Shown here: positions 1 through 64,000 of the stretch, in pieces | How the letters are laid out: each line of letters begins with the position of its first letter | Position numbering within the stretch: the first letter of the stretch is position 1 | NCBI GenBank assembly: GCA_022821965.1 | Contig: JAJECN010000036.1 | Span: forward strand, 62,001 to 126,000 | Source of the DNA: Candidatus Poribacteria bacterium | GTDB lineage: Bacteria > Poribacteria > WGA-4E > WGA-3G | Direction: 5' to 3' | DNA length: 64,000 bases | Made by a program: the position numbers and the translations under genes | Notes under the pieces: model-generated | Seen by the model: only the letters and a program-made list of their open reading frames with translations | The model's database searches: none | Told to the model about the DNA's origin: nothing

Positions 1-33
1 TTGAATCGTTGCTAATAATGTTCCAAATGTCAT
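1..33 (-). CDS. 5' end of an unidentified gene leaving the window
   Basis: An ATG at 33-31 on the minus strand opens a frame that runs off the left edge after 11 codons. An AAGGAAG-type ribosome binding site lies about 8 bases upstream, which is why a start is called here. It follows the stop of the next minus-strand gene by 13 bases, so the two are probably co-transcribed. Too little is present to name a product. Confidence 0.4.
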   Translation of the reverse strand, partial: MTFGTLLATIQ

Positions 34-46
34 AGTTTTCTTCCTT

Positions 47-391
47 TTAGACCATCCATCGTTCACCAATACCGAGCAGTGCCATCAATACTTGCAAGAG
101 AACGCTTTCGGCATCGGTTCCAACGAACTGTCGATGCGTATCAATATAAGTGCCATAATCGGCAGCCCACTCCCGAAAATAAGTTTGGTATTCCCAACCC
201 CCTGCGGTGCGTTGGAAAACTGACCGGTCTGGATACGGGAGTTTCTGTTTTAAGAGTTGCTGTAGTTGTTCGGAAGTGGGTATCCATACACCTCCGGTGT
301 TTTCTCTGTCGGGTCGGAGTGCCTGAATTTTAGGATGTAAGCATCGCTCTAAATATGTTTGCGAATGTGTCTGCTTTTCAGATAGATTCAT
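47..391 (-). CDS. hypothetical protein
   Basis: A frame of 114 residues from the ATG at 391; a TTG at 439 would extend it to 130 residues. Neither start has a convincing ribosome binding site, so the N-terminus is uncertain. The protein is soluble-looking, rich in Gln, Arg and aromatic residues, with no signal peptide, membrane segment or motif I recognise. It lies just upstream of another minus-strand gene that starts at 33 with a good ribosome binding site, which supports this being the transcribed strand. Function unknown. Confidence 0.45.
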   Translation of the reverse strand: MNLSEKQTHSQTYLERCLHPKIQALRPDRENTGGVWIPTSEQLQQLLKQKLPYPDRSVFQRTAGGWEYQTYFREWAADYGTYIDTHRQFVGTDAESVLLQVLMALLGIGERWMV

Positions 392-467
392 GGATTTGCG
401 ATAAAATCTAAAATATGTAGACAGGCGTTCAATGAACAAGGACCCGCCGCCGCTGGCGAGAGAGCAA

Positions 468-497
468 TTCTATAGACATATCACCCCTCTGGGGTGT
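468..497 (-). repeat. Short GC-palindrome repeat (family R1), degenerate copy
   Basis: Reverse-orientation copy of the window's commonest repeat: a TTCTATAGACAT lead followed by a CACCCC/GGGGTG palindrome. Better copies lie at 4502-4584, 9422-9504 and 54175-54255. This copy sits upstream of the minus-strand gene at 47-391. Confidence 0.6.
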
Positions 498-935
498 GGA
501 AAGAGACTCAAAAACTTTTCTGGAATGTGCAAAATCTGTCAGTAGCAACTTGGGTTATAAAGGATATTATACGGTCTGAACATTTCAGTGTCAATACTTC
601 CGTCGCAAATTTTTGTCACCTTTTCATAGCGATTACGTAATTACAAGGTAAGCTATCATATTTTTTAGAAATATCAAAAATCTTGAGGAATCGGGAAAGG
701 AAAATATCAATGAATTTCCTAATAGTACTCTCCGTATTTTGGGTGAGCGTGCTTGTTAAATTTTCCAGATACAACTAAATCTGGAGAGCATTTCAAACCG
801 CGTATTGTTCAGCGATCTGTTTCTGGACGATAGAGCCTCAATCTGGTTCGGCTGGTGTTATAACATTTGCAACGCCACCATACGTCATAGGTACCCACAA
901 CCTAAAGGTTGGGGAAACTTGTGCTTCGTAGCGAT

Positions 936-1164
936 GTAGGTTGGGTTGAACGGATCCCCTCGGAACGCTTGTCCATCAAAAACACGGCTTGCTTCGGGCA
1001 GCTCACACTCTCAAAGGACCGAGTGAAACCCAACGATTTTCTCGTCCGGTTTCCCGCCCGACGTTGGGTTTCACTATGTTTTTGGAAAATAAGCGCCCCT
1101 ACTAGATGTGACACATCTTTCAGGGACAACATGGAATTTCTTATCGCCGTTCAACCCAACCTAC
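936..1164. mobile_element. MITE-like element with 18-bp terminal inverted repeats
   Basis: The ends GTAGGTTGGGTTGAACGG (936-953) and CCGTTCAACCCAACCTAC (1147-1164) are perfect reverse complements. A second inverted repeat lies inside: AGTGAAACCCAACG (1022-1035) against CGTTGGGTTTCACT (1062-1075). No credible protein is encoded; the open frames across it on both strands are by-products of the palindrome. It occupies much of the 850-base gene-free stretch from 392 to 1237, which otherwise holds only the R1 copy at 468-497. Elements with very similar GTAGGTTGGGTT ends are common between genes in cyanobacteria and other bacteria. Confidence 0.75.
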
Positions 1165-1237
1165 GGTGATACTTAAATTTTTTATCGAATTCACGTTAGT
1201 ATACCCCACCCTAAATGCCCACACAACAAAATTTCCG

Positions 1238-1266
1238 TTGCAATTCTACCCTAACCCTTGTATAAT
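1238..1266 (+). promoter_or_regulatory. Sigma-70-type promoter for the restriction-modification gene
   Basis: TTGCAA (1238-1243), a 17-base spacer and a perfect TATAAT (1261-1266). The coding start is at 1308, with a CGGAG ribosome binding site at 1296-1300. Confidence 0.65.
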
Positions 1267-1307
1267 TTGGCATTGTTTCGTCCATCGAAAACGTCCGGAG
1301 AAAATAG

Positions 1308-4300
1308 ATGCCAGATTTCAATATCAAACCAACACACAAGCCCATCAAAAACTACTATACTGAACTTGAAAAATATGCACAACATGGCGCAGAAAATGAA
1401 GGCACCGTCCGTGCCGCATTCCAGAATCTGCTTCAGCACTACTGCCACCAATCCAACCTCACGCTCCTCTGCGAAAAAAGTCTCTACACGTCGGAGAAAA
1501 GACGGATAACCCCCGACGGTGAAGTCGTCGATCCCTTCGGCTTACCACACGGCTATTGGGAGGCGAAAGACACCCAAGACGATCTACACGTTGAGGCGGA
1601 CAAGAAATTCGCCGCAGGCTACCCCTCAAAAAATATCGTCATCCAGTCTCCGACCCATGCGCTTCTCTATCAACACGGACGACTACAGCTCGACCTTGAC
1701 ATCACCGAACCGAGAAACCTCATTCAAGTTCTCCAGACCTTCTTCGCATATCAGGAAGAGAATATCTCCGCATGGCATACAGCGGTCTCTGAATTCAAAG
1801 ACACGGTGCCGGAACTCGGTGAAAAATTGGCGGCGTTGATTGAAACGGAACGCCAAAACAATCCGCATTTTCAGGAAGCATTCGCCAGTTTTCATCAACA
1901 GTGTCAAGCTTCGATTAACCCGAACCTCTCCGTCGCTGCCGTAGAGGAGATGCTCATCCAGCATCTGTTGACAGAACGCATCTTCCGCACTGTCTTTGAT
2001 AATCCTGACTTTACACGCCGAAATATTATCGCCCGTGAAATTGAAAATGTCATTGATGTGCTGACCGAGCGGACACTCAACCGCTCTGAATTTCTCCGCC
2101 CTTTGGAACCATTCTACGCTGCGATTGAGAAAACCGCCGCGACTATCACTGATTTCTCACAGAAACAGGGGTTTCTCAACACTGTCTACGAGCAGTTCTT
2201 TCAAGGGTTCTCCGTCAAGGTCGCCGATACACACGGCATCGTCTATACACCGCAACCGATCGTCGATTTCATGGTGAAAAGCGTTGAGCACATCTTACAA
2301 ACCGAGTTTGATCGTTCCCTTTCGGATAGTGGCGTGCATATCATCGACCCGTTCGTCGGCACTGGCAACTTCATCGTCCGTATTATGCAGGAGCTTGATC
2401 CCATCTCGCTGGAGCGAAAATACACCGCCGACCCGCCGGAACTCCAATGCAACGAAGTAATGCTCCTACCCTACTATATCGCCAATCTCAATATTGAGCA
2501 GCAGTTTTACACCACGACGAACCACTATGCCCCTTATGAAGGTGTCTGTCTGGTAGACACGTTTGAGATTGCAGAGGAACGGCAGCTGCAGTTATTCACC
2601 CCTGCCAATACAGCGCGCGTTGAAAAGCAGAAAGAGACCCCGATGTTCGTCGTCATCGGTAATCCACCTTACAATATGGGACAGGTTAACGAGAATGATA
2701 ACAACAAAAATCGAAAATATCAGACGATGGACCAACGGATCTCAGACACTTATGCAAAAGACTCTAAAGCAACACTCAGGAATAAACTTTCCGATCCGTA
2801 TGTCAAAGCAATTCGGTGGGCATCTGATAGAATTAGTGAAGATGGTGTTGTGACTTTTGTGACAAATAATGGCTTTCTCGACGGTGTAGCATTCGATGGA
2901 ATGCGAAAACGTCTTGCAGAAGAGTTTGACGCTATTTACATTTTGGACCTGGGGGGTAATGTCCGTAAGAATCCGAAACTGTCAGGAACAACACACAATG
3001 TATTTGGAATTCAAGTTGGGGTGAGTATTAATTTTTTCATCAAAAAGGCTGACAAGACAAATTCGCAAACGCAAATTTTCTATGCTTGTGTTGATGAATT
3101 CTGGCGGAAGGAAGACAAGTATAACCACCTCAATTCAAAGCTGCATTACCAGAATGTTGAATGGGGGCGAATGACCCCTGACAAACGGAATACATGGCTC
3201 ACCGAAGGTCTCCATGCTGAATTTGATACCTTTACCCCGATGGGAAATAAGGAAATGAAAGCAGCTAAAGGTGAAGCAACGGGTGTGATTTTCAAGACTT
3301 ACAGTCTTGGTGTCAGTACGAACCGTGATGCATGGGTTTACAATTTCAACCGAAACGTACTCACTGAAAACATAAGTAAAATGATCCAAACTTATAACGC
3401 TGAAGTTGCTCGATGGGGACAAAGAACAGATCGAAATGCTAACCTTGACAATTTTGTGGTATCTGATGACGAAAAAATCAAATGGAGTCGTAACCTAAAA
3501 CGCGAATTGAAACGAAACAGAATTGCTGAATATGCTGAACATAAGGTAAGAAATTCACTTTATCGTCCTTTCACAAAATCTAACTTGTTTTTTGACTCCA
3601 TTATGAATGATGAAGTTTCGCACTTTCCTTCTACCTTTCCTTCTTTTAAGACTGAAGAAGAGAATCGGGTGATTTGTGTCAGTGGCATTAGCGGTAATAA
3701 ACCTTTTCAAATGTTGGTGGTTGATGTAATTCCAGATCTTCATCTTACCGGGGATTCTCAATGCTTCCCGTTCTACATCTACGACGAGGACGGCACAAAC
3801 CGCCGCGAAAACATCACCGATTGGACGTTAGCAGAGTTCCGCGTGCACTACAAGGATGACACCATCACCAAATGGGACATCTTCCACTATACCTACGGAC
3901 TCCTGCATCATCCTGAGTATAGCGAAACATATCAGGCGAATCTCAAACGCGATCTGCCACATATTCCCTTTGCCAAAGACTTCCGGGGATTTGCCGAAGC
4001 CGGTAAGCGATTAGCAGATATCCACGTCAACTACGAATTCCAACCCGAATATGATAAGTTAAAGTTCATCCAAACCGCAGATGTACCGCTCAATTGGCGT
4101 GTCGAAAAAATGAAACTCTCCAAAGACAAAACTTCGCTCATCTACAACAATTTCCTGACACTATCCGGTATCCCTTCAAAAGTGTTTGACTATCGGCTCG
4201 GCTCTCGCTCCGCACTGGAATGGATAGTAGATCAATATCGTGTCAAAACAGACAAACGCAGCGGCATCGTCAATGACCCAAACCGCACAGACGACCCACA

Positions 4301-4385
4301 GTACATCGTCAAGTTGATTGGCAAGGTGGTTACGGTCAGCTTAGAGACGGTGGACATTGTTAACGAATTACCTGCCTTAAAGTAG
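1308..4385 (+). CDS. Type ISP/IIG-like restriction-modification enzyme (nuclease + N6-adenine methyltransferase + specificity domain)
   Basis: Single-chain protein of 1025 residues predicted to methylate adenine at a specific site and cut unmodified DNA. The N-terminus looks like a PD-(D/E)xK nuclease: D75, then E85-A-K87 inside PFGLPHGYWEAKD, with a Q-containing strand at about residue 113. The methyltransferase follows, with motif I DPFVGTG near residue 347 and motif IV NPPY near 452. The C-terminal third (from about 820) resembles the specificity domain of LlaBIII-type ISP enzymes. Classical type ISP enzymes are about 1,500 residues and carry a helicase between nuclease and methyltransferase. 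I see no Walker or DEAD motifs here, so the architecture is closer to type IIG. The start is fixed by the ribosome binding site at 1296. It stands next to a large STAND NTPase, suggesting a defence locus. Confidence 0.85.
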   Translation: MPDFNIKPTHKPIKNYYTELEKYAQHGAENEGTVRAAFQNLLQHYCHQSNLTLLCEKSLYTSEKRRITPDGEVVDPFGLPHGYWEAKDTQDDLHVEADKKFAAGYPSKNIVIQSPTHALLYQHGRLQLDLDITEPRNLIQVLQTFFAYQEENISAWHTAVSEFKDTVPELGEKLAALIETERQNNPHFQEAFASFHQQCQASINPNLSVAAVEEMLIQHLLTERIFRTVFDNPDFTRRNIIAREIENVIDVLTERTLNRSEFLRPLEPFYAAIEKTAATITDFSQKQGFLNTVYEQFFQGFSVKVADTHGIVYTPQPIVDFMVKSVEHILQTEFDRSLSDSGVHIIDPFVGTGNFIVRIMQELDPISLERKYTADPPELQCNEVMLLPYYIANLNIEQQFYTTTNHYAPYEGVCLVDTFEIAEERQLQLFTPANTARVEKQKETPMFVVIGNPPYNMGQVNENDNNKNRKYQTMDQRISDTYAKDSKATLRNKLSDPYVKAIRWASDRISEDGVVTFVTNNGFLDGVAFDGMRKRLAEEFDAIYILDLGGNVRKNPKLSGTTHNVFGIQVGVSINFFIKKADKTNSQTQIFYACVDEFWRKEDKYNHLNSKLHYQNVEWGRMTPDKRNTWLTEGLHAEFDTFTPMGNKEMKAAKGEATGVIFKTYSLGVSTNRDAWVYNFNRNVLTENISKMIQTYNAEVARWGQRTDRNANLDNFVVSDDEKIKWSRNLKRELKRNRIAEYAEHKVRNSLYRPFTKSNLFFDSIMNDEVSHFPSTFPSFKTEEENRVICVSGISGNKPFQMLVVDVIPDLHLTGDSQCFPFYIYDEDGTNRRENITDWTLAEFRVHYKDDTITKWDIFHYTYGLLHHPEYSETYQANLKRDLPHIPFAKDFRGFAEAGKRLADIHVNYEFQPEYDKLKFIQTADVPLNWRVEKMKLSKDKTSLIYNNFLTLSGIPSKVFDYRLGSRSALEWIVDQYRVKTDKRSGIVNDPNRTDDPQYIVKLIGKVVTVSLETVDIVNELPALK

Positions 4386-4410
4386 TAGGCACATGCCGTG
4401 TGCCGTAACG
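4383..4410. repeat. Palindromic GGCAC...GTGCC repeat
   Basis: TAGTAGGCACATGCCGTGTG followed by CCGTAAC, overlapping the stop codon of the restriction-modification gene. It is the same family as the copies at 42813-42911 and 46134-46336. Confidence 0.55.
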
Positions 4411-4501
4411 AAACCATAGAACCCGATAAATGCGATTTCCTAACCGCAATAGATCCCACAATTATTTCCACCTAAATTATCCGGAATATTTATTTTGCTT
4501 T

Positions 4502-4584
4502 CTTCAGCCCCGTAGGGGCGGCATATTTATAGAAAAAGATTCTACCCTCATCCCTTCAGCCCCGTAGGGGCGGCATGTTTATAT
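4502..4584 (+). repeat. Two direct copies of the R1 repeat
   Basis: Copies at 4502-4535 and 4554-4584 share CTTCAGCCCCGTAGGGGCGG followed by CATATTTATAGAAA-like sequence. Each has a CCCC/GGGG palindrome at its centre. They lie in the 351-base gap between the restriction-modification gene and the SMEK-STAND gene, which also holds the palindrome at 4383-4410 and the promoter at 4599-4627. Confidence 0.75.
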
Positions 4585-4598
4585 CATTCTGATTTTCC

Positions 4599-4627
4599 TT
4601 GATTCTTCTCATCAAATATGCTATTAT
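4599..4627 (+). promoter_or_regulatory. Sigma-70-type promoter for the SMEK-STAND gene
   Basis: TTGATT (4599-4604), a 17-base spacer and TATTAT (4622-4627). The predicted leader is about 105 bases. A GAGGTG ribosome binding site lies just before the ATG at 4737. The promoter means this gene need not depend on transcription from the restriction-modification gene. Confidence 0.6.
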
Positions 4628-4736
4628 TTTGTTAAGGTTAATTGTGGCAATGCCTATTGAATATATTTTTCGTGTATTCCAGTAATATTGCTACGTGACA
4701 AAATCGCTTATTTGTTATCTATGAGGTGTTAACTCG

Positions 4737-7700
4737 ATGAATTTGAAAAAATGTCGTGTTAGGATTAGTGAATTGATGTCGAAATTTGTAGTTCAGGTTG
4801 AAAACGAGAATGCAATGGGAATGTTAGACATCAACCGCGTCTCTGAAGATGTACTCATTCCCTTGTTTTCGGAAGTCTATGGTCATACAGATTTGAAAAA
4901 TCTAAATGCGTCTGAAGGTCCTAATTCCCCAGCAATAGATTTAGGCGATAAGAAAGAAAGGATAGCATACCAAATTACATCAACACCCACTTCTCGAAAA
5001 GTAAAGGCGACTCTAAAGAAATTCAGCGATTATAAACTGTACGAAAAATACGACCGTCTTATCATCTATAGTCTGATAAAAAAGCAAAACAGATATCAAG
5101 GAAAAGGATTTGATGAAATAATACAAGGGAAATTTTCTTTTGATAAAGATAAGGATATACGTGATTATCACGACTTACTCAGAGAAATATCGGGGTTTTC
5201 TTTAGAGAAGTCACGTAGGATAAAAAATATATTCGAGCAACATTTCGGTGAAGAACAAGAAAATGACGAGTTCCCAGATGTAATGGCTTGGTTAGAGCAT
5301 ATCAATGATTTATGGGGAGAGGGATTAGGAACGATAAAGATTAATCGGGAGAAATTAAGCAGTGACTTGCAGGGTTTTGCCTCGCGAGGAAACGGAGTCA
5401 TTATTGGAAGTCCGGGTGTTGGAAAAACATATTTGCTCAAAGAACTCTGTCAGCACCTAAAATCTACCAAAATACCGCATCTGCTCTTACCGATTGACCA
5501 ACTCGGGAATGGTACTCCTGAAGATTTGCAGAGCGAATTATCATACAAAGGGGATCTGATTGAAAGGTTGAAGTCTGTTCCTGTTTCGGATAAGAAAGCA
5601 ATTTTGCTGTTTGATGCTTTTGATGCCGCTCGAAACGATCAAACGCGCAAGCGTTTTCTACGCCTGATTCGGCGTGCAATTCATGAACTCAAGGAATCTT
5701 GGAATGTCATCGTTACAGTCCGAACTTATGACGCCACGAAATCACAAGAACTCTTGGACTTGTTTGGCAACCCTGATAATACTGTTCTAACCCAAGATGC
5801 TAACAACGGAATTTCATGCCGCCATTTCACAATCCCACCGTTCAATAAGAACGAGATATTACAAGCATTAAGTCAAATTGGCTGTCCGAAATCTGTTTAC
5901 GACGATGGCTCTGACGATTTTAAAAATATCCTTGCAAACCCCTTCAATCTTTGGCTTTTGGAAAAGATTCTAAGCACTTTACCCGACGAGGATATCTGCA
6001 GGACTTTTAGTATGGTTCGTTCTGAAGTCCAGTTACTTGATTTATTTTGGTCCCGACGAATAGAGGCTGCAGACAATGAAAATGACCGTTTATCTGTTCT
6101 TGAAGAAATCGCACGCGAGATGGTTGAACAGTGCTCCTTGAGCATTAGGCAGAGCAATGTTCGTAAAACTTTAATCCAGACAGCGTGGAATGATCTCCTG
6201 AGTGATGAAATTTTGGCAAAGGTTTCTTCCACCGGACAACGAATTGCCTTTTCTCACAACATTCTCTTTGATTACGCAATTAGCGTTTTACTCATTGACG
6301 ATGAACCTCAACACCTTGAGGATTTCATTCTTGAAGATCGATCGCGTCCCGTCTTTCTACGCCCGAGCCTCACCTACTTTTTCACCCGTCTCTGGTACTA
6401 TGATGACTCCACAAGTTTCTGGTGTGCCTTCTGGCATATTTTGCAAAGAGATCAATCTGTACCTTTGCGTCTCGTCGCGCGCTTGGTGCCAACAAGCGTT
6501 ATTGCAAATGAAGCGCGCGATATTAAGAAGTTGATGCCACTTGTAGAGGAATTGCGGAGCACAACAGAGCTTCCAAACAAGGCAATAATGTGGCTTTTGC
6601 AATCACTCCGGACGCTGCAAATTGAGAGCGACGCGCTCTGGATTAATTTTTTCGACCAAATTTCAGTACACCTGCACAGTGACTTTGCTTGGGATTTGGC
6701 AAATCTTACTTCAGATATTCTTGAGCGAGCACTAAAAACTGAAACATCTATCATAGACGCTTGTGGACGGATTGGCCGGCGGTTACTTGAGTGGGTGTGG
6801 AAAGAGAGGGAAACGAGCGAAAACGATTGGTATAATCGGCTTGGTGGTTATTGGGCAGTCCCGCTTGTTGCTAAGACATATCACACGAATCCTGAAAAAT
6901 CTCGGATGCTTCTTGAAAAGATTCTTGAACTACCGCAGGAAGATAATTTCCCGATAACCTTCTTGTCATGGTTGACTGAGCATGTCAACAGGATTTGGGA
7001 GTATGATCCTGAATTTGTTACTTCAATCTATCGCACGGTGTTTGGACACGACGAACTCAGTGACGAGAAGACAAACTTCGGCAGTAGCAGGATCTTATCA
7101 ATGACAAGTACTCGCCGACAGGATTACAGCATGTGCCGATATCGATTGATAAAACATTTCCCTGGTTTTCTTCAAGCAACGCCATTACCCGCAACACTAT
7201 CGGTAATCCGAAGTTTAAATGTCTTTATTGTTAAAGAACATATTGCCAGGGCAGAAGGCATAAAGATGTTCAATTTTCGTGGAAAATCTACTCACTTTGT
7301 GCAAGATCATAGTTATATCTGGGATGAACAACAGTACACCGATGAACCGATTGAAATGGCGAACGCTCTGTTTGAATACATCGAAGAATTGGCGATGTCG
7401 GAAGATCCGCGCCTTGATTCACTGCTTGATGTTTTCCGCGATGAGATGGTAGTTGCTTTCTTCTGGAAACGGCTTTTAAAGACAGGATCCCAGTTTCCCA
7501 AGGTTTTCGCACCACGTCTGTTTGAACTTTGCATTGCAAAACCAATACAGATGCATTCCGAAACCCATTATGAACTCTGTCTGTTTTTAAAAGCCGCCGC
7601 GGCTGATTTTACACCGAATAAACTTTTTCAGATTGAAAAGAGCATTTTGGTACTCCCGAGCGAAGCGAGAGACAAAAATCACCGCAGCGTTCTTGAAGAG

Positions 7701-9371
7701 GATAGAAATCGGCTCCTTGCACAAATCCCGGTGGATTTGCTATGTACTGATGCGGCAAAGAGAATTCGAGAAGAAATGGAGCGTAAAAACGATATCCCGG
7801 AGAACCGCCCCCCGGTTCGTTTTAGGACTTGGTCAGAACCTGTTACTGAAGAAAAGTGGCTTCAAAACCAGGGCGTTGACACGACTACTCCGGAAAATCA
7901 AGAATTGCAACGTTTTTCCAAGCATCTCAATCAATTCAGTTCCGACTGGCGAAATGAGGCACCAACTCAAGAGTCCGTTGAGTTGATGTTACCGCGGTTA
8001 CAAGAGGTATATACTGCCCTAAAGAGCAATACAGAAGCCGATCAAAAGGTAATCAATTTACTTTGGCGTAATCTAACGGATTGTGTAGCAATTATCGCTC
8101 GAATTGCCAATAACCTTGAGAGTGATTCCTTTGCTTTTTGTCGACACGTGCTTTTAGAGGGGGCAGAACATGAGCAGCCCAAACCAAACCCCACATACGA
8201 CAATCAATTCAGTTCTTCGGGTTATTCTCCGTATCCACGACATGATGCTGCCCGTGGGCTACTTCGAGTCGCGTTTCACCAACCTGATGCAGAAATATTG
8301 GATGCCATCGAAATACTTGCGGCGGACCCCGTACCGTCTGTCCGGATGGTAACGGCGATAGAATTGGCCAACGTTTATGTCAAAGCACCAGATAGGTTCT
8401 GGCACATTGTGGACAATAGGGCAATACATGAAAGGAATCTTGTTGTTCAAGAATACCTCTATCTTACGTTGACACAGGTCGCTGGAAGAGCAAAAGAGAA
8501 TGAGGACAAAACAACCCACGTCATGGCAAAACTACTTGAACACACACCATTACCACCAGGGAAACAAGGCCTTTCAGATCCATTTACGGGTTTGTTAATG
8601 TGGTTGGCACTTGAACGGGAAAATCCGTGGGCATTGAAAATGATCAAAGATAGGTTTTTCAAACACCCAAGCCAGTTTGCTAACATTCTAACCCGTGCTG
8701 TATCGCAAGTTATGAGGCGTTACGTCGCCCCGAAGTATCTTGAAACACCCGATGGATGTAAAAAGGCGAAGCGAGGCATCGAATGGTTAGAAAAGGTGAT
8801 TGATGTAACTTCTGATGAAATTGAGAAATTGTATAAGATATTTAACAAACGTGAGACTGAAGAAGTTGAGAAAAAGTTACGCGACCTTTACACAGTGATT
8901 GACCAAGTTATCACACGCCTTTACTATGAGGTTGCACACGGAAGCACGCAGTCTGAGAAACCAAAGGAGGAGGTTTCCTATAGGTTGCACTGCCGTTTTT
9001 ATAGTGAAGTTAAGCCACTAATGGAACAAGTCATCAATTTCGCACTCAACAAAGAACACGGTATGATGTTTGCACCGACAGCGCACCATTTTATGCAAGT
9101 TCTAACCAGTTTTCTGAGCTGTGATTCCAAAAGTGTTTTGCATTTAGCAGCAAGGGTTGTAAAATCAAGTGAGCAGTTCGGTTATACCCTTGATTCTCTT
9201 GCAGTTACGGAGGTCGTCGAATTCGTTGAAATTGTCCTCGCTGACTACCGAGAGGAAGTGCGTGATGGTGAAGCATTGGAAGACCTGCTGAATTTATTGG
9301 ATATGTTTGCTAAAACAGGATGGACAGATGCACTTAAGCTTGTTTGGCGGCTTGATGAGGTTTTCCGGTAG
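4737..9371 (+). CDS. SMEK-domain STAND NTPase, putative antiphage protein
   Basis: A 1544-residue soluble protein. Residues 1-170 match what I know of the SMEK domain: a nuclease-like fold with D68 in PAIDLGD and Q79-I-T in AYQITSTPTS, a PD-(D/E)xK-like arrangement with Gln for Glu. A P-loop NTPase follows: Walker A GSPGVGKT at 224-231, and Walker B with D293 in ILLFDAFDA, plus STAND/NACHT-like helices. From about residue 480 to the end it is almost entirely helical and looks like a long superhelical sensor of the kind used by Avs and other STAND defence proteins. It has no signal peptide or membrane segment. The order nuclease, NTPase, sensor suggests that ligand recognition triggers oligomerisation and nucleic-acid cleavage; this is inference. 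It has its own promoter and follows a restriction-modification gene. Confidence 0.75.
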   Translation: MNLKKCRVRISELMSKFVVQVENENAMGMLDINRVSEDVLIPLFSEVYGHTDLKNLNASEGPNSPAIDLGDKKERIAYQITSTPTSRKVKATLKKFSDYKLYEKYDRLIIYSLIKKQNRYQGKGFDEIIQGKFSFDKDKDIRDYHDLLREISGFSLEKSRRIKNIFEQHFGEEQENDEFPDVMAWLEHINDLWGEGLGTIKINREKLSSDLQGFASRGNGVIIGSPGVGKTYLLKELCQHLKSTKIPHLLLPIDQLGNGTPEDLQSELSYKGDLIERLKSVPVSDKKAILLFDAFDAARNDQTRKRFLRLIRRAIHELKESWNVIVTVRTYDATKSQELLDLFGNPDNTVLTQDANNGISCRHFTIPPFNKNEILQALSQIGCPKSVYDDGSDDFKNILANPFNLWLLEKILSTLPDEDICRTFSMVRSEVQLLDLFWSRRIEAADNENDRLSVLEEIAREMVEQCSLSIRQSNVRKTLIQTAWNDLLSDEILAKVSSTGQRIAFSHNILFDYAISVLLIDDEPQHLEDFILEDRSRPVFLRPSLTYFFTRLWYYDDSTSFWCAFWHILQRDQSVPLRLVARLVPTSVIANEARDIKKLMPLVEELRSTTELPNKAIMWLLQSLRTLQIESDALWINFFDQISVHLHSDFAWDLANLTSDILERALKTETSIIDACGRIGRRLLEWVWKERETSENDWYNRLGGYWAVPLVAKTYHTNPEKSRMLLEKILELPQEDNFPITFLSWLTEHVNRIWEYDPEFVTSIYRTVFGHDELSDEKTNFGSSRILSMTSTRRQDYSMCRYRLIKHFPGFLQATPLPATLSVIRSLNVFIVKEHIARAEGIKMFNFRGKSTHFVQDHSYIWDEQQYTDEPIEMANALFEYIEELAMSEDPRLDSLLDVFRDEMVVAFFWKRLLKTGSQFPKVFAPRLFELCIAKPIQMHSETHYELCLFLKAAAADFTPNKLFQIEKSILVLPSEARDKNHRSVLEEDRNRLLAQIPVDLLCTDAAKRIREEMERKNDIPENRPPVRFRTWSEPVTEEKWLQNQGVDTTTPENQELQRFSKHLNQFSSDWRNEAPTQESVELMLPRLQEVYTALKSNTEADQKVINLLWRNLTDCVAIIARIANNLESDSFAFCRHVLLEGAEHEQPKPNPTYDNQFSSSGYSPYPRHDAARGLLRVAFHQPDAEILDAIEILAADPVPSVRMVTAIELANVYVKAPDRFWHIVDNRAIHERNLVVQEYLYLTLTQVAGRAKENEDKTTHVMAKLLEHTPLPPGKQGLSDPFTGLLMWLALERENPWALKMIKDRFFKHPSQFANILTRAVSQVMRRYVAPKYLETPDGCKKAKRGIEWLEKVIDVTSDEIEKLYKIFNKRETEEVEKKLRDLYTVIDQVITRLYYEVAHGSTQSEKPKEEVSYRLHCRFYSEVKPLMEQVINFALNKEHGMMFAPTAHHFMQVLTSFLSCDSKSVLHLAARVVKSSEQFGYTLDSLAVTEVVEFVEIVLADYREEVRDGEALEDLLNLLDMFAKTGWTDALKLVWRLDEVFR

Positions 9372-9421
9372 GTTGCTTTTATGGAACGTGAGAAACTTCG
9401 CTTACCGTGGGACTCGCCTAA

Positions 9422-9504
9422 TTCTATAGACATTTCGCCCCGCTGGGGCTTTAATACAGCGGTAGACTTGACTTTCTATAGACATTTCGCCCCGCTGGGG
9501 CTTA
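9422..9504 (-). repeat. Two R1 repeats in reverse orientation
   Basis: Copies at 9422-9452 and 9473-9504 share CTATAGACATTTCGCCCCGC followed by TGGGGCTT. They are oriented opposite to the pair at 4502-4584, so the SMEK-STAND gene is bracketed by inverted pairs of R1. The 324-base gap from 9372 to 9695 also contains the small gene at 9557. Confidence 0.75.
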
Positions 9505-9556
9505 GGTATTCATAACCGGACATTTATGAAGGAAATTCTAACTGAGGATTAATCAA

Positions 9557-9661
9557 ATGACTGCAGTAATTATTACCATAGGTTCAATCCTTGCTATAGC
9601 AGGCGTTGGTGTGTCCATTTGGTCCATCATAGACACCAGGAAACGCCGTGCAAAAGATTAA
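9557..9661 (+). CDS. Small single-pass membrane protein (34 residues)
   Basis: ATG at 9557 and TAA at 9659. The product has a hydrophobic stretch of about 22 residues (VIITIGSILAIAGVGVSIWS) followed by a basic tail DTRKRRAKD, the charge pattern of a one-helix inner-membrane protein with a cytoplasmic C-terminus. A weak GAGG lies about 10 bases upstream. It ends 34 bases before the M24 peptidase gene on the same strand and may share its transcript. It could be a chance frame, but composition and placement favour a real small protein. Confidence 0.45.
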   Translation: MTAVIITIGSILAIAGVGVSIWSIIDTRKRRAKD

Positions 9662-9695
9662 AAATTTTTAGCGAAAAAGGAAAACCCCAACCCAG

Positions 9696-10877
9696 ATGAA
9701 AATAACAGAGATTCAACGTGAATTAGCAGCCTTAGAGTTAGATGCGTGGCTCTTATACGATTTTCGTGGGATAAATCCGATCGCACAGAATGTCGCAGGC
9801 TTGGCAGGTGCCCACATCACTCGTCGATGGTTCTGCCTCGTTCCTGCACACGGTGAACCGCGATGGCTCGTCCATCGGATTGAAACATCAAACTTTGTCA
9901 ACGTACAAGGACAAGTCGCACTTTACGCTGGCTGGGAAGAACTGGACGGCGCAATACAAACCCTGCTCGCCGATGTCAAAACAGTTGCGATGGAATATTC
10001 ACCAAACGCCGAAATTCCCTATATTTCGCGGGTGGATGCTGGCACCTTGGAGTGGATCCGTTCATTCGGGATTGAAGTGCAGACATCTGCGGAACTGGCG
10101 CAGCGCATGGAAGCACGTCTAAGCGAGGCACAAGCAACAGGGCATCAAGCCTCTGCGCACTTGGTATTGCAGGCGAAAGATTACGCCTTCTCATGGATCG
10201 GTTCGCAGCTGCGTGAGGGAAAAACGATCACGGAATACAACGTTCAACAGGAGATTCTCGGGCAATTTGATGCGATGGACCTCGTCACAGACCACCCACC
10301 TATCGTTGCTGTGAATGCCAAAAGTAGCGATCCGCATTACGCACCCTCCGAAACCGATACCCAAGAAATTAAAGCGGGCGACTTCATCTTAATCGATTTG
10401 TGGGCAAAGCAGAAAGAACCGGATGCGGTTTTTGCGGATACAACATGGGTAGCGTATGCTGGCAAAACGGTTCCGGCGCGGTATGTTGAGATTTTCGATA
10501 TTGTCAAGGAAGCGAGGGATAGAGGTGTCCGATTCATTCGTGAGAAATGGGCTGTTGAGAAACCGATTTACGGTTATGAAGTAGACGACTGTGTTCGGGG
10601 ATATATCACTGAAAAAGGGTATGGAGAATACTTTATCCATCGCACTGGACACAACATCGGCACTGTTATCCATGGCAACGGTGTCAATTTAGACAACTTG
10701 GAGACTCGTGATGCCCGTGCGCTGATTCCTGGTGTCTGTTTCTCGATTGAACCGGGTATTTATCTTAGCGATTTCGGCGTGCGGACAGAGATTGACGTTT
10801 TCTTAGCCGGTCCAGGGAGAGACGGCGTAAAAGTGACAACCGCTCCCGTTCAAAATCAGATATTACCGTTGCTGTGA
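9696..10877 (+). CDS. M24-family metallopeptidase (Xaa-Pro aminopeptidase/creatinase type)
   Basis: A 393-residue cytosolic protein with the pita-bread fold. The metal ligands are visible in order: Asp in FILIDLWAK, Asp in VFADTTW, His in GHNIGTVIHGNG, Glu in FSIEPGIY and Glu in VRTEIDVF. The N-terminal third is the creatinase/prolidase-type domain that shapes substrate choice. Members remove N-terminal residues next to proline or hydrolyse related C-N bonds; the exact substrate cannot be read here. The start has an AAAAGGAAAA ribosome binding site. The last 113 bases overlap, tail to tail, the coding sequence of the minus-strand gene ending at 10765. Confidence 0.88.
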   Translation: MKITEIQRELAALELDAWLLYDFRGINPIAQNVAGLAGAHITRRWFCLVPAHGEPRWLVHRIETSNFVNVQGQVALYAGWEELDGAIQTLLADVKTVAMEYSPNAEIPYISRVDAGTLEWIRSFGIEVQTSAELAQRMEARLSEAQATGHQASAHLVLQAKDYAFSWIGSQLREGKTITEYNVQQEILGQFDAMDLVTDHPPIVAVNAKSSDPHYAPSETDTQEIKAGDFILIDLWAKQKEPDAVFADTTWVAYAGKTVPARYVEIFDIVKEARDRGVRFIREKWAVEKPIYGYEVDDCVRGYITEKGYGEYFIHRTGHNIGTVIHGNGVNLDNLETRDARALIPGVCFSIEPGIYLSDFGVRTEIDVFLAGPGRDGVKVTTAPVQNQILPLL

Positions 10878-11616
10878 TCTGATAATTCCGTTTTCTCAGG
10901 TCTGTGAGGATATGCGCGAGGTAGATCCGAGCGTTGAGAATCCACTGTTCCGCATACGCAGCGGCGAGTAAGGGGAGTGCCATTGTTAAACGCGGCGAGT
11001 CGAGGAGCCACTGTTCGGCGTACTCCGCATAATCTGTGTCAACAAGTCCAGTGCTGCCGAGTGAATAGACCACATAGCGTTTATCGTCTCGTACTTCCAA
11101 TCTTGGGGCGAGCGGCGTGTTGAGGTTGAGACGTTTTGTCCCATCAATCTCAAGAACCCAAAAGAAATAATCTTCATTGTATCCGAGATAACCAATCTCT
11201 ACATCAAGCCGATGCCTTGCTTCCGTCAAAATTGGGATGACCTCCATGTCGCGTTTAATTAAGACCGGATAAATTGCCGCGAAAAAGATTTGTTCGTACC
11301 CCAGCGGTTGTTGGGCATGTTTAAGAATGTCCAAAAGGACCTGTGCCTCCTCGATGCGTTTCAGCTCTAAACAACTTTTTAAAAAGACTTCATCACGCAA
11401 TGCTCGCATTTCAGGGGCGGCGTTTGGATCAAGCGGTTGGAGTTCATGGATGAGTTTGAGAATGCGTCGGCGTTTCGGAACAACTCGCCAAAGTGCCCAA
11501 TGCCATAAGGTCTGCCACGTCTCCTTTTTCCACGATTGGCTAAGAAATGCCTGAACACTTAGAAGAAAGCGTTGAAATATATTTTCAGATACGGGGTTTT
11601 GTTGTTGATTTGCCAT
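10765..11616 (-). CDS. Hypothetical protein, convergent overlap with the M24 gene
   Basis: A 283-residue, mostly helical protein starting at 11616. Leu-, Arg- and Glu-rich segments resemble helical repeats, and a hydrophobic patch lies near residue 200. It has no signal peptide and I recognise no family. The C-terminus is strongly basic and Leu/Arg-rich (about the last 38 residues). That segment is encoded by the 113 bases that are antisense to the M24 gene, so it may be a read-through extension after loss of an original stop. It has no neighbour in the same direction that would hint at a function. Confidence 0.55.
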   Translation of the reverse strand: MANQQQNPVSENIFQRFLLSVQAFLSQSWKKETWQTLWHWALWRVVPKRRRILKLIHELQPLDPNAAPEMRALRDEVFLKSCLELKRIEEAQVLLDILKHAQQPLGYEQIFFAAIYPVLIKRDMEVIPILTEARHRLDVEIGYLGYNEDYFFWVLEIDGTKRLNLNTPLAPRLEVRDDKRYVVYSLGSTGLVDTDYAEYAEQWLLDSPRLTMALPLLAAAYAEQWILNARIYLAHILTDLRKRNYQITATVISDFERERLSLLRRLSLDRLRKRQSLSARRNR

Positions 11617-11640
11617 GGTTTTTAGTGGTTTGGCGCAAAT

Positions 11641-11669
11641 TTGACTTTTCGCCGGGAATATAGTATAAT
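11641..11669 (+). promoter_or_regulatory. Consensus promoter of tRNA-Leu
   Basis: TTGACT (11641-11646), a 17-base spacer and TATAAT (11664-11669). It lies 22 bases upstream of the tRNA, and no gene separates them. Confidence 0.8.
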
Positions 11670-11691
11670 ATATGTTGCCAATGATAGAGTC

Positions 11692-11776
11692 GCCGGAGTG
11701 GTGAAATTGGTAGACGCACGGGACTCAAAATCCCGCGGGCCCTAGGTCCATGTCGGTTCGAGTCCGACCTCCGGCA
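11692..11776 (+). tRNA. tRNA-Leu (anticodon CAA)
   Basis: An 85-base class II tRNA. The acceptor arms GCCGGAG and CTCCGGC pair fully. The D-arm contains AATTGGTAGACGC. The anticodon loop CTCAAAA gives anticodon CAA, reading UUG. A variable arm precedes the T-arm GTCGGTTCGAGTCCGAC. The CCA end is not encoded. Confidence 0.95.
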
Positions 11777-11779
11777 TGC

Positions 11780-11813
11780 GGCGATGGTTTCTGATAGAAC
11801 CATCGCCCTTTCT
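11780..11813. terminator. Rho-independent terminator between convergent genes
   Basis: GGCGATGGTT (11780-11789) pairs with AACCATCGCC (11798-11807) around an 8-base loop, followed by TTTCT. It lies between the tRNA and the end of the minus-strand operon at 11821 and may serve both. Confidence 0.7.
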
Positions 11814-11820
11814 ATTTCCG

Positions 11821-12612
11821 CTACATCGCAACGATTTTACGCATGCGTTTCGCGAGATCAATTTGTGCTTCCCTGTCACCACCGACCTCGTGGATGACAT
11901 AGCCATCGTAGCCGATGCTACGGAACGCCTCCATGACTGCTTGCCAATCTGTATCGCCATCTAAGAGGTTAACGAACTGATGCGCGCCGCGGGAGAAGTC
12001 TTTGAAATGCACTCGCTTGATGCGGTGTCCTAATTCTCGGATCCAATGTTCTGGATAGCCATAAGCCATCATATTTGCGGTGTCAAGATAGGTGCCTACC
12101 CAGTCGCTATTCACTTCATCTACAATATCGCGCATCTCTTTTGGACTCAGCAGAAATTTGTTCCAGACATTTTCCAGTCCAATTGCGACTTGGTGTGTTT
12201 CTGCGGAAGGCGCGAGGTCCTTCAGCACACCCACAAGGTTATCCCAGACCTGTTGATAAGTTCCTTCGACGGTGAGTTGTCCGGGATGTAGTAGAATCCC
12301 GCCGACACCGAGTGCCCCCGCGACTTCCAAACCGCGAGCAAGCGAGACTGCGCCTTTTTCGCGCTGTGTTGCATCGAGGCTGAGTAGGTTGCCACGGTCG
12401 GCATAGCCCGCCGTAATACTACTGATTTCGATACCTGCGTCCGCACACTTAGTAGCAATGCCGCGGAGTTCTGTATCGCTCATATTAATGTCGGTGTCTT
12501 GTCCCTCACCGAAAGTCAGTTCAACGGCATCATAACCGGCATCCTGACAGAGCGAAAGCGTGTCGTCTAACGACATACCGCCAAGAATAATTTGGGTAAC
12601 ACCTATCTTCAT
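11821..12612 (-). CDS. Sugar phosphate isomerase/epimerase (xylose-isomerase-like TIM barrel)
   Basis: A 263-residue AP-endonuclease-2-type TIM barrel. Typical features are the N-terminal MKIGVTQIILGGMSLDD, metal-binding residues in VELTFGEG, LLHPGQL, IGLENVWN and YLDTANM, and the C-terminal HEVGGDREAQ. The family carries out isomerisation or epimerisation of sugars and polyols with a divalent metal; the substrate is not predictable. The start codon overlaps the stop of the upstream zinc-ribbon gene by 4 bases (ATGA), so translation is coupled. It is the last gene of an hflX operon, ending at the terminator at 11780-11813. A second TIM barrel of this superfamily is at 40462-41376. Confidence 0.85.
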   Translation of the reverse strand: MKIGVTQIILGGMSLDDTLSLCQDAGYDAVELTFGEGQDTDINMSDTELRGIATKCADAGIEISSITAGYADRGNLLSLDATQREKGAVSLARGLEVAGALGVGGILLHPGQLTVEGTYQQVWDNLVGVLKDLAPSAETHQVAIGLENVWNKFLLSPKEMRDIVDEVNSDWVGTYLDTANMMAYGYPEHWIRELGHRIKRVHFKDFSRGAHQFVNLLDGDTDWQAVMEAFRSIGYDGYVIHEVGGDREAQIDLAKRMRKIVAM

Positions 12613-12860
12613 TGCTTCTCCTTTTCGATGTGAAACTGTGTGGCTGTTAGAGATTGTATACAGAGGTGACGGGTCTCAAGGCATTGTGGACACCGAATAG
12701 CGACATAGTAAGCGTCGTTGAATACGGCATCAATCAAGTTGTCGTGAAAACGATCTGTCGATGGCTGCCCCAAGAATTGGTCAAGCACTTCGTATTCCCT
12801 ATCACAATCTGGACAGATTTGCAAGTCGTGTCCGATGTCAGTCTGGTCCAGCCATCGCAT
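12609..12860 (-). CDS. Small zinc-ribbon-like protein
   Basis: An 83-residue protein with two knuckles, CPDCDREY near residue 16 and CPQCLETRHLC near residue 58. The four or more cysteines could bind one zinc ion. It has no signal peptide. It sits between hflX (14-base gap) and the TIM-barrel gene (4-base overlap), in a three-gene minus-strand operon. Function unknown; a role as a small regulator or metal site is possible but not shown. Confidence 0.65.
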   Translation of the reverse strand: MRWLDQTDIGHDLQICPDCDREYEVLDQFLGQPSTDRFHDNLIDAVFNDAYYVAIRCPQCLETRHLCIQSLTATQFHIEKEKQ

Positions 12861-12874
12861 TGTTATTACCTTTC

Positions 12875-14164
12875 TTAGGAAGAAACCAAAAATCGCTCAA
12901 CCGCTTTGAGATAGCGGTTCGGCAAGCGTGCCTTAACGTGAACGGCTTCATCTGTATATTCAGTGTCAAGCACGGTTCCATGCTTATGCAGCAAATCAAG
13001 TGCTTTCCCTTCTGTATACGGAATCCTGAGAGAAAGGTTCATGCCGCGTTCAACGAAACGATGGGTCAGCGCATCTATTAAAGCCGGAATACCGTCGCCG
13101 CGTTGTGCTGAAATAGACAACGCCTCCGGATATTGGCACTGTAGAATTTGTAGTTCGTCTTCGCTTGTGAGTCTATCAATTTTATTGAAAACCATGAGCA
13201 TCGGAATGTCGGTCGCATCTAATTCTTTAAGAACGACATTCACAGCCGCGATCTGCGCTTCTGCCTCTGCGTGGCTTACATCAACGACATGCAATAAAAG
13301 ATCCGCTTCCGAGACCTCTTCGAGTGTTGCTTTGAATGCAGCAACTAATTGGTGTGGTAACTTCTTGATGAATCCAACCGTATCGCTTAGCAGAATTTGC
13401 TGTTTTTGTGGCAAATCCACCCTTCGTGTGGTAGAATCTAAGGTTGCGAACAATTTATCTTCAGCCAAAACGCTTTCACCGGTTAATACGTTGAAAAGCG
13501 TTGATTTTCCAGCATTAGTGTATCCAACGAAAGACACTTTGACCTTTTCAGATCGTCTTTTCCGTTGAACATGGCGTTGTTTTTCAACGGCATCAAGTTC
13601 TTTTCTGACCTGTGCGATGTTCCTACGGACCCAGCGTCTGTCCATTTCAAGTTGTGTTTCACCGGGACCCCTGAGGTGTCTACCACCGCCGCCACCCGTC
13701 GCGAGGCGTGAGAGGTGTGTCCACATCCGAGTGAGGCGTGGAAGCGCGTATTCGAGTTGTGCCAATGCTACCTGTAACCGTGCCTCCTTGGTGAGTGCTC
13801 GTTGTGCGAAGACTTGCAGTATAAGTCCCGTCCGATCAAGTGTGGCGACATCAAGCACCTTCTCAAGGTTCCGATTCTGTCCGGGTGACAGTTCTTCATC
13901 GAAAATAACCGCGTCCGCGTTGAGTTCTTCGACGAGTGGTTTGAGTTCTTCAACCTTTCCTTCACCAATAAAATATGTTGGGTTGGGCACATTGCGCGGT
14001 TGAATTGTCTTACAGACGACTTCGATGCCAGCGGTCTCTGCGAGTTGCTGGAGTTCTTGTAGCGATTCTTCAGTTTCGTCCATTGAACTGTCTCGGAGTT
14101 TTATGCCCACCAAAATTGCACGTGAAGGTGGATTCGGTGAGCGTGTGTCATAAAGCTGTTGCAT
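12875..14164 (-). CDS. hflX: Ribosome-associated GTPase HflX
   Basis: A 429-residue GTPase that binds the 50S subunit and splits or rescues stalled ribosomes in other bacteria. The N-terminal HflX domain includes YFIGEGKVEEL and the family signature around GGGGGRHLRGPGETQLEMDR. The G domain shows G1 GYTNAGKST, G3 DTVGF and G4 NKID. Length matches the family. The frame opens 12 codons earlier, but the ATG at 14164 is preceded by AAAAAAGGAG at 8 bases, so this start is chosen. First gene of the operon with the zinc-ribbon and TIM-barrel genes. Confidence 0.95.
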   Translation of the reverse strand: MQQLYDTRSPNPPSRAILVGIKLRDSSMDETEESLQELQQLAETAGIEVVCKTIQPRNVPNPTYFIGEGKVEELKPLVEELNADAVIFDEELSPGQNRNLEKVLDVATLDRTGLILQVFAQRALTKEARLQVALAQLEYALPRLTRMWTHLSRLATGGGGGRHLRGPGETQLEMDRRWVRRNIAQVRKELDAVEKQRHVQRKRRSEKVKVSFVGYTNAGKSTLFNVLTGESVLAEDKLFATLDSTTRRVDLPQKQQILLSDTVGFIKKLPHQLVAAFKATLEEVSEADLLLHVVDVSHAEAEAQIAAVNVVLKELDATDIPMLMVFNKIDRLTSEDELQILQCQYPEALSISAQRGDGIPALIDALTHRFVERGMNLSLRIPYTEGKALDLLHKHGTVLDTEYTDEAVHVKARLPNRYLKAVERFLVSS

Positions 14165-14575
14165 CAAGAAACTCCTTTTTTGTTTTGAAGGGATCCCCAA
14201 GCACGGTGACTTGGTTGTGCCAACACTGCGATATTTATACCATTTCTAAAGGTTTATATCACATTAACCTCACGTGAGTGCACAGACTAACAGTCTATGC
14301 TACAACGGAAACACAAACTAAAAGTTTATGCTACAATTTCAACCAGAAATGGTATTATAATATAGTTTATCAAATCTGCGTCCTGTTTTCCACTAAAATC
14401 CTGTTTTGGGAAAAAACTTCACATTTTCTGAACTTTTCTGACGAGTATATTTTTTCGTCAACCGAACAGAGTCGGCTTCCGTTTCCTGCTTACTACCTCT
14501 GAAACAGTTGCATTTTTTCAAAAGCGAATGCGAAACGTTGGCAGCTAAATAGTGCTATAATTTCTGAAGTTTTTC
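14165..14575. other. Gene-free stretch between divergent hflX and smpB
   Basis: About 410 bases without a supported gene. Two imperfect direct repeats, ACTAACAGTCTATGCTACAA near 14284 and ACTAAAAGTTTATGCTACAA near 14317, lie 30-odd bases apart. The open frame across 14278-14502 is AT-rich, lacks a ribosome binding site and reads through these repeats, so it is not called. Confidence 0.5.
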
Positions 14576-14604
14576 TTGCGTGCGGGTTAATTCTGTGCTA
14601 TACT
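14576..14604 (+). promoter_or_regulatory. Promoter of smpB
   Basis: TTGCGT (14576-14581), a 17-base spacer and TATACT (14599-14604), directly upstream of the smpB ATG at 14615. The leader would be very short. Confidence 0.5.
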
Positions 14605-14614
14605 TAACATCATC

Positions 14615-15073
14615 ATGAAAGGTGCTAAGAATTCTACAACTCCAGTGATTACCGTAAATCGGAAGGCGAGGTATGACTATCACCTACGCGATCGGTATGA
14701 AGCAGGTATCGTCTTGCAAGGTACTGAAGTGAAGTCAATTCGTGCGGGGCGGTTTAACCTGACAGATAGTTACGCACAGATCACAGATGGGGAAATCTTC
14801 CTCATTGATGCGCACATTGGGCCGTATGAACATGGAAATATCGCCAATCACGAGCCGAAACGGAAACGGAAACTCCTATTGCATCGACGGGAGATCATCA
14901 AACTTGAACGCTCAATCCGTTCAAAGGGGATGACTATTGTTCCGACGCGAGCATATTTTAGCAACGGGAAAGTGAAACTGGAGTTAGCTGTCGCAATGGG
15001 CAAGCAGGTTTACGATAAACGCGATAAAATTGAACGTGAAGCGACTGCAAATGAGATCCGAGCATACAATTAA
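14615..15073 (+). CDS. smpB: SsrA-binding protein SmpB
   Basis: A 152-residue RNA-binding protein that delivers tmRNA to stalled ribosomes. Family landmarks are visible: NRKARYDYHL, AGIVLQGTEVKSIR, the YEHGN segment, the basic stretch around EPKRKRKLLLHRREI and the C-terminal GKQVYDKRDKIEREA tail. Length is typical. It lies 160 bases upstream of its partner tmRNA on the same strand. Confidence 0.97.
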   Translation: MKGAKNSTTPVITVNRKARYDYHLRDRYEAGIVLQGTEVKSIRAGRFNLTDSYAQITDGEIFLIDAHIGPYEHGNIANHEPKRKRKLLLHRREIIKLERSIRSKGMTIVPTRAYFSNGKVKLELAVAMGKQVYDKRDKIEREATANEIRAYN

Positions 15074-15232
15074 CAACGTTTTGAAAAACCGCCAATCGCA
15101 GAACGGCTATTGACTTTCAGCATATTGGCTGTCGGCTGTCGGAAACCTCGAGGCACTATGGCTGTTGGGTATCCCTTCCCGCCACACGCGTCTCTGGCTG
15201 ACTGCTGACCACTGATTGCTGACGACTCTTCT

Positions 15233-15585
15233 GGGGGTGTAAAGGTTTCGACGAAGGTAAATGAAATATAGGTTGCATGTCGAGGTCTCCGCAGGCCTCG
15301 TTAAATAGGCGGAACACTTATAAATGCTGATGAAGAATTAGCATTAGCTGCTTAATACGCAGCTACGCTTTGCCGACCTGCTGCCCGTCAGGGAAGCAAA
15401 AGCGCCGCAATACGGGCTAGCCGCTCGCCCTTTCTCAAGGGGCGTGCCGCGAACCACCTTTTGAGATAGCCTGTTATGAATCCTGCACAGGGGAGTCTGA
15501 TAGGCGAATCTTAAAACCTGTGATAAGCATGTAGTAGCCTCTATTGAAATGCCTTCGGACGCGGGTTCGATTCCCGCCACCTCCA
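15233..15585 (+). ncRNA. ssrA: Transfer-messenger RNA (tmRNA)
   Basis: 353 bases. The 5' end GGGGGTGTAAAGGTTTCGAC is canonical. The 3' end GGGTTCGATTCCCGCC plus ACCTCCA forms the T-arm and acceptor, pairing with GGGGGTG with one G-U. The tag frame ends AAT-GCT-GAT-GAA-GAA-TTA-GCA-TTA-GCT-GCT-TAA (15323-15355), giving a proteolysis tag ending NADEELALAA. The exact resume codon, AAT or the preceding ATA, is uncertain. Pseudoknot-forming GC-rich blocks follow the tag. A run of five T directly after 15585 may help termination. Confidence 0.95.
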
Positions 15586-15639
15586 TTTTTACAGCGTCAT
15601 TCCGTGCGCTTACCAGCAATACATCGCTTGCAAAAGGAC

Positions 15640-16020
15640 ATGGCTGAATTTGCGAACATGCCACCTCGTATTCAAAAGATTGTGCAATCGCATCTATGTG
15701 AGGATGAACATATTTACTTGTGCGTCCTCGGTCGCTCCAATTTGCTACGTCCAGATTTCGTTTTTATCACGTCTCGTAGAGTACTCGTTTTGGATGAACG
15801 ATATATAGGAAGCCTTGCTGTTTCTTACGCGAATGTCCGGTGTAATCTATTATTCACGGAAATCCGCGGTGTTAAGTTAGTCCGACATCTCAAACATCGA
15901 CTTCTCCGTCAGGCAAGGCTTGAAATTAGCGTTGTACGTGCTGTTCATTGGATCGATAATATCAACTTCCGTTCAGCTCGCGCTGCCTATGTCTGCATCA
16001 CTGAACAGCTCACAAAGTAG
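15640..16020 (+). CDS. PH-domain-like protein (YokE-type)
   Basis: A 126-residue protein. The segment from about residue 20 (DEHIYLCVLGRSNLLRPDFV) through FITSRRVLVLDE has the alternating strands of bacterial PH-like domains of the YokE type. The ATG at 15640 is preceded by AAAAGGA and is chosen over an upstream start that would lie inside tmRNA. It ends 11 bases before the YqiJ-like membrane gene and probably belongs to the same operon as the flotillin. Function unknown. Confidence 0.65.
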   Translation: MAEFANMPPRIQKIVQSHLCEDEHIYLCVLGRSNLLRPDFVFITSRRVLVLDERYIGSLAVSYANVRCNLLFTEIRGVKLVRHLKHRLLRQARLEISVVRAVHWIDNINFRSARAAYVCITEQLTK

Positions 16021-16031
16021 AGAAGAACGCC

Positions 16032-16787
16032 ATGATAGAATTCCTGAATTATCTTATCGTCTCATACAACGCCTGGTTCACGGCACCCCTAACTATCGTC
16101 TTCCTACTCGCGATCTTTCGACTTGTGATGGGGGCAATCGACTTCGGTGACGCGGATGCAGACATGGATGTAGATGCTGATATGGATATAGATGCTGATA
16201 TAGATGTAGATGCTGATATAGATATAGACGCCGGCATTGATGCTGATATGGATATAGATGCCGACATCGATGCTGATATGGACGTAGATGCTGAAGTCGC
16301 CGGAGATACAAGCGGTCTGACTCCGTCTTTCGGCGACGTATTTGGATTTTTGAACGTTGGCAAGGTCCCTTTGATGGTTGTGCTGATGTCCCTATTTGCA
16401 ACATGGGGAATCACAGGGCTCATAGCGAACGCATTCCTTAATGTCGCCGAGAATCAGCAGTGGGTTTGGATATCGTGTCTTATCGCTCTGTTCTGTTGCG
16501 TATTAGGAACGCGTTACATCTCCATGGGACTCTCAAAACTATTTCCTGAAAGTGAAAAAGCGGTCAGTGATGTTCACCTGCTCGGTTTAAGTGGGCGGGT
16601 TATTAGTGGACAGATTACAACGACCTTTGGCACCGCTCGCGTACAAGTTCCCGATGGACCAGAATTGACCGTCAGCTGCCGTGTCAAATCCGATGAAGTC
16701 ACACCTGTCAAGGGAGATACTGTTGTGCTCATAAACTATGATCGCGCGAAACGCATCTTCGATGTAAGAAAAAGTGAAGTGGAGTAA
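16032..16787 (+). CDS. YqiJ/NfeD-like membrane protein with an alternating Asp repeat
   Basis: A 251-residue protein with one hydrophobic segment at 15-35 and more at about 110-165, followed by a C-terminal beta-rich OB-fold-like domain (GRVISGQITTTFGTARVQVP). This is the layout of NfeD/YqiJ proteins, which partner flotillins in membrane microdomains. Residues 38-88 are unusual: nearly every second residue is Asp, separated by Ala, Met, Val or Ile (DADADMDVDADMDIDADIDV). The stretch lies between the first and second membrane regions. The gene is 30 bases upstream of the flotillin, as in yqiJ-yqiK pairs. Confidence 0.75.
   Translation: MIEFLNYLIVSYNAWFTAPLTIVFLLAIFRLVMGAIDFGDADADMDVDADMDIDADIDVDADIDIDAGIDADMDIDADIDADMDVDAEVAGDTSGLTPSFGDVFGFLNVGKVPLMVVLMSLFATWGITGLIANAFLNVAENQQWVWISCLIALFCCVLGTRYISMGLSKLFPESEKAVSDVHLLGLSGRVISGQITTTFGTARVQVPDGPELTVSCRVKSDEVTPVKGDTVVLINYDRAKRIFDVRKSEVE
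16149..16298 (+). repeat. In-frame GAT/GAC-rich low-complexity repeat
   Basis: The DNA alternates GAT or GAC with GCT, ATA, ATG or GTA codons for about 150 bases, encoding the alternating Asp tract of the YqiJ-like protein. The 6-base period opens a false frame on the other strand. Confidence 0.8.
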
Positions 16788-16817
16788 CGTTTTTAACACA
16801 TAGAGGAGAATTCAGAC

Positions 16818-18668
16818 ATGGACGCTAATTTGTTTTTCACTGTTGTCGGTAGTATTATTGCTTTGCTCGTTGTGTTCTTGTTAATCTACCGTTCCTTTTA
16901 CAAAAAAGCACCAGCAGACTCGGCGTTAGTCATCGCGGGCGGGCGAAAAAAGCGCGTCGTCTTTGGCGGAAGCCTCATCAATCCTATTACCAACACAACA
17001 CAACTCATTTCCTTGAATACACTCCAGTTACCCGTTGAAAGAACAGGGCAAGCCGCACTTATCACCAAAGATAGCTTGCGAGCTGATCTTGAAGCACAAT
17101 TCTATGTCAAAATCGAACCCAATGAACAGGATGTACTCAAAGCCGTCGCAAGCCTCGGAAATAAAACATTAACGCCCGCCGAAGTCAATAAACTTCTTGA
17201 AGGCAAACTTGTCGGTGTTCTGCGCAGCGTCGCCGCAACCATGGATTTGCAAGAATTGCACGAAAAACGACAGCAATTTTCCGACCAGGTACAGGAGGCT
17301 TGCCGCGACGATCTCGAACAGAACGGCTTTAAATTGGAAAGTGTCGCCGTCACCAACCTCGACCAGACCCCGCTTGAGGAACTTAACGAGAACAACCGCT
17401 TTGACGTTGTCGCCATTCAAACTATCAAGGAAGAAGTTGAAGACCGGCAGACCAGAACCGCACGCATCGAACACGAAAACCAAGTGCAACGCGAAGAAGA
17501 CCGACTCAAAGCCCAACTTGAGATTAAACAACGTGAAGAGCAAACCGAGACAGAGGGCTTAGAAGTAGAGAAACGCCTCGACTTCGCACAAGAAGAACAG
17601 CGCAAGGCAATCGCTACCAACAAAGCCGAGCAAGAACGCGAAATTGAGGCACATAAATTTGAACAGCAACAAGCCGTTGAGGAAGCGCGAATCAAGCAAG
17701 AAGAAGCAGTGAAGGCTACTGAGATACTCCAGAAACAACGGCTTGAGACTGCCCGGATTGAACAGGAACGTCAAGTCCAAGAAACCGAGATTGCGCAGAA
17801 GCAGGCGGTTGAAGTCGCTCGGGTCCAGCAAGAACAGATGATTGAGGAAGCCCAAATTCAGCGCGAACTCACCGTTGAAAAAGCTAAAATTGAACAGCAA
17901 CGTGCTGTTGAGGAAGCCGGTATCTCCAGCAGAATCGTTCTTATTGAGAAAGACCGCGAGGAAAAAGAGACGCAGGCTGAGAACACCATTCAGGTCTCAA
18001 TCAAAGAAAAGGAGCGCGAAGCAGCACTCATTGAACTCTTGGACGTTAGCGCACAAAAGGCAAAAGCCGAAGCGGGTGTTTTAACTGCTGAGGCTATTGA
18101 AGAAGCGGAGCGCCAAAGTCAGGTTGCTCTTATACGCGCGGAACAGGAAGCGGATGAAGAGCGCATCGCGAAGGAACGCGCCGCCGATGCCGAAGCCTAC
18201 GCTGTTGTCGAAGCTGCTAAGGCGGAACTTGGGGCGGCTGAAGTCAAGGCGCAGGCACAAACAATTCTCGCAGAGGCACTGCTGGTTGAGGCGAAAGCGA
18301 AAGCCGATGGCGAAGAAGCCTCAATTGCTGCGAAAAATCAGGCGGATTCCAAAGTACTCGTTAGCGACGCAATATTGGCATTGGTAGACTCCCTACCCGG
18401 GGTGACCAACGAGTTAATGAAACCCGCGGAGCGTATTGAAAGCATTCGTGTGCTTGACCTCGGCGGGGGCAATGGTAATGGCAGCGGTAGTATGAACCGC
18501 ATCCTCAGTTCGATTGTCAACGCTGGTGCGGCGGTGCCGTTACTTAAAGAGATCGTCGGTTTCAGCGGTTTAGATACCGAAAAGATCGCACAGACCGTTC
18601 GCGATTACGCCTCGGGTATCGTAGTTGATGCTCAGGTAGATTCATCAGAATCAACAGATGACGATTAG
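16818..18668 (+). CDS. Flotillin-family SPFH protein
   Basis: 616 residues: an N-terminal membrane anchor at about 4-24, an SPFH/band-7 domain at about 40-200, a long Glu/Gln/Ala/Lys-rich coiled coil at about 200-490, then a Gly/Asn/Ser linker (GGGNGNGSGSMN) and a short C-terminal segment. Flotillins oligomerise in the membrane and organise ordered domains. GAGGAG lies before the ATG. It forms an operon with the YqiJ-like gene and the PH-like gene upstream. The order matches the E. coli yqiJ-yqiK pair, so YqiK is the closest model. Confidence 0.88.
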   Translation: MDANLFFTVVGSIIALLVVFLLIYRSFYKKAPADSALVIAGGRKKRVVFGGSLINPITNTTQLISLNTLQLPVERTGQAALITKDSLRADLEAQFYVKIEPNEQDVLKAVASLGNKTLTPAEVNKLLEGKLVGVLRSVAATMDLQELHEKRQQFSDQVQEACRDDLEQNGFKLESVAVTNLDQTPLEELNENNRFDVVAIQTIKEEVEDRQTRTARIEHENQVQREEDRLKAQLEIKQREEQTETEGLEVEKRLDFAQEEQRKAIATNKAEQEREIEAHKFEQQQAVEEARIKQEEAVKATEILQKQRLETARIEQERQVQETEIAQKQAVEVARVQQEQMIEEAQIQRELTVEKAKIEQQRAVEEAGISSRIVLIEKDREEKETQAENTIQVSIKEKEREAALIELLDVSAQKAKAEAGVLTAEAIEEAERQSQVALIRAEQEADEERIAKERAADAEAYAVVEAAKAELGAAEVKAQAQTILAEALLVEAKAKADGEEASIAAKNQADSKVLVSDAILALVDSLPGVTNELMKPAERIESIRVLDLGGGNGNGSGSMNRILSSIVNAGAAVPLLKEIVGFSGLDTEKIAQTVRDYASGIVVDAQVDSSESTDDD

Positions 18669-18784
18669 TTGACATTTTTGCGTGTTTCGGGCGTGGGTAC
18701 TGCTACGTTTACCCCCACTTTTAAACAAACGCTGGCAAGGATAAACTGTGCTTTAAACGCCAGCACCTACGAAAGGATGCACAG

Positions 18785-19294
18785 ATGGAAAAAGAGAAAC
18801 AACCAGACATTGAGGTTAAAGTTAACTTTCTCTCAATCGATCGGAGCACAGGCGCACCGATAGTTGTCCTTAGAGAGAAAGAGGGCGATTTGAATCGGAT
18901 ACTGCCCATCTTGATCGGTGAATCAGAAGCAGCGGCTATTCAGAAGCATTTAGAAAACACGGAACTGCCGCGTCCATTGACACACGATTTGCTCAAGATT
19001 ATGATTGAAACACTTGACGCAAAAGTTGTCGCTGTGTGTGTACATACCTTTGAAAAACACACTTTCTATGCATACGTTACATTGCACGTTAAAGATGGGG
19101 ACATTGAAGTAGACTGTCGCCCAAGTGATGGAATCGCACTCGCCCTTCGCTGTGAAGCTCCGATCTATGTTGCCGAGAACGTTATTGCCGAGCATGGATT
19201 TGCTGAACAAGAGATTGAGCGAGGACAGAAACATGATACGAAAGATGTGCTGGAGAATTTAGATGACGACACACTAAAGCAGTATACGGTCTAA
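18785..19294 (+). CDS. Bifunctional nuclease family protein (DUF151)
   Basis: A 169-residue protein of the BFN/DUF151 family. Landmarks are PILIGESEAAAIQKHL, RPLTHDLL and CRPSDGIALALRCEAPIYV. Some family members have DNase and RNase activity in plants and are induced by stress; the bacterial role is poorly known. The acidic C-terminal tail is typical. It stands 116 bases after the flotillin and 65 bases before the amidohydrolase on the same strand. Confidence 0.9.
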   Translation: MEKEKQPDIEVKVNFLSIDRSTGAPIVVLREKEGDLNRILPILIGESEAAAIQKHLENTELPRPLTHDLLKIMIETLDAKVVAVCVHTFEKHTFYAYVTLHVKDGDIEVDCRPSDGIALALRCEAPIYVAENVIAEHGFAEQEIERGQKHDTKDVLENLDDDTLKQYTV

Positions 19295-19359
19295 CAGATA
19301 TTGTAAGCGCACCGAGCGGTGTTAAGAGATGGTATCCTGCCCCGTAAAGGAGAAAAACA

Positions 19360-21054
19360 GTGCATGATCTTGTCATTCGCAACGGAACGGTTATTGATGG
19401 AACTGGTAAGCCCAGTTTCAAAGCCAATGTTGCCATCAATGGTGACCGTATCACTGCCGTCAGCGATGTTTCTGATGCTGCACACCGCGTAATTGATGCC
19501 ACAGACAAACTCGTCACACCCGGTTTTGTAGATACGCATACACACATGGATGCGCAGTTTATGTGGGATCCGCTCGGAACACCGACATGCTGGCACGGCA
19601 TTACCACTCTGGTTCTCGGAAGTTGCGGCGTAAGTTTTGCCCCTGTCAAGCAGGCAGACCACATGGTTTTGGCGAAGGTGCTTGAAAGCGTTGAAGGCAT
19701 TCCCGCGGAAAGTATCATGTCGAGTTTGCGTTGGAATTGGGAGACCTTCGGTCAATACTACGACGCATTAGATGCATGCCCGAAGGGTGTGAATGTCTGC
19801 GGCATGATTGGGCATGCAGCGACCCGTTACCACGCTATGGGTGAAGAGAGCCTGAAAAGGGACAGGAATCCAACGCCCGATGAGATGAAGACAATGCGGG
19901 GTTTCGTTGATGAGGCGATGGAAGCAGGGGCACTCGGATTCTCCACTTCTCGAACTCTTACTCACAAAACTTCTGAAGGTATTCCCATCCCCGGCACTTT
20001 CGCTCATCTTGATGAACTTGTCGCGCTCGCGCAAGCCGTTGGGAGACACAACAAAGGGGTTTTCCAGTGGGCACCCGGCTTTGGGGAATATGAAGACTAT
20101 CCGACAACAGAGTATCCGGAGACGCGAAAAGAGATTCACCGCATCGCTGAGGTAAATCGGCAGAGTGGGTGTCCAGTGATTTTTAGCGCGTTTACGCACG
20201 AGGCTGTACCGACAATTCAGACCTTATATTTGAAGTGGATCGATGAAGAGCGAGCCGCCGGAGCGCAAGCCCGTCCGATGGTGTCTTCCCGCGTAAACAC
20301 TGTGATGGTTGGACTCTGTAATTGGATGCCGATTCGCGATACCAGCGCGTGGCGAGAATTATACAGCCTCCCTTACTCTGAGCGATTGGCAGCGATCCGA
20401 GATGAAAGCACGCGTGCGAAACTTCTCGACATTCCTTCAGAAAGTGATGAACGCCTCGGTAAAATGCTATACCGGTTTGGACCGACGGAGTGCGAATACG
20501 TCCGTAAACCGGAGAATCTGTTGCGCAATATTGCCGATCAGAACAACGAACGTCCGATAGAGACAATTGTTCGGTTATTCCATGAAACCGATGGGCGGCA
20601 GCTCTTTGCTTTTGCAACGAACAATCACAATCTTGAACATGTTGAGGAAGTCGTACGTTACCGAGATACCTTGCTCGGTCTCGGCGATGCGGGGGCACAT
20701 GTCAACGCTATCTGTGACGCATCCCTCTCAACGCATGCTTTGACGTATTGGCACGGTGAACGACAGGTGTTCAGTCTTGAAGAAACAGTCCGTCGGTTGA
20801 CTTCCGACGGTGCGGAAGCCTTCGGGATTCCTGAACGAGGACTGCTAAAACCGGGATATTACGCCGATGTCAATGTCATTGATGCTGATAACCTCCGCAT
20901 GGAAGTTCCCGAATTTGTATATGATCTACCTGTTGGGGCGGGACGTTGGACGCAGCGAGCGCAAGGGTACGACTACACACTTGTGAATGGCAAAGTTGCT
21001 GTTGAGAACGATAACCATACGGGTCGTCTCGTCGGGAAACTCATCAGAATTTAA
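19360..21054 (+). CDS. N-acyl-D-amino-acid deacylase family amidohydrolase
   Basis: A 564-residue zinc amidohydrolase. The metal HxH is in GFVDTHTHMDAQF. Further features are the cysteine in LVLGSCGVSF, a histidine in MIGHAATRYHAMG, GVFQWAPGFGE, and the catalytic-type Asp in LGLGDAGAHVN. The C-terminal beta-sandwich includes GLLKPGYYADVNVID. The family releases D-amino acids from N-acyl derivatives or acts on related amides and hydantoins. It starts with GTG at 19360, preceded by AAAGGAG. Length is near the upper end for the family. Confidence 0.85.
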   Translation: MHDLVIRNGTVIDGTGKPSFKANVAINGDRITAVSDVSDAAHRVIDATDKLVTPGFVDTHTHMDAQFMWDPLGTPTCWHGITTLVLGSCGVSFAPVKQADHMVLAKVLESVEGIPAESIMSSLRWNWETFGQYYDALDACPKGVNVCGMIGHAATRYHAMGEESLKRDRNPTPDEMKTMRGFVDEAMEAGALGFSTSRTLTHKTSEGIPIPGTFAHLDELVALAQAVGRHNKGVFQWAPGFGEYEDYPTTEYPETRKEIHRIAEVNRQSGCPVIFSAFTHEAVPTIQTLYLKWIDEERAAGAQARPMVSSRVNTVMVGLCNWMPIRDTSAWRELYSLPYSERLAAIRDESTRAKLLDIPSESDERLGKMLYRFGPTECEYVRKPENLLRNIADQNNERPIETIVRLFHETDGRQLFAFATNNHNLEHVEEVVRYRDTLLGLGDAGAHVNAICDASLSTHALTYWHGERQVFSLEETVRRLTSDGAEAFGIPERGLLKPGYYADVNVIDADNLRMEVPEFVYDLPVGAGRWTQRAQGYDYTLVNGKVAVENDNHTGRLVGKLIRI

Positions 21055-21111
21055 GGTTAGAAGGCGTGTTGCGTTAAGGCGAAACGCATCTTTTCTGAGG
21101 GATTTACTATT

Positions 21112-21315
21112 ATGGCAGAGCAAGCACAGACCCCTGAATCAGATGACCCAAAAAGCGAACAGTTTCGGGATTACATCCGGCACCGGCAGCTCGAAATGCT
21201 TTCTGAGGACCTATGGGACGAGTATCTCTGGGGCGAGTTAGGTGCTGCAGTCCGGGATTTCAAGAATGAACCCTGGGGAAAGTCTTCGGATGAAACTACC
21301 CCGGAATCAACCTAA
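21112..21315 (+). CDS. Small acidic hypothetical protein
   Basis: A 67-residue protein beginning MAEQAQTPESDDPKSEQFRD with an aromatic-rich centre (LWDEYLWGELGAAV). It has no cysteines, signal peptide or membrane helix. A weak GAGGG lies about 11 bases upstream. It follows the amidohydrolase by 57 bases on the same strand. Function unknown; it could bind a partner protein. Confidence 0.5.
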   Translation: MAEQAQTPESDDPKSEQFRDYIRHRQLEMLSEDLWDEYLWGELGAAVRDFKNEPWGKSSDETTPEST

Positions 21316-21336
21316 TTGTGAGAACGCGTAAACGTC

Positions 21337-21492
21337 ATGGGCAATTCATTTGGAACAAACTGCACTGTCCATCATGAGAGTTGCACGACTGCATTGGATA
21401 AGAGCAACTTTGCCTCAAAAATAGACCTCTCCTTTCTCGATCCCCCCTGGACCTTTCAAAACCTGATTATCTGGAAAAAGAAAACCTCGTGA
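21337..21492 (+). pseudogene. Truncated N-terminus of an amino-group DNA methyltransferase
   Basis: An open frame of 51 residues reads HHESCTTALDKSNFASKIDL followed by SFLDPPW. That pattern matches the start of beta-class N4-cytosine/N6-adenine methyltransferases, where a short lead is followed by motif IV (D/S-P-P-Y/F/W). The frame then stops after a Lys-rich tail, so SAM-binding and target domains are missing. It lies just upstream of an intact C5-methyltransferase, consistent with replacement or decay of one modification gene within a restriction-modification site. The resemblance is short and could be fortuitous. Confidence 0.45.
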
Positions 21493-21528
21493 TGTAAAAG
21501 AGTATGCAAAAATTAAGGAGAGTAAGAA

Positions 21529-22722
21529 GTGTCTTCAAAAACAATTGAGGCAACAGTTGAACTCTTTGCAGGTATAGGCGGATTTCGTTTAGCTGCTGCC
21601 CAAAATGGCCTTCAGACGTTGTGGGCAAATGATATTTGTCCAAAAGCCTGTCAAGTTTATCAGAGCCGATTTGGAGATGCTGAAATTCACCAAGGCGATA
21701 TTCGTGAATTGACTTACGAAATTCCGCCGCATGATCTGCTCACAGCGGGTTTTCCTTGCCAACCGTTCAGTAGTGCTGGGCAAAAAAAAGGGTTTCGCGA
21801 TCCAAGAGGGATGCTCTTCTCTGTTATTGTAGAGATTTTAAAAGAACATCGCCCCCCTTATTTTGTTTTAGAGAATGTAAAACGCCTACTTTTAATGGAG
21901 AAGGGGATACATTTTGCAACAGTGCTTTCTGCACTAACAGAACTCGGTTATCATATTGAGTGGCGTTTAGTCAATACAAGACACTTCGGTTTGGCACAGA
22001 ACCGTGAGCGCGTGCTTATATTAGGTTCTTTAGATGTAAAGGATAATTATCCTACAATCAGGCTTGCAAGTTTAAAAGATTTGTGTGACAGTTTAGGAAG
22101 CAATTTTTGTTGGCTCACGGATATGTCAAGCTGGGTTGAGATTGAAAAACACCATCGGAAATTTGCCAATTGGGGTTTGGCATTTCGTCAACGTTTTTTT
22201 TCCTGTAACTTGGAATGTTTCTCGGAAGCGAAGCCATCTGTAACACTCCGTAGCGTCCTGCAATCTACTGTTGACCCAACTTTTGATTTTACCGAGAGCA
22301 CGCTCCAACGTTTAGCAGAAAGCACGCGGATTGATAGATTTCTTGATGGTGTTCAACTCCTCTATAATCAGAAGAGAGGAGCTCGCATGGGATATACGGT
22401 GTTTGGTATTGATGGAATAGCACCAACACTTACTGCCGCTACCAGTCGACATTATGAACGTTACAAAGTGGGAGATCGATATCGGCGCTTAACAAATGTA
22501 GAATATGCGCGATTGCAAGGTTTCCCAGATGATCACTGTTCTGCCGTTTCCATTTATAATCAATATGCCTTATATGGTAACGCGATTCCACCCGTATTCG
22601 CAAATTGGGTACTCGATAAAATTTTACGAAACCGTTTGACCGCCTTGGAAAACGTTAAGGGACAACAACTCTATCTGTTTCAGGAACCGATGACTTATGC
22701 TGACAAAGGCGGAATTGCGTGA
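21529..22722 (+). CDS. DNA (cytosine-5)-methyltransferase
   Basis: A 397-residue type II modification enzyme. Motif I is ELFAGIGGFR (11-20); motif IV is GFPCQPFSSAGQ with catalytic C77; motif VI is LENV at 114-117; motif VIII is QNRERVLILG; motifs IX and X are RRLTNVEYARLQGFPD and YALYGNAIPP. The target-recognition region between VIII and IX fixes the site, which I cannot deduce. The GTG start at 21529 has AAGGAG 8 bases upstream. The stop overlaps the next gene by 26 bases, an arrangement typical of a methyltransferase and its cognate endonuclease. Confidence 0.93.
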   Translation: MSSKTIEATVELFAGIGGFRLAAAQNGLQTLWANDICPKACQVYQSRFGDAEIHQGDIRELTYEIPPHDLLTAGFPCQPFSSAGQKKGFRDPRGMLFSVIVEILKEHRPPYFVLENVKRLLLMEKGIHFATVLSALTELGYHIEWRLVNTRHFGLAQNRERVLILGSLDVKDNYPTIRLASLKDLCDSLGSNFCWLTDMSSWVEIEKHHRKFANWGLAFRQRFFSCNLECFSEAKPSVTLRSVLQSTVDPTFDFTESTLQRLAESTRIDRFLDGVQLLYNQKRGARMGYTVFGIDGIAPTLTAATSRHYERYKVGDRYRRLTNVEYARLQGFPDDHCSAVSIYNQYALYGNAIPPVFANWVLDKILRNRLTALENVKGQQLYLFQEPMTYADKGGIA

Positions 22723-23680
22723 TTTGCTCCGGGAAAGACTGGATCAAACTATCGTTGAATTAAATCAAGCCCTCCAAGGCGTAAACCTTGGAAGGCTTGA
22801 ACCGGTACTTTTACGTTTGGGACGCGGTCAAACTTTGCCACATTGGTATGAACAACTTCGCGATCAGCAAACACTTCCCAATCTCGATGGGAAAACAGTT
22901 GGCAGCGTTATTGAAATGCTTTTTGTTGCTGTTCTTGAAACTGTGATTCTTCAAGACCTTGAAATACCTCAGTTCCGCTTAAATCCCGCACGAGGTGTTG
23001 ACATACCAGATCTCGACTTAGGTATAAAAGCACCCTCTCAAAATTACGCTACCAGTGAACCTTTTGTATCAGCATACGAGAGGCTTCTTGGAAGTGAATA
23101 CGATGCTCTTATTGTGTTAACTGATTATCAAAAACGAAAATTACATCCGCCGTTGAAACTTCAAGTTATCCAATGGCACTATTTCTTAAATACAGAGTTA
23201 GCAGATTTTGCTTTGACTGCGATAGCGCGGAAACATCGAGATTGGTTGATCGTCCAAAATGAGGCGTGGGCGCAAAAGATTTTTCGATTTCTCGCGTACA
23301 TCAATCAGAGCGATTGGCGAGCATCACGCCTACTCCGTATTGTTAATATTATGCAGAATGAAGAGCAGGTACAAAGATTGGTACTTGAGGCGGAAGAAGA
23401 CTTCAGAAAGAAAAATGCCGAACGCGCACGTAAAGATAAGGATACAATACCCGACCATGAGATTGAGAGTCTACTTTCTATAGCCGAATCGCAACCGATA
23501 ATTTTAGGGATTGTTGATGCAGTCGACAATTGGGTCGTGGAGAATTACAAAGATTTTGCTCGTTTACCAAACGAAAATGAATGGAGGCGGTTGCTTGTTA
23601 GTCCTTTAAATGGACAAATCGGAATGAGTTTTGCCCTTCAATGGCGATACAACTTCGCGAGAGTCTTCAGAGATAATTAA
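22697..23680 (+). CDS. Putative type II restriction endonuclease partner of the C5-methyltransferase
   Basis: A 327-residue protein overlapping the methyltransferase gene by 26 bases. No family is certain. The segment GVDIPDLDLGIKAPS (100-114) resembles the core of PD-(D/E)xK endonucleases, with D102, D105, D107 and K111; E73 in SVIEMLF could be the upstream acid. The usual Glu two residues before the Lys is replaced by Gly109, so the site is atypical. The C-terminal half is helical and charged. Assignment rests mainly on gene order and this partial motif. Confidence 0.6.
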   Translation: MLTKAELRDLLRERLDQTIVELNQALQGVNLGRLEPVLLRLGRGQTLPHWYEQLRDQQTLPNLDGKTVGSVIEMLFVAVLETVILQDLEIPQFRLNPARGVDIPDLDLGIKAPSQNYATSEPFVSAYERLLGSEYDALIVLTDYQKRKLHPPLKLQVIQWHYFLNTELADFALTAIARKHRDWLIVQNEAWAQKIFRFLAYINQSDWRASRLLRIVNIMQNEEQVQRLVLEAEEDFRKKNAERARKDKDTIPDHEIESLLSIAESQPIILGIVDAVDNWVVENYKDFARLPNENEWRRLLVSPLNGQIGMSFALQWRYNFARVFRDN

Positions 23681-23695
23681 AGGAGAGTGCTCATT

Positions 23696-25435
23696 TTGAA
23701 AAAGTATCGAGGCCTGATACAGCTCCTATTTTTCTGTATCGCAGTATGTTTTGTTGTAAGTGTTGACGGATTTTCTAAGGACATATCGTTTGATGAAGTC
23801 CCTGAGTCTATCCAGAAGATTGCCCTTCGCGAAATTGGTGATGTGCCAATCAATGACGTTGATCGAGAAAAAGAGGACGGCGAAACCGTCTACGATATAG
23901 AGGCGAAGGACGACAGAGTTGACATTGAACTGGAAATCGCAGCCGACGGAACAATCAGAGAAAGGGATGTTACAGAGAAGATCGCTTTCTCAGAACTTCC
24001 AATATCCGTCCAAGATACGGTTCATCGGCACGTCGGGACGCTGAAAATTAATGACGTGGAACGGAGAACAGGGCTCGGGATGAGGGTCGTGGGAAGTCGT
24101 TTGCAAACCGAGACGGTTTATTACGACGTTGAAGCCGAAGAGTTCGGCGCGGAAATCGACCTGGAGATCGCTCCCGATGGTAGATTGTTAGATATAGATA
24201 TAAGTGATCCTATCGAACTTAAAGTAAAATTGCTCGCGAAATCCAAGATTCCAACGCTCTCGGACATCGCCCCCTATCGAGAGGCACTCGTGTTTTACGA
24301 GTACAGCGTCCAGAAACGTCTTGAAGGCAAATTCACCGGTAAGAGACTCCGCGTTGCGCATTGGGCAATCTATGACAATCAAGCACAAACAATCGGAAAG
24401 GCAAAAGTCGGAAGTTCACACACGCTCCACCTCTATCCATACCAACAGTTCAGGGAATTAGAGAGCCTCTACACCAGCGACACGCTTACATTGGATCCTG
24501 ACATTCTGCTTTATCATGATGTCGGACAGAAGATTCTCGAAAACCGATCCGTTGAGGAACGTTACGACTACGACAGCATTTTTTCAGAGAAGATGCCGAT
24601 TTTCTGGCGGATAAAAGATCAACTTAAACTCGTCGCTTTAGGAGACTCAAGGGGTGCGGCTGGTATTCGAGCAGAAATGTTTTATGGTGAGGAAAACCTC
24701 AAAACGCCAATGGCGTATAACCTCGCAATTTCAGGTGGTCCGCTGGAGTTCCAAGAGATTGTTGTTGATAAATATCTCGTGAAAATGCCCAACTTAGAAT
24801 GGGTAGTTTATCAGATGTCGCCCCGCGCAGTGAATCGGCATTTTGAGCATTCAGCTGACCGGCGATTGTTAAAGAGTCGCGGTTTCGCCTTTGATCGAAA
24901 GCATGCCAAGACCCTCTGGCAGAGATACGATGGACAGAAAAATAAAACGACAGTTGCTGAAATTACTTCGGTACCGCACGTCTCAGAATACTGGAACGAG
25001 CGTCCATGGGGATGGAAGTTTAAGGCTGAAGTATGGCACAATCCGAAGCCAAAAAGTATCGGACGGAAATGGAAGATTTCTGGAAAGCGATGGAACCGTC
25101 TTACATCAATGATTGCCGCATTGGGCAAGCGAGATGTTAAAGTTTTGCTATATTTGTCGCCCTTTCACCCGGTTATGCGGGACCAACCCGTCGTGGACGA
25201 TGACGGCACATCACAGAAGGGGTATCGGGAATTGGTGGATCGATTGAGACAATTAGAGGCAGAGTTCTCAAATCTCGTCTTCCTTGATTTACTACAGGGT
25301 GGGAATCACGACTTCGGCCCGGAGATGTTCAAAGACCTCGACCATCTGAATGCACTTGGCGCGACCAAGTTAACGCAGAAATTAGAAGAAGTTCGGTCTT
25401 TTAACGATTCGCAAGGCGTTAGATCAAGCGATTAA
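23696..25435 (+). CDS. Exported PepSY-like/SGNH-hydrolase-like protein
   Basis: A 579-residue protein. The TTG at 23696 is chosen because AGGAG (23681-23685) lies 10 bases upstream and because it begins a clean signal peptide (MKKYRGLIQLLFFCIAVCFV). A GTG at 23687 would overlap that ribosome binding site. Two PepSY-like units follow (about 31-93 and 96-172), each with INDV and DIELEIAxDG-type motifs. A beta domain at 215-263 comes next, then an SGNH-like domain: G-D-S at 316-318 in VALGDSRG and a C-terminal D-x-x-H-type DLDHLNALGA. Such domains transfer or remove acetyl groups. It begins a cluster with an MBOAT and two AlgJ-like proteins, so exopolysaccharide acetylation is likely. Confidence 0.7.
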   Translation: MKKYRGLIQLLFFCIAVCFVVSVDGFSKDISFDEVPESIQKIALREIGDVPINDVDREKEDGETVYDIEAKDDRVDIELEIAADGTIRERDVTEKIAFSELPISVQDTVHRHVGTLKINDVERRTGLGMRVVGSRLQTETVYYDVEAEEFGAEIDLEIAPDGRLLDIDISDPIELKVKLLAKSKIPTLSDIAPYREALVFYEYSVQKRLEGKFTGKRLRVAHWAIYDNQAQTIGKAKVGSSHTLHLYPYQQFRELESLYTSDTLTLDPDILLYHDVGQKILENRSVEERYDYDSIFSEKMPIFWRIKDQLKLVALGDSRGAAGIRAEMFYGEENLKTPMAYNLAISGGPLEFQEIVVDKYLVKMPNLEWVVYQMSPRAVNRHFEHSADRRLLKSRGFAFDRKHAKTLWQRYDGQKNKTTVAEITSVPHVSEYWNERPWGWKFKAEVWHNPKPKSIGRKWKISGKRWNRLTSMIAALGKRDVKVLLYLSPFHPVMRDQPVVDDDGTSQKGYRELVDRLRQLEAEFSNLVFLDLLQGGNHDFGPEMFKDLDHLNALGATKLTQKLEEVRSFNDSQGVRSSD

Positions 25436-25584
25436 ATGCCATAACCAATTTCGTTGAAGGGGTGTCTCCGCCGGTGTTGCAGACGACCATCACTTGATAT
25501 CAACGCCTCCAGGAGTCTAAAGACCACTAACTTCAACAGAAACCATCGTGAAACGAAGTAGAACGATGCCCAATAGATAAAAAT

Positions 25585-26994
25585 ATGGTTTTCAGTTCAC
25601 ATATCTTCGTCTACTACTTTCTCCCCATTGCTCTCATAACTTATTACCTACTACCGTACCAAGCAAAGCACTTCGGGCTAACACTTTTTAGTTATGTCTT
25701 TTACGGCTGGGCAAACCCCTTGTTTGCTCCGTTAATGTTTGCTTCAACGCTAATTGATTATACGTGTGGACGAGTCATCTCTGGAAGTGAACATTCCCGC
25801 AATCGCAAATTGGCGGTAACGATTTCGATCTGTTCAAATCTGTCCCTTTTAGGTTTTTTCAAATATTTCAATTTCGGCATAGCGAACGTAAACACCGTTA
25901 TGAGTTGGCTGGGGCTACCGATATGGCAGGAGGTTCTTTACGTAACGCTGCCGCTCGGTATCAGTTTCTATACGTTCCAGTCAATGAGCTACACGATTGA
26001 TGTCTACCGCGGCGATGCGAAGGCTATTCGGAATTTCATTGACTTCGCCTGTTACGTCTCAATGTTTCCGCAACTCGTCGCGGGGCCCATTGTTCGATTT
26101 TCAGAGATTGCTGATCAACTGCAGCATCGCGCACACACACTGCAAAAGTTCGCGCGCGGTATCGCGTTTTTTTCGCTCGGTATGGCGAAGAAAGTTTTGA
26201 TTGCGAATCCTTGTGGAAAGTGTGCCGACACTGTATTCGATGCTGGTGTCGTTGGCACCCTTGAAGCATGGTATGGCGTAATTGCTTATGCGTTTCAAAT
26301 CTATTTCGATTTTAGCGGTTATTCTGACATGGCGATCGGTTTAGGGTTAATGCTCGGTTTTACTTTTGCCAAAAACTTTGACGCTCCCTACCGTGCTGAA
26401 TCTATCACAGAATTCTGGCGGCGGTGGCATATCTCACTTTCCAGTTGGCTACGCGATTATCTCTATATTCCGCTGGGTGGCAACCGTCGAGGTACTGCGC
26501 GTACCTACGTCAATTTGGCACTTGTGATGCTGCTCGGCGGATTATGGCACGGCGCATCGTGGAATTTTGTTATCTGGGGCGGAATTCACGGTGGCATGCT
26601 TGCCCTGGAAAGAGAACAGGGAAAGACGAGTTTTTACGAATGGATACCGAAACCCTTGCGAGTCATAGCGACGTACCTACTCGTGCTGGTCGCGTGGGTT
26701 TTCTTTAGAATCAGTGAACTACCAAATGCAATCGCCTATCTGCGATGCATGTTCACCGGGGTACTGGTCCATGTTCACCCCAGTACCGATTTAATCGCAG
26801 GCATTCTCTATCAACCTTATTATCTATTGATTATGGGCATAGCAGGTGTTGTCATCTGGTGTTTTCCACAGACCTGGGAGTGGACTCAACAATTGACACC
26901 TCTCAGAATGGGAGTATGTCTATGTCTGCTCTGGCTATCTCTGGCTGTTTTGGCAACGCAGGCGTACAATCCGTTTATCTATTTTATTTTTTAA
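25585..26994 (+). CDS. MBOAT-family O-acyltransferase (AlgI-like)
   Basis: A 469-residue multipass membrane protein. The N-terminal MVFSSHIFVYYFLPIALI, GISFYTFQSMSYTIDVYRG, PQLVAGPIVRF, EFWRRWHISLSSWLRDYLYI and GGLWHGASWNFVIWGGIHG are hallmark segments of the AlgI/DltB branch, and the two conserved histidines lie in LWHG and GGIHG. It moves acyl groups, usually acetyl, across the inner membrane to a periplasmic transferase. The periplasmic partners here are probably the SGNH-type proteins encoded on either side. There is no obvious ribosome binding site directly before the ATG. Confidence 0.92.
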   Translation: MVFSSHIFVYYFLPIALITYYLLPYQAKHFGLTLFSYVFYGWANPLFAPLMFASTLIDYTCGRVISGSEHSRNRKLAVTISICSNLSLLGFFKYFNFGIANVNTVMSWLGLPIWQEVLYVTLPLGISFYTFQSMSYTIDVYRGDAKAIRNFIDFACYVSMFPQLVAGPIVRFSEIADQLQHRAHTLQKFARGIAFFSLGMAKKVLIANPCGKCADTVFDAGVVGTLEAWYGVIAYAFQIYFDFSGYSDMAIGLGLMLGFTFAKNFDAPYRAESITEFWRRWHISLSSWLRDYLYIPLGGNRRGTARTYVNLALVMLLGGLWHGASWNFVIWGGIHGGMLALEREQGKTSFYEWIPKPLRVIATYLLVLVAWVFFRISELPNAIAYLRCMFTGVLVHVHPSTDLIAGILYQPYYLLIMGIAGVVIWCFPQTWEWTQQLTPLRMGVCLCLLWLSLAVLATQAYNPFIYFIF

Positions 26995-27134
26995 TAGTTA
27001 TCAGTTATCAGTACGATTTTTCTGCGAAAAATCTTTCAGTTTTCAGTTAAGAGGTGTGTTGTGGCAGTCACCAAAAACGTTACCGCCACAAGTGAGTAAC
27101 TGATAACCGATAACTAATAACTGATAACCATTCA
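26992..27134. repeat. TTATCAGT-type imperfect inverted repeat element
   Basis: Between the MBOAT and AlgJ-like genes, left-end AGTTATCAGTTATCAGTA is mirrored by right-end TAACTAATAACTGATAACCA around a core with TTTTTCTGCGAAAAATC. A related element with the same core occupies 47552-47724, and degenerate relatives lie at 33951-34050, 49657-49745 and about 15198-15230. Confidence 0.7.
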
Positions 27135-27135
27135 C

Positions 27136-28695
27136 ATGCGAAATTTAGCTGAACATCGCCGAGAGGTAGCATTAAAAGAACTCGGCACCACACATATTAA
27201 GCGAAACGTGAGTATCGTCAGTCTTGTCATCTTCAGTGTGACGCTTCTGTCCGTGCCGATTTGTCAGTTGGTCTCTGACATCCAGCGTGGGGAATCGCTT
27301 CACGTTTTTCGAGCAGTTGGTTTGCTGCCTGTACCGAACCTTGAAGAGATCGAGGCGTACGAGGATAGATTGGAGGAAGAATCCGTACTGACCCATTGGA
27401 TTTTGCCAAGCGTGCAAACAGTTTTGACGCGCGTGTTCCGGACCGGCAACGAGCAAGCGTATCTTAGACGCGATGGATGGTTGTTTTATCGGGCAGACGT
27501 AGATTCGCTAATTAGTCCCAATTTTCAAGCATCAGTCACTGCATATACAGCCATCCTCGATTTCAATCGTCAATTGGAGGCACGCGGCATTACTCTTATT
27601 GTTGTGCCAACGCCTGTTAAACCGACGATTCACCCCGAAAAATTTTCATCGCGCTACCGGAACGCTAACGCACCGATACAGAATTTTATCTATGCGATGT
27701 TTATTGAGATACTTATAGCGGAGGGGATTTTGGTATACGATCCATCGCCACTCCTATTTGACGCTGCCCGTCAAGAAACGCAGTATCTTAAGACAGATAC
27801 GCACTGGAAGCCAGAAGCAATGGAACGGGTTGCTAAAGGTTTGGCTGCATTTATTGCGGAACAAGTTAAACTGTCTCCCTACCAATCAACCACCTACACC
27901 AAAACTGCCGAAGATATTAGGAACATCGGGGACATCGCGAAAATGTTAAAACTGCCGGAAGATCAGACGCTGTTTCCACCAGAACGCGTCACACGCCACG
28001 TTGTCCAAACCACTTCAGGTGAATTATGGCAACCGATACAGGAATCGGAGATTCTATTTTTAGGGGATAGTTTTAGCAATATCTACTCACTCAGTGGCAT
28101 GGGATGGGGTAATTCCGCAGGTTTCGTTGAACACCTCAGTGCGGAACTCGCGCGACCGATTGATAAGATTGTCATCAATGCTGGCGGTGCTGATGCGACG
28201 CGTCAAACACTTGTGCAGGAACTCAACCGCGGACATGACCGTCTCGCTGGTAAACACGTCCTTGTCTATCAGTTCGCAACACGGGAACTCTTTTCTGGTG
28301 ACTGGAAATCGCTATCAATACCAAAGGTTCAACCCGATCCAATTGATGATTTAGTGAGGTCAGATGATCAGGGCGAAAACATTGTTGTCACGGCAACTAT
28401 TAAGGCAAAAACAGAACCACCGGCACCGAGAAGTGTCCCTTATGCCGAATGCATCATCGCGCTGCATCTCAAAAACCTCGAAACACCGGATCTTCCAGAG
28501 GAATTCGTTGTGTTTCTATGGGGTATGCGTGAAAATCAATGGACAGATGCTGCCACTTTCAAAGTAGGACAGGAAGTTAAATTACGACTCCGCCCGTGGA
28601 ATTCTGTAGAAGCGGACTACGGCAGTTACAACCGCAAAGAATTAGAAAATGAGGATGCTTGGTTGTTGGATGTTTATTGGGGAGAGATACCGTGA
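27136..28695 (+). CDS. AlgJ/AlgX-like acetyltransferase-type SGNH protein
   Basis: 519 residues with an N-terminal membrane anchor (SLVIFSVTLLSVPICQL). Family motifs are GWLFYRADVDS, VVPTPVKPTIHPEKF, LKTDTHWKPEAM with the Asp and His of the catalytic set, and LFLGDSFSNIY with the serine. A beta-rich region of about 100 residues follows, perhaps carbohydrate-binding. AlgJ/AlgX proteins acetylate polysaccharide in the periplasm using acetyl from an MBOAT. The stop TGA overlaps the next gene's ATG by 1 base, so the two AlgJ-like genes are translationally coupled. Confidence 0.82.
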   Translation: MRNLAEHRREVALKELGTTHIKRNVSIVSLVIFSVTLLSVPICQLVSDIQRGESLHVFRAVGLLPVPNLEEIEAYEDRLEEESVLTHWILPSVQTVLTRVFRTGNEQAYLRRDGWLFYRADVDSLISPNFQASVTAYTAILDFNRQLEARGITLIVVPTPVKPTIHPEKFSSRYRNANAPIQNFIYAMFIEILIAEGILVYDPSPLLFDAARQETQYLKTDTHWKPEAMERVAKGLAAFIAEQVKLSPYQSTTYTKTAEDIRNIGDIAKMLKLPEDQTLFPPERVTRHVVQTTSGELWQPIQESEILFLGDSFSNIYSLSGMGWGNSAGFVEHLSAELARPIDKIVINAGGADATRQTLVQELNRGHDRLAGKHVLVYQFATRELFSGDWKSLSIPKVQPDPIDDLVRSDDQGENIVVTATIKAKTEPPAPRSVPYAECIIALHLKNLETPDLPEEFVVFLWGMRENQWTDAATFKVGQEVKLRLRPWNSVEADYGSYNRKELENEDAWLLDVYWGEIP

Positions 28696-29747
28696 TGACC
28701 TTACAAAATCTAAATTCTTTGAGGATGCGCTTGCAAGATGTGTCCTACATACTATTATCTATTCTACTGGTGGTAGGGTTTTCTAATGTTACGAACGCTT
28801 CAACAGAACTTTTCATTCAGTCATTGGCTGAAAGGGCGGCTGAGGCAGAAGCACAAAAAACAACAGTCGTTTCTGGAAAAGAGGGGTGGTTATTCTTTGC
28901 CCCCGAACTGCGCTCTATGAGCGTTGGGCAATTTTGGGGAGATGCAGCAAGGAAGGTCAGTCGAGCGTCAAACCCTGAGTTCGCCGACCCACTTCCCACA
29001 ATCCTTGACTTCAAAGCACAATTGGACAGCGCAGGGATTTCACTGATTTTTGTACCGATACCCGCAAAAGCCACGATTTACCCAGAGATGATTTCCGAGC
29101 ATGGCACCGTAACCACACGGACTGACGAACACCATCAAAAATTCTACGACATCTTGCGAGGACACGGGATAAATGTGTTGGATCTAACGTCTCTTTTTCT
29201 CCAAAATCGGTTCACGGATGCCGGTCCCGTCTACTGTAAGCAGGATACGCATTGGTCTGGGCAAGCGTGTGTGCTGGCGGCGGAGGCAATCGCTAAAACC
29301 ATTGGTACTCCTTCGTGGACAGCAGAGATTCCTAAACGTAATGCGAAAATCGAAACGCGTACCGTCGAAATCACGGGTGATCTCTGGAGGGCACTTGGCG
29401 ACCAAAATCTACAGAAGGAGCAATTAAAGCTTACTTATGTCGGAGAAAATATCGGCGCGTCGTGGCGAGGAAGTCCGGTTGTCCTTTTAGGAGACAGTCA
29501 CAGCCTCGTTTTTCACGCCGGTGGCGATATGCATGCACAGGGTGCTGGACTGCCAGATCATCTCGCGCGTCAACTTGGCTTCCCTGTGGATGTAGTCGCT
29601 GTTCGGGGGTCCGGTGCCACACCGTCGCGTCTGAATCTTTTCCGGCGACGCGATAATATGAAGGGAAAATGGGTTGTTATTTGGTGTCTCAGCGTTCGTG
29701 AGTTCACAGAGGGACAGGGATGGCGCAGGGTTCCTGTGATTAAATAA
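28695..29747 (+). CDS. Second AlgJ/AlgX-like SGNH protein
   Basis: 350 residues from the ATG at 28695, which overlaps the previous stop (TGATG) and has GGGGAGAG upstream; longer frames starting at 28659 would run into the preceding gene. It has an N-terminal signal or anchor (YILLSILLVVGFSNVTNAST). Motifs are GWLFFAPELRSM, VPIPAKATIYPEM, CKQDTHWSGQA and VLLGDSHSLVFHAGGD. It is shorter than its upstream paralogue and lacks the C-terminal beta region. It may act on a different position of the polymer or form a complex with the other SGNH proteins; this is inference. Confidence 0.8.
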   Translation: MTLQNLNSLRMRLQDVSYILLSILLVVGFSNVTNASTELFIQSLAERAAEAEAQKTTVVSGKEGWLFFAPELRSMSVGQFWGDAARKVSRASNPEFADPLPTILDFKAQLDSAGISLIFVPIPAKATIYPEMISEHGTVTTRTDEHHQKFYDILRGHGINVLDLTSLFLQNRFTDAGPVYCKQDTHWSGQACVLAAEAIAKTIGTPSWTAEIPKRNAKIETRTVEITGDLWRALGDQNLQKEQLKLTYVGENIGASWRGSPVVLLGDSHSLVFHAGGDMHAQGAGLPDHLARQLGFPVDVVAVRGSGATPSRLNLFRRRDNMKGKWVVIWCLSVREFTEGQGWRRVPVIK

Positions 29748-29795
29748 AATAGGGACAGGCTTGAAATCTGCCCCTATAGTAGTGTTAAGAGAACA

Positions 29796-30533
29796 TCACT
29801 CAATCTCATAGACTACTGTGATATTCACAGTGACAGTAAGTTCCCCGGCTTCAATGGGGGTTGCGCTGCGGGCACTGTCATCCGCAAAGGCTGCCTCTTC
29901 AGCGTATGCGATCGGTGGACTTGCAGTGCGCGATGTCTCAGAGATGGTGATAGGTTTTCCGAGGGCGACACCACTTGCTTCTGCTAAAGTTTGTGCTTTC
30001 GCCTCAGCGTTTTTCACTGCTAAGGCACGTGCCTGTGTCTGTAATGGTGTGGGATCCTCAATCATGAATTGGATGTTATTTACAACGACAGTATCTCCAC
30101 CCGCTTCGGCAGCATCGTCAATTATATCGCTGAGACTTTCCAATTCCCGTACTTTTGCGCTGACGGTATTATTCACGCTGTAGCCGCGAAGTACACGTCC
30201 ATTTTCCGTGTAGTCGTACCGCGGATAGATGCTGAAATTCTGAGTTTGAATGTCATTTTCAGCGATGCCGTTGGCTTTCAGAGACGCTATCACTGCTGTC
30301 ATCGCGACTGCGGCTGCCTCCCGTGCCTCCGCAACCGTCTTTTTCTCAACGGATACGCCTAAATTCAACGTTGCTATATCGGGTTCACCGGTGACTAAAC
30401 CACTGCCTGTCACGTGGATGCTTCTGCTGTCCTGCGATTGTAGCAGTGGTCCTACGATTTGTGGTTCGCATCCGGTGATTGTAATAGCGATTAATGCACT
30501 CAGTCCTAAACACAAAGACTTTAATTTCTTCAC
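29796..30533 (-). CDS. SIMPL-domain (DUF541) lipoprotein
   Basis: A 245-residue exported protein. The signal peptide ends in a lipobox-like ITITGCEP, so it is probably a lipoprotein. The SIMPL domain shows VTGSGLVTGEPDIATLNLGV, a NFSIYPRYDYTENGRVLRGY-type centre and LTVTVNITVVYEIE at the end. The family is widespread in envelopes, with unclear biochemical function. It lies 59 bases after the DUF4340 gene on the same strand and may be co-transcribed with the ABC cluster. Confidence 0.88.
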   Translation of the reverse strand: MKKLKSLCLGLSALIAITITGCEPQIVGPLLQSQDSRSIHVTGSGLVTGEPDIATLNLGVSVEKKTVAEAREAAAVAMTAVIASLKANGIAENDIQTQNFSIYPRYDYTENGRVLRGYSVNNTVSAKVRELESLSDIIDDAAEAGGDTVVVNNIQFMIEDPTPLQTQARALAVKNAEAKAQTLAEASGVALGKPITISETSRTASPPIAYAEEAAFADDSARSATPIEAGELTVTVNITVVYEIE

Positions 30534-30592
30534 GGTAAATTTCCTTTTGGTACGGTAGTCGTCCAGCGATATTATGTACGTTAAAGGGTTGC

Positions 30593-31561
30593 CTATTCTG
30601 TCGCTGCTTCTGCCGGTGATTCCTCCGCCTTAAGCGTATCGGACTTCTTTATTAACCCATCCACATTTGATTTAAAGAGTCTGAAGACGGTATCCTTATC
30701 GTCGCGTTTGACATAAAGTTTGCCTTCCTCTTCATTTCCGATGTGCAGTGTTGCCGTTGTACCGTCATTCAACACGGCAGATATAGTGGATTGTGGAGTA
30801 TCTAACCCATACTCAGCAAGTGTGTCCTTCGCTTCAGCGAAATCGTCGGTATCCAATTCACTGAATGTTGTAAGGAGGCTATCAACCTCGGTTGTTTTAA
30901 CCGCCGCCGCTACAGGTTTAATCATCTCCCACACCGCCTCTGCATTGAGGCGTAGTTCGATTACCTCTTCCGGTGAAACGATGTTGAGTTGTGTGACAAT
31001 CCCCTTGTTAAAACTGAAGATAGTCCGATCTTTCCAAGTACGCGTGCCTTTGTTAAAGACAGATTGGAGGTAGCCTTGCGCGACATAGACATCATTGGTA
31101 TCAGCAAGACGCACGTAACTACTCAGAAAGCCGGGAGTCGTCTTTCCAACGAATAGATGCGCTAACACTTTATCGTTCGCATCCATCAATTTTGCTTCGA
31201 CACCAGTGCTGTCCACCTCGAATTCTGACTGTTTTTCTGGATTATTGGAGACGCGCTGTGTATTTTTAAATTCGGTCACCTTGGTCAGCAATTCTGTGAT
31301 GCCTTCACTATCTGCAGGATAGTTGTCCATAGAGGCTACAACCCAGTCGCCTTCATCCTGTTTTGAAAGGGTTGTGGTTTCACCGGTAGCGGTGATTTCT
31401 ATTTTTACAACCTGTTCTTTATTGAAGTTTGGAAACAACGGGGTTGCTGTCTCAACCTTCTTTTCGTACTCGCTCTGCTCGAATGGGTTCTCGAAGAGCA
31501 GGACGATGATTGCCAAAACGACAAAAATAGCACCTAAAATAAGAAGTGGTTTCGTTTTCAT
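30593..31561 (-). CDS. DUF4340-domain membrane-anchored protein
   Basis: 322 residues: one N-terminal membrane helix (LLILGAIFVVLAIIVLLF) and a periplasmic beta-rich DUF4340 region. Features are VKIEITATGETTTLSKQDEG, WVVASMDNYPADSEGITELL and GKTTPGFLSSYVRLADTNDVYV. It starts 4 bases after the GldG-like stop. DUF4340 proteins almost always follow GldG-like proteins in ABC clusters and probably form part of the same membrane complex. Confidence 0.88.
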   Translation of the reverse strand: MKTKPLLILGAIFVVLAIIVLLFENPFEQSEYEKKVETATPLFPNFNKEQVVKIEITATGETTTLSKQDEGDWVVASMDNYPADSEGITELLTKVTEFKNTQRVSNNPEKQSEFEVDSTGVEAKLMDANDKVLAHLFVGKTTPGFLSSYVRLADTNDVYVAQGYLQSVFNKGTRTWKDRTIFSFNKGIVTQLNIVSPEEVIELRLNAEAVWEMIKPVAAAVKTTEVDSLLTTFSELDTDDFAEAKDTLAEYGLDTPQSTISAVLNDGTTATLHIGNEEEGKLYVKRDDKDTVFRLFKSNVDGLIKKSDTLKAEESPAEAATE

Positions 31562-31565
31562 TTTT

Positions 31566-33200
31566 TTACACAGTCCCGTAGGTTTCTACGAACCTTTTTG
31601 CCCGCCTTTTCAAGAAATATCGGAGGAGTCCGAAGACAATGACCATCAGTGGAACACCCACAATACATAGGTACTTAATAAAGTTTTTCTCAATCTCAGA
31701 AACTTCACGCAAGGGTCGATCCGTGATAGTGTGTGAGCGGATACCGATAAGCGCATCACCGAGGGTCAGCCAATCCACGGTGTTTAAGAAGAAGTTAACG
31801 CCGTCAGGACGTAGCTGCGTCAAGAATTGCGCTGTACCGACCACAATAATCTGCGTCTGCTCGCTTTCGGTCTTCGTCGTCCGTGCCTCTGCATCTTGTG
31901 CGGAGGTAAGTGTCTGGTCGTCTGATGCGTTAGCCTCGTCGGCAGCGGTCGGGACCGGCGGGATCTCTTTATCGGCATAGAAACTCTTGAACTTTCCTTC
32001 CAAAGCAACAGCGACAGTATAGACCTGTGACTCGGCACTTGGAATTGGCGCGTTCGGCATCAGGTTATAGTAACCTTGAACGCTCTGCCCGGATTCCCCA
32101 GTTTTTGCCAACGACGTTGCAGTGATGCCTTCCTTTGACACAATCTCTAACGAACTCGTCCACGGTAGCGTCAACACTTCCAATTGGTTCGTGATACTGT
32201 GTTCCTTTGAGAAATTCGGTTTAACAATTTTAACAAAATAGGGATAGGGTTGAATAACAGTCATAAACCCTTGTTGGAAGCGTGCAGTATCGTGGAATCT
32301 GGTGTCAAGCAGGAGATTGTTACCGAGTTTTACACCGTAGTGCTCTAAGAGGTCATTCAAACCGGTAATCAGCGGTGTGGCTTGCAATGTGCCCGGTTGC
32401 ATTTGAATGGGATCGACTAAGAAGATCGCTCTACCGCCGCGCATGATAAACTGATCGAGTTCATATTTGTCGCGTTCCGTCAAGGGTTGCTGGACACCAG
32501 CGATAACCAGTGTAGCGACGGTGCTGTCAACAGCGTTTCCGTCTTGTAGACTGACAGGTGTTAAATTATATTGCCCTTGCCCGTTTTTGTCCAAAAGTTG
32601 GCGGAACTGTTGATAGTTTTGCGCATTGATATCGAATTCGCCGTGCCCTGTCAAAAACCCGACTGTCTTAGCCTCTTTGGTGGTAACTTTGAGAATCGTA
32701 GAAGTGAGTTCATATTCCAAATTAGCAGTTGATCGCACAACGGGTAGTATCTCTTCTTTACCGCTGTAACCGATAGAGATACCCATGTAGACGTTCGCGA
32801 TTTCGGCTTTGTCTTTTTTCACGACATTGATTTGGACTTCAGGAATACCTTTAAAACGAAGTTCCTGTTTTTGTCCGTCATCGAATTCAACAGGATTCAC
32901 AAAATCGATCTGGAGTTTCTTGGAGAATGCATTGTACTCCTCTAATACATCCCTAACATCACGACGAATTTGCGCGACTTCCGCGGGGTTTGTGGAGAAA
33001 TAGGCGGTGATTGTCACAATATCATCTAACGTGTCTAATACATTTTTGGTTGCTTTTGAAATTGTATAACGCTTGTCCTCGGTGAGATCCGCTCGAATAA
33101 AACGACGCGTTGATAGGAAATTGATCAGCGCGAGGATGCCGAGAATGATCGCTACAAAAGCGAGGGTGTTTCCACCGTATTTGATTCGTTTATTAACCAA
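31566..33200 (-). CDS. GldG-like ABC-transporter-associated protein
   Basis: 544 residues with a helix near each end (TLAFVAIILGILALINFLST and IKYLCIVGVPLMVIVFGLLRYF). The large extracytoplasmic region contains VGFLTGHGEFDINAQNY, RGGRAIFLVDPIQMQPG and GVKLGNNLLLDTR, typical of GldG/ABC_transp_aux proteins. In Bacteroidetes GldA-GldF-GldG supports gliding; outside that phylum the substrate is unknown. The start is TTG at 33200 with AAAGGAGG 9 bases upstream. Confidence 0.87.
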   Translation of the reverse strand: MVNKRIKYGGNTLAFVAIILGILALINFLSTRRFIRADLTEDKRYTISKATKNVLDTLDDIVTITAYFSTNPAEVAQIRRDVRDVLEEYNAFSKKLQIDFVNPVEFDDGQKQELRFKGIPEVQINVVKKDKAEIANVYMGISIGYSGKEEILPVVRSTANLEYELTSTILKVTTKEAKTVGFLTGHGEFDINAQNYQQFRQLLDKNGQGQYNLTPVSLQDGNAVDSTVATLVIAGVQQPLTERDKYELDQFIMRGGRAIFLVDPIQMQPGTLQATPLITGLNDLLEHYGVKLGNNLLLDTRFHDTARFQQGFMTVIQPYPYFVKIVKPNFSKEHSITNQLEVLTLPWTSSLEIVSKEGITATSLAKTGESGQSVQGYYNLMPNAPIPSAESQVYTVAVALEGKFKSFYADKEIPPVPTAADEANASDDQTLTSAQDAEARTTKTESEQTQIIVVGTAQFLTQLRPDGVNFFLNTVDWLTLGDALIGIRSHTITDRPLREVSEIEKNFIKYLCIVGVPLMVIVFGLLRYFLKRRAKRFVETYGTV

Positions 33201-33222
33201 AACAGGTTACCTCCTTTCTTTC

Positions 33223-33939
33223 TTAACGCCATTTGCGGCTTTCAACCGACAATGTGCTCAGATAGAGAAAAAAACCGATGAGCGACAGATAATAGATGAT
33301 GTCGCGAGAATCAAGGACCCCTCGGAGGATGCTGCTATAATGTGCTCCGAGACCCAGGTAACTGAAAATCGGGTACAACCAGTTCGGCGTATTGAAAAGC
33401 ACGATGTCTTCACCGATGATGAGCAACACAAAACAGACAGTGATCCCGAAAATAAAGGCGATAATCTGATTTTCGGTCAATGTTGAGGTGAAAAGCCCGA
33501 TCGATATATATGCCGCACCCATCAATAGGAGCCCGAGGTAACCCGTGATGAGTGTCCCTCCATCTGGATCCCCGAGATACATGACTGAAAGCGGGAGAAC
33601 AAGTGAGAGTAGCACTGTTACGGTAAGGAGTGCGAGACTCGCCAAGAATTTTCCAATGATGACTTCATAATCTTGAATGGGGAGTGTCATCAGAATTTCT
33701 ACCGTGCCGAGTTTCTTTTCTTCTGCCCAGAGCTTCATCGTAACAGCGGGAATGAAAAAGAGGAAAATCCACGGCATTAACCCAAAAAAACCGCGCATTT
33801 CGGCTTGGTTAGCGAAAAAAAAGCTCCGAAAGAAGAGCCATGCAGAAATGCCGAGGAAGAACGTGATGAAAATATACGCGATAGGCGAATTGAAATAGCT
33901 TCTAAATTCCTTTTTGAAGATAGCTGTAATATTCGTCAT
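33223..33939 (-). CDS. ABC-2-type permease (GldF-like)
   Basis: 238 residues with about six membrane helices. The N-terminal MTNITAIFKKEFRSYFNSPI is typical of GldF-type ABC-2 permeases, as is PAVTMKLWAEEKKLGTVEIL. It pairs with the ATPase at 34056-34994 and precedes the GldG-like gene by 22 bases. Confidence 0.88.
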   Translation of the reverse strand: MTNITAIFKKEFRSYFNSPIAYIFITFFLGISAWLFFRSFFFANQAEMRGFFGLMPWIFLFFIPAVTMKLWAEEKKLGTVEILMTLPIQDYEVIIGKFLASLALLTVTVLLSLVLPLSVMYLGDPDGGTLITGYLGLLLMGAAYISIGLFTSTLTENQIIAFIFGITVCFVLLIIGEDIVLFNTPNWLYPIFSYLGLGAHYSSILRGVLDSRDIIYYLSLIGFFLYLSTLSVESRKWR

Positions 33940-33950
33940 GATCTTTCGTA

Positions 33951-34050
33951 GTAGGCTATCGGTTATCAGTTTTCAGTAGGATGTGTGACGGAAACCACAA
34001 ATGTTGGCACTTGCCACAACGCGCTGCTGACCACCGACGACTGATGGCTA
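33951..34050. repeat. Degenerate TTATCAGT/CTGACCAC-type intergenic repeat
   Basis: Contains CGGTTATCAGTTTTCAGT on the left and GCTGACCACCGACGACTGA on the right. It relates to the elements at 26992-27134 and 47552-47724 and to TGCTGACCACTGATTGCTGA near 15203 before tmRNA. Confidence 0.5.
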
Positions 34051-34055
34051 TTTTG

Positions 34056-34994
34056 CTATACTTGTTCCTTGTCCGTTAAATTAAGGAAGACATCTTCTAA
34101 ATCTACGGATTCTTGACGGAGTTCTGTGAGACTCCATCCGTTCTTCACAACGACATGGAAAAGAGCTTCCGCAGCGTCACTATCCTGAGCGGCGTGGATT
34201 TGATACCCCACGATACCGTCATCTGTATCAACATAGCTCCATTGTGAGACAAACTCTAATTCATTGAGTTCCGATTCAATTGCTTCTTGTGAACCTCGAA
34301 TGGAGATATGCACAATCTCTTCGCCTTTTTCCTGACTGGAGAGTTCCTCCGGTGTACCGTTTGCGACAATCTTTCCGTTGTGGATAATCAAGACTCGGCT
34401 ACAAGTGGCAGAGACTTCAGGCAGGATGTGCGTACTAAAGAGTACCAGTTTCTCCTGTCCGATATTTTTGATGAGATTACGGATCTCAATGATTTGGCTT
34501 GGGTCTAACCCGGAGGTAGGTTCGTCTAAAATCAGGATAGGCGGATCGTGGATGAGGCTTTGCGCCAGACCGACACGTTGCCGGTAACCTTTTGAGAGTT
34601 CTCCGATGTCTTTTTGGATAACGTCCTCAAGTCCACAGATTTCAATAACCGCTCGGGTCCGTTCCTTCCGCTGACTTTTTGGGAGGTGTCGCACCTGCGT
34701 CATGAAGTTCAGGTATTCAATAACACCCATGTCCGCATAGAGCGGCGCACTTTCAGGCAGATAACCGATCTGTTTCCTGACTTCAACGGATTCCTCAAAT
34801 ACATCGTACCCCGCGACAGTGGCACTGCCAGCATCCGCAGAGAGATAGCAGGTAAGGATTCGCATCGTTGTGGTTTTCCCCGCACCGTTCGGACCGAGGA
34901 ATCCGAGTACTTCGCCTGCGTGCGCGTCAAATGAAACCTGATCGACAGCAATCGTTGTGCCGTAGGATTTTGTAAGTTCTCTAACTTCGATCAT
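34056..34994 (-). CDS. ABC transporter ATPase (GldA-like)
   Basis: 312 residues. Walker A is GPNGAGKTTT, the signature LSKGYRQRVGLAQ, Walker B LILDEPTSGLDP, and the switch His is in LFSTHILPE. The C-terminal extension of about 90 residues is common in this subclass. The frame extends back to 35165, but MIEVRELTKSYG at 34994 is the normal N-terminus and the extra part overlaps the promoter. It is the first gene of a minus-strand operon with a GldF-like permease, a GldG-like protein and a DUF4340 protein. Confidence 0.93.
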   Translation of the reverse strand: MIEVRELTKSYGTTIAVDQVSFDAHAGEVLGFLGPNGAGKTTTMRILTCYLSADAGSATVAGYDVFEESVEVRKQIGYLPESAPLYADMGVIEYLNFMTQVRHLPKSQRKERTRAVIEICGLEDVIQKDIGELSKGYRQRVGLAQSLIHDPPILILDEPTSGLDPSQIIEIRNLIKNIGQEKLVLFSTHILPEVSATCSRVLIIHNGKIVANGTPEELSSQEKGEEIVHISIRGSQEAIESELNELEFVSQWSYVDTDDGIVGYQIHAAQDSDAAEALFHVVVKNGWSLTELRQESVDLEDVFLNLTDKEQV

Positions 34995-35136
34995 TTTGTT
35001 ACTTATGAGCCCGTTATCTGTTTTTTCCGTTGTCGAAAAGACGGTTCCCTTTAAAGTTGGTTCCTGTCTTTTTTTAAGCGGAATTGAGGTGTATGAACCT
35101 CGCGACGGGCTTAAAAAAATAGGATTGTATATTAAA

Positions 35137-35165
35137 ATAATAGCATAGAATTCGTCGAATGTCAA
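35137..35165 (-). promoter_or_regulatory. Consensus promoter of the Gld-type ABC operon
   Basis: On the minus strand TTGACA (35165-35160), a 17-base spacer and TATTAT (35142-35137). The leader before the ATPase start at 34994 would be roughly 135 bases, long enough for regulation, though I see no defined structure. Confidence 0.7.
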
Positions 35166-35209
35166 GAAAAATTGATATTAAAGTCAAAGTGATTCAAGCA
35201 CGACCAAAC

Positions 35210-37141
35210 TTAAATCCAACTATACACCGCTGACCTCAGCACAAGGCTCAGCAGAGGCCAGAAACACCCCATCAGTGCCTCACCCAAGACCAATCCGATG
35301 AAAAACGGCACCGCTTTCCGATACGCATTGATACCGCCATGTTTCAAAATGAGCCACTTTGTTACCATCGCAAGAAACAGCGGAAACCAGATGACATCTG
35401 TTGTTCCTGGCGCGACACCGATGACATACCCCGCTGGATGCAACGGACACCATACGAAACGTGAACGCAGAAATATAATACCTAAATTCGCTGCGAAGGC
35501 CAATCCTAACACTGAAGTCGCGAGCCAATCCGTTGGTTTTGGACTCACCAGCCACGACGAAAGAAAGTTGTATGTATCCGCGCCACCGGCATGGATCTGT
35601 TCTGAGCCTGCTGCTACGCCTTCACTATAAATTGCATACGGATAGAGAATTAGACTTGATAGGATACCCACAAGGCTCGCGATGACTAATACCGCAAACA
35701 TCGTTCGGTTTCGGATGCCAGTGCGCTCTGCAAGTTTAAATGCTTCGAGTTGATCCGGCATCGGATGCGTACGAAAGGAGGCATAACTTGCTCCACTTAA
35801 CCAATTCATTAATGAGAGCATCGTCAGGTTGCCTGCCCGCAAACGTCGTGTGCCAAGCAGTGAAATTATCATATATTGCGGTGTGAGATAACCGATCGCA
35901 TGGATCGGCGGCCCTAATTCCGCGCGCATCCGCGTTAAACCAACAACAATCAGTAGATAGACAGTGATAAAGATTGCAAACGCCCATAACGTCATTCCGC
36001 TACGGACACAGAAAGCTGCTAATAAAATCAGACATATACCTAACGTAATGATGGTACTACGATGTGAGAGTGCCTCTGTTTGTGAGGCAGCGCGATCGGG
36101 CCGAATCACCTGTGACAGAACAGATGCAAAATGTTTTCGTCCGTGCCAACACGCAATCGCAAGCAGCGCAAGTAATGCTCCTGCCCCTTGCTCCCCTAAA
36201 AATGGATAGCCCGGCAATGATGAAACGCCCACAGCACTTCCAGCGAGTAACTGTACTTTCTTCAGTAAATAGAAGAAGGTGCATGAAAACGCTAAATCCA
36301 AAGGTAAAATAAACGAGAAGCCTATTAGGTACGGATGGAACCTGAGCGGTGTGCTACCCATTGCACTCCAAGGTTTCTGCGTGAAGTAAATATTGAGGTT
36401 GTATTTTCGGACAGGGATCTCTGGGAGAATAGGATAGAAGAACTGTAGCCCGTTAAGTAGGTTGATGCCCATGGCTATCCCGAAGCCGATCCAGAGCAAG
36501 CGATTACTGAAGATACGCCGGTTGGTTGTAATTTCGAGCGGAATCTGGATAATTGGATACGCGAGTTTTTCGTTCTCAATCCACTGCTTGCGAATGATGG
36601 AGGTCAAACATAAAAAAATCAGCATTAACAGGAAAATGACTACCGACCAAGAGAGAATCGGCACAATCCAATGCTGAACATAACCCTCTGTAAAAAAGTT
36701 GACCTCGCCTTCATAGAAATCGTTGACCGCTTTCGGGTCCTTGACTACAAGCCATTCGGGGAGATAGTGAAAGAGCAGTGCTTCCCAATCGTTTTCAGGT
36801 GTAGCAAAGCGGAAAGCATAAGGGATGAGTCCCATTAAACGTGGAATGCAATCGTGTCCTGAAAAAGCACTCCCTACAGCAAGCATGCTGTAAACCACAA
36901 GTAGATCGCGCGGTTGTAAAGCCACGCGTGGAAAGATACGCCGCACACCCATGTTCAGCAGCGTCATCGCTAAGATGCCGAACATGACATTGACAGACAT
37001 GGCAACCGTTGTTAGGTGCGCAGTATGCCAAATCATCTCTACATAGGCTATCCAGTAACTATTAGCGATGATCAAGACAGTGCCGATCAGCACTGCGCGC
37101 TTCGCGATTGTCTGTGAGGATCGCAAATCTGTCGTATGCAT
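35210..37141 (-). CDS. Multipass membrane protein of the DUF6785/OPT-like type
   Basis: 643 residues with roughly fourteen hydrophobic segments and few charged loops. The order of features is an N-terminal AVLIGTVLIIANSYWIAYVEM, the loop PRDLLVVYSMLAVGSAFSGHD, IENEKLAYPIIQIPLE and ELGPPIHAIGYLTPQYMI. This matches a family annotated as DUF6785/DUF6784 and distantly related to oligopeptide transporters in Poribacteria and Planctomycetes. The substrate is unknown. It is a single-gene unit on the minus strand. Confidence 0.7.
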   Translation of the reverse strand: MHTTDLRSSQTIAKRAVLIGTVLIIANSYWIAYVEMIWHTAHLTTVAMSVNVMFGILAMTLLNMGVRRIFPRVALQPRDLLVVYSMLAVGSAFSGHDCIPRLMGLIPYAFRFATPENDWEALLFHYLPEWLVVKDPKAVNDFYEGEVNFFTEGYVQHWIVPILSWSVVIFLLMLIFLCLTSIIRKQWIENEKLAYPIIQIPLEITTNRRIFSNRLLWIGFGIAMGINLLNGLQFFYPILPEIPVRKYNLNIYFTQKPWSAMGSTPLRFHPYLIGFSFILPLDLAFSCTFFYLLKKVQLLAGSAVGVSSLPGYPFLGEQGAGALLALLAIACWHGRKHFASVLSQVIRPDRAASQTEALSHRSTIITLGICLILLAAFCVRSGMTLWAFAIFITVYLLIVVGLTRMRAELGPPIHAIGYLTPQYMIISLLGTRRLRAGNLTMLSLMNWLSGASYASFRTHPMPDQLEAFKLAERTGIRNRTMFAVLVIASLVGILSSLILYPYAIYSEGVAAGSEQIHAGGADTYNFLSSWLVSPKPTDWLATSVLGLAFAANLGIIFLRSRFVWCPLHPAGYVIGVAPGTTDVIWFPLFLAMVTKWLILKHGGINAYRKAVPFFIGLVLGEALMGCFWPLLSLVLRSAVYSWI

Positions 37142-37281
37142 ATTCTTAGGAGAGACCTGGTGGCGATTTTTTTTTTACAGTCTCGATCTTTCGATCGTGA
37201 CACCTTGAAACTAAACCGCCTTAGCGTATATCTTGGTTAGGAGAACTTGAGTTGTAGAGTGGACAAGGTGTTTTAAAGTGC

Positions 37282-37314
37282 ATCGCTGGTGAGATTTCAA
37301 ACCCCACCAGCGAT
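37282..37314. repeat. 10-bp inverted repeat (hairpin)
   Basis: ATCGCTGGTG (37282-37291) pairs with CACCAGCGAT (37305-37314) around 13 bases. No T-tract follows on either strand, so it is more likely a REP-type hairpin than a classic terminator, although it lies just past the stop of the dehydrogenase gene. Confidence 0.5.
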
Positions 37315-37338
37315 AGGTATTATTGCAATGGTGAGTCT

Positions 37339-38256
37339 CTAATTAATTTCCGTACCGGACATCTGCTCCAATGCCAACATCAGTGCTTGGGTGCCAAGTC
37401 TGCCGTGTCCTTGTGCTTGCACCGCGGTGTAAAGCTGATGCACTAACGCGAGTCCGGGGAGGCTTAAATTCATCTTACGCGCTTCATCTAAAGCAATGCT
37501 CATGTCTTTAATGAAATGCTCTACAAAGAAGCCGGGATCGAAATTACGCTGGAGGACCCGCGGTGCTAAATTATCTAAAGACCAGCACGCAGCAGCACCG
37601 CCACTAATTGATGACAGCATCGTTTCCAAATCCAACCCGGCTTTATGACCGTAAATCAATCCTTCGCAGACTCCGATCATTGTGCCGGAAATCGTGATTT
37701 GGTTACACATTTTGGTGTGTTGTCCTGCACCCGCGCCGCCTTGATGGACGATGTTTTTGCCCATTGCTGAGAAGAGGGGCATAACGGCTTGAACGGCAGC
37801 CTCATCGCCTCCTACCATAATAGAGAGCCGCGCTTCTCGTGCCCCGACATCGCCCCCTGAAACCGGGGCATCTATCGATGAGACCTCCTGCGCTTCTGCT
37901 GCGGTGTAAATCTCTTGGGCGAGCGAAGGCTCCGTCGTCGTCATATCAACAATAATGCTTCCGGCTTTTGCTCCCTTTAAGATACCGTCGTCGCCAAGAT
38001 AGACCTCACGTACATCGGGAGGGAATCCGACTATCGTGAAGACAATATCGGATTCCGCCGCAACTGCGCTCGGCGAATCTGCCCACGCTGCGCCCGCCTC
38101 TAACAACGGATCTGCCTTGGCTTTCGTGCGGTTGTAGACCGTCATCTCGTATCCCAGGTCCATCAGGTGTTGGCACATCCATCGTCCCATTACGCCGGTA
38201 CCAATCCAACCCAGTTTCGTCGTTGTAGGTTCAATTTTCCCAAATGTAGTTCCCAT
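37339..38256 (-). CDS. NAD(P)-dependent oxidoreductase, 3-hydroxyisobutyrate dehydrogenase family
   Basis: 305 residues. The Rossmann motif is [12 protein letters not shown] near residue 16, followed by [11 protein letters not shown]. The substrate loop is [21 protein letters not shown], and the catalytic Lys lies in GQHTKMCNQ. Members oxidise beta-hydroxyacids such as 3-hydroxyisobutyrate, tartronate semialdehyde or glyoxylate derivatives; the substrate is not resolved. The ATG at 38256 has GAAGGGA 6 bases upstream and is preferred over a TTG at 38274. Confidence 0.9.
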
Positions 38257-38365
38257 AATTTCCCTTCTTTTCAATGATTAGGTTTTCGTACTGATTTTCC
38301 CGTTGTGAAAATCGGATGTCTGGCAAGTATATAATCACCTCAGGAGTTAAAGTTCTTATATAAGC

Positions 38366-38486
38366 AGGACTTACGTAAACTGAGCAAATATTGGACATTT
38401 GGACGCAAAAAAGCGGTATTTTCCATATTTTCAACCCCCTAAATCCCCCTTACCAGGGGGACTTTAAGAGGAGATGCGTAAGTCCT
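38366..38486. mobile_element. 121-bp MITE-like element
   Basis: AGGACTTACG (38366-38375) and its reverse complement CGTAAGTCCT (38477-38486) bound the element. Inside lies a second palindrome, ATCCCCCTTACCAGGGGGA (38443-38462). No coding capacity. Elements with (T)AGGACTTACGCA ends are scattered in many bacterial genomes. Confidence 0.65.
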
Positions 38487-38532
38487 AATAAGGAATGGAC
38501 AACGGACATTCTACTTGAACTTAACGTCTCAT

Positions 38533-39567
38533 TTAGGCACTTTTTTTCGCTCTAAAATCGTTTGCTAATTGTAAACTAATAACAACACCACCAACAACAA
38601 CCGCACAGTAGATGGCAAAGAATCGCGTTAGCAATACAAAGAGAGGTATCAAGTCTTTGAAAATCAAATTTTCCATCAATCCAGCAGTCACAACCTCTGC
38701 CACCCCACTTGCGCCGGGGCTTGGCGCGAACAGGACAACAAAATTTAGTAGCAACCCTATGACACTGAGTTCCCACAGCGTTGCCTCCCCATTAAGTGCT
38801 TGGACAACAATATAACTGCCGACGATCCGCGCCCCTAAAAAACCGCAGGTTAGGAATACACTGAGCAAGCAAATCCCTTTATGGTGACGAAGAAACATCG
38901 TCGCAAACGATTTATGTTCAGTAGTGAGTTCCTCCATTTTTGATGTCGTACGTTCTAAGGCAGGGGCGAGGCGAGTGAACCGTCGCTTCGCTGCATTACA
39001 GAGCCAATTGAAAAAACGGAAAACAATTTCCGGCTTGAAAAGCAGCATCAGAAACGAAGCGAATGCCAAGCTGAACGCCAAAAAACTAAATAGACTCACC
39101 CATGTAGCCGTCTTCGGTAAAAAAGGCGGATCTAACCAAGTAATACCACCTGCGAAGACAATCAGTGTGATTAAAGTAGAAAGAAAACAGATGATGCCTG
39201 ATGTCATCGCGCCTGACAACGGCACGCCTGCTCGGGTGTAGATATATAGATGACCAACCCCACCTGTTTGAAACGGTGTAATACACGACACGCAGAGGGT
39301 CCCTAAGTTGGCGCGAAGGCTATCCTTGAATTTAATCTCTGGATTCACTTTCCGAATGAAAATATGGAAGCGAAGCGCACCAAATATCCAATCCGCGAAC
39401 ATACACAAGCACGCGCCCAACAGCATCTCAACCTGCATCTCGCGAAAAACTTGCTTTATATCTTGAGTACCACTCCACAGAAAACTGATGAATAACCCGG
39501 CAAATGTACACAGCACAAAAAAAAGCACGCCACGAGCCACGTTTTCGCGGCTCAAGAATTCCTGCAT
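38533..39567 (-). CDS. Flippase-like membrane protein (LPG synthase TM/UPF0104 family)
   Basis: 344 residues with about eight membrane helices. The pattern of GALRFHIFIRKVNP, LGTLCVSCITPFQTGGVGH and FAPSPGASGVAEVVTAGLM matches the flippase-like domain of lysylphosphatidylglycerol synthases and AglD-like proteins. The ATG at 39567 has AAGGAG 12 bases upstream. A TTG at 39618 inside the nadC end would give 361 residues. It follows nadC closely in a minus-strand operon. The lipid carried is unknown. Confidence 0.82.
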   Translation of the reverse strand: MQEFLSRENVARGVLFFVLCTFAGLFISFLWSGTQDIKQVFREMQVEMLLGACLCMFADWIFGALRFHIFIRKVNPEIKFKDSLRANLGTLCVSCITPFQTGGVGHLYIYTRAGVPLSGAMTSGIICFLSTLITLIVFAGGITWLDPPFLPKTATWVSLFSFLAFSLAFASFLMLLFKPEIVFRFFNWLCNAAKRRFTRLAPALERTTSKMEELTTEHKSFATMFLRHHKGICLLSVFLTCGFLGARIVGSYIVVQALNGEATLWELSVIGLLLNFVVLFAPSPGASGVAEVVTAGLMENLIFKDLIPLFVLLTRFFAIYCAVVVGGVVISLQLANDFRAKKSA

Positions 39568-39604
39568 TAGTAGAGAAATCTCCTTCGTTAGGGATGAATG
39601 CTCC

Positions 39605-40450
39605 CTATTCAGCGACAAGCGTCAGCGTCAGACTAATATCCATGGGCATTGCTGAGTGCGTCAATGCCCCGACAGAGATGAGATCTACACCGGTTGCTGC
39701 CACGGTTTTTACTTTGTCAAGTGTAATCCCACCGGACGCTTCTGTCACTGCGAGACCTCCCACTTCATGCACAACACTTTTCATAATGCTCGGAGACATG
39801 TTATCAAGAAGTAAGATATCCGCGCCTGCTTTTAGGGCTTCGTCAACCTGATCAAGGGTTTCAACTTCAACCTCAATTTTTGCTGTGTGTGGGGCAGCTT
39901 GTCGTGCACGATGCACGGCGTTGCCAATGCCGCCAGCGGCGACGATGTGGTTATCCTTGATAAGTACACCGTCGTAAAGCCCAAAACGGTGGTTTTGCCC
40001 GCCACCGACACGCACAGCGTATTTCTGCACGGCTCGCCATCCCGCTGCTGTCTTCCGAGTGTCCACAATTTTAGTGTCGTAGTCAGCCGCTGCATCCACA
40101 AATTGTGCGGTGAGCGTTGCGATCCCAGAGAGTCGCTGCAGAAAGTTAAGGGCTGTCCGTTCTCCGATTAGAATGGTTTTGGCACTGCCCTGTACCTCCG
40201 CAATCGGCGTTCCTTGGATGACCGCATCGCCATCGTTGACAAGTCCCCGAAACGTCAACGTCTCGTCTAACTTCGCGAATACTCGCTCGGCTACCGGCAA
40301 CCCTGCGACAATACCTTCACTCTTGGCAAGAAGTGTTCCTACACCCATTTGTGTAGGCGGTACTGTTGCATCTGTCGTTATATCGCCGATCCCGATGTCC
40401 TCTTCAAAGGCGAGTTCGATTAAGGGATCCAATGCGCGCAGATTGAGCAT
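39605..40450 (-). CDS. nadC: Nicotinate-nucleotide pyrophosphorylase (carboxylating)
   Basis: 281 residues, the normal length. It makes nicotinate mononucleotide from quinolinate and PRPP in NAD synthesis. Signatures are LIELAFEEDIGIGDITTDAT, ERTALNFLQRLSGIAT, DTRKTAAGWRAVQKYAVRVGG, NHRFGLYDGVLIKDNH and VEVETLDQVDEAL. The frame extends upstream to 40519, but the family N-terminus corresponds to the ATG at 40450, 11 bases after the preceding gene. The ribosome binding site is weak. No nadA or nadB is nearby. Confidence 0.95.
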   Translation of the reverse strand: MLNLRALDPLIELAFEEDIGIGDITTDATVPPTQMGVGTLLAKSEGIVAGLPVAERVFAKLDETLTFRGLVNDGDAVIQGTPIAEVQGSAKTILIGERTALNFLQRLSGIATLTAQFVDAAADYDTKIVDTRKTAAGWRAVQKYAVRVGGGQNHRFGLYDGVLIKDNHIVAAGGIGNAVHRARQAAPHTAKIEVEVETLDQVDEALKAGADILLLDNMSPSIMKSVVHEVGGLAVTEASGGITLDKVKTVAATGVDLISVGALTHSAMPMDISLTLTLVAE

Positions 40451-40461
40451 ATTTAATGGTA

Positions 40462-41376
40462 CTAATACCTTTCCAAATAAGGGGTCAGAAACTTCTTCGC
40501 GTCTTCTGTGACATCCCACGCATCGGGCCAGAAACAGAGATCAATTGAAAACCAATCACCATCGTAGCCGGTTTCTTCCATGATAACAGGAATAATCGCG
40601 TCAAAGTCCAGTACACCATCTCCGAACGGCGCATGTGTGCTGGTATGGTCATCGTGGAGCGTGTTGTCAGAATCGATAAGGTGGAAGTGCCCGATTTGCC
40701 CTTTGAGCTGCCGTGCGAGGTCAATCACACCGTTGGAACCAAGCGTTTCCTGTTCACCGACCTGCCGGGAACCGACAACAGCACACATGTGTGCGTGGCA
40801 CGTGTCAAACATCACCTTGAAATTTGGATGATCTACCGCCTGCGGCATATTGATGATGTCACTCGGTTTGTTGAACATGAATCCGGGTTCAAATTCCCAA
40901 AGCATCAGCACCCCGTGATCTTCAGCGACTTGCGCACAGCGTTTCCAGACAGAAGCGATCCGATCCCACGCTTCTTGTCGACTAACACCTGGAATTTCTT
41001 CTTCAGCATCGGTCACGGTATCTACACGAATGGCTGGCGAGCCTAAATCGAGGGCGAGTTGGAGGCTTTCCTTGAACAACTTGTAGTATTTATCGTCCTC
41101 TTGTGCCTCGTCTGTAGCAGGACCGGGGTGTGACCAAAAATCGGCTGCCAATCCGGAGACTTCTAAGCCGTAATAGGAAATCAAGCCTCTAACGGCATCC
41201 CGATCACTCTTCATCGGATAGTCGTTAATGTCAATATGTGGTTTAAATGCCCCGATTTCAACGCCATCAAATTCGAGTTCGCTGAGACGCTTGACGACGG
41301 TGTCAAACGGAACAGGGTTATCTTCATAAGGACCAAATGCGTAAGCCCAACTTCCAATCGACAATTTTTTTGCCAT
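40462..41376 (-). CDS. Sugar phosphate isomerase/epimerase (TIM barrel)
   Basis: 304 residues of the xylose-isomerase-like superfamily. Metal-site residues lie in FDGVEIGAFKPH, LWEFEPGFMFNKP, MFDTCHAHMC and GHFHLIDSDN. AAAAAAAGGAG precedes the ATG. It heads an apparent minus-strand operon with nadC and the flippase-like gene. It is not closely similar to the TIM barrel at 11821-12612. The substrate is unknown. Confidence 0.87.
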   Translation of the reverse strand: MAKKLSIGSWAYAFGPYEDNPVPFDTVVKRLSELEFDGVEIGAFKPHIDINDYPMKSDRDAVRGLISYYGLEVSGLAADFWSHPGPATDEAQEDDKYYKLFKESLQLALDLGSPAIRVDTVTDAEEEIPGVSRQEAWDRIASVWKRCAQVAEDHGVLMLWEFEPGFMFNKPSDIINMPQAVDHPNFKVMFDTCHAHMCAVVGSRQVGEQETLGSNGVIDLARQLKGQIGHFHLIDSDNTLHDDHTSTHAPFGDGVLDFDAIIPVIMEETGYDGDWFSIDLCFWPDAWDVTEDAKKFLTPYLERY

Positions 41377-41591
41377 GTTTTTCTCCTTTTTTTAATAATT
41401 CGCAAAGCGTTAAATAATATAATTTTGCAGATGCCGTTCTTCTGGTACCTACCGTCTGCGCCGTTGTTGCAGACTATCATCTTAGGCTAATTTTAAGACG
41501 TGTATTACCAACGCTCTTTTGTATTCTTGGCTTCGCTCGATAGAGGATATACCTCTACGGTTACCTACCGCGCTTTTTGGGTAGAGCATAA

Positions 41592-42809
41592 CTACGATAC
41601 GCCTTTGACTAAAGCCTGAACTGTAGTTTCAAGTTCAAGGGTTATCTGCTCTACCGTTTCTCTTTTCTGTGTCTTGTAGGTATCGTAACATTCTCGGAGA
41701 TTTTTGGGTTCACCAACGCGAACGGATGCGACCCGCGGTCCCCGCATTTTTGACGTACCAAAGACCTCTCTCTCCAGACGCACAATCACATCAAGAAACC
41801 GCTCCGGTGAGCGTTCCTCTGCGACATATCCGTCTGAAATTGCTATAAAGTTGATTAACCGCTCCAGATCCGGATAGAAGCGTTGGAATTTTTGGAGCAG
41901 TTCTTCATGTATCTTCCGTTCGTACTCCGTCATCTGCTCGATGTCTTTATAGACTTCGGCATCGACTAAATTTTTCAACGCCCGCACCCTTGTGAGCACA
42001 TCGGCTTCAGAGTGAATGCCCATAATCTGTTCAGCATGGGACAGGATCTGCTCTTTCATCTTCTGGATGTGCACATCAAGCGGCACGGTCTCGTCCACTT
42101 TATATTTATACTCAGCCGCAAGCGTTTTGAAGACCGCTACACCGATACGCCGTAACCGTTCATACCGTTCAATCGGCGTTTGATCCGCAGGTGGGAGAAT
42201 GTTCCGCTCCAATTCCGTGAGGGCGGCATCAATGTCGTCCCACATGTCCTGTGGATACTGGTATTTAATCCCGATCGGGACAACATAAAGCGGTTTGTGG
42301 ATCTCCGCCTTTACCATATCGTCCAAAGCCCAGAAACAGAGTTGAACGATCCCCCTTTCAAAACGCATGACGGTATCATTCTGCCGTGAGATTTCGCCTT
42401 CGGCGAAGATCACAAGGGACGAGTTGCCTTTTGACAGGAGCTCCCGCGTTGTGCGGAATGCGTTCCGGTCGGCGGTCCCACGCACGATGGAATACGCCCC
42501 GAATCGTTGCATCAGAAACCCGCGTAAGCCACCGAATTTTTCTTTGCCATAGGTCTCGCGGGCAGTCATGTAGTAGTACTGCTGAGAGAGCCGTTTGGAC
42601 AAAAAGAACATGACCGCAGGATCGGCGCGCGCCGCGTGGTTCGGGGCTAAGACAGTCGGGTGTCCCTCTGTCGTTTTCAGACGAGCGATGGATTCTGCAT
42701 CTATATCCAGTGTTAACCCCTTCAAAAACAAGCGGTTGGCAAGCGGCATGATGGCTTTCGCAACCTGAATCACTGTTGTATTTAGTTTAGGGGGTTTAAA
42801 ATCCAACAT
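41592..42809 (-). CDS. 1-acyl-sn-glycerol-3-phosphate acyltransferase-like protein (PlsC family)
   Basis: 405 residues. The acyltransferase block holds NHAARADPAVMF (the H-x4-D motif), AYSIVRGTADRNAFR and FAEGEISRQND. A C-terminal region of about 200 residues, rich in charged helices, is not part of the basic PlsC fold and its role is unknown. It probably transfers fatty acyl groups to a glycerophosphate-type acceptor at the membrane. There is no ribosome binding site; palindromic repeats run right up to the start. Confidence 0.83.
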   Translation of the reverse strand: MLDFKPPKLNTTVIQVAKAIMPLANRLFLKGLTLDIDAESIARLKTTEGHPTVLAPNHAARADPAVMFFLSKRLSQQYYYMTARETYGKEKFGGLRGFLMQRFGAYSIVRGTADRNAFRTTRELLSKGNSSLVIFAEGEISRQNDTVMRFERGIVQLCFWALDDMVKAEIHKPLYVVPIGIKYQYPQDMWDDIDAALTELERNILPPADQTPIERYERLRRIGVAVFKTLAAEYKYKVDETVPLDVHIQKMKEQILSHAEQIMGIHSEADVLTRVRALKNLVDAEVYKDIEQMTEYERKIHEELLQKFQRFYPDLERLINFIAISDGYVAEERSPERFLDVIVRLEREVFGTSKMRGPRVASVRVGEPKNLRECYDTYKTQKRETVEQITLELETTVQALVKGVS

Positions 42810-42812
42810 TGT

Positions 42813-42911
42813 GTGTTACCGTTGTGTCACACGGTGTACTTGCTTCTGTTACGGCATACGGCGTATTGTTACCACCTTATTGTTACGGCATACAGCGTAT
42901 GCCTACTACTT
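42813..42911. repeat. Cluster of palindromic GTTACGGCATAC repeats
   Basis: Three degenerate units of the form GTTACGGCATACAGCGTATG followed by CCTACTACTTT. The best has the hairpin GGCATAC/GTATGCC. They fill the gap between the PlsC-like gene's start and the phosphomannose-isomerase-like gene's stop. Same family as 4383-4410 and 46134-46336. Confidence 0.7.
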
Positions 42912-44018
42912 TTAAAGGCTTGGTGGGTAACAACAGATAATTTCCATCGGTGTGTCACCAGTGCTAACAATCACGTAACTCGACAAGCAGCGCGGTATAA
43001 AAACGGATTTGCCGCGTTTGAGCGGAACGTCTTCAAAATCGCCGCGTAGTACGCCTTCGCCGCCCAAGGTTACAAGAGCGTAGAAACCTTTACCTGCGGG
43101 CATACTCAGCGTCGAGTTCACCGTCAGACGTGAGCATCCAAAGAATTTCGAGGCTTCCTCTGGCACGATTCGGTCTTCTCGGTTTTCCCCTTCTGATCGG
43201 ACGAGTTCCGGTGTCCGTCGGATATAATTGTTAAGGTAGTCCAATTCGAGTTTATCGAATTCAGCGGCATCTACTGCCAGGTCCCATCCGAGTCCGAGAT
43301 GTCCATCTTCTCTTTCAAACGGAAAACCTTCCCATTCGGCGAGAATATTCCAGTCGGTCGGTTCTTGTGGTTCGAGGACGCAAAGCCCTGTACCGAGCGA
43401 ATGGACAATCGGGGTACGTAAAAAATACACTTCACCAACCTTCGGTTCAACGACATGCATCAGACTCCGTAGTGTTGGCACATCCTGTGCTTCCATCAGG
43501 CGGCGGAATTCTGCTTTATCTATCGCTTCCTTCCAACCTATCCACGCCTTCGCACCGGGACGCGTGCCAATGAGAATCCATGCCTCGTTTTTGCCGAAGG
43601 GTGAATTGAGGTGTTTCTGCGAGAAATCGGGGTTTGGATGCCAATGGATAGGGATATGTGCGCCTTCACCGACATCAAAAATCTTAAGAAGCACGCCTAA
43701 TTCAGTGCCGTATTTGTCAACGTGCGCGCTACCGAGTGTCTCTTCTGGAAATGCGTCCAGCAGTGCTTTCAGTAGTACAACCTCACCGCTCGGAAGTTCG
43801 ATGCGACTCAGCCCTTTGTCAGGCGGGTTGTCTCTACCGGGAGTAATTGCCCGGTTCGTAGAGAAGATCCATTCTTCAGAATAATAATCATCTTTCGGAT
43901 CGGGTTCGCCCATAAACTCAGCACGGAGTTTTCCTCCGTTGTAGAAGTGCAGATAAGTGTTCGGTGCTAAGGAGATAGGCGCGTTTAGCATTGACTGGAG
44001 TTCGTTCTGTGATGCCAT
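42912..44018 (-). CDS. Class I mannose-6-phosphate isomerase-like cupin protein
   Basis: 368 residues. Features of type I phosphomannose isomerases are SEEWIFSTNRAITPG, LGVLLKIFDVGEGAHIPIHW, HLNSPFGKNEAWILIGTR and a second cupin near the C-terminus (LSMPAGKGFYALVTLGGEG). The zinc ligands probably lie in HIPIHWHP and KNEAW. It would interconvert mannose-6-phosphate and fructose-6-phosphate or act on a related sugar. AAAGGA lies upstream of the ATG. Confidence 0.8.
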   Translation of the reverse strand: MASQNELQSMLNAPISLAPNTYLHFYNGGKLRAEFMGEPDPKDDYYSEEWIFSTNRAITPGRDNPPDKGLSRIELPSGEVVLLKALLDAFPEETLGSAHVDKYGTELGVLLKIFDVGEGAHIPIHWHPNPDFSQKHLNSPFGKNEAWILIGTRPGAKAWIGWKEAIDKAEFRRLMEAQDVPTLRSLMHVVEPKVGEVYFLRTPIVHSLGTGLCVLEPQEPTDWNILAEWEGFPFEREDGHLGLGWDLAVDAAEFDKLELDYLNNYIRRTPELVRSEGENREDRIVPEEASKFFGCSRLTVNSTLSMPAGKGFYALVTLGGEGVLRGDFEDVPLKRGKSVFIPRCLSSYVIVSTGDTPMEIICCYPPSL

Positions 44019-44163
44019 ATTGTTGTCCTTTCTTTATCTATCTTTAAGAAACTGAGGCATAAGTTTCAGGTTTCTCTTGTTTGAAGTCAATTTATCATTT
44101 TGGACAGATTTTGTCAAATCAATTTTTAGGTGTGTCTTACGGTATTCATGGTCATACCTATTG

Positions 44164-44213
44164 GTAGGCGCGGTTTGGAACCGCACCGAATCTTAATTCC
44201 GAACCTCGCCTAC
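44164..44213. repeat. Imperfect inverted repeat GTAGGCG...CGCCTAC
   Basis: GTAGGCGCGGTTTGGAA (44164-44180) pairs with TTCCGAACCTCGCCTAC (44197-44213), 15 of 17 positions. It is a small hairpin-forming repeat in the gap upstream of the phosphomannose-isomerase-like gene. Confidence 0.6.
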
Positions 44214-44225
44214 CCCAAAATCGGT

Positions 44226-44304
44226 CTTGAGTTCCGTAGGAACGGCATATTTATAGAAAGCGTTGAAAAGAAGAATTTAGCCCTATAAGGGCGACATGTT
44301 TCTG
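44226..44304 (+). repeat. Two degenerate R1 repeats at the end of a truncated toxin gene
   Basis: Copies at 44226-44260 (GTTCCGTAGGAACGGCATAT) and 44275-44304 (GCCCTATAAGGGCGACATGT). The second encodes, on the other strand, the last residues of the Doc-like frame. Confidence 0.6.
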
Positions 44305-44502
44305 GTTTCTGGAAGTGGTTTGGAAGGATAAATTTGGTGCCGCGTTAGCTTTTTGAAATGGAGTCGGATACAATTCTGTATCGCCAAATTTTGCACTAAC
44401 CGCTTCAACCAAATAGTGTAACTGATCTTCACTCAAGAATTGGTAGTCCCCGACATGTCCCTCGGCAACCTCCAGCATCTCCGCAATTGTCAAATATCTC
44501 AT
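44251..44502 (-). pseudogene. Truncated Fic/Doc (death-on-curing) toxin fragment
   Basis: The frame encodes 83 residues. The first 54 (MRYLTIAEMLEV...; ELYPTPFQKANA) match the N-terminus of Doc-family toxins, with a helix, a LVEAV helix and the YPT-F-KAA segment. The part that should follow, with the catalytic HPFxDGNKR loop, is missing. Instead the frame reads into the R1 repeat at 44275-44304 and ends. Doc toxins modify EF-Tu by phosphorylation, but this remnant cannot be active. Its ATG overlaps the stop of the TPR gene by 4 bases. Confidence 0.65.
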
Positions 44503-44795
44503 AAATTACCGAGGGTCTTCCATGCGCGATCGTAGTCTCGTAGTATCTTGTCTAAGGCAGTGATAGCATCGCTTCCCATATTTCTGGCAGTTGTCAGATC
44601 TGATTTGGCTTTTTCGCGTTCCCCAAGGCGCAACCACGCCCCACCGCGGTTGTAATAGGCATCCACATAATTGGGTTTGAGTTCAATCGCTTTGGTGTAG
44701 TTTTCAATCGCTTTGTCAAGTTCGCCATTTTTGCTGTGAACCAATCCTTGATTATAATAGGTATTAGCACACACTTGATTGTGTTTTTTTGTCAT
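44499..44795 (-). CDS. Small tetratricopeptide-repeat protein
   Basis: 98 residues with about two TPR units: NTYYNQGLVHSKNGELDKAI and DAYYNRGGAWLRLGEREKAK. A charged tail ends ALDKILRDYDRAWKTLGNL. The ATG at 44795 has AAAAAGG 5 bases upstream and is preferred to the TTG at 44810. It overlaps the Doc remnant by 4 bases. TPR proteins mediate protein contacts; whether it is linked to toxin control is unknown. Confidence 0.75.
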   Translation of the reverse strand: MTKKHNQVCANTYYNQGLVHSKNGELDKAIENYTKAIELKPNYVDAYYNRGGAWLRLGEREKAKSDLTTARNMGSDAITALDKILRDYDRAWKTLGNL

Positions 44796-44921
44796 TTTCC
44801 TTTTTTTCAATGCAAACTTCTTAGTGGATTTGACCTTGTGTTTGTCTGAATGCAGGTCGCATTTGGGCGAGTACGCCGCAAATCGCGGATTATCACGGAT
44901 GACGCGGATTTGACCCAGTTT

Positions 44922-45113
44922 TTATATGTTGACTTCAATGCTCTGTTCTGCCAAGTCGTTTGGATGAATGGTTAGATATCCTCTCACTTCCAGATTCATC
45001 CGATTGATTTCGGCAAGGAAACCATCAGCGGATAACTCGTAATTCCGAGGGTTAGTTTCGACTTCCTGAAGTTTTTCAAGCTGTTTGATGAACCTCTTTA
45101 ACAGTTTACTCAC
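44922..45113 (-). CDS. Small hypothetical protein
   Basis: 63 residues from the GTG at 45113, chosen because GGAGGAG lies 6 bases upstream; a TTG at 45131 would lie upstream of that site. The sequence MSKLLKRFIKQLEKLQEVET begins a basic amphipathic helix, and the rest looks beta-rich (MNLEVRGYLTIHPNDLAEQS). It is of a size seen in antitoxins and small regulators, but no family is recognised. Confidence 0.55.
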   Translation of the reverse strand: MSKLLKRFIKQLEKLQEVETNPRNYELSADGFLAEINRMNLEVRGYLTIHPNDLAEQSIEVNI

Positions 45114-45250
45114 AGTTTTTCTCCTCCACAATGCAAATTACTTGATGGTAATGATACCATGCAAGGTAAACAGAGGTCAACCGAATATTAGTAGAAGTCC
45201 ATAGTTATCCAGTTTTTGATTTTCTGTCTGCCTTAGGTTCTGAAAAGAAC

Positions 45251-45279
45251 TTGCAGGCTAAGGCACTTTGGGTTATAAT
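45251..45279 (+). promoter_or_regulatory. Sigma-70-type promoter of the LolA-like/ABC operon
   Basis: TTGCAG (45251-45256), a 17-base spacer and TATAAT (45274-45279), 66 bases upstream of the LolA-like start. Confidence 0.7.
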
Positions 45280-45344
45280 AGTAAAAGTTTCCATGTTTAC
45301 CGACCTATGGCAAGCTTCAAAAAGCGAAAAGGATAAGTAAAAAG

Positions 45345-46139
45345 ATGACTAAATTCCAAAGTAGGACACAGGTAGCAGCACGGAACTTGATAATATACGC
45401 TTTCCTTCTCTCAACGCTTTCCTTCTGTTTGCTCACGCCAGCCCAAGAATCAACCCCCAATGTTGAAATCGTTGTCAAAAAGATTGATCAGCTCTATCGG
45501 AGTGAGTCGAGCCATGCGGAGATGGAGATGCAAATTGTCACACCGCATTGGGAACGCACCCTCGCGATGACAGTCTGGTCGAGAGGAATGGATCAGACGT
45601 TTATCCGAATTACCGCACCGAAGAAGGAACAAGGGGTTGCAACGCTCCGCATTGGCAATGAAATGTGGAACTACCTACCGAAGACGAATAAAACGATGAA
45701 AATCCCGCCATCAATGATGATGGGATCGTGGATGGGTTCCGATTTCACGAATGACGACTTGGTCAGAGAGTCGTCGATGCTTGACGATTACACTTATCAG
45801 TACGTTACACCAGAAGGCGCATCTCCAGATCATCTCTATGTCCAACTCATACCGAAGGAAGATTCTCCGATTGTTTGGGGAAAGATTGTTGCAGCAGTGC
45901 AATCCAAGGATTATATCCCAGTGTGGCAGCGGTTCTATGACGAGAAAGGGAACTTGATGCGAGTTATGAATTTTAAAGAAATCAAGACCTTCGGGGACAA
46001 AATCGCGCCGTCTGTGATGGAGATGATTCCGCAGAACAAAGAGGGACATAAAACGGTTGTCCGGTGGTTGAACGCTACATTCGATTCGGACATTGACGAT
46101 AAAATCTTTACACGCCGTAACCTGCAGAGAAGAAGATAG
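45345..46139 (+). CDS. Outer membrane lipoprotein-sorting protein (LolA-like)
   Basis: 264 residues with a signal peptide (IIYAFLLSTLSFCLLTPAQE). The mature part has the LolA-like half-barrel pattern: KIDQLYRSESSHAEMEMQIV, RITAPKKEQGVATLRIGNEM, NYLPKTNKTMKIPPSMMMGS and LMRVMNFKEIKTFGDKIAPS. These proteins often precede FtsX-type permeases and a LolD-like ATPase, as here, and carry a lipid or lipoprotein between membranes. The stop TAG lies inside the first unit of a tandem repeat. Confidence 0.9.
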   Translation: MTKFQSRTQVAARNLIIYAFLLSTLSFCLLTPAQESTPNVEIVVKKIDQLYRSESSHAEMEMQIVTPHWERTLAMTVWSRGMDQTFIRITAPKKEQGVATLRIGNEMWNYLPKTNKTMKIPPSMMMGSWMGSDFTNDDLVRESSMLDDYTYQYVTPEGASPDHLYVQLIPKEDSPIVWGKIVAAVQSKDYIPVWQRFYDEKGNLMRVMNFKEIKTFGDKIAPSVMEMIPQNKEGHKTVVRWLNATFDSDIDDKIFTRRNLQRRR

Positions 46140-46336
46140 GTTACGGCACACAGAGGGTCCCTACTACTATAAGAAGATAGGTTACGGCACACAGAGGGTC
46201 CCTACTACTATAAGTAAGATAGGTTACGGCACACAGAGGGTCCCTACTACTATAAGAAAACAGGTTACGGCACACAGAGGGTCCCTACTACTATAAGAAG
46301 ATAGGTTACGGCACGCGGAGCGTGCCTACTACTTTA
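46134..46336 (+). repeat. Five tandem ~41-bp repeats between LolA-like and permease genes
   Basis: Units of the form GATAGGTTACGGCACACAGA followed by GGGTCCCTACTACTATAAGA, repeated without spacers. The last unit has a perfect GGCACGC-GGA-GCGTGCC hairpin, showing that the family is palindromic and that the other four have drifted together. The first unit supplies the LolA-like stop codon; the last ends immediately before the permease ATG. Confidence 0.85.
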
Positions 46337-47551
46337 ATGATACTCAAAATTGCGTTTCGTAACATCTTCCGCCAAAAACGGCGTACAATTCTTACCGCTC
46401 TCGCAATGATTGTCGGTTTTATGCTCTTATCGGTAACTATTGGTTTGTCCGACGGTGCGTACGGAAATATTATCGCTATGTTCACCCGAAACCGTATTGG
46501 ACATATTCAAGTGCATCGCGAGGGGTATCTCGATAAACCTTCGCTTTACAAAACGATCAACAACGCTTCTACCGTGGGTGAAACGATCCTGAGTGTTGCA
46601 GGCGTTGAAGCATGGACACCGCGTGTATACGGTGCTGGACTCGGTTCCGTCGGTGAAAAGAGTACGGCTGTGCAAATTATCGGGATTGATGTTGCACGCG
46701 AAACTGAAGCAACCCGTTTTGACAAAAAAGTCGTTGAAGGCAGCACACTCGGAGAAATACCAGCACATGAGGCTGTTATTGGGAAAGACTTGGCGAAGAT
46801 TCTTTCTGCAAGGATTAGTAGTGAGATTGTAATCGTTTCACAAGGTGCCGACGGTTCGATTGCGAATGACCTATATAAGATTGTCGGTATCGCAGAGAGT
46901 GGTGACGACCTAACAGATCGCGTCGCGTGTTATCTACACATTGAAGACGCGCAAGAATTGCTTGTGCTTGAGGGACGCGTCCACGAGATTGTTGTGATTG
47001 TGTCAAACATCAATCGGGTCGATAAAATTACAAACGTAATCGAAACACAACTCAATGATTCAACGCTTGATGTCGCACCGTGGCAGGTGGTCGCCAAATC
47101 CTTTTATCGTGCCATGCGAACCGATCAACAAGGCGATGCCATTGCTCGCTGGGTGATTATGCTGATTGTCGCTATCGGTGTTCTCAATACAGTGTTAATG
47201 TCGGTGTTAGAGCGGACGCGTGAATATGGCGTGCTGAAGGCGGTTGGGACAAAACCGGTGCAAATCTTCTGGCTCGTCATTTGTGAAGTCGTCATCATAG
47301 CACTTGGAAGCATCTGTGTTGGTGCCCTTCTTGGGGCTTTAGGCAATTATCTACTCTCTATATACGGTATCACATATCCCGAGGAAATTAGCTTCGGCGG
47401 TATGAAACTCAAGACGTTGTACGCTGAAGTCAACGTCCGATGTCTGGTTATTCCTGCTATGACTGTTATGCTATCAGCGGCGGTCGTCAGCCTGTTTCCT
47501 GCGATAAAAGCTGCCCGAATCATGCCTGCAAAGGCAATGCGGACACATTAA
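46337..47551 (+). CDS. FtsX/MacB-type ABC permease (LolC/E-like), first copy
   Basis: 404 residues with an N-terminal helix (LRK/QKRRTILTALAMIVG) and three C-terminal helices around MLIVAIGVLNTVLMSVLERT and PAMTVMLSAAVVSLFPA. The large periplasmic domain between is typical of the MacB/LolCE class, which extracts substrates mechanically rather than by transport through a pore. The ATG at 46337 is chosen over a GTG at 46322 lying in the repeat. Neither has a ribosome binding site. Confidence 0.88.
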   Translation: MILKIAFRNIFRQKRRTILTALAMIVGFMLLSVTIGLSDGAYGNIIAMFTRNRIGHIQVHREGYLDKPSLYKTINNASTVGETILSVAGVEAWTPRVYGAGLGSVGEKSTAVQIIGIDVARETEATRFDKKVVEGSTLGEIPAHEAVIGKDLAKILSARISSEIVIVSQGADGSIANDLYKIVGIAESGDDLTDRVACYLHIEDAQELLVLEGRVHEIVVIVSNINRVDKITNVIETQLNDSTLDVAPWQVVAKSFYRAMRTDQQGDAIARWVIMLIVAIGVLNTVLMSVLERTREYGVLKAVGTKPVQIFWLVICEVVIIALGSICVGALLGALGNYLLSIYGITYPEEISFGGMKLKTLYAEVNVRCLVIPAMTVMLSAAVVSLFPAIKAARIMPAKAMRTH

Positions 47552-47724
47552 GAAGTTGTCAGTTATCAGTTCGGTTTTTCTGCGAAAAACCTTTCAGCGG
47601 TCAGTTAATATTCTGTGGTAGTAACAAGGTTTGTACCCGCCACAAGACATCTCTTAACCGAAAACTGAAGACTGAAAACCATTTCCTCTGATAACTGACA
47701 ACCGACAACTGATAACTAAAGACT
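47552..47724. repeat. TTATCAGT-type inverted repeat element between the two permeases
   Basis: The left part GTTGTCAGTTATCAGTTC is mirrored by AACTGACAACCGACAACTGA on the right. The core includes TTTTTCTGCGAAAAACC, shared with 26992-27134. It ends at the ATG of the second permease and leaves no recognisable ribosome binding site. Confidence 0.7.
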
Positions 47725-48954
47725 ATGTGGTGGATTTTAATAAAGTTGGCTTGGCGCAACATCTTTCGGAATAAGCGGCGTACGATTATCGCCGCAACAG
47801 CGATCGGTATTGGTCTGGCTGCACTAATTTTTGTTGATGCGTTAATGATTGGGATGACGGAAAATATGGTGCGGACGGCTACCGCCTCCTTCCTCGGCGA
47901 CGCACAGATCCATCGGGAAGGTTTTCGAGATGCCCAGGAAGTCTCACTGACCATTCAAGCACTCGATGAGGTGACTGAGAGTCTTACGAAGGACGACATT
48001 GTCGAGCATTTCACACAAAGGACACTCTCTGCCGGGATGATTACGTCACCAGCGAGTGTTAGTGCCATTATCCTCGTCGGGGTACATCCATCGACAGAGA
48101 AATTCTTGTCCCAAATCGATGATGCAATAACGGAGGGCGCATATTTTGAAGGCGATAACAGTCGTGATATTGTTATCGGTGCGAAACTTGCTGAGATCTT
48201 AGAAATTGGACTTGGAGACCGGGTGGTTGTGACGGTAGCACAAGCCGAAAGTGGAGATCTCTCCCAAGAGATGTTTCGGATTGCTGGTATTTATCACTTT
48301 GTTGGTGAAGAGATGAACAGTGGCATGGCGTTCGTGCGGATTGAAAAAGCGCAAGAGATGCTTGCCATTGGTAGCAGTGTGCATGAAATTGCTATTAAAT
48401 TTATTTCCCCAACCTATGCACAAGATCCGGCACTGCCGTTTTGGGAGACGCATTCCCAACACGGTAACGAAGTCTTAAGCTGGACAGAGTTGATGTCGCA
48501 ATTAACAGCAATATTGGAAATGACAAAATACAGCAAATACATCATGGGAGTTATCTTGTTTGGGGTGGTTGTCTTTGGGATTATCAATACGCTCTTTATG
48601 TCGCTATATGAGCGGATGTTTGAATTTGGTGTCCTGCGCGCTGTTGGAACGCGTCCTTTTGGAATGGCGCGCGTCATCTTATTTGAGGCGGGTGCTTTAG
48701 CAATCGTTAGTATTGGACTCGGGCTGATACTCGGCTTTGTTTTGACGGCGGTTTTTGCGCATGTCGGCATTGACTATACCGGCGTTGAAATGACGGGGGT
48801 GACGATACAGGAGTTCATCCGCCCAATCATGAAGGTTGAACAGTTCATTTTTTATCCGATATGGCTCTTTATTTTTACGATCATTGCCGGACTCTATCCT
48901 GCACGCTACGCGGCTAAAATGTCCCCAGCAGCCGCAATGCGACGGAGTTTTTAA
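47725..48954 (+). CDS. FtsX/MacB-type ABC permease, second copy
   Basis: 409 residues and paralogous to the preceding permease: WWILIKLAWRNIFRNKRRTI at the N-terminus, ILFGVVVFGIINTLFMSLYE and PIWLFIFTIIAGLYPARYAA near the end. The two probably form a LolC-LolE-like heterodimer. The stop TAA is directly followed by the ATPase ATG, so translation is coupled. Confidence 0.88.
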   Translation: MWWILIKLAWRNIFRNKRRTIIAATAIGIGLAALIFVDALMIGMTENMVRTATASFLGDAQIHREGFRDAQEVSLTIQALDEVTESLTKDDIVEHFTQRTLSAGMITSPASVSAIILVGVHPSTEKFLSQIDDAITEGAYFEGDNSRDIVIGAKLAEILEIGLGDRVVVTVAQAESGDLSQEMFRIAGIYHFVGEEMNSGMAFVRIEKAQEMLAIGSSVHEIAIKFISPTYAQDPALPFWETHSQHGNEVLSWTELMSQLTAILEMTKYSKYIMGVILFGVVVFGIINTLFMSLYERMFEFGVLRAVGTRPFGMARVILFEAGALAIVSIGLGLILGFVLTAVFAHVGIDYTGVEMTGVTIQEFIRPIMKVEQFIFYPIWLFIFTIIAGLYPARYAAKMSPAAAMRRSF

Positions 48955-49656
48955 ATGGAACAGACTCAGAAAACAGATGTCATTGTCACTGAGGGTGTGA
49001 CGAAGGTTTATGCGGCGGATGGGATTCCCGTCAACGCTCTTAACGGGATTGACTTAACCATCCAGTCAGGAGAGTTTACGGCACTTGTAGGTCCGTCCGG
49101 CTCCGGCAAGACAACCTTTCTCAACATTATTTCTGGTTTGGACAGTCCTACAGACGGAAAAGTGTGGCTTGCTGGTAAAGTGCTTTCGGAGATGAGCGGC
49201 AACGAACTCTCTGATTTTAGACGTGATAACATCGGGTTCATTTTTCAGGCTTACAACTTGATTCCTGTGCTGACAGTTGAGGAAAACGTTGAATACATAA
49301 TGCTCTTGGCGGGTGTACCGAAAGCAGAGCGGCACGAGCGGGTTATAACAATGCTTGAATCTGTCGGTTTAACGGGTGTTGCGGATCGGGTACCAACGCA
49401 GCTTTCGGGAGGACAGCAGCAGCGTGTCGCTATTGCCCGTGCGATGGTCTCTGAACCGCAGATTATTCTCGCCGATGAACCGACCGCGAACCTCGACTCA
49501 AAAACGGGTGCTGATCTGCTTGAGATGATGCGTCACCTCAACGCGGAAACGGGCATGACGTTCATCTTCTCGACCCACGATCCGATGGTGATGGAAAGTG
49601 CAAGGCGTTTGATTACACTACGCGACGGACATATAGACACTGATGAGGCAAGGTAA
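48955..49656 (+). CDS. ABC transporter ATPase (LolD/MacB-like)
   Basis: 233 residues. Walker A is [10 protein letters not shown]-loop [10 protein letters not shown], signature [14 protein letters not shown], Walker [12 protein letters not shown], and the switch is FSTHDPMVM. The subclass is that of LolD/MacB/FtsE. It energises the two preceding permeases, extracting a lipoprotein or other substrate from the inner membrane. Confidence 0.94.
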
Positions 49657-49745
49657 TAGTTGTCGGTTAAAAGGGTTTTCTGATTAATTAAGGAAACTAC
49701 TGACTGAAACTGTTAACTGAAAACTTTTCTTCTGAGAACCATTCA

Positions 49746-50966
49746 ATGAGAAAAATTCTCATACTCATCATCTGTTTGATGATAACGCCACTGGTGGGGA
49801 TCGCCGATTCAGAATTCCAAGTTAGTGGCTACTACAAAAATTTTTCCACAGTATTCAATTCAACCCTTCCAGAAGCATCGATGATGGGTGTTGTGGTCAA
49901 TCGTTTACGCTTTGATCTTTCTTATGCCCCAACCGATGCGCTTTCATTTGCCCTCGCTTACGATTTTACGCCGCGCATTCAAGATCCTTTACTCTTTTCG
50001 CAATCTCCGTTTGCTGTTGGTATCGCTTCGTCTCGTTACCGCGTCGCAGATTTTGACGCACGAATCTATCCGGGAAAAGGTGAGTCGGTCGGGAGTGTGG
50101 GCATCTATCATAATCTTGATCGGGTTTCGGTTCACTTCAGTACAGATTTTGCGGACATCTCCGTGGGGCGGGATGCAATTGCATGGGGCAGTGCTCGAAT
50201 CATAAACCCGACCGATGTCATTGCCCCCTACACCTACGACCAGTTAGACACAGAAGACCGCGTTGGGGTGGACGCAATTCGGGTCCGTATTCCGGTGGGT
50301 GTGATGGGGGAGGTGGATACCGGATACATCTTCGGCAACAATTTCGATTTTGGAAAGAGTGCTGTCTTTCTCCGAAGTCAATTAAATGCGGTCGAGACGG
50401 ATTTCTCACTTCTATTGTTGGAATTTCAGGAAAATCTGCTTGTCGGTTTGGACGTGGCGCGCGGTATCGGCGGTGCCGGATCTTGGTTAGAAATGGCTTA
50501 TGTGTTTGTCAAGCCGTTTGACAAGGAACCCAACACATCTGATAACTATCTTCGTACTTCCGTCGGTTTGGACTATAGTTTCGGCGGAGAGACTTACGCT
50601 TTTATCGAATATCATTTCAGTGGGGCGGGCGCGGAGAACCCCGAAGATTTCCTTACCAACTTGGAGCAACCGGCTTACACAAGTGGCGGCGTTTATCTGT
50701 TGGGTGTCCACTATCTTGCCCCCGGCGTTACGCATCAGGTGACTCCCCTAATCAGTGTCAGTGGACAGATGTTGTTTAACTTATCTGATCCATCGACTTT
50801 CATTGCCCCACAGGTTGCGTATAACGTCGCGGAGGATATCCACCTTTCTGTCGGCGGTTTTGTTAGCATTGGAAAACGACCTAAGAACAGCGATTCCACC
50901 CAACTTCAATCGGAATTTGGTAGTTATCCAAACCTTTTCTTCTCCTCGTTTCGCGTCTATTTCTAA
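49746..50966 (+). CDS. Probable outer-membrane beta-barrel protein
   Basis: 406 residues with a signal peptide (ILILIICLMITPLVGIADSE) followed by repeated amphipathic strands (FALAYDFTPR, VSVHFSTDFADISVGRDAIA, RTSVGLDYSFGGETYAFIEY) and a final aromatic residue pattern FFSSFRVYF typical of barrel-insertion signals. It may be the client or partner of the LolA-like/ABC system encoded just upstream on the same strand. A degenerate TTATCAGT-type repeat fills the gap before it. Confidence 0.7.
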   Translation: MRKILILIICLMITPLVGIADSEFQVSGYYKNFSTVFNSTLPEASMMGVVVNRLRFDLSYAPTDALSFALAYDFTPRIQDPLLFSQSPFAVGIASSRYRVADFDARIYPGKGESVGSVGIYHNLDRVSVHFSTDFADISVGRDAIAWGSARIINPTDVIAPYTYDQLDTEDRVGVDAIRVRIPVGVMGEVDTGYIFGNNFDFGKSAVFLRSQLNAVETDFSLLLLEFQENLLVGLDVARGIGGAGSWLEMAYVFVKPFDKEPNTSDNYLRTSVGLDYSFGGETYAFIEYHFSGAGAENPEDFLTNLEQPAYTSGGVYLLGVHYLAPGVTHQVTPLISVSGQMLFNLSDPSTFIAPQVAYNVAEDIHLSVGGFVSIGKRPKNSDSTQLQSEFGSYPNLFFSSFRVYF

Positions 50967-51137
50967 GATGCGCTCGGACACGCAGAAACTTTTAGTGCGT
51001 TTCAAAACCACTGAAATGCGACTTTATTTTTTAGATTTGGTATTAGGTGATTATATCGCGAGGGAATAAACACATGAACAGAAAATGGATCTTCTTTATA
51101 ATCGAAAAGTTATTCCGATCAGAATAGATATTTATTT

Positions 51138-52184
51138 TCATTTAAAGACTACGATCAATTTTCGCTGTGCCGCACGCTGTGAACCCATCTTCGCATGAAT
51201 CACCAGAAAATAACGCCCATTGCGAACAAGTACCCCATTATCTGTCAATCCATCCCACTGTGCAATATTGGAACCGATGTACTGCGGTGCGTCCGCAAAT
51301 AGTCGCCGAACCCGTCTCCCTCGAAGATCGAAAATGTCCATTGTCACGAATGCTTGCGTCGCATCTGGAGCCTTAAGTTGATAGGCTATTGTCAGGCGAT
51401 GCCTATCCGGTGCGAAAAACACACGCGGCGAAAACGTGACGTTCTGGATCTGTAACCGCTCGACGCGTTTCAAGTCTGCTGGTGCGGGTGCCATCAAGGT
51501 ATAAATTCCGAAGTGGTTGATGGTAGCGGTCACACTCCCTTGATTCGCATTCACATTCCCTCGCAATGGCACCCACTTTTTCGCAAACATCTCCCAAAAA
51601 TAGAGTTGTGGTTTGGTATCTATTCCAAAGGAAAACGTGATTTGTGCGTCCCGTTTCAGGACAAGTCGCTCAGGTGAAATTCGGATAACATGAACGAGGT
51701 GTTGTGCTGCTGGTGGCAACCCTGGAGATGGCACAATTTCTATTCCTATTTTCTGTTGGGTTGCGAGTGCACTTTTGGGGAATGAAATCTCCACACCTGC
51801 TGGACTTTGAAGTTTCCCGCCGCTGCTCCCGATAATTTTTGAAGCGGGGACAACGCTTAGTTTTACACTTTGTTCTATACCATTCACGCGACAGACAAGG
51901 TTTCCTTCACCGACAAAAACGGCTATCAGTATCGCTGGATCGCCTGTTGTAATTCTGCCTAAATTCCCGGCGAGAAACCATTGCGCCGAAAGTATCTTAT
52001 TATCCGTTGAGACTGTCTGAAGCCTGTATCGCTTCCCAGAAATCAGTGTGTAGGGTTGCATTACTTTTGCTTGTCCATCAAACATTTGAATTTCAAACGG
52101 GTCCGCGGCAAGGTAGGGTACGTGACATACCGTCAGCGCGATGAATATGAAGCATAGCGTTATTCGGTGGAAAAGTGTTCGCAT
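51138..52184 (-). CDS. Secreted protein with ZU5-like and FlgD-Ig-like domains
   Basis: 348 residues with a signal peptide (ITLCFIFIALTVCHVPYLAA). Residues about 115-190 (GGKLQSPAGVEISFPKSALA and following) resemble a ZU5-like domain. The C-terminal 85 residues (FDLRGRRVRRLFADAPQYIG; AQWDGLTDNGVLVRNGRYFL) match FlgD-Ig-type domains common at the ends of surface proteins. Probably a surface or periplasmic structural protein. It stands alone on the minus strand with no ribosome binding site. Confidence 0.7.
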   Translation of the reverse strand: MRTLFHRITLCFIFIALTVCHVPYLAADPFEIQMFDGQAKVMQPYTLISGKRYRLQTVSTDNKILSAQWFLAGNLGRITTGDPAILIAVFVGEGNLVCRVNGIEQSVKLSVVPASKIIGSSGGKLQSPAGVEISFPKSALATQQKIGIEIVPSPGLPPAAQHLVHVIRISPERLVLKRDAQITFSFGIDTKPQLYFWEMFAKKWVPLRGNVNANQGSVTATINHFGIYTLMAPAPADLKRVERLQIQNVTFSPRVFFAPDRHRLTIAYQLKAPDATQAFVTMDIFDLRGRRVRRLFADAPQYIGSNIAQWDGLTDNGVLVRNGRYFLVIHAKMGSQRAAQRKLIVVFK

Positions 52185-52251
52185 GTGATTATGTTAGCAC
52201 ACACCGTGCTTGAATTGCAAGCTGGCTTGTGCTAAGCCTCCGATGTTTTTC

Positions 52252-52280
52252 TTGACTTTTTCTGCAAGATTGCTTAATAT
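52252..52280 (+). promoter_or_regulatory. Promoter for the DUF4384 protein and possibly the caspase cluster
   Basis: TTGACT (52252-52257), a 17-base spacer and TAATAT (52275-52280). The coding start is at 52435 with GAGGAG at 52420-52425. Confidence 0.55.
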
Positions 52281-52434
52281 TTTAACGACTTAGAATGATT
52301 ATAGTAGTGCACAGTTCAGAGTGTTCCAATTTGCCTTTGGAATGTAAATATTTGGGTAAAACCTTTAGATTTTTAAATTGTGCTGTCCATTAAAAGTCGC
52401 AATCTACGACGCAAACCGAGAGGAGTTTTAGTGC

Positions 52435-54060
52435 ATGAGAAAATTATTTGTTTATTCCGTAATTGTTTTTACGATGATTATTCATACTTCACACGCCGAT
52501 ATGACCTCAGATCTACAAGCCTACCCGAGTAGCGAATACCTTGTTGGTGTGTCGGAAGGACCAGGAACCGTCGAAACCCTCATGGATTTAGCAGAAGCTC
52601 AGTTGTCCAAGAAAATTTTCGACAGAGTCAGATATGTTATCAACGAGAACGAAGAGAATTGGCTTGTATACAATCGTGTACGTGAACACTACGGCACGGT
52701 GATCCAGAGTTCGGTAAGATCTAAACTCAAAGGAATTCGGGAATATTATCCTTCCACGGCACCAGATGCCTATGTTATTGTCTATGTTAAGCGTGATAAG
52801 CTCAAGCAGATTTATACCGACGAAGCTGCGGATTTACGCCAAGAAATTAATGACATCGTTCATAAAGCACAAGTCATAGAAGAAGCTGGAGATTTATTAG
52901 ATGCAGCCAAGATTTATTTGAGCACATACCGATTGTATGAAGCATTGAAAGAAGCAGAGCTCATTCAACTTGGGGCAGCATACACAACGCCTCCTGAGGC
53001 ATTTGCTGAATTGGCGGATACAGCAGGAGGAGTAGCCAAAGCAGATTTGATGATGTTCCATGGAGAGGTGATTGCAAAAGTAGCGAAGATCGCGCCTCAA
53101 ACCATCATTGGTATCAATGATGTGGCACGTATTACTGCCTATCAATTCCAGCAGCAGAGCAGCGACTGGGGCACTAAAGTGAAGACAGAAGAACTGACGT
53201 ATGATAGTTTCAATGTGGTAAGCCCTTCTTCAGCGGTTTTTTTGGAGGCTCTCACGGACGAGTTAGGTTGGCATCGCTCTCTTCCGATGCGCGGATTTCA
53301 ACCACTTCGCGAGAAACATGAGGTTCAGTCCCAAGACGCGCCCTTGCAATTCTTCGGAGGATATTGGGCAGATGGCGACAAAATTACGCTCCGCACCACG
53401 CTACGCGATATCACAACGGGTGAATTTAGGGCTGCGGCTGTTGTACAATTTAGTGAAAGTCAACGCCGAGACACGGACACCTCACTTAAACCTGACAATC
53501 TTGAGCAATTCGACCAGGATTGGAAACTTTTTAATCCACTTGAGGAAACACCAATTGAAGAAGTACCACAGGCTGAAGAGACACCACAACCAACAGAAAC
53601 TTCACCCACAGAAGTTTCGCCTGAGAAATCCGTTGTCAATCCGAAAGTTTTTGCCAATGACGGATTAACAATTGAAATAGCAACAGATAGAGGAACAGGA
53701 CCGGTGGTTTATACCGAAGGCGAAACAATGACAGTTTTCGCACGGGCGAACCAAGAAACCTACATCCGTTTAATTTATATTCTTGCTGATGGAAAGCGGA
53801 CACTGTTGTTAGCAAACTACCATATTAGTCCTGAAATGGTTAACCAAAGTTTGGAAATTGGGAAGTTTGTATGTACACCGCCATTTGGTGCGGAGCAGCT
53901 GCATGTTTATGCTAAGCGAGAACCGTTCCCTGACTTGGCACCCGGGGAAACGTATGAGGAGGGTGGATACGTCTACATAACCCCAACACGTGGTTTTCAA
54001 CCTTTCAAACCACAGCCCGAAGGGTCGGCACATATTTCTATTACTACTTTACCAAAATAA
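52435..54060 (+). CDS. Secreted LPP20/DUF4384-domain protein
   Basis: 541 residues with a signal peptide (LFVYSVIVFTMIIHTSHADM). The first part (YLVGVSEGPGTVETLMDLAE) resembles the LPP20-type fold and is followed by a helical region. A Pro/Glu/Thr-rich linker spans about 375-400. The C-terminal DUF4384 domain has MTVFARANQETYIRLIYILA and EIGKFVCTPPFGAEQLHVYA. DUF4384 often co-occurs with caspase-type domains, and three caspase fusions follow directly on the same strand, so it may be a partner in their pathway. That link is inference from order. Confidence 0.78.
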   Translation: MRKLFVYSVIVFTMIIHTSHADMTSDLQAYPSSEYLVGVSEGPGTVETLMDLAEAQLSKKIFDRVRYVINENEENWLVYNRVREHYGTVIQSSVRSKLKGIREYYPSTAPDAYVIVYVKRDKLKQIYTDEAADLRQEINDIVHKAQVIEEAGDLLDAAKIYLSTYRLYEALKEAELIQLGAAYTTPPEAFAELADTAGGVAKADLMMFHGEVIAKVAKIAPQTIIGINDVARITAYQFQQQSSDWGTKVKTEELTYDSFNVVSPSSAVFLEALTDELGWHRSLPMRGFQPLREKHEVQSQDAPLQFFGGYWADGDKITLRTTLRDITTGEFRAAAVVQFSESQRRDTDTSLKPDNLEQFDQDWKLFNPLEETPIEEVPQAEETPQPTETSPTEVSPEKSVVNPKVFANDGLTIEIATDRGTGPVVYTEGETMTVFARANQETYIRLIYILADGKRTLLLANYHISPEMVNQSLEIGKFVCTPPFGAEQLHVYAKREPFPDLAPGETYEEGGYVYITPTRGFQPFKPQPEGSAHISITTLPK

Positions 54061-54174
54061 GATTTACATCTATAGAAGTACCGAAGTTTGGACAACTGAC
54101 AAGCGATTTAAATAAATCTTGTTGTATTTTCTGCAAGTTTAGCAACTCAAAGAAACTTGTAGAAAAATACGCCT

Positions 54175-54255
54175 CTTCAGCCCCAGCGGGGCGGCATGTT
54201 TATAGAAAATTGAGCACCCACCCTGCTTAGCCCCAGCGGGGCGGCATGTTTATAG
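54175..54255 (+). repeat. Two R1 repeats immediately upstream of the first caspase gene
   Basis: Copies at 54175-54209 and 54225-54255 share GCCCCAGCGGGGCGGCATGT followed by TTATAG. The second ends 6 bases before the caspase gene's ATG at 54261 and occupies the place of a ribosome binding site. Confidence 0.8.
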
Positions 54256-54260
54256 TATCT

Positions 54261-56318
54261 ATGAGAAAAATATCTTTGTTTCTATCTTTTAGTCTGCTCT
54301 GCGTTGCAATCGTATTTATCGCCTCTACCGAGTTGTTTTCGCAGCGCGGCATGAATGTCCCTGTCCGCATGGAGAGTGGAGAAGAGTTTTCGCTCTATAA
54401 AGACTCCTATGCGCTCGTCATTGGAAACGGAGCATATCCTGTTAAGAACGGTTGGAATCCGCTTCCGGGCGCGGTAGAAGATGTCAGAGAAGTTGCAGGA
54501 ACCCTCAAACGCCATGGGTTCAATGTAACCCTAAAAATAGATGTAACGAAATCTGAGTTTGATAAAGTTTTTTCAAAGTTTATCTATGAATTTGGGAAAG
54601 ACAAAGATAATCGCCTCTTATTTTACTATGCTGGGCACGGATACACAACAAAATCGGCAACAGGCGAAGACCTCGGTTACCTCGTGATGCTTGATACACC
54701 ACACCCAGAGAATGAAGCCGAGTTCGACCTCTATAGTGTAGATATGGTCAAATTCGTATCGGACTCAAAGAAGATTCATGCCAAACATGTGCTGTTTATG
54801 TTTGATAGCTGCTTCTCAGGGACAGTCCTTAACCTAAGGAATAGAGTTACACCCTCACATATCACAGACAGAATCAAAAATCCTGTGCGCCAGTTCATCA
54901 CTGCTGGTCGTGCAGACGAACCCGTGCCAGATAGGAGTGAGTTTAAGAAGGCGTTTTTGAATTTGCTTGAGGGACGTGTTGAGGAACCAACGCCAGACGG
55001 TTACCTGACAGGCGTTGAGTTAGGAGATTATCTCTATCGAACAGTGCCAAAATTCTCTCAAGGACAGCATCCACAACACGGTAAAATTCACGATCAGCAG
55101 CTGAACACAGGCGATTTCGTGTTTGTGCTGCCACAAAATAAACAGAATGAAAGTGAAGATGGCGATGTTGAGTTAGACACAATCGCAACGTTGAATGTAA
55201 CCAGCACACCCGGCGGCGCGGCTGTCTACATGGATGGAACTTTAATCGGTACAACCCCAGTTCAAGATTATCAGATTGACACCGGTATTCGTCTTGAGAA
55301 ACAAGTGAATGTAGGGTTAGAACTTTCAGGTTACAAAAGCCGTGTTAGAAGAATAACATTAAAAGGCGGTCAACAGTCGCCATGGGATGTGAATTTAGAG
55401 CAGATGCAAATGGAAACAGTACCACCGAAATCGAAACCGAGTGTACCACAAACGATTCTTGAAAATGATTTTACCTTAAACGAGAAAGCGCGATCACCTT
55501 CTCCAAATGTACCACAGACAATTCTTGGGAAAGACGGTGCTCCAATGGTATTGATTCCTGCTGGCGAGTTTCAGATGGGAAGCAACTACAGCGATAATGA
55601 GCAACCGGTGCATACGGTCTATGTTGATGCGTTCTATATGGATGTCCACGAGGTGACTGTTGGACAATACAATCAATTCATTCATGCCACTGGGCACCGT
55701 CCGTTACCTACTAACATTTCTATCTACTCTCCAACAGATCGACATCCGGTTGTAAATGTAAGTTGGCACGATGCGATGGCGTATGCGAAATGGGCGGGTA
55801 AACGCCTACCGACGGAAGCAGAATGGGAGTACGCTGCGCGCGGTGGCTTAGAGGGGCAGAGGTATCCCTGGGGGAACACTCCACCGGATGGCACACAATG
55901 TAATTTTGCGGATAAGAACCTCAGTAAAGTTTGGGATAGAGAATTACGCGATAAATGGGGAGACGACTGGTCAGATAAAAATATTGATGATGGTTACACA
56001 TACGTTGCTCCCGTCGGCAGTTATCCACCGAACGGGTATGGGCTATATGACATGGCAGGGAATGTATGGGAGTGGTGTTTTGATGCGTATGATGAAAACT
56101 TCTATGCGAATTCTCCTCATCAGAATCCAATTGCAGGCATCATTATAACAGATGTGGAAAATAATACAACAACTATTAATAAACGACGCTCAGCGCGTGG
56201 TGGATCCTGGTTTGACGTATCTCAAGGTGTGATGGTTACTGTGCGTGGTAACGGGGCTGCTTCAACAGGCATGTGGACCAATAAAGGGTTTCGTTGTGTA
56301 AGGGCAGCAACCCATTAA
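54261..56318 (+). CDS. Exported caspase-PEGA-FGE-fold protein, copy A
   Basis: 685 residues. A signal peptide or anchor occupies 1-28 (LFLSFSLLCVAIVFIASTEL). A C14 caspase-like domain spans about 46-290, with His126 in FYYAGHGYTT and Cys184 in FMFDSCFSG. A PEGA domain lies at about 310-380 (TATLNVTSTPGGAAVYMDGT). An FGE/SUMF1-type C-lectin fold fills 425-680, from GAPMVLIPAGEFQMGS to GFRCV. The two cysteines FGE uses for catalysis, just after RGGSW, are replaced, so it is unlikely to make formylglycine. Residues 651-675 are highly divergent among the three copies. The ATG at 54261 is preferred to one at 54246 inside the R1 repeat. Presumed periplasmic or surface protease with a ligand-binding tail. 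Confidence 0.85.
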   Translation: MRKISLFLSFSLLCVAIVFIASTELFSQRGMNVPVRMESGEEFSLYKDSYALVIGNGAYPVKNGWNPLPGAVEDVREVAGTLKRHGFNVTLKIDVTKSEFDKVFSKFIYEFGKDKDNRLLFYYAGHGYTTKSATGEDLGYLVMLDTPHPENEAEFDLYSVDMVKFVSDSKKIHAKHVLFMFDSCFSGTVLNLRNRVTPSHITDRIKNPVRQFITAGRADEPVPDRSEFKKAFLNLLEGRVEEPTPDGYLTGVELGDYLYRTVPKFSQGQHPQHGKIHDQQLNTGDFVFVLPQNKQNESEDGDVELDTIATLNVTSTPGGAAVYMDGTLIGTTPVQDYQIDTGIRLEKQVNVGLELSGYKSRVRRITLKGGQQSPWDVNLEQMQMETVPPKSKPSVPQTILENDFTLNEKARSPSPNVPQTILGKDGAPMVLIPAGEFQMGSNYSDNEQPVHTVYVDAFYMDVHEVTVGQYNQFIHATGHRPLPTNISIYSPTDRHPVVNVSWHDAMAYAKWAGKRLPTEAEWEYAARGGLEGQRYPWGNTPPDGTQCNFADKNLSKVWDRELRDKWGDDWSDKNIDDGYTYVAPVGSYPPNGYGLYDMAGNVWEWCFDAYDENFYANSPHQNPIAGIIITDVENNTTTINKRRSARGGSWFDVSQGVMVTVRGNGAASTGMWTNKGFRCVRAATH

Positions 56319-56449
56319 GTCGTTCTCTCTTATCCGAACGTTTTGAATTGGGAACCGTTACGGTTTTAACGATTGGAAAATTTTAGTTCCTGTGAGTTGA
56401 GGCTTGTCCCAACCAAAATCTTATAAGAGTAAAGTGTTTGTGGTATTCA

Positions 56450-59014
56450 ATGAAAAAAATACGACCATTTTTATTCTTTAGTATCTTTTGTAGTGCAATT
56501 TTACTCATCATTACCACCGAGTTGTTTTCGCAGCGCGGTATGAATGTTCCTGTCCGCATTGAGAGCGGAGAAGAGTTTTCGCTCTATAAAGACTCCTATG
56601 CGCTCGTCATTGGAAACGGAGCATATCCCGTAAAGAACGGTTGGAATCCACTTCCAGGTGCTGTGGAAGATGTGAAGGAGGTCGCAGAAGTCCTTGAACG
56701 CCACGGATTCAATGTAACCCTAAAAATAGATGTAACGAAGTCTGAGTTTAATAAAACATTTTCGGAGTTCATCTATGAATCGGGCAAAGATAAAGATAAC
56801 CGTCTCCTATTTTACTATGCTGGGCACGGGTATACAACAAAGGCAGCAACAGGCGAAGACCTCGGTTACCTCGTGATGCTTGATACACCGAGTCCGACGA
56901 ATGCTGCGGAGTTTGATCTCTACAGTGTGGATATGGTCAAATTTGTGTCAGATTCCAAAAAGATTCATGCCAAACATGTGCTGTTTATGTTTGATAGCTG
57001 CTTCTCAGGGACAGTGCTCAATCTGAGGAACAGGGTTACACCCTCCCACATCACGGACCGGATTAAAAATCCAGTCCGTCAATTCATAACAGCAGGTCGT
57101 GCGGATGAACCCGTGCCGGATAGGAGCGAGTTTAAGAAGGCGTTTTTGAATTTGCTTGAGGGACGTGTTGAGGAGCCAACACCAGACGGTTACCTGACTG
57201 GCGTTGAGTTAGGGGATTATCTGTACAGGACGGTGCCCAAGTTTTCTCAAGGACAGCATCCGCAACATGGAAAGATTCACGATCAGCAGTTAAACACAGG
57301 TGATTTTGTATTCGTGCTTTCTCAAAACGAGCAGGACAGTAATAAGGATAGGGATATTGAGTTGGATACGATAGCAACGTTGAACATAACCAGCACGCCA
57401 GAAGGCGCGAAGGTTTACGTTGATGGTGTTGTAGTCGGTACGACTCCATTGCGTAGTTATCAGATTGACACCGGCGTGTCTCTTGAGAAGCAGGCGAATG
57501 TAGGGTTAGAACTTTCAGGTTACAAAACCCGTGTTAAGAGAATGACGCTGGAAGGCGGTCAACAGTTCCCGTGGGATGTGCCGTTAGAGAAAATGACGAG
57601 TGAGTTTGCTGAATCCATAACTGATGTCCAGAGTGATGAAGAAACTGCAACGTATCTCTCGCTGGTGTCTGATAATCCAAGCATTCTTGTACCAATAAAC
57701 GATATGAAGGAGTGGAGCGGGTGGCATGGTTGGTTCTGGGAAAAAGTGAAAGGTGAACAATCTACTGAACGGCCTTCTATCTTTGTGGGCAATTACGCGG
57801 ATAGATTTGACCACTGGATGTACTCACACGCCGAAAGCCACATCGCCTATGATATAAGTGGTGGTGAATACTCTCAATTTGATGCGCATTTAATTACACC
57901 CAATCCATGTATAGAAACCATTGAACTTATATGCCTCCTTGATAACAAAGTCGTCTATAATTCAGGTCGGGTTAGGGTTTTTGAACCAATGCATGTCGCA
58001 TTCAACATACCTGCTGATGCCAAAACTATGACGATCCGCGTAACAGATGGCGGCGATGGAACTCGCTGCGATCACTGGATACTTGGAGACGCTCGTTTAC
58101 TGGAGCACTTACAACCTGCCTCCAGCAATTCAAAAACGGATGGACTACAAGCGACCCTTGAAAATGATGTCATCTTAAATGAGGAAGTACGATCACTTTC
58201 TTCAAATATATCACAGACGATTCTTGGGAAAGACGGTGCACCAATGGTGTTGATTTCCGCTGGTGAGTTTCAGATGGGCAGCGGTCCCGGAACCGTTTAC
58301 AATTCCGCTACAACTCCTGTCCATACGGTCTACATTGATGATTTTTATATAGACGTTCATGAAGTAACTATTGGACAATACAACCAATTTGTTCGTGAAA
58401 CTGGACATCGTCCCTTATCCGCTGAGGTTTCTACTTATTCTCCAACGGATCGGCACCCTGTTGTTCTTGTGAGTTGGCACGATGCAATGGCATACGCACA
58501 ATGGGCAGGTAAACGCTTGCCCACAGAGGCTGAATGGGAGAAAGCCGCACGCGGCGGCTTGGTAGGTAAACAGCATCCATGGGGTAACGCAGCATTGGAT
58601 GGGACCCAGTGTAATTTTGCGGATAAGAGCCTGAGCAAAGTTTGGCATACCGGATGGGGCGATAATCATGCTGATAAAGATATTGATGATGGTTATCCAT
58701 ACACGGCACCCGTTGGGAGTTATCCGCCGAACGGATACGGGTTATATGATATGGCAGGTAACGTAACGGAATGGTGTTTTGATGCGTACGATGAAAATTT
58801 TTATGCAAATTCTCCGCGCCGAAATCCGATTGCAAGCATTATTGTAAAAGATGCTGATAATAATATCATAGATGTTAATAAACAACGCGTCTTGCGGGGT
58901 GGCTCTTGGTATTATTCGCCAGGGACAGTGTGGATCGCCAGTCGCAACGCGAATCCACCTACATTCACATTCATCAACCACGGTTTTCGTTGTGCAAAAT
59001 CTGTAACGCCTTAA
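56450..59014 (+). CDS. Exported caspase-PEGA-NPCBM-FGE-fold protein, copy B
   Basis: 854 residues. Signal segment PFLFFSIFCSAILLIITTEL. The caspase dyad is again His126 (FYYAGHGYTT) and Cys184 (FMFDSCFSG). The PEGA domain is followed by an extra module of about 150 residues not present in A or C: DMKEWSGWHGWFWEKVKGEQ through CDHWILGDARLLEH. It looks like an NPCBM/NEW2 carbohydrate-binding beta-sandwich. The FGE fold (MVLISAGEFQMGSGPG to GFRCAKSVTP) ends the protein. Its hypervariable stretch is 58910-58981. The ATG at 56450 has no ribosome binding site. Confidence 0.83.
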   Translation: MKKIRPFLFFSIFCSAILLIITTELFSQRGMNVPVRIESGEEFSLYKDSYALVIGNGAYPVKNGWNPLPGAVEDVKEVAEVLERHGFNVTLKIDVTKSEFNKTFSEFIYESGKDKDNRLLFYYAGHGYTTKAATGEDLGYLVMLDTPSPTNAAEFDLYSVDMVKFVSDSKKIHAKHVLFMFDSCFSGTVLNLRNRVTPSHITDRIKNPVRQFITAGRADEPVPDRSEFKKAFLNLLEGRVEEPTPDGYLTGVELGDYLYRTVPKFSQGQHPQHGKIHDQQLNTGDFVFVLSQNEQDSNKDRDIELDTIATLNITSTPEGAKVYVDGVVVGTTPLRSYQIDTGVSLEKQANVGLELSGYKTRVKRMTLEGGQQFPWDVPLEKMTSEFAESITDVQSDEETATYLSLVSDNPSILVPINDMKEWSGWHGWFWEKVKGEQSTERPSIFVGNYADRFDHWMYSHAESHIAYDISGGEYSQFDAHLITPNPCIETIELICLLDNKVVYNSGRVRVFEPMHVAFNIPADAKTMTIRVTDGGDGTRCDHWILGDARLLEHLQPASSNSKTDGLQATLENDVILNEEVRSLSSNISQTILGKDGAPMVLISAGEFQMGSGPGTVYNSATTPVHTVYIDDFYIDVHEVTIGQYNQFVRETGHRPLSAEVSTYSPTDRHPVVLVSWHDAMAYAQWAGKRLPTEAEWEKAARGGLVGKQHPWGNAALDGTQCNFADKSLSKVWHTGWGDNHADKDIDDGYPYTAPVGSYPPNGYGLYDMAGNVTEWCFDAYDENFYANSPRRNPIASIIVKDADNNIIDVNKQRVLRGGSWYYSPGTVWIASRNANPPTFTFINHGFRCAKSVTP

Positions 59015-59124
59015 ATCCTTTTATCTTTACTTGTTATCCACAACCGATAAACGAATTGGGAGCGATCCAGTCTTAACGATTGGTAAACTTTTAGTCACTG
59101 CAAACCGAGGTCTCCTTTCAACTC

Positions 59125-59153
59125 TTAAAGCCTTGTAAGGTATATGTTTATAG
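59125..59153 (+). repeat. Degenerate R1 repeat upstream of caspase copy C
   Basis: TTAAAGCCTTGTAAGGTATA followed by TGTTTATAGG: the palindrome is weakened but the ATGTTTATAG end and its spacing to the next ATG match the copy at 54225-54255. Confidence 0.55.
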
Positions 59154-59158
59154 GATCT

Positions 59159-61192
59159 ATGAGAAAAATATCTTTGTTTCTATCTTTTAGCCTGCTCTGG
59201 GTTGCGAGCGTATTTATTGCATCTACCGATTTGTTTCCACAACGCGGTATGAATATCACTGTTCGCACAAAGGGTGGGGAGGAGTTTGCGCTTTATAAAG
59301 ACTCCCATGCACTCGTTATTGGAAACGGAGCATATCCTGTAAAGAACGGTTGGAACCCGCTTCCAGGCGCAGTGAACGATGCCAAGGAGGTCGCAGAAGT
59401 TCTTAAACAACATGGATTCAATGTGACTCTGAAAATAGATGTAACAAAGTCCAAATTTAATCAAGCGTTTTCAGAGTTCATCTATGAGTCTGGCAAAGAT
59501 AAAGATAACCGTCTCCTATTTTACTATGCTGGGCACGGGTATACAACAAAGGCAGCAACAGGCGAAGACCTCGGTTACCTCGTGATGCTTGATACACCAA
59601 GTCCGACGAATGCTGCGAAGTTTGATCTCTATAGTGTGGATATGGTCAAATTCGTAGCGGACTCTAAGAAGATTCATGCCAAACATGTCTTATTTATGTT
59701 TGATAGCTGCTTCTCTGGCACAGTGCTGAACCTAAGAAATCGGACTACACCCTCCCATATCACGGACCGGATTAAAAATCCAGTCCGTCAGTTCATAACA
59801 GCAGGTCGTGCGGATGAACCTGTGCCTGATAGGAGCGAATTTAAAAAGGCGTTTTTAAATCTACTTGAAGGTCGCGTTAAAGAACCAACACCAGACGGTT
59901 ATCTGACTGGCGTTGAGTTAGGGGATTATCTGTACAGGACGGTGCCCAAGTTTTCTCAAGGACAGCATCCGCAACATGGAAAGATTCACGATCAGCAGTT
60001 AAACACAGGTGATTTTGTATTCGTGCTTCCTCAAAACGAGCAGGACGGTAATGAGGATAGCGGTATTGAGTTGGATACGATAGCAACGTTGAACATAACC
60101 AGCACGCCGAGTGGAGCGACGGTTTATGTAGATGGCGAGGTAATCGGCATAACTCCGCAACATGACTACCAGATAGATACTGGGGTGCCCCGTGAAAAAC
60201 AGGTAAATGTAGGGTTGGAACTTTCGGGTTACAAAAGCCGTGTTAAGAAGATAACATTAAAGGGCGGACAACAATTCCCATGGGATGTCCGCTTTGAGAA
60301 ATTGACGACACAATCAGTAGATCCGAAATATAATTCCAGTGTCCCACAAACGATTGAAGAAGCGCGATCACCTTCTCCAAATGATATATCACAGACGATT
60401 CTTGGGAAAGACGGTGCCCCAATGGTGTTGATTCCCGCAGGCGACTTTCAGATGGGACACGCTGGGAATGCCACTACAAGCCCTGTACATACTGTCTACG
60501 TTGATGCCTTCTATATAGACGTACACGAAGTGACGGTTGGACAATACAATCAATTTGTTCGTGAAACCGGACATCGCCCCTTACACGCAAACATTTTTAT
60601 CTACTCGCCAACGGATCGGCATCCTGTTGTTCTTGTGAATTGGCACGATGCAATGGCGTATGCACAATGGGCGGGCAAGCGATTACCCACAGAGGCAGAA
60701 TGGGAGAAAGCGGCGAGAGGCGGCTTGGTAGATAAATATCACGTATGGGGGGACGCTGAATTGGATGGAACACAGTGTAATTTTGCAGATAAAAACCTGA
60801 GCAAAATTTGGGATAAAGAAAGAAGACCTGAAGAGAATTGGGCGGACAAAGATCTTGATGATGGCTACGCGTATACGGCTCCTGTAGGCAGTTATCCTCC
60901 GAACGGATATGGGTTATATGACATGGCAGGTAACGCTTGGGAGTGGTGTTTTGATGCTTATGATGAAAATTTCTATGCGAATTCTCCGCGCCGGAATCCA
61001 ATTGCAGACATTATTATAAGAAATGGAGAAAATAACGTAATGAGCGTCAATAAAATGCGTGTAGCACGTGGTGCTTCTTGGTACGACGCGCCGCGAGGCG
61101 TGTGGGTTGCTAGTCGCCTTGGGGTATCTACCGAAAGAGTAAAATTATCTTTCAACATCGGTTTTCGTTGTGTGAAGTCAGTAACTCCTTAG
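59159..61192 (+). CDS. Exported caspase-PEGA-FGE-fold protein, copy C
   Basis: 677 residues with the same order as copy A: signal segment (LFLSFSLLWVASVFIASTDL), caspase with His126 and Cys184, PEGA (TATLNITSTPSGATVYVDGE), FGE fold (MVLIPAGDFQMGHAG to GFRCVKSVTP). The hypervariable stretch is 61082-61159. The N-terminal leader peptide is almost the same as that of copy A, while part of the caspase-to-PEGA region is nearly the same as copy B, which suggests recombination between copies. The FGE active-site cysteines are missing here too. Confidence 0.85.
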   Translation: MRKISLFLSFSLLWVASVFIASTDLFPQRGMNITVRTKGGEEFALYKDSHALVIGNGAYPVKNGWNPLPGAVNDAKEVAEVLKQHGFNVTLKIDVTKSKFNQAFSEFIYESGKDKDNRLLFYYAGHGYTTKAATGEDLGYLVMLDTPSPTNAAKFDLYSVDMVKFVADSKKIHAKHVLFMFDSCFSGTVLNLRNRTTPSHITDRIKNPVRQFITAGRADEPVPDRSEFKKAFLNLLEGRVKEPTPDGYLTGVELGDYLYRTVPKFSQGQHPQHGKIHDQQLNTGDFVFVLPQNEQDGNEDSGIELDTIATLNITSTPSGATVYVDGEVIGITPQHDYQIDTGVPREKQVNVGLELSGYKSRVKKITLKGGQQFPWDVRFEKLTTQSVDPKYNSSVPQTIEEARSPSPNDISQTILGKDGAPMVLIPAGDFQMGHAGNATTSPVHTVYVDAFYIDVHEVTVGQYNQFVRETGHRPLHANIFIYSPTDRHPVVLVNWHDAMAYAQWAGKRLPTEAEWEKAARGGLVDKYHVWGDAELDGTQCNFADKNLSKIWDKERRPEENWADKDLDDGYAYTAPVGSYPPNGYGLYDMAGNAWEWCFDAYDENFYANSPRRNPIADIIIRNGENNVMSVNKMRVARGASWYDAPRGVWVASRLGVSTERVKLSFNIGFRCVKSVTP

Positions 61193-61253
61193 ATTGTGTC
61201 CCCCCTATCTTTATACCTCTCACACCGCTGGGCTTTTTGATGCTGTAAACATT

Positions 61254-63311
61254 ATGGTAAAGCAACACTCAACAAAAAGCAGTGCTGATGGCACTGCCCT
61301 CATTGAAACAGATCCTTTGTTGAAACCATACACTGCGCAGCTGCGTGAGCGGTTTGCGTGCTATCAGCGTTTCAAGGCAGAGATTGAGAAAACCGGGGGC
61401 GTATTAGGTGAAATAAGCCAAGGACACCGATATTTCGGTTTCAACCGTGGAGAGCATGAAGAAGAGACCGGTGTCTGGTACCGCGAATGGGCACCAGGTG
61501 CGGAAGCCCTTGCCCTTATCGGCGACTTTAACGGCTGGGATCGCGGCGCAAATCCGATGTCTGTCGATGATTGGGGCATCTGGTATCTATTCTTGCCCGA
61601 CAGAGATTACGCCGATCGCCTCACACACGAAAGCCTCGTCAAGGTACATGTCGTCTCGGAACTCGGTGGACTTGACCGGATTCCTGCGTATATCCAGCGC
61701 GTTGTTCAGGAAGGTGACGCGGATTTCACCGGACAGTATTGGGCACCCCCGCATCCGTATCAGTGGCAGCATCGCGCACCCGATTTTGACATCAATACCG
61801 AGGGTTTACGGATTTATGAGGCGCACGTCGGCATGGCGCAAGAAGCGGAAAAAGTCGGAACGTTCGCTGAGTTTAGGGAGAACATCTTGCCCCGAATTGC
61901 GGATTTGGGCTATAACGCTGTGCAACTGATGGCGGTGATGGAACATCCCTATTATGCAAGTTTTGGGTATCATGTGAGCAACTTCTTCGCTGTTTCAAGT
62001 CGTTTCGGGACACCAGAGGAACTGAAAGCCCTTATTGATACAGCGCACAGTCTCGGGTTGTTGGTTATCATGGATCTGGTGCATAGCCACGCCGTCAAAA
62101 ATCTTAACGAGGGATTGAGCCAATTTGATGGAACTGGACATCAGTATTTCCATGCTGGTGCGAAAGGTGAACATGTCGCTTGGGGGTCACGTTGTTTCGA
62201 TTATAGTAAATACGAAGTGAAACGCTTCCTGTTGAGTAATGTCCGCTACTGGTTGGAAACCTATCGGTTTGACGGCTTCAGATTTGACGGTGTCACGAGC
62301 ATGCTCTATAGCGACCACGGACTGGAGCGGGAGTTTACCGGCTATGCGGATTACTTTGACACTGGCGTTGAACTGGATGCCATCGCTTACCTGATGTTGG
62401 CAAATGAAGTTGTTCACACTGTCAACCCTGCTGCTATTTCGATTGCTGAGGATATGAGTGGTATGCCCGGTCTCGCTCGCCCGACTGAAGAGGGTGGACT
62501 CGGCTTCGATTATCGCCTCGCAATGGGTATCCCAGATTATTGGATTCGGTTGTTAAAAGAGAAACAGGACGAGGCGTGGCATATCGGCGAGATTTACGGC
62601 ATGTTGTGCAACCGCCGTATGGGTGAAAAACACATCGCTTACGTTGAAAGCCACGACCAAGCGATTGTTGGTGATAAGACGCTTGCGATGCAACTCATGG
62701 ACACTGAACTTTACACGAGCATGAGTGTTTCCACGACGAGTCATCTCGTCGCTCGCGGTATTGCACTCCACAAACTCATTCGACTCCTGACGTTTAGTTT
62801 AGGTGGCGAAGGCTACCTCAACTTTATGGGGAATGAATTTGGACACCCTGAGTGGATTGATTTCCCACGCGCAGGAAATAATAATTCCTATTGGTATGCG
62901 CGTCGGCAGTGGCATCTTGTTGAGGATAAAACGCTCCGATATCAGCATCTCAACGCTTTTGATCGCGCGATGCAACGCCTTGATGCCGTGCACTACCTCC
63001 TCGCCGATGAAAATATTCAACTTTTGTTTATCCATGAGGCGGCGAAACAGATCGTTTACGGGCGCGGTGGACTTGTCTTTGCTTTCAACTTTCATCCGAG
63101 TGAATCTGCCGTGGATTGGCGTATCCCCGTGCCTGAAAAGGCAGATTACCGTCTCCTCCTCAACACTGATGATACGGTGTATGGTGGCTATGGTGCCGTA
63201 GAGAGTGTCCATTATCCGTGGCAAGATGTTGCTATGGAAGGGCAGGCACAGTCGATTCAGCTTTACGTCCCTGCTCGGAGTGCACAAGTGTTAGTATCTG
63301 GTCATAAATAG
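61254..63311 (+). CDS. glgB: 1,4-alpha-glucan branching enzyme, GH13_8-like
   Basis: 685 residues from the ATG at 61254; the frame opens earlier, at 61194, but that part lacks family similarity. An N-terminal CBM48-type domain (WYREWAPGAEALALIGDFNG) precedes the GH13 barrel. The nucleophile Asp is in FDGFRFDGVTSMLY, the acid Glu in SIAEDMSGMPG and the third Asp in YVESHDQAIVG. Other blocks such as MEHPYYASFGYHVSNFF resemble eukaryotic-type (GH13_8) branching enzymes more than the common bacterial GH13_9 type. It introduces alpha-1,6 branches into glycogen. There is no ribosome binding site. Confidence 0.9.
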   Translation: MVKQHSTKSSADGTALIETDPLLKPYTAQLRERFACYQRFKAEIEKTGGVLGEISQGHRYFGFNRGEHEEETGVWYREWAPGAEALALIGDFNGWDRGANPMSVDDWGIWYLFLPDRDYADRLTHESLVKVHVVSELGGLDRIPAYIQRVVQEGDADFTGQYWAPPHPYQWQHRAPDFDINTEGLRIYEAHVGMAQEAEKVGTFAEFRENILPRIADLGYNAVQLMAVMEHPYYASFGYHVSNFFAVSSRFGTPEELKALIDTAHSLGLLVIMDLVHSHAVKNLNEGLSQFDGTGHQYFHAGAKGEHVAWGSRCFDYSKYEVKRFLLSNVRYWLETYRFDGFRFDGVTSMLYSDHGLEREFTGYADYFDTGVELDAIAYLMLANEVVHTVNPAAISIAEDMSGMPGLARPTEEGGLGFDYRLAMGIPDYWIRLLKEKQDEAWHIGEIYGMLCNRRMGEKHIAYVESHDQAIVGDKTLAMQLMDTELYTSMSVSTTSHLVARGIALHKLIRLLTFSLGGEGYLNFMGNEFGHPEWIDFPRAGNNNSYWYARRQWHLVEDKTLRYQHLNAFDRAMQRLDAVHYLLADENIQLLFIHEAAKQIVYGRGGLVFAFNFHPSESAVDWRIPVPEKADYRLLLNTDDTVYGGYGAVESVHYPWQDVAMEGQAQSIQLYVPARSAQVLVSGHK

Positions 63312-63319
63312 TATTTGTT

Positions 63320-63348
63320 TTGGCAATTAGATCTTTATGTGATATAAT
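63320..63348 (+). promoter_or_regulatory. Consensus promoter of the PIN toxin operon
   Basis: TTGGCA (63320-63325), a 17-base spacer and TATAAT (63343-63348), 18 bases before the toxin start, so the transcript leader is very short. Confidence 0.7.
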
Positions 63349-63366
63349 ACTTAGAAGTTATAGACA

Positions 63367-63843
63367 ATGCGAAAACGCATCTACATTGAAACGACAATTC
63401 CAAGTTCTTACTACACGTCGCGAACCGATGAAGAATCGCTTATTAGACAGAAATTGACTCGGCAATGGTGGGATGAATACGCGGATATATTTACCCTAAC
63501 TTCAAGTAGTGCAGTTGAAACTGAGCTTAGACAAGGAATGGGTGAAACAACACAGGATAGACTGGCATTGCTTGAAGGTGTTGAGATATTCGTTTCTTCC
63601 ATTGAAATTTTGCAAATTGCACAAATATATATTGATAGGTTGATAATGCCGAAAGAACCACAAGGAGACGCGCTTCATTTGGCATTTGCCTCATTTCACA
63701 AAGTTGACGCGATGCTTACATGGAATTGTACACATCTTGCTAATCCGAACAAATTTGATTTCATCACACGTATTAACCGAGAATTGGGATTAGCAACACC
63801 AGAATTAAAAACACCACATGACTACTTTGGAGGTGCCGCATAA
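63367..63843 (+). CDS. PIN-domain (VapC-like) toxin
   Basis: 158 residues. The PIN core acids are probably Glu8 in YIETTIPSSY (in place of the usual first Asp), Glu in SSAVETELRQG, and Asp in QGDALHLAFAS; MLTWNCTHLAN is the fourth block. VapC-type toxins are magnesium-dependent RNases. It precedes, by one base, the partial gene at the window's right edge, so the toxin gene comes first in this pair. Confidence 0.8.
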   Translation: MRKRIYIETTIPSSYYTSRTDEESLIRQKLTRQWWDEYADIFTLTSSSAVETELRQGMGETTQDRLALLEGVEIFVSSIEILQIAQIYIDRLIMPKEPQGDALHLAFASFHKVDAMLTWNCTHLANPNKFDFITRINRELGLATPELKTPHDYFGGAA

Positions 63844-63844
63844 A

Positions 63845-64000
63845 ATGGAAAAGAAAATTGATTTTCGCAGTACAGAAATGAATGAAGTCGTTAAGGAAGT
63901 TCGGGAAATGCGGATGAAAATTTCAGAAGAATGCGGACACGATCTCAACAGATTGCTTGCTTACTATCAAGAAGTAGAAAAAGAAATGCGGAAGTCCGGT
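63845..64000 (+). CDS. Partial antitoxin-like protein
   Basis: ATG at 63845 opens a frame that runs off the window after 52 codons. The product is highly charged and helical (VVKEVREMRMKISEECGHDL). The motif around KISEECGHDLNRL is what I associate with the small partner encoded next to PIN toxins of this type. It starts 1 base after the toxin stop and is presumably the antitoxin. Confidence 0.6.
   Translation, partial: MEKKIDFRSTEMNEVVKEVREMRMKISEECGHDLNRLLAYYQEVEKEMRKSG

Follow-up and report, generated by a model that had tools for sequence, protein, structure and literature searches.

Fusions in which a C14 p20 domain of the metacaspase or orthocaspase type is followed by a C-terminal FGE fold have been described previously (PMC3501461; PMC8283722). 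A 2012 survey reported FGE-sulfatase fusions in 33 of 671 metacaspases, transmembrane or N-terminal helices, possibly signal peptides, in 15%, and an extracellular or membrane-plus-extracellular assignment for 37 sequences (PMC3501461). A sequence-only reading of the DNA studied here held that bacterial caspases are mostly cytoplasmic, which overstates the case in light of these figures. Orthocaspases are also paired with DUF4384 in cyanobacteria and alphaproteobacteria (PMC8283722, PMC6426788), 23 cyanobacterial orthocaspases carrying such a fusion (PMC8283722), and the cyanobacterial DGR variable proteins combine an orthocaspase with a variable CLec/FGE-fold C terminus (PMC7517822). The architecture reported here is a variant of the metacaspase–FGE fusions and N-terminally anchored caspases already known, and shares with some metacaspases an N-terminal helix or signal peptide. 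It differs from them in the PEGA domain (with NPCBM in one copy) placed between C14 and FGE, in its tandem triplication and in its linkage to an LPP20–DUF4384 gene. No caspase–FGE fusion that includes PEGA turned up in the literature searched.

The locus lies in the window, the 64,000-nucleotide stretch of Candidatus Poribacteria DNA that we analysed, and contains three tandem ORFs on the same strand, copies A, B and C, which are all of the C14 genes (n = 3) of this MAG (Table 1). The source bacterium is sponge-associated. Every copy matched Peptidase_C14 (64–73 bits; cut-off 21.4), PEGA (38–44 bits) and FGE-sulfatase (204–218 bits) above the Pfam gathering cut-off. ORFs, Pfam matches and residue positions agreed with the three caspase–PEGA–FGE-fold copies and the His126/Cys184 dyad proposed from sequence alone. 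The proposed list of shared domains held for C14, PEGA and FGE but overlooked the additional NPCBM domain of copy B, and the trio, although real, had been described without the gene immediately preceding it. In a promoter/terminator scan of the locus, promoter-like sites were no commoner than in shuffles.

Table 1 Features of the caspase locus (positions in the window)
Feature	Position	Strand	Basis or remark
Partner gene, upstream of caspase trio	52435..54060	+	exported-type LPP20/LpoB-like/DUF4384 protein
Copy A, 685 aa	54261..56318	+	predicted SP, C14 caspase, PEGA, FGE fold
Copy A, predicted export segment MRKISLFLSFSLLCVAIVFIASTELFSQ	54261..54344	+	hydropathy, n-region charge
Copy A, caspase domain	54408..55136	+	Pfam, alignment; p20 = residues 50–196, plus conserved 197–292 end
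Copy A, dyad codons	His126 54636–54638; Cys184 54810–54812	+	
Copy A, PEGA domain	55188..55406	+	38.5 bits
Copy A, FGE/C-type-lectin-like fold	55542..56303	+	218 bits; PDB and Foldseek FGE matches; C-terminal alignment
Copy B, 854 aa	56450..59014	+	predicted SP, C14, PEGA, NPCBM, FGE
Copy B, dyad codons	His126 56825–56827; Cys184 56999–57001	+	
NPCBM/NEW2 domain, only in copy B	57725..58099	+	residues 426–550; 41.2 bits versus 23.9 cut-off
Copy C, 677 aa	59159..61192	+	predicted SP, C14, PEGA, FGE
Copy C, dyad codons	His126 59534–59536; Cys184 59708–59710	+	

In all three copies the dyad residues fall at identical residue numbers, His126 within YYAGHGY and Cys184 within FDSCFSG. As regards the C-terminal p10 domain that marks type I metacaspases, the Pfam C14 match spans only model positions 3–144 of 233 and is followed by the conserved stretch 197–292. 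An AlphaFold model of copy A placed most of the p20 core at pLDDT 80–95; the full-length caspase–FGE protein had a mean pLDDT of 60, with a poorly resolved FGE C terminus. The nearest solved caspase by both sequence (PDB) and fold (Foldseek) was the MALT1 paracaspase, which, unlike copies A, B and C, is eukaryotic and cytosolic and carries Ig and death domains. Two aspartates, D74 and D182, were invariant across 22 aligned relatives and correspond by motif position to Asp95 and Asp211 of T. brucei MC2, the S1-pocket residues that bind basic P1 residues (PMC6426788). D74 and D182 are thus predicted to form an acidic S1 pocket, and the copies are best classed, from their sequences, as orthocaspases (clan CD, family C14) that probably cleave after Arg or Lys.

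Export of all three copies, as proposed, is probable and well supported by their N-terminal sequences and homologues. Each begins with two or three Lys/Arg residues and then a stretch of 15 residues averaging 2.3–2.9 on the Kyte–Doolittle scale, a profile resembling that of other envelope proteins in the window and differing from that of its cytoplasmic ones. Of the 27 subfamily members in Poribacteria, 25 have a hydrophobic N terminus, a feature that recurred in relatives from other phyla; the exceptions, L136_3508 and L141_4601, have none upstream of the caspase. Relatives from Fischerbacteria have the order kinase, transmembrane segment, caspase, an arrangement that predicts a caspase on the outer side of the membrane. 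PEGA and NPCBM are typical of extracytoplasmic proteins. Copy C has Pro at −1 of the position where its relatives would be cleaved (LFP|Q), so it may carry either a cleaved signal peptide or a membrane anchor.

The new part of the locus appears to be the conserved partner gene beside caspases across the phylum, whose product is predicted to be exported. It comprises a putative signal peptide (...HTSHA|D), an LPP20-like N-terminal part, a helical middle, an LpoB/TolB-N/PelC-like alpha-beta domain and a C-terminal Ig-like DUF4384 domain that scored 26.2 bits, just below the 27-bit Pfam cut-off. The window partner received no Pfam LPP20 call; in its homologues L140 and L181, DUF4384 was above the cut-off and LPP20 sub-threshold. 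Its AlphaFold model (pLDDT 78, pTM 0.78) matched LpoB (4q6l, 3.1e-4) and PelC in Foldseek, and a PDB sequence search with the partner profile gave no match. The gene was found in 30 of 85 poribacterial genomes. Among 39 poribacterial homologues, 26, including all of the best 16, had a C14 gene no more than 6 kb away, and in 25 of these 26 the two genes shared a strand; given the homology among Poribacteria, these counts are not independent. The neighbouring caspases start with signal-like segments and represent at least four architectures (FGE-, WD40/Glucodextran_B-, CARDB- and short-type). The partner directly adjoins a caspase in G000, G063, G082, G046, G042, G028 and G020, and was present at the FGE-type locus in only 7 of the 16 genomes carrying that subfamily. 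Here DUF4384 sits on a separate, exported-type protein with LPP20-like and LpoB-like parts, in contrast to the orthocaspase–DUF4384 fusions, and the existence of those fusions elsewhere provides a fusion/split argument that partner and caspase may interact.

The FGE-type caspase subfamily comprised 27 genes in 16 of 85 poribacterial genomes, and its nearest full-length relatives outside the phylum were from Thermodesulfobacteriota and Bacteroidales MAGs. Homologues do not consistently lack the dyad: His was kept in 27 of 27 members and Cys in 20 of 27. Cys184 was lost in the remaining seven, in two lineages, by change to His or Arg in one and to Ser in the other. Such members are predicted pseudo-caspases; all seven keep the His and an otherwise intact fold, and those that were aligned also keep both S1 Asp residues. 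They resemble described pseudo-orthocaspases in combining dyad loss with a kept S1 Asp, here in sister genes of the A/B/C subfamily, but the known examples mostly carry Tyr/Ser, whereas the poribacterial ones keep His and replace Cys by Arg, His or Ser (PMC6426788).

Conservation differed between the two ends of copies A, B and C. The catalytic half was 97–100% identical, even though 27–74% of its synonymous sites differed, indicating strong purifying selection on the protease; recent gene conversion as the source of the near-identity was rejected on the same synonymous divergence, although within the caspase region B and C were closer to each other than either was to A. The tail was the fastest-changing part, its FGE C terminus being 39–55% identical with high pN. 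The suggestion that the copies recognise different targets is thus plausible, tempered by the behaviour of stand-alone FGE folds: the C-terminal block was the least conserved of the FGE blocks in the caspases (0.47 versus 0.67–0.77) and was likewise low in stand-alone folds of the same genome (0.37 versus 0.32–0.52), so a hypervariable tail is not a special feature, only a moderate excess. A DGR origin of this variability was rejected. The genome (95% complete) had zero RVT_1 matches, and a search for a template repeat of the tail (A 56170–56318) gave the self-match and otherwise nothing beyond short, weak hits at E 0.7 or worse. Of eight relatives, three (G063, G082 and G020) encode reverse transcriptases, located away from the caspase loci. 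Ordinary divergence thus sets these tails apart from the cyanobacterial DGR proteins.

We consider it reasonably probable, at about 60%, that the four genes form one envelope-located protease-plus-scaffold module. The first gene would supply an exported LPP20/LpoB-like/DUF4384 scaffold and the next three exported orthocaspases, probably cutting after Arg/Lys, which PEGA, NPCBM (in copy B, a predicted carbohydrate-type binding module) and non-catalytic FGE tails would tether to ligands in the envelope or outside the cell. Tandem duplication would have left the protease near-constant while the binding tails diverged, suggesting that the copies probably work at different sites or ligands while cutting similar bonds. 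That the tails are binders is suggested by their sequences. Pfam, PDB sequence matches and Foldseek all support an FGE fold, but in the C-terminal alignment copies A, B and C lack both catalytic cysteines, which in human FGE are C336 and C341, between RGGSY and GFRC; the corresponding stretch of the three copies, from RGGSW to GFRC, is free of Cys. Despite PF03781 scores of 204–218 bits, it is thus very improbable that these are FGE enzymes fused to a protease and maturing exported sulfatases, and further matches of the tail are to FGE-fold families without FGly formation, GldK/PorK among them. A structural or regulatory role in the envelope, with proteolysis secondary and the caspase fold serving as a scaffold as in pseudo-orthocaspases, would account for the seven Cys184-lost members; this reading is improbable for the window copies, which are essentially invariant around the dyad, and the dyad is intact at loci having the DUF4384 partner.

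A role in cell death or conflict, in which the tail senses a phage, rival or host ligand and the caspase kills its own or a neighbouring cell, is unlikely. It would be modelled on cytoplasmic metacaspase conflict systems and the C-type-lectin-tailed DGR proteins; the orthocaspase–CLec/FGE architecture shared with the latter (PMC7517822), PADLOC caspase model matches (45–59 bits) and the rapid change of the tail are consistent with it. However, Pfam detected in the three proteins none of the NACHT/STAND, TPR, EACC1 or effector-associated domains, NCBIfam caspase_w_EACC1 reached only 54–60 bits against a cut-off of 140, the genome searches gave neither a reverse transcriptase nor a template repeat for the tail, and export would separate the protease from cytoplasmic targets. 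Poribacteria are largely sponge symbionts, and proteases that are released, bind sponge glycans through their tails and act on matrix or immune proteins of the sponge would fit this lifestyle and the NPCBM module of copy B. This host-directed role is quite unlikely given the patchy distribution of both caspase subfamily and partner and the affiliation of the nearest outside relatives, and no outer-membrane secretion signal was identified.

More broadly, and much more tentatively than for the module itself, Poribacteria may run extracytoplasmic caspase signalling, in which the LPP20/LpoB-like/DUF4384 protein would organise exported caspases with interchangeable ligand-binding domains (FGE/PEGA/NPCBM, WD40/Ig or CARDB) and the Cys-lost pseudo-caspases would act as regulators. 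Discussion of bacterial caspases usually treats them as proteases of cell death or defence within the cytoplasm; their pairing with one envelope protein points to the cell envelope, and its recurrence offers a concrete, testable place and partner. Such a module would link the recurrent, unexplained caspase–FGE and caspase–DUF4384 fusions, and the occurrence of predicted active and Cys-lost versions within one phylum would permit a direct test of the role of catalysis.

Copies A, B and C (table below) are the only C14 genes in the genome from which the window derives (G000; 5.69 Mb, 95% complete; window on contig C48), and nearly all their full-length relatives carry the name Candidatus Poribacteria. 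Peptidase_C14, PEGA and FGE-sulfatase matches exceed Pfam cut-offs in all three copies, as the sequence-only reading had proposed, although it overlooked the NPCBM domain of copy B (41.2 bits against a cut-off of 23.9); the residues that it named as a catalytic dyad, H126 and C184, are present in each copy. A 2012 survey (PMC3501461) had already described metacaspase–FGE fusions (33 of 671), members with N-terminal helices (15% having transmembrane helices) and metacaspases that may be extracellular; orthocaspase–CLec proteins followed in 2020 (PMC7517822). The architecture is therefore not wholly new and is a variation on the metacaspase–FGE theme. No related account of a caspase combined with a PEGA domain was found in the literature searched.

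Coordinates of the features discussed (window coordinates, or those of the relatives' loci where a locus is named)
Feature	Locus	Position	Strand	Content
Type ISP gene and adjoining protein	window	1308-9371		Type ISP restriction-modification gene (Type_ISP_C 357 bits); 1544-aa SMEK-NACHT/STAND protein
Repeat pair	window	9424-9449, 9476-9501	-	GCCCCAGCGGGGC
Partner	window	52435-54060	+	directly upstream of copy A; 541 aa; LPP20-like part, long helices, alpha-beta domain, C-terminal Ig-like DUF4384
Repeat pair	window	54180-54205, 54230-54255	+	GCCCCAGCGGGGC
Copy A	window	54261-56318	same as B, C	hydrophobic N-terminal segment, Peptidase_C14, PEGA, C-terminal FGE-sulfatase fold (Pfam)
Copy B	window	56450-59014	same as A, C	hydrophobic N-terminal segment, Peptidase_C14, PEGA, NPCBM, C-terminal FGE-sulfatase fold (Pfam)
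Copy C	window	59159-61192	same as A, B	hydrophobic N-terminal segment, Peptidase_C14, PEGA, C-terminal FGE-sulfatase fold (Pfam)
Split B-type (NPCBM) copy	L027	2774-5854		two ORFs, split within the NPCBM region
Kinase–caspase	L039	4864-6807		Ser/Thr kinase, transmembrane segment, close caspase relative
Kinase–caspase	L040	4825-6759		transmembrane segment, close caspase relative
Caspase–FGE	L142	5342-7021		DSSFSD motif
Caspase–FGE	L143	4502-6166		DSSFSD motif

Across an alignment of 22 relatives, D74, D182 and His126 are invariant and Cys184 is missing from some. D74 and D182 correspond to Asp95 and Asp211 of TbMC2, which form the basic-P1 pocket of metacaspases (PMC6426788), and the three copies are predicted to cut after Arg or Lys. 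MALT1 paracaspases are the best solved relatives by sequence, and Foldseek concurs. Residues 171–292 are 97–100% identical among the copies despite differences at 27–74% of synonymous sites, indicating an old duplication with strong purifying selection on the protease.

Each N-terminus reads M[RK]K and continues with 15 residues that average 2.3–2.9 in hydropathy, resembling the window's envelope proteins and differing from the cytoplasmic ones tested; this hydrophobic segment is kept in 25 of 27 poribacterial subfamily members. Several relatives have clearer cleavage sites (MSA, AAA or LLA) directly ahead of a conserved Q, a deltaproteobacterial/myxococcal relative has an AxA site, and copy C reads LFP there, compatible with either cleavage or anchoring. 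These features suggest that A, B and C are exported. At two Candidatus Fischerbacteria loci (L039 and L040), a close caspase relative follows a transmembrane segment that is itself preceded by a Ser/Thr kinase (demonstrated for L039), an order that would give a receptor-like kinase with its caspase on the outside.

The FGE fold of the tails is real; G000 has 21 FGE-fold matches. No cysteine lies between RGGSW and GFRC in any copy, the interval that holds the two catalytic cysteines of FGE (human C336 and C341), which rules out an FGly-generating enzyme. The last 45 residues, which form the surface that varies in C-type-lectin DGR proteins, are the most divergent stretch among the copies (39–55% identity, pN 0.32–0.40); neither a reverse transcriptase nor a template repeat for the tail was found in G000. 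This divergence agrees with the earlier suggestion that the copies recognize different targets, but the genome's stand-alone FGE folds likewise vary in their C-terminal stretch, and the tails argue only moderately for target partitioning.

A C14 gene is present in 55 of the 85 poribacterial genomes, and the subfamily in 16 (27 genes in total), with tandem or clustered copies in 6 of the 16. His is retained in all 27 genes and Cys in 20. Replacement by His (L028) or Arg (L029, L033, L137 and L138) occurs in one well-supported clade, within which L032 has the Cys in a degraded motif (DNCFSS); replacement by Ser occurs in a separate lineage (L142 and L143), whose caspase–FGE genes lie in a different neighbourhood. 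The Cys-lost members are pseudo-orthocaspases as defined in PMC6426788. One genome (G082; OX639973, a complete chromosome) combines an active-type tandem (L027) with a sister gene in which the Cys has been lost (L028); the split B-type copy in L027 is either decaying or a sequencing error.

The gene upstream of copy A, the putative partner, recurs beside such caspases. It has, by eye, a good signal peptide (MRKLFVYSVIVFTMIIHTSHA, followed by D), is 77–94% identical at the equivalent place in four relatives' loci (L025, L026, L027 and L031), and has distant versions (38%) adjoining the L139 and L140 caspases. A phylum search returned 39 partner-like places. In 26 of them, among which are all 16 best matches, a C14 gene lies within 6 kb, and 25 of these pairs share a strand; 5 of the other 13 are at contig starts. 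As a 5 Mb genome here carries between one and a few C14 genes, the probability of such proximity by chance is at most about 2% for each gene in the majority of these genomes, although the genomes are related. The partner is beside 7 of 12 Cys-bearing loci versus 0 of 7 Cys-lost loci (hypergeometric p about 0.016, calculated by hand and ignoring relatedness). Neighbouring caspases are of several kinds (C14–PEGA–FGE, WD40/Glucodextran_B–C14, CARDB–C14 and short C14), with signal-like N-termini; in the WD40/Glucodextran_B proteins the caspase is C-terminal, with an intact DTCYSG motif. This second type, also predicted to be exported, consists of a WD40 propeller, Glucodextran_B Ig-like repeats and the caspase, and occurs in L173, L174, L175, L176, L183 and L184 (Pfam domains run on L175 and L183), in each of which an LPP20–DUF4384 gene follows it.

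The partner's structure model is good (pLDDT 78, pTM 0.78), and its top meaningful Foldseek matches, weak but consistent (E 3e-4 to 2e-2), are LpoB, PelC, TolB, FlgT and CsgG, with probability about 1 for LpoB, PelC and CsgG. All five are envelope proteins. Direct orthocaspase–DUF4384 fusions in cyanobacteria (23 cases; PMC8283722) support a functional pairing of partner and caspases.

Elsewhere in the window, the palindrome GCCCCAGCGGGGC, which carries the tail GCATGTTTATAG, forms two closely spaced intergenic pairs (zero occurrences expected by chance) and looks like a REP-type dispersed repeat; the pair immediately upstream of copy A (54180-54255) overlaps that gene's alternative upstream ATG. 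The Type ISP gene and the SMEK-NACHT/STAND protein, which matches PADLOC candidate PDC-M54A (662 bits), are a probable defence pair.

The genes, domains, dyad, conservation pattern and synteny observed here are best read as an envelope-located protease module, in which a scaffold protein would act with exported orthocaspases bearing swappable binding tails; its export, activity, specificity, interaction and ligands are what we infer from them. Its substrates may be proteins of its own cell's envelope, of neighbours or of the sponge. We found no description, in the literature searched, of exported caspases linked to LPP20/LpoB-like/DUF4384 proteins in Poribacteria, and this conserved linkage is the part most deserving further attention.
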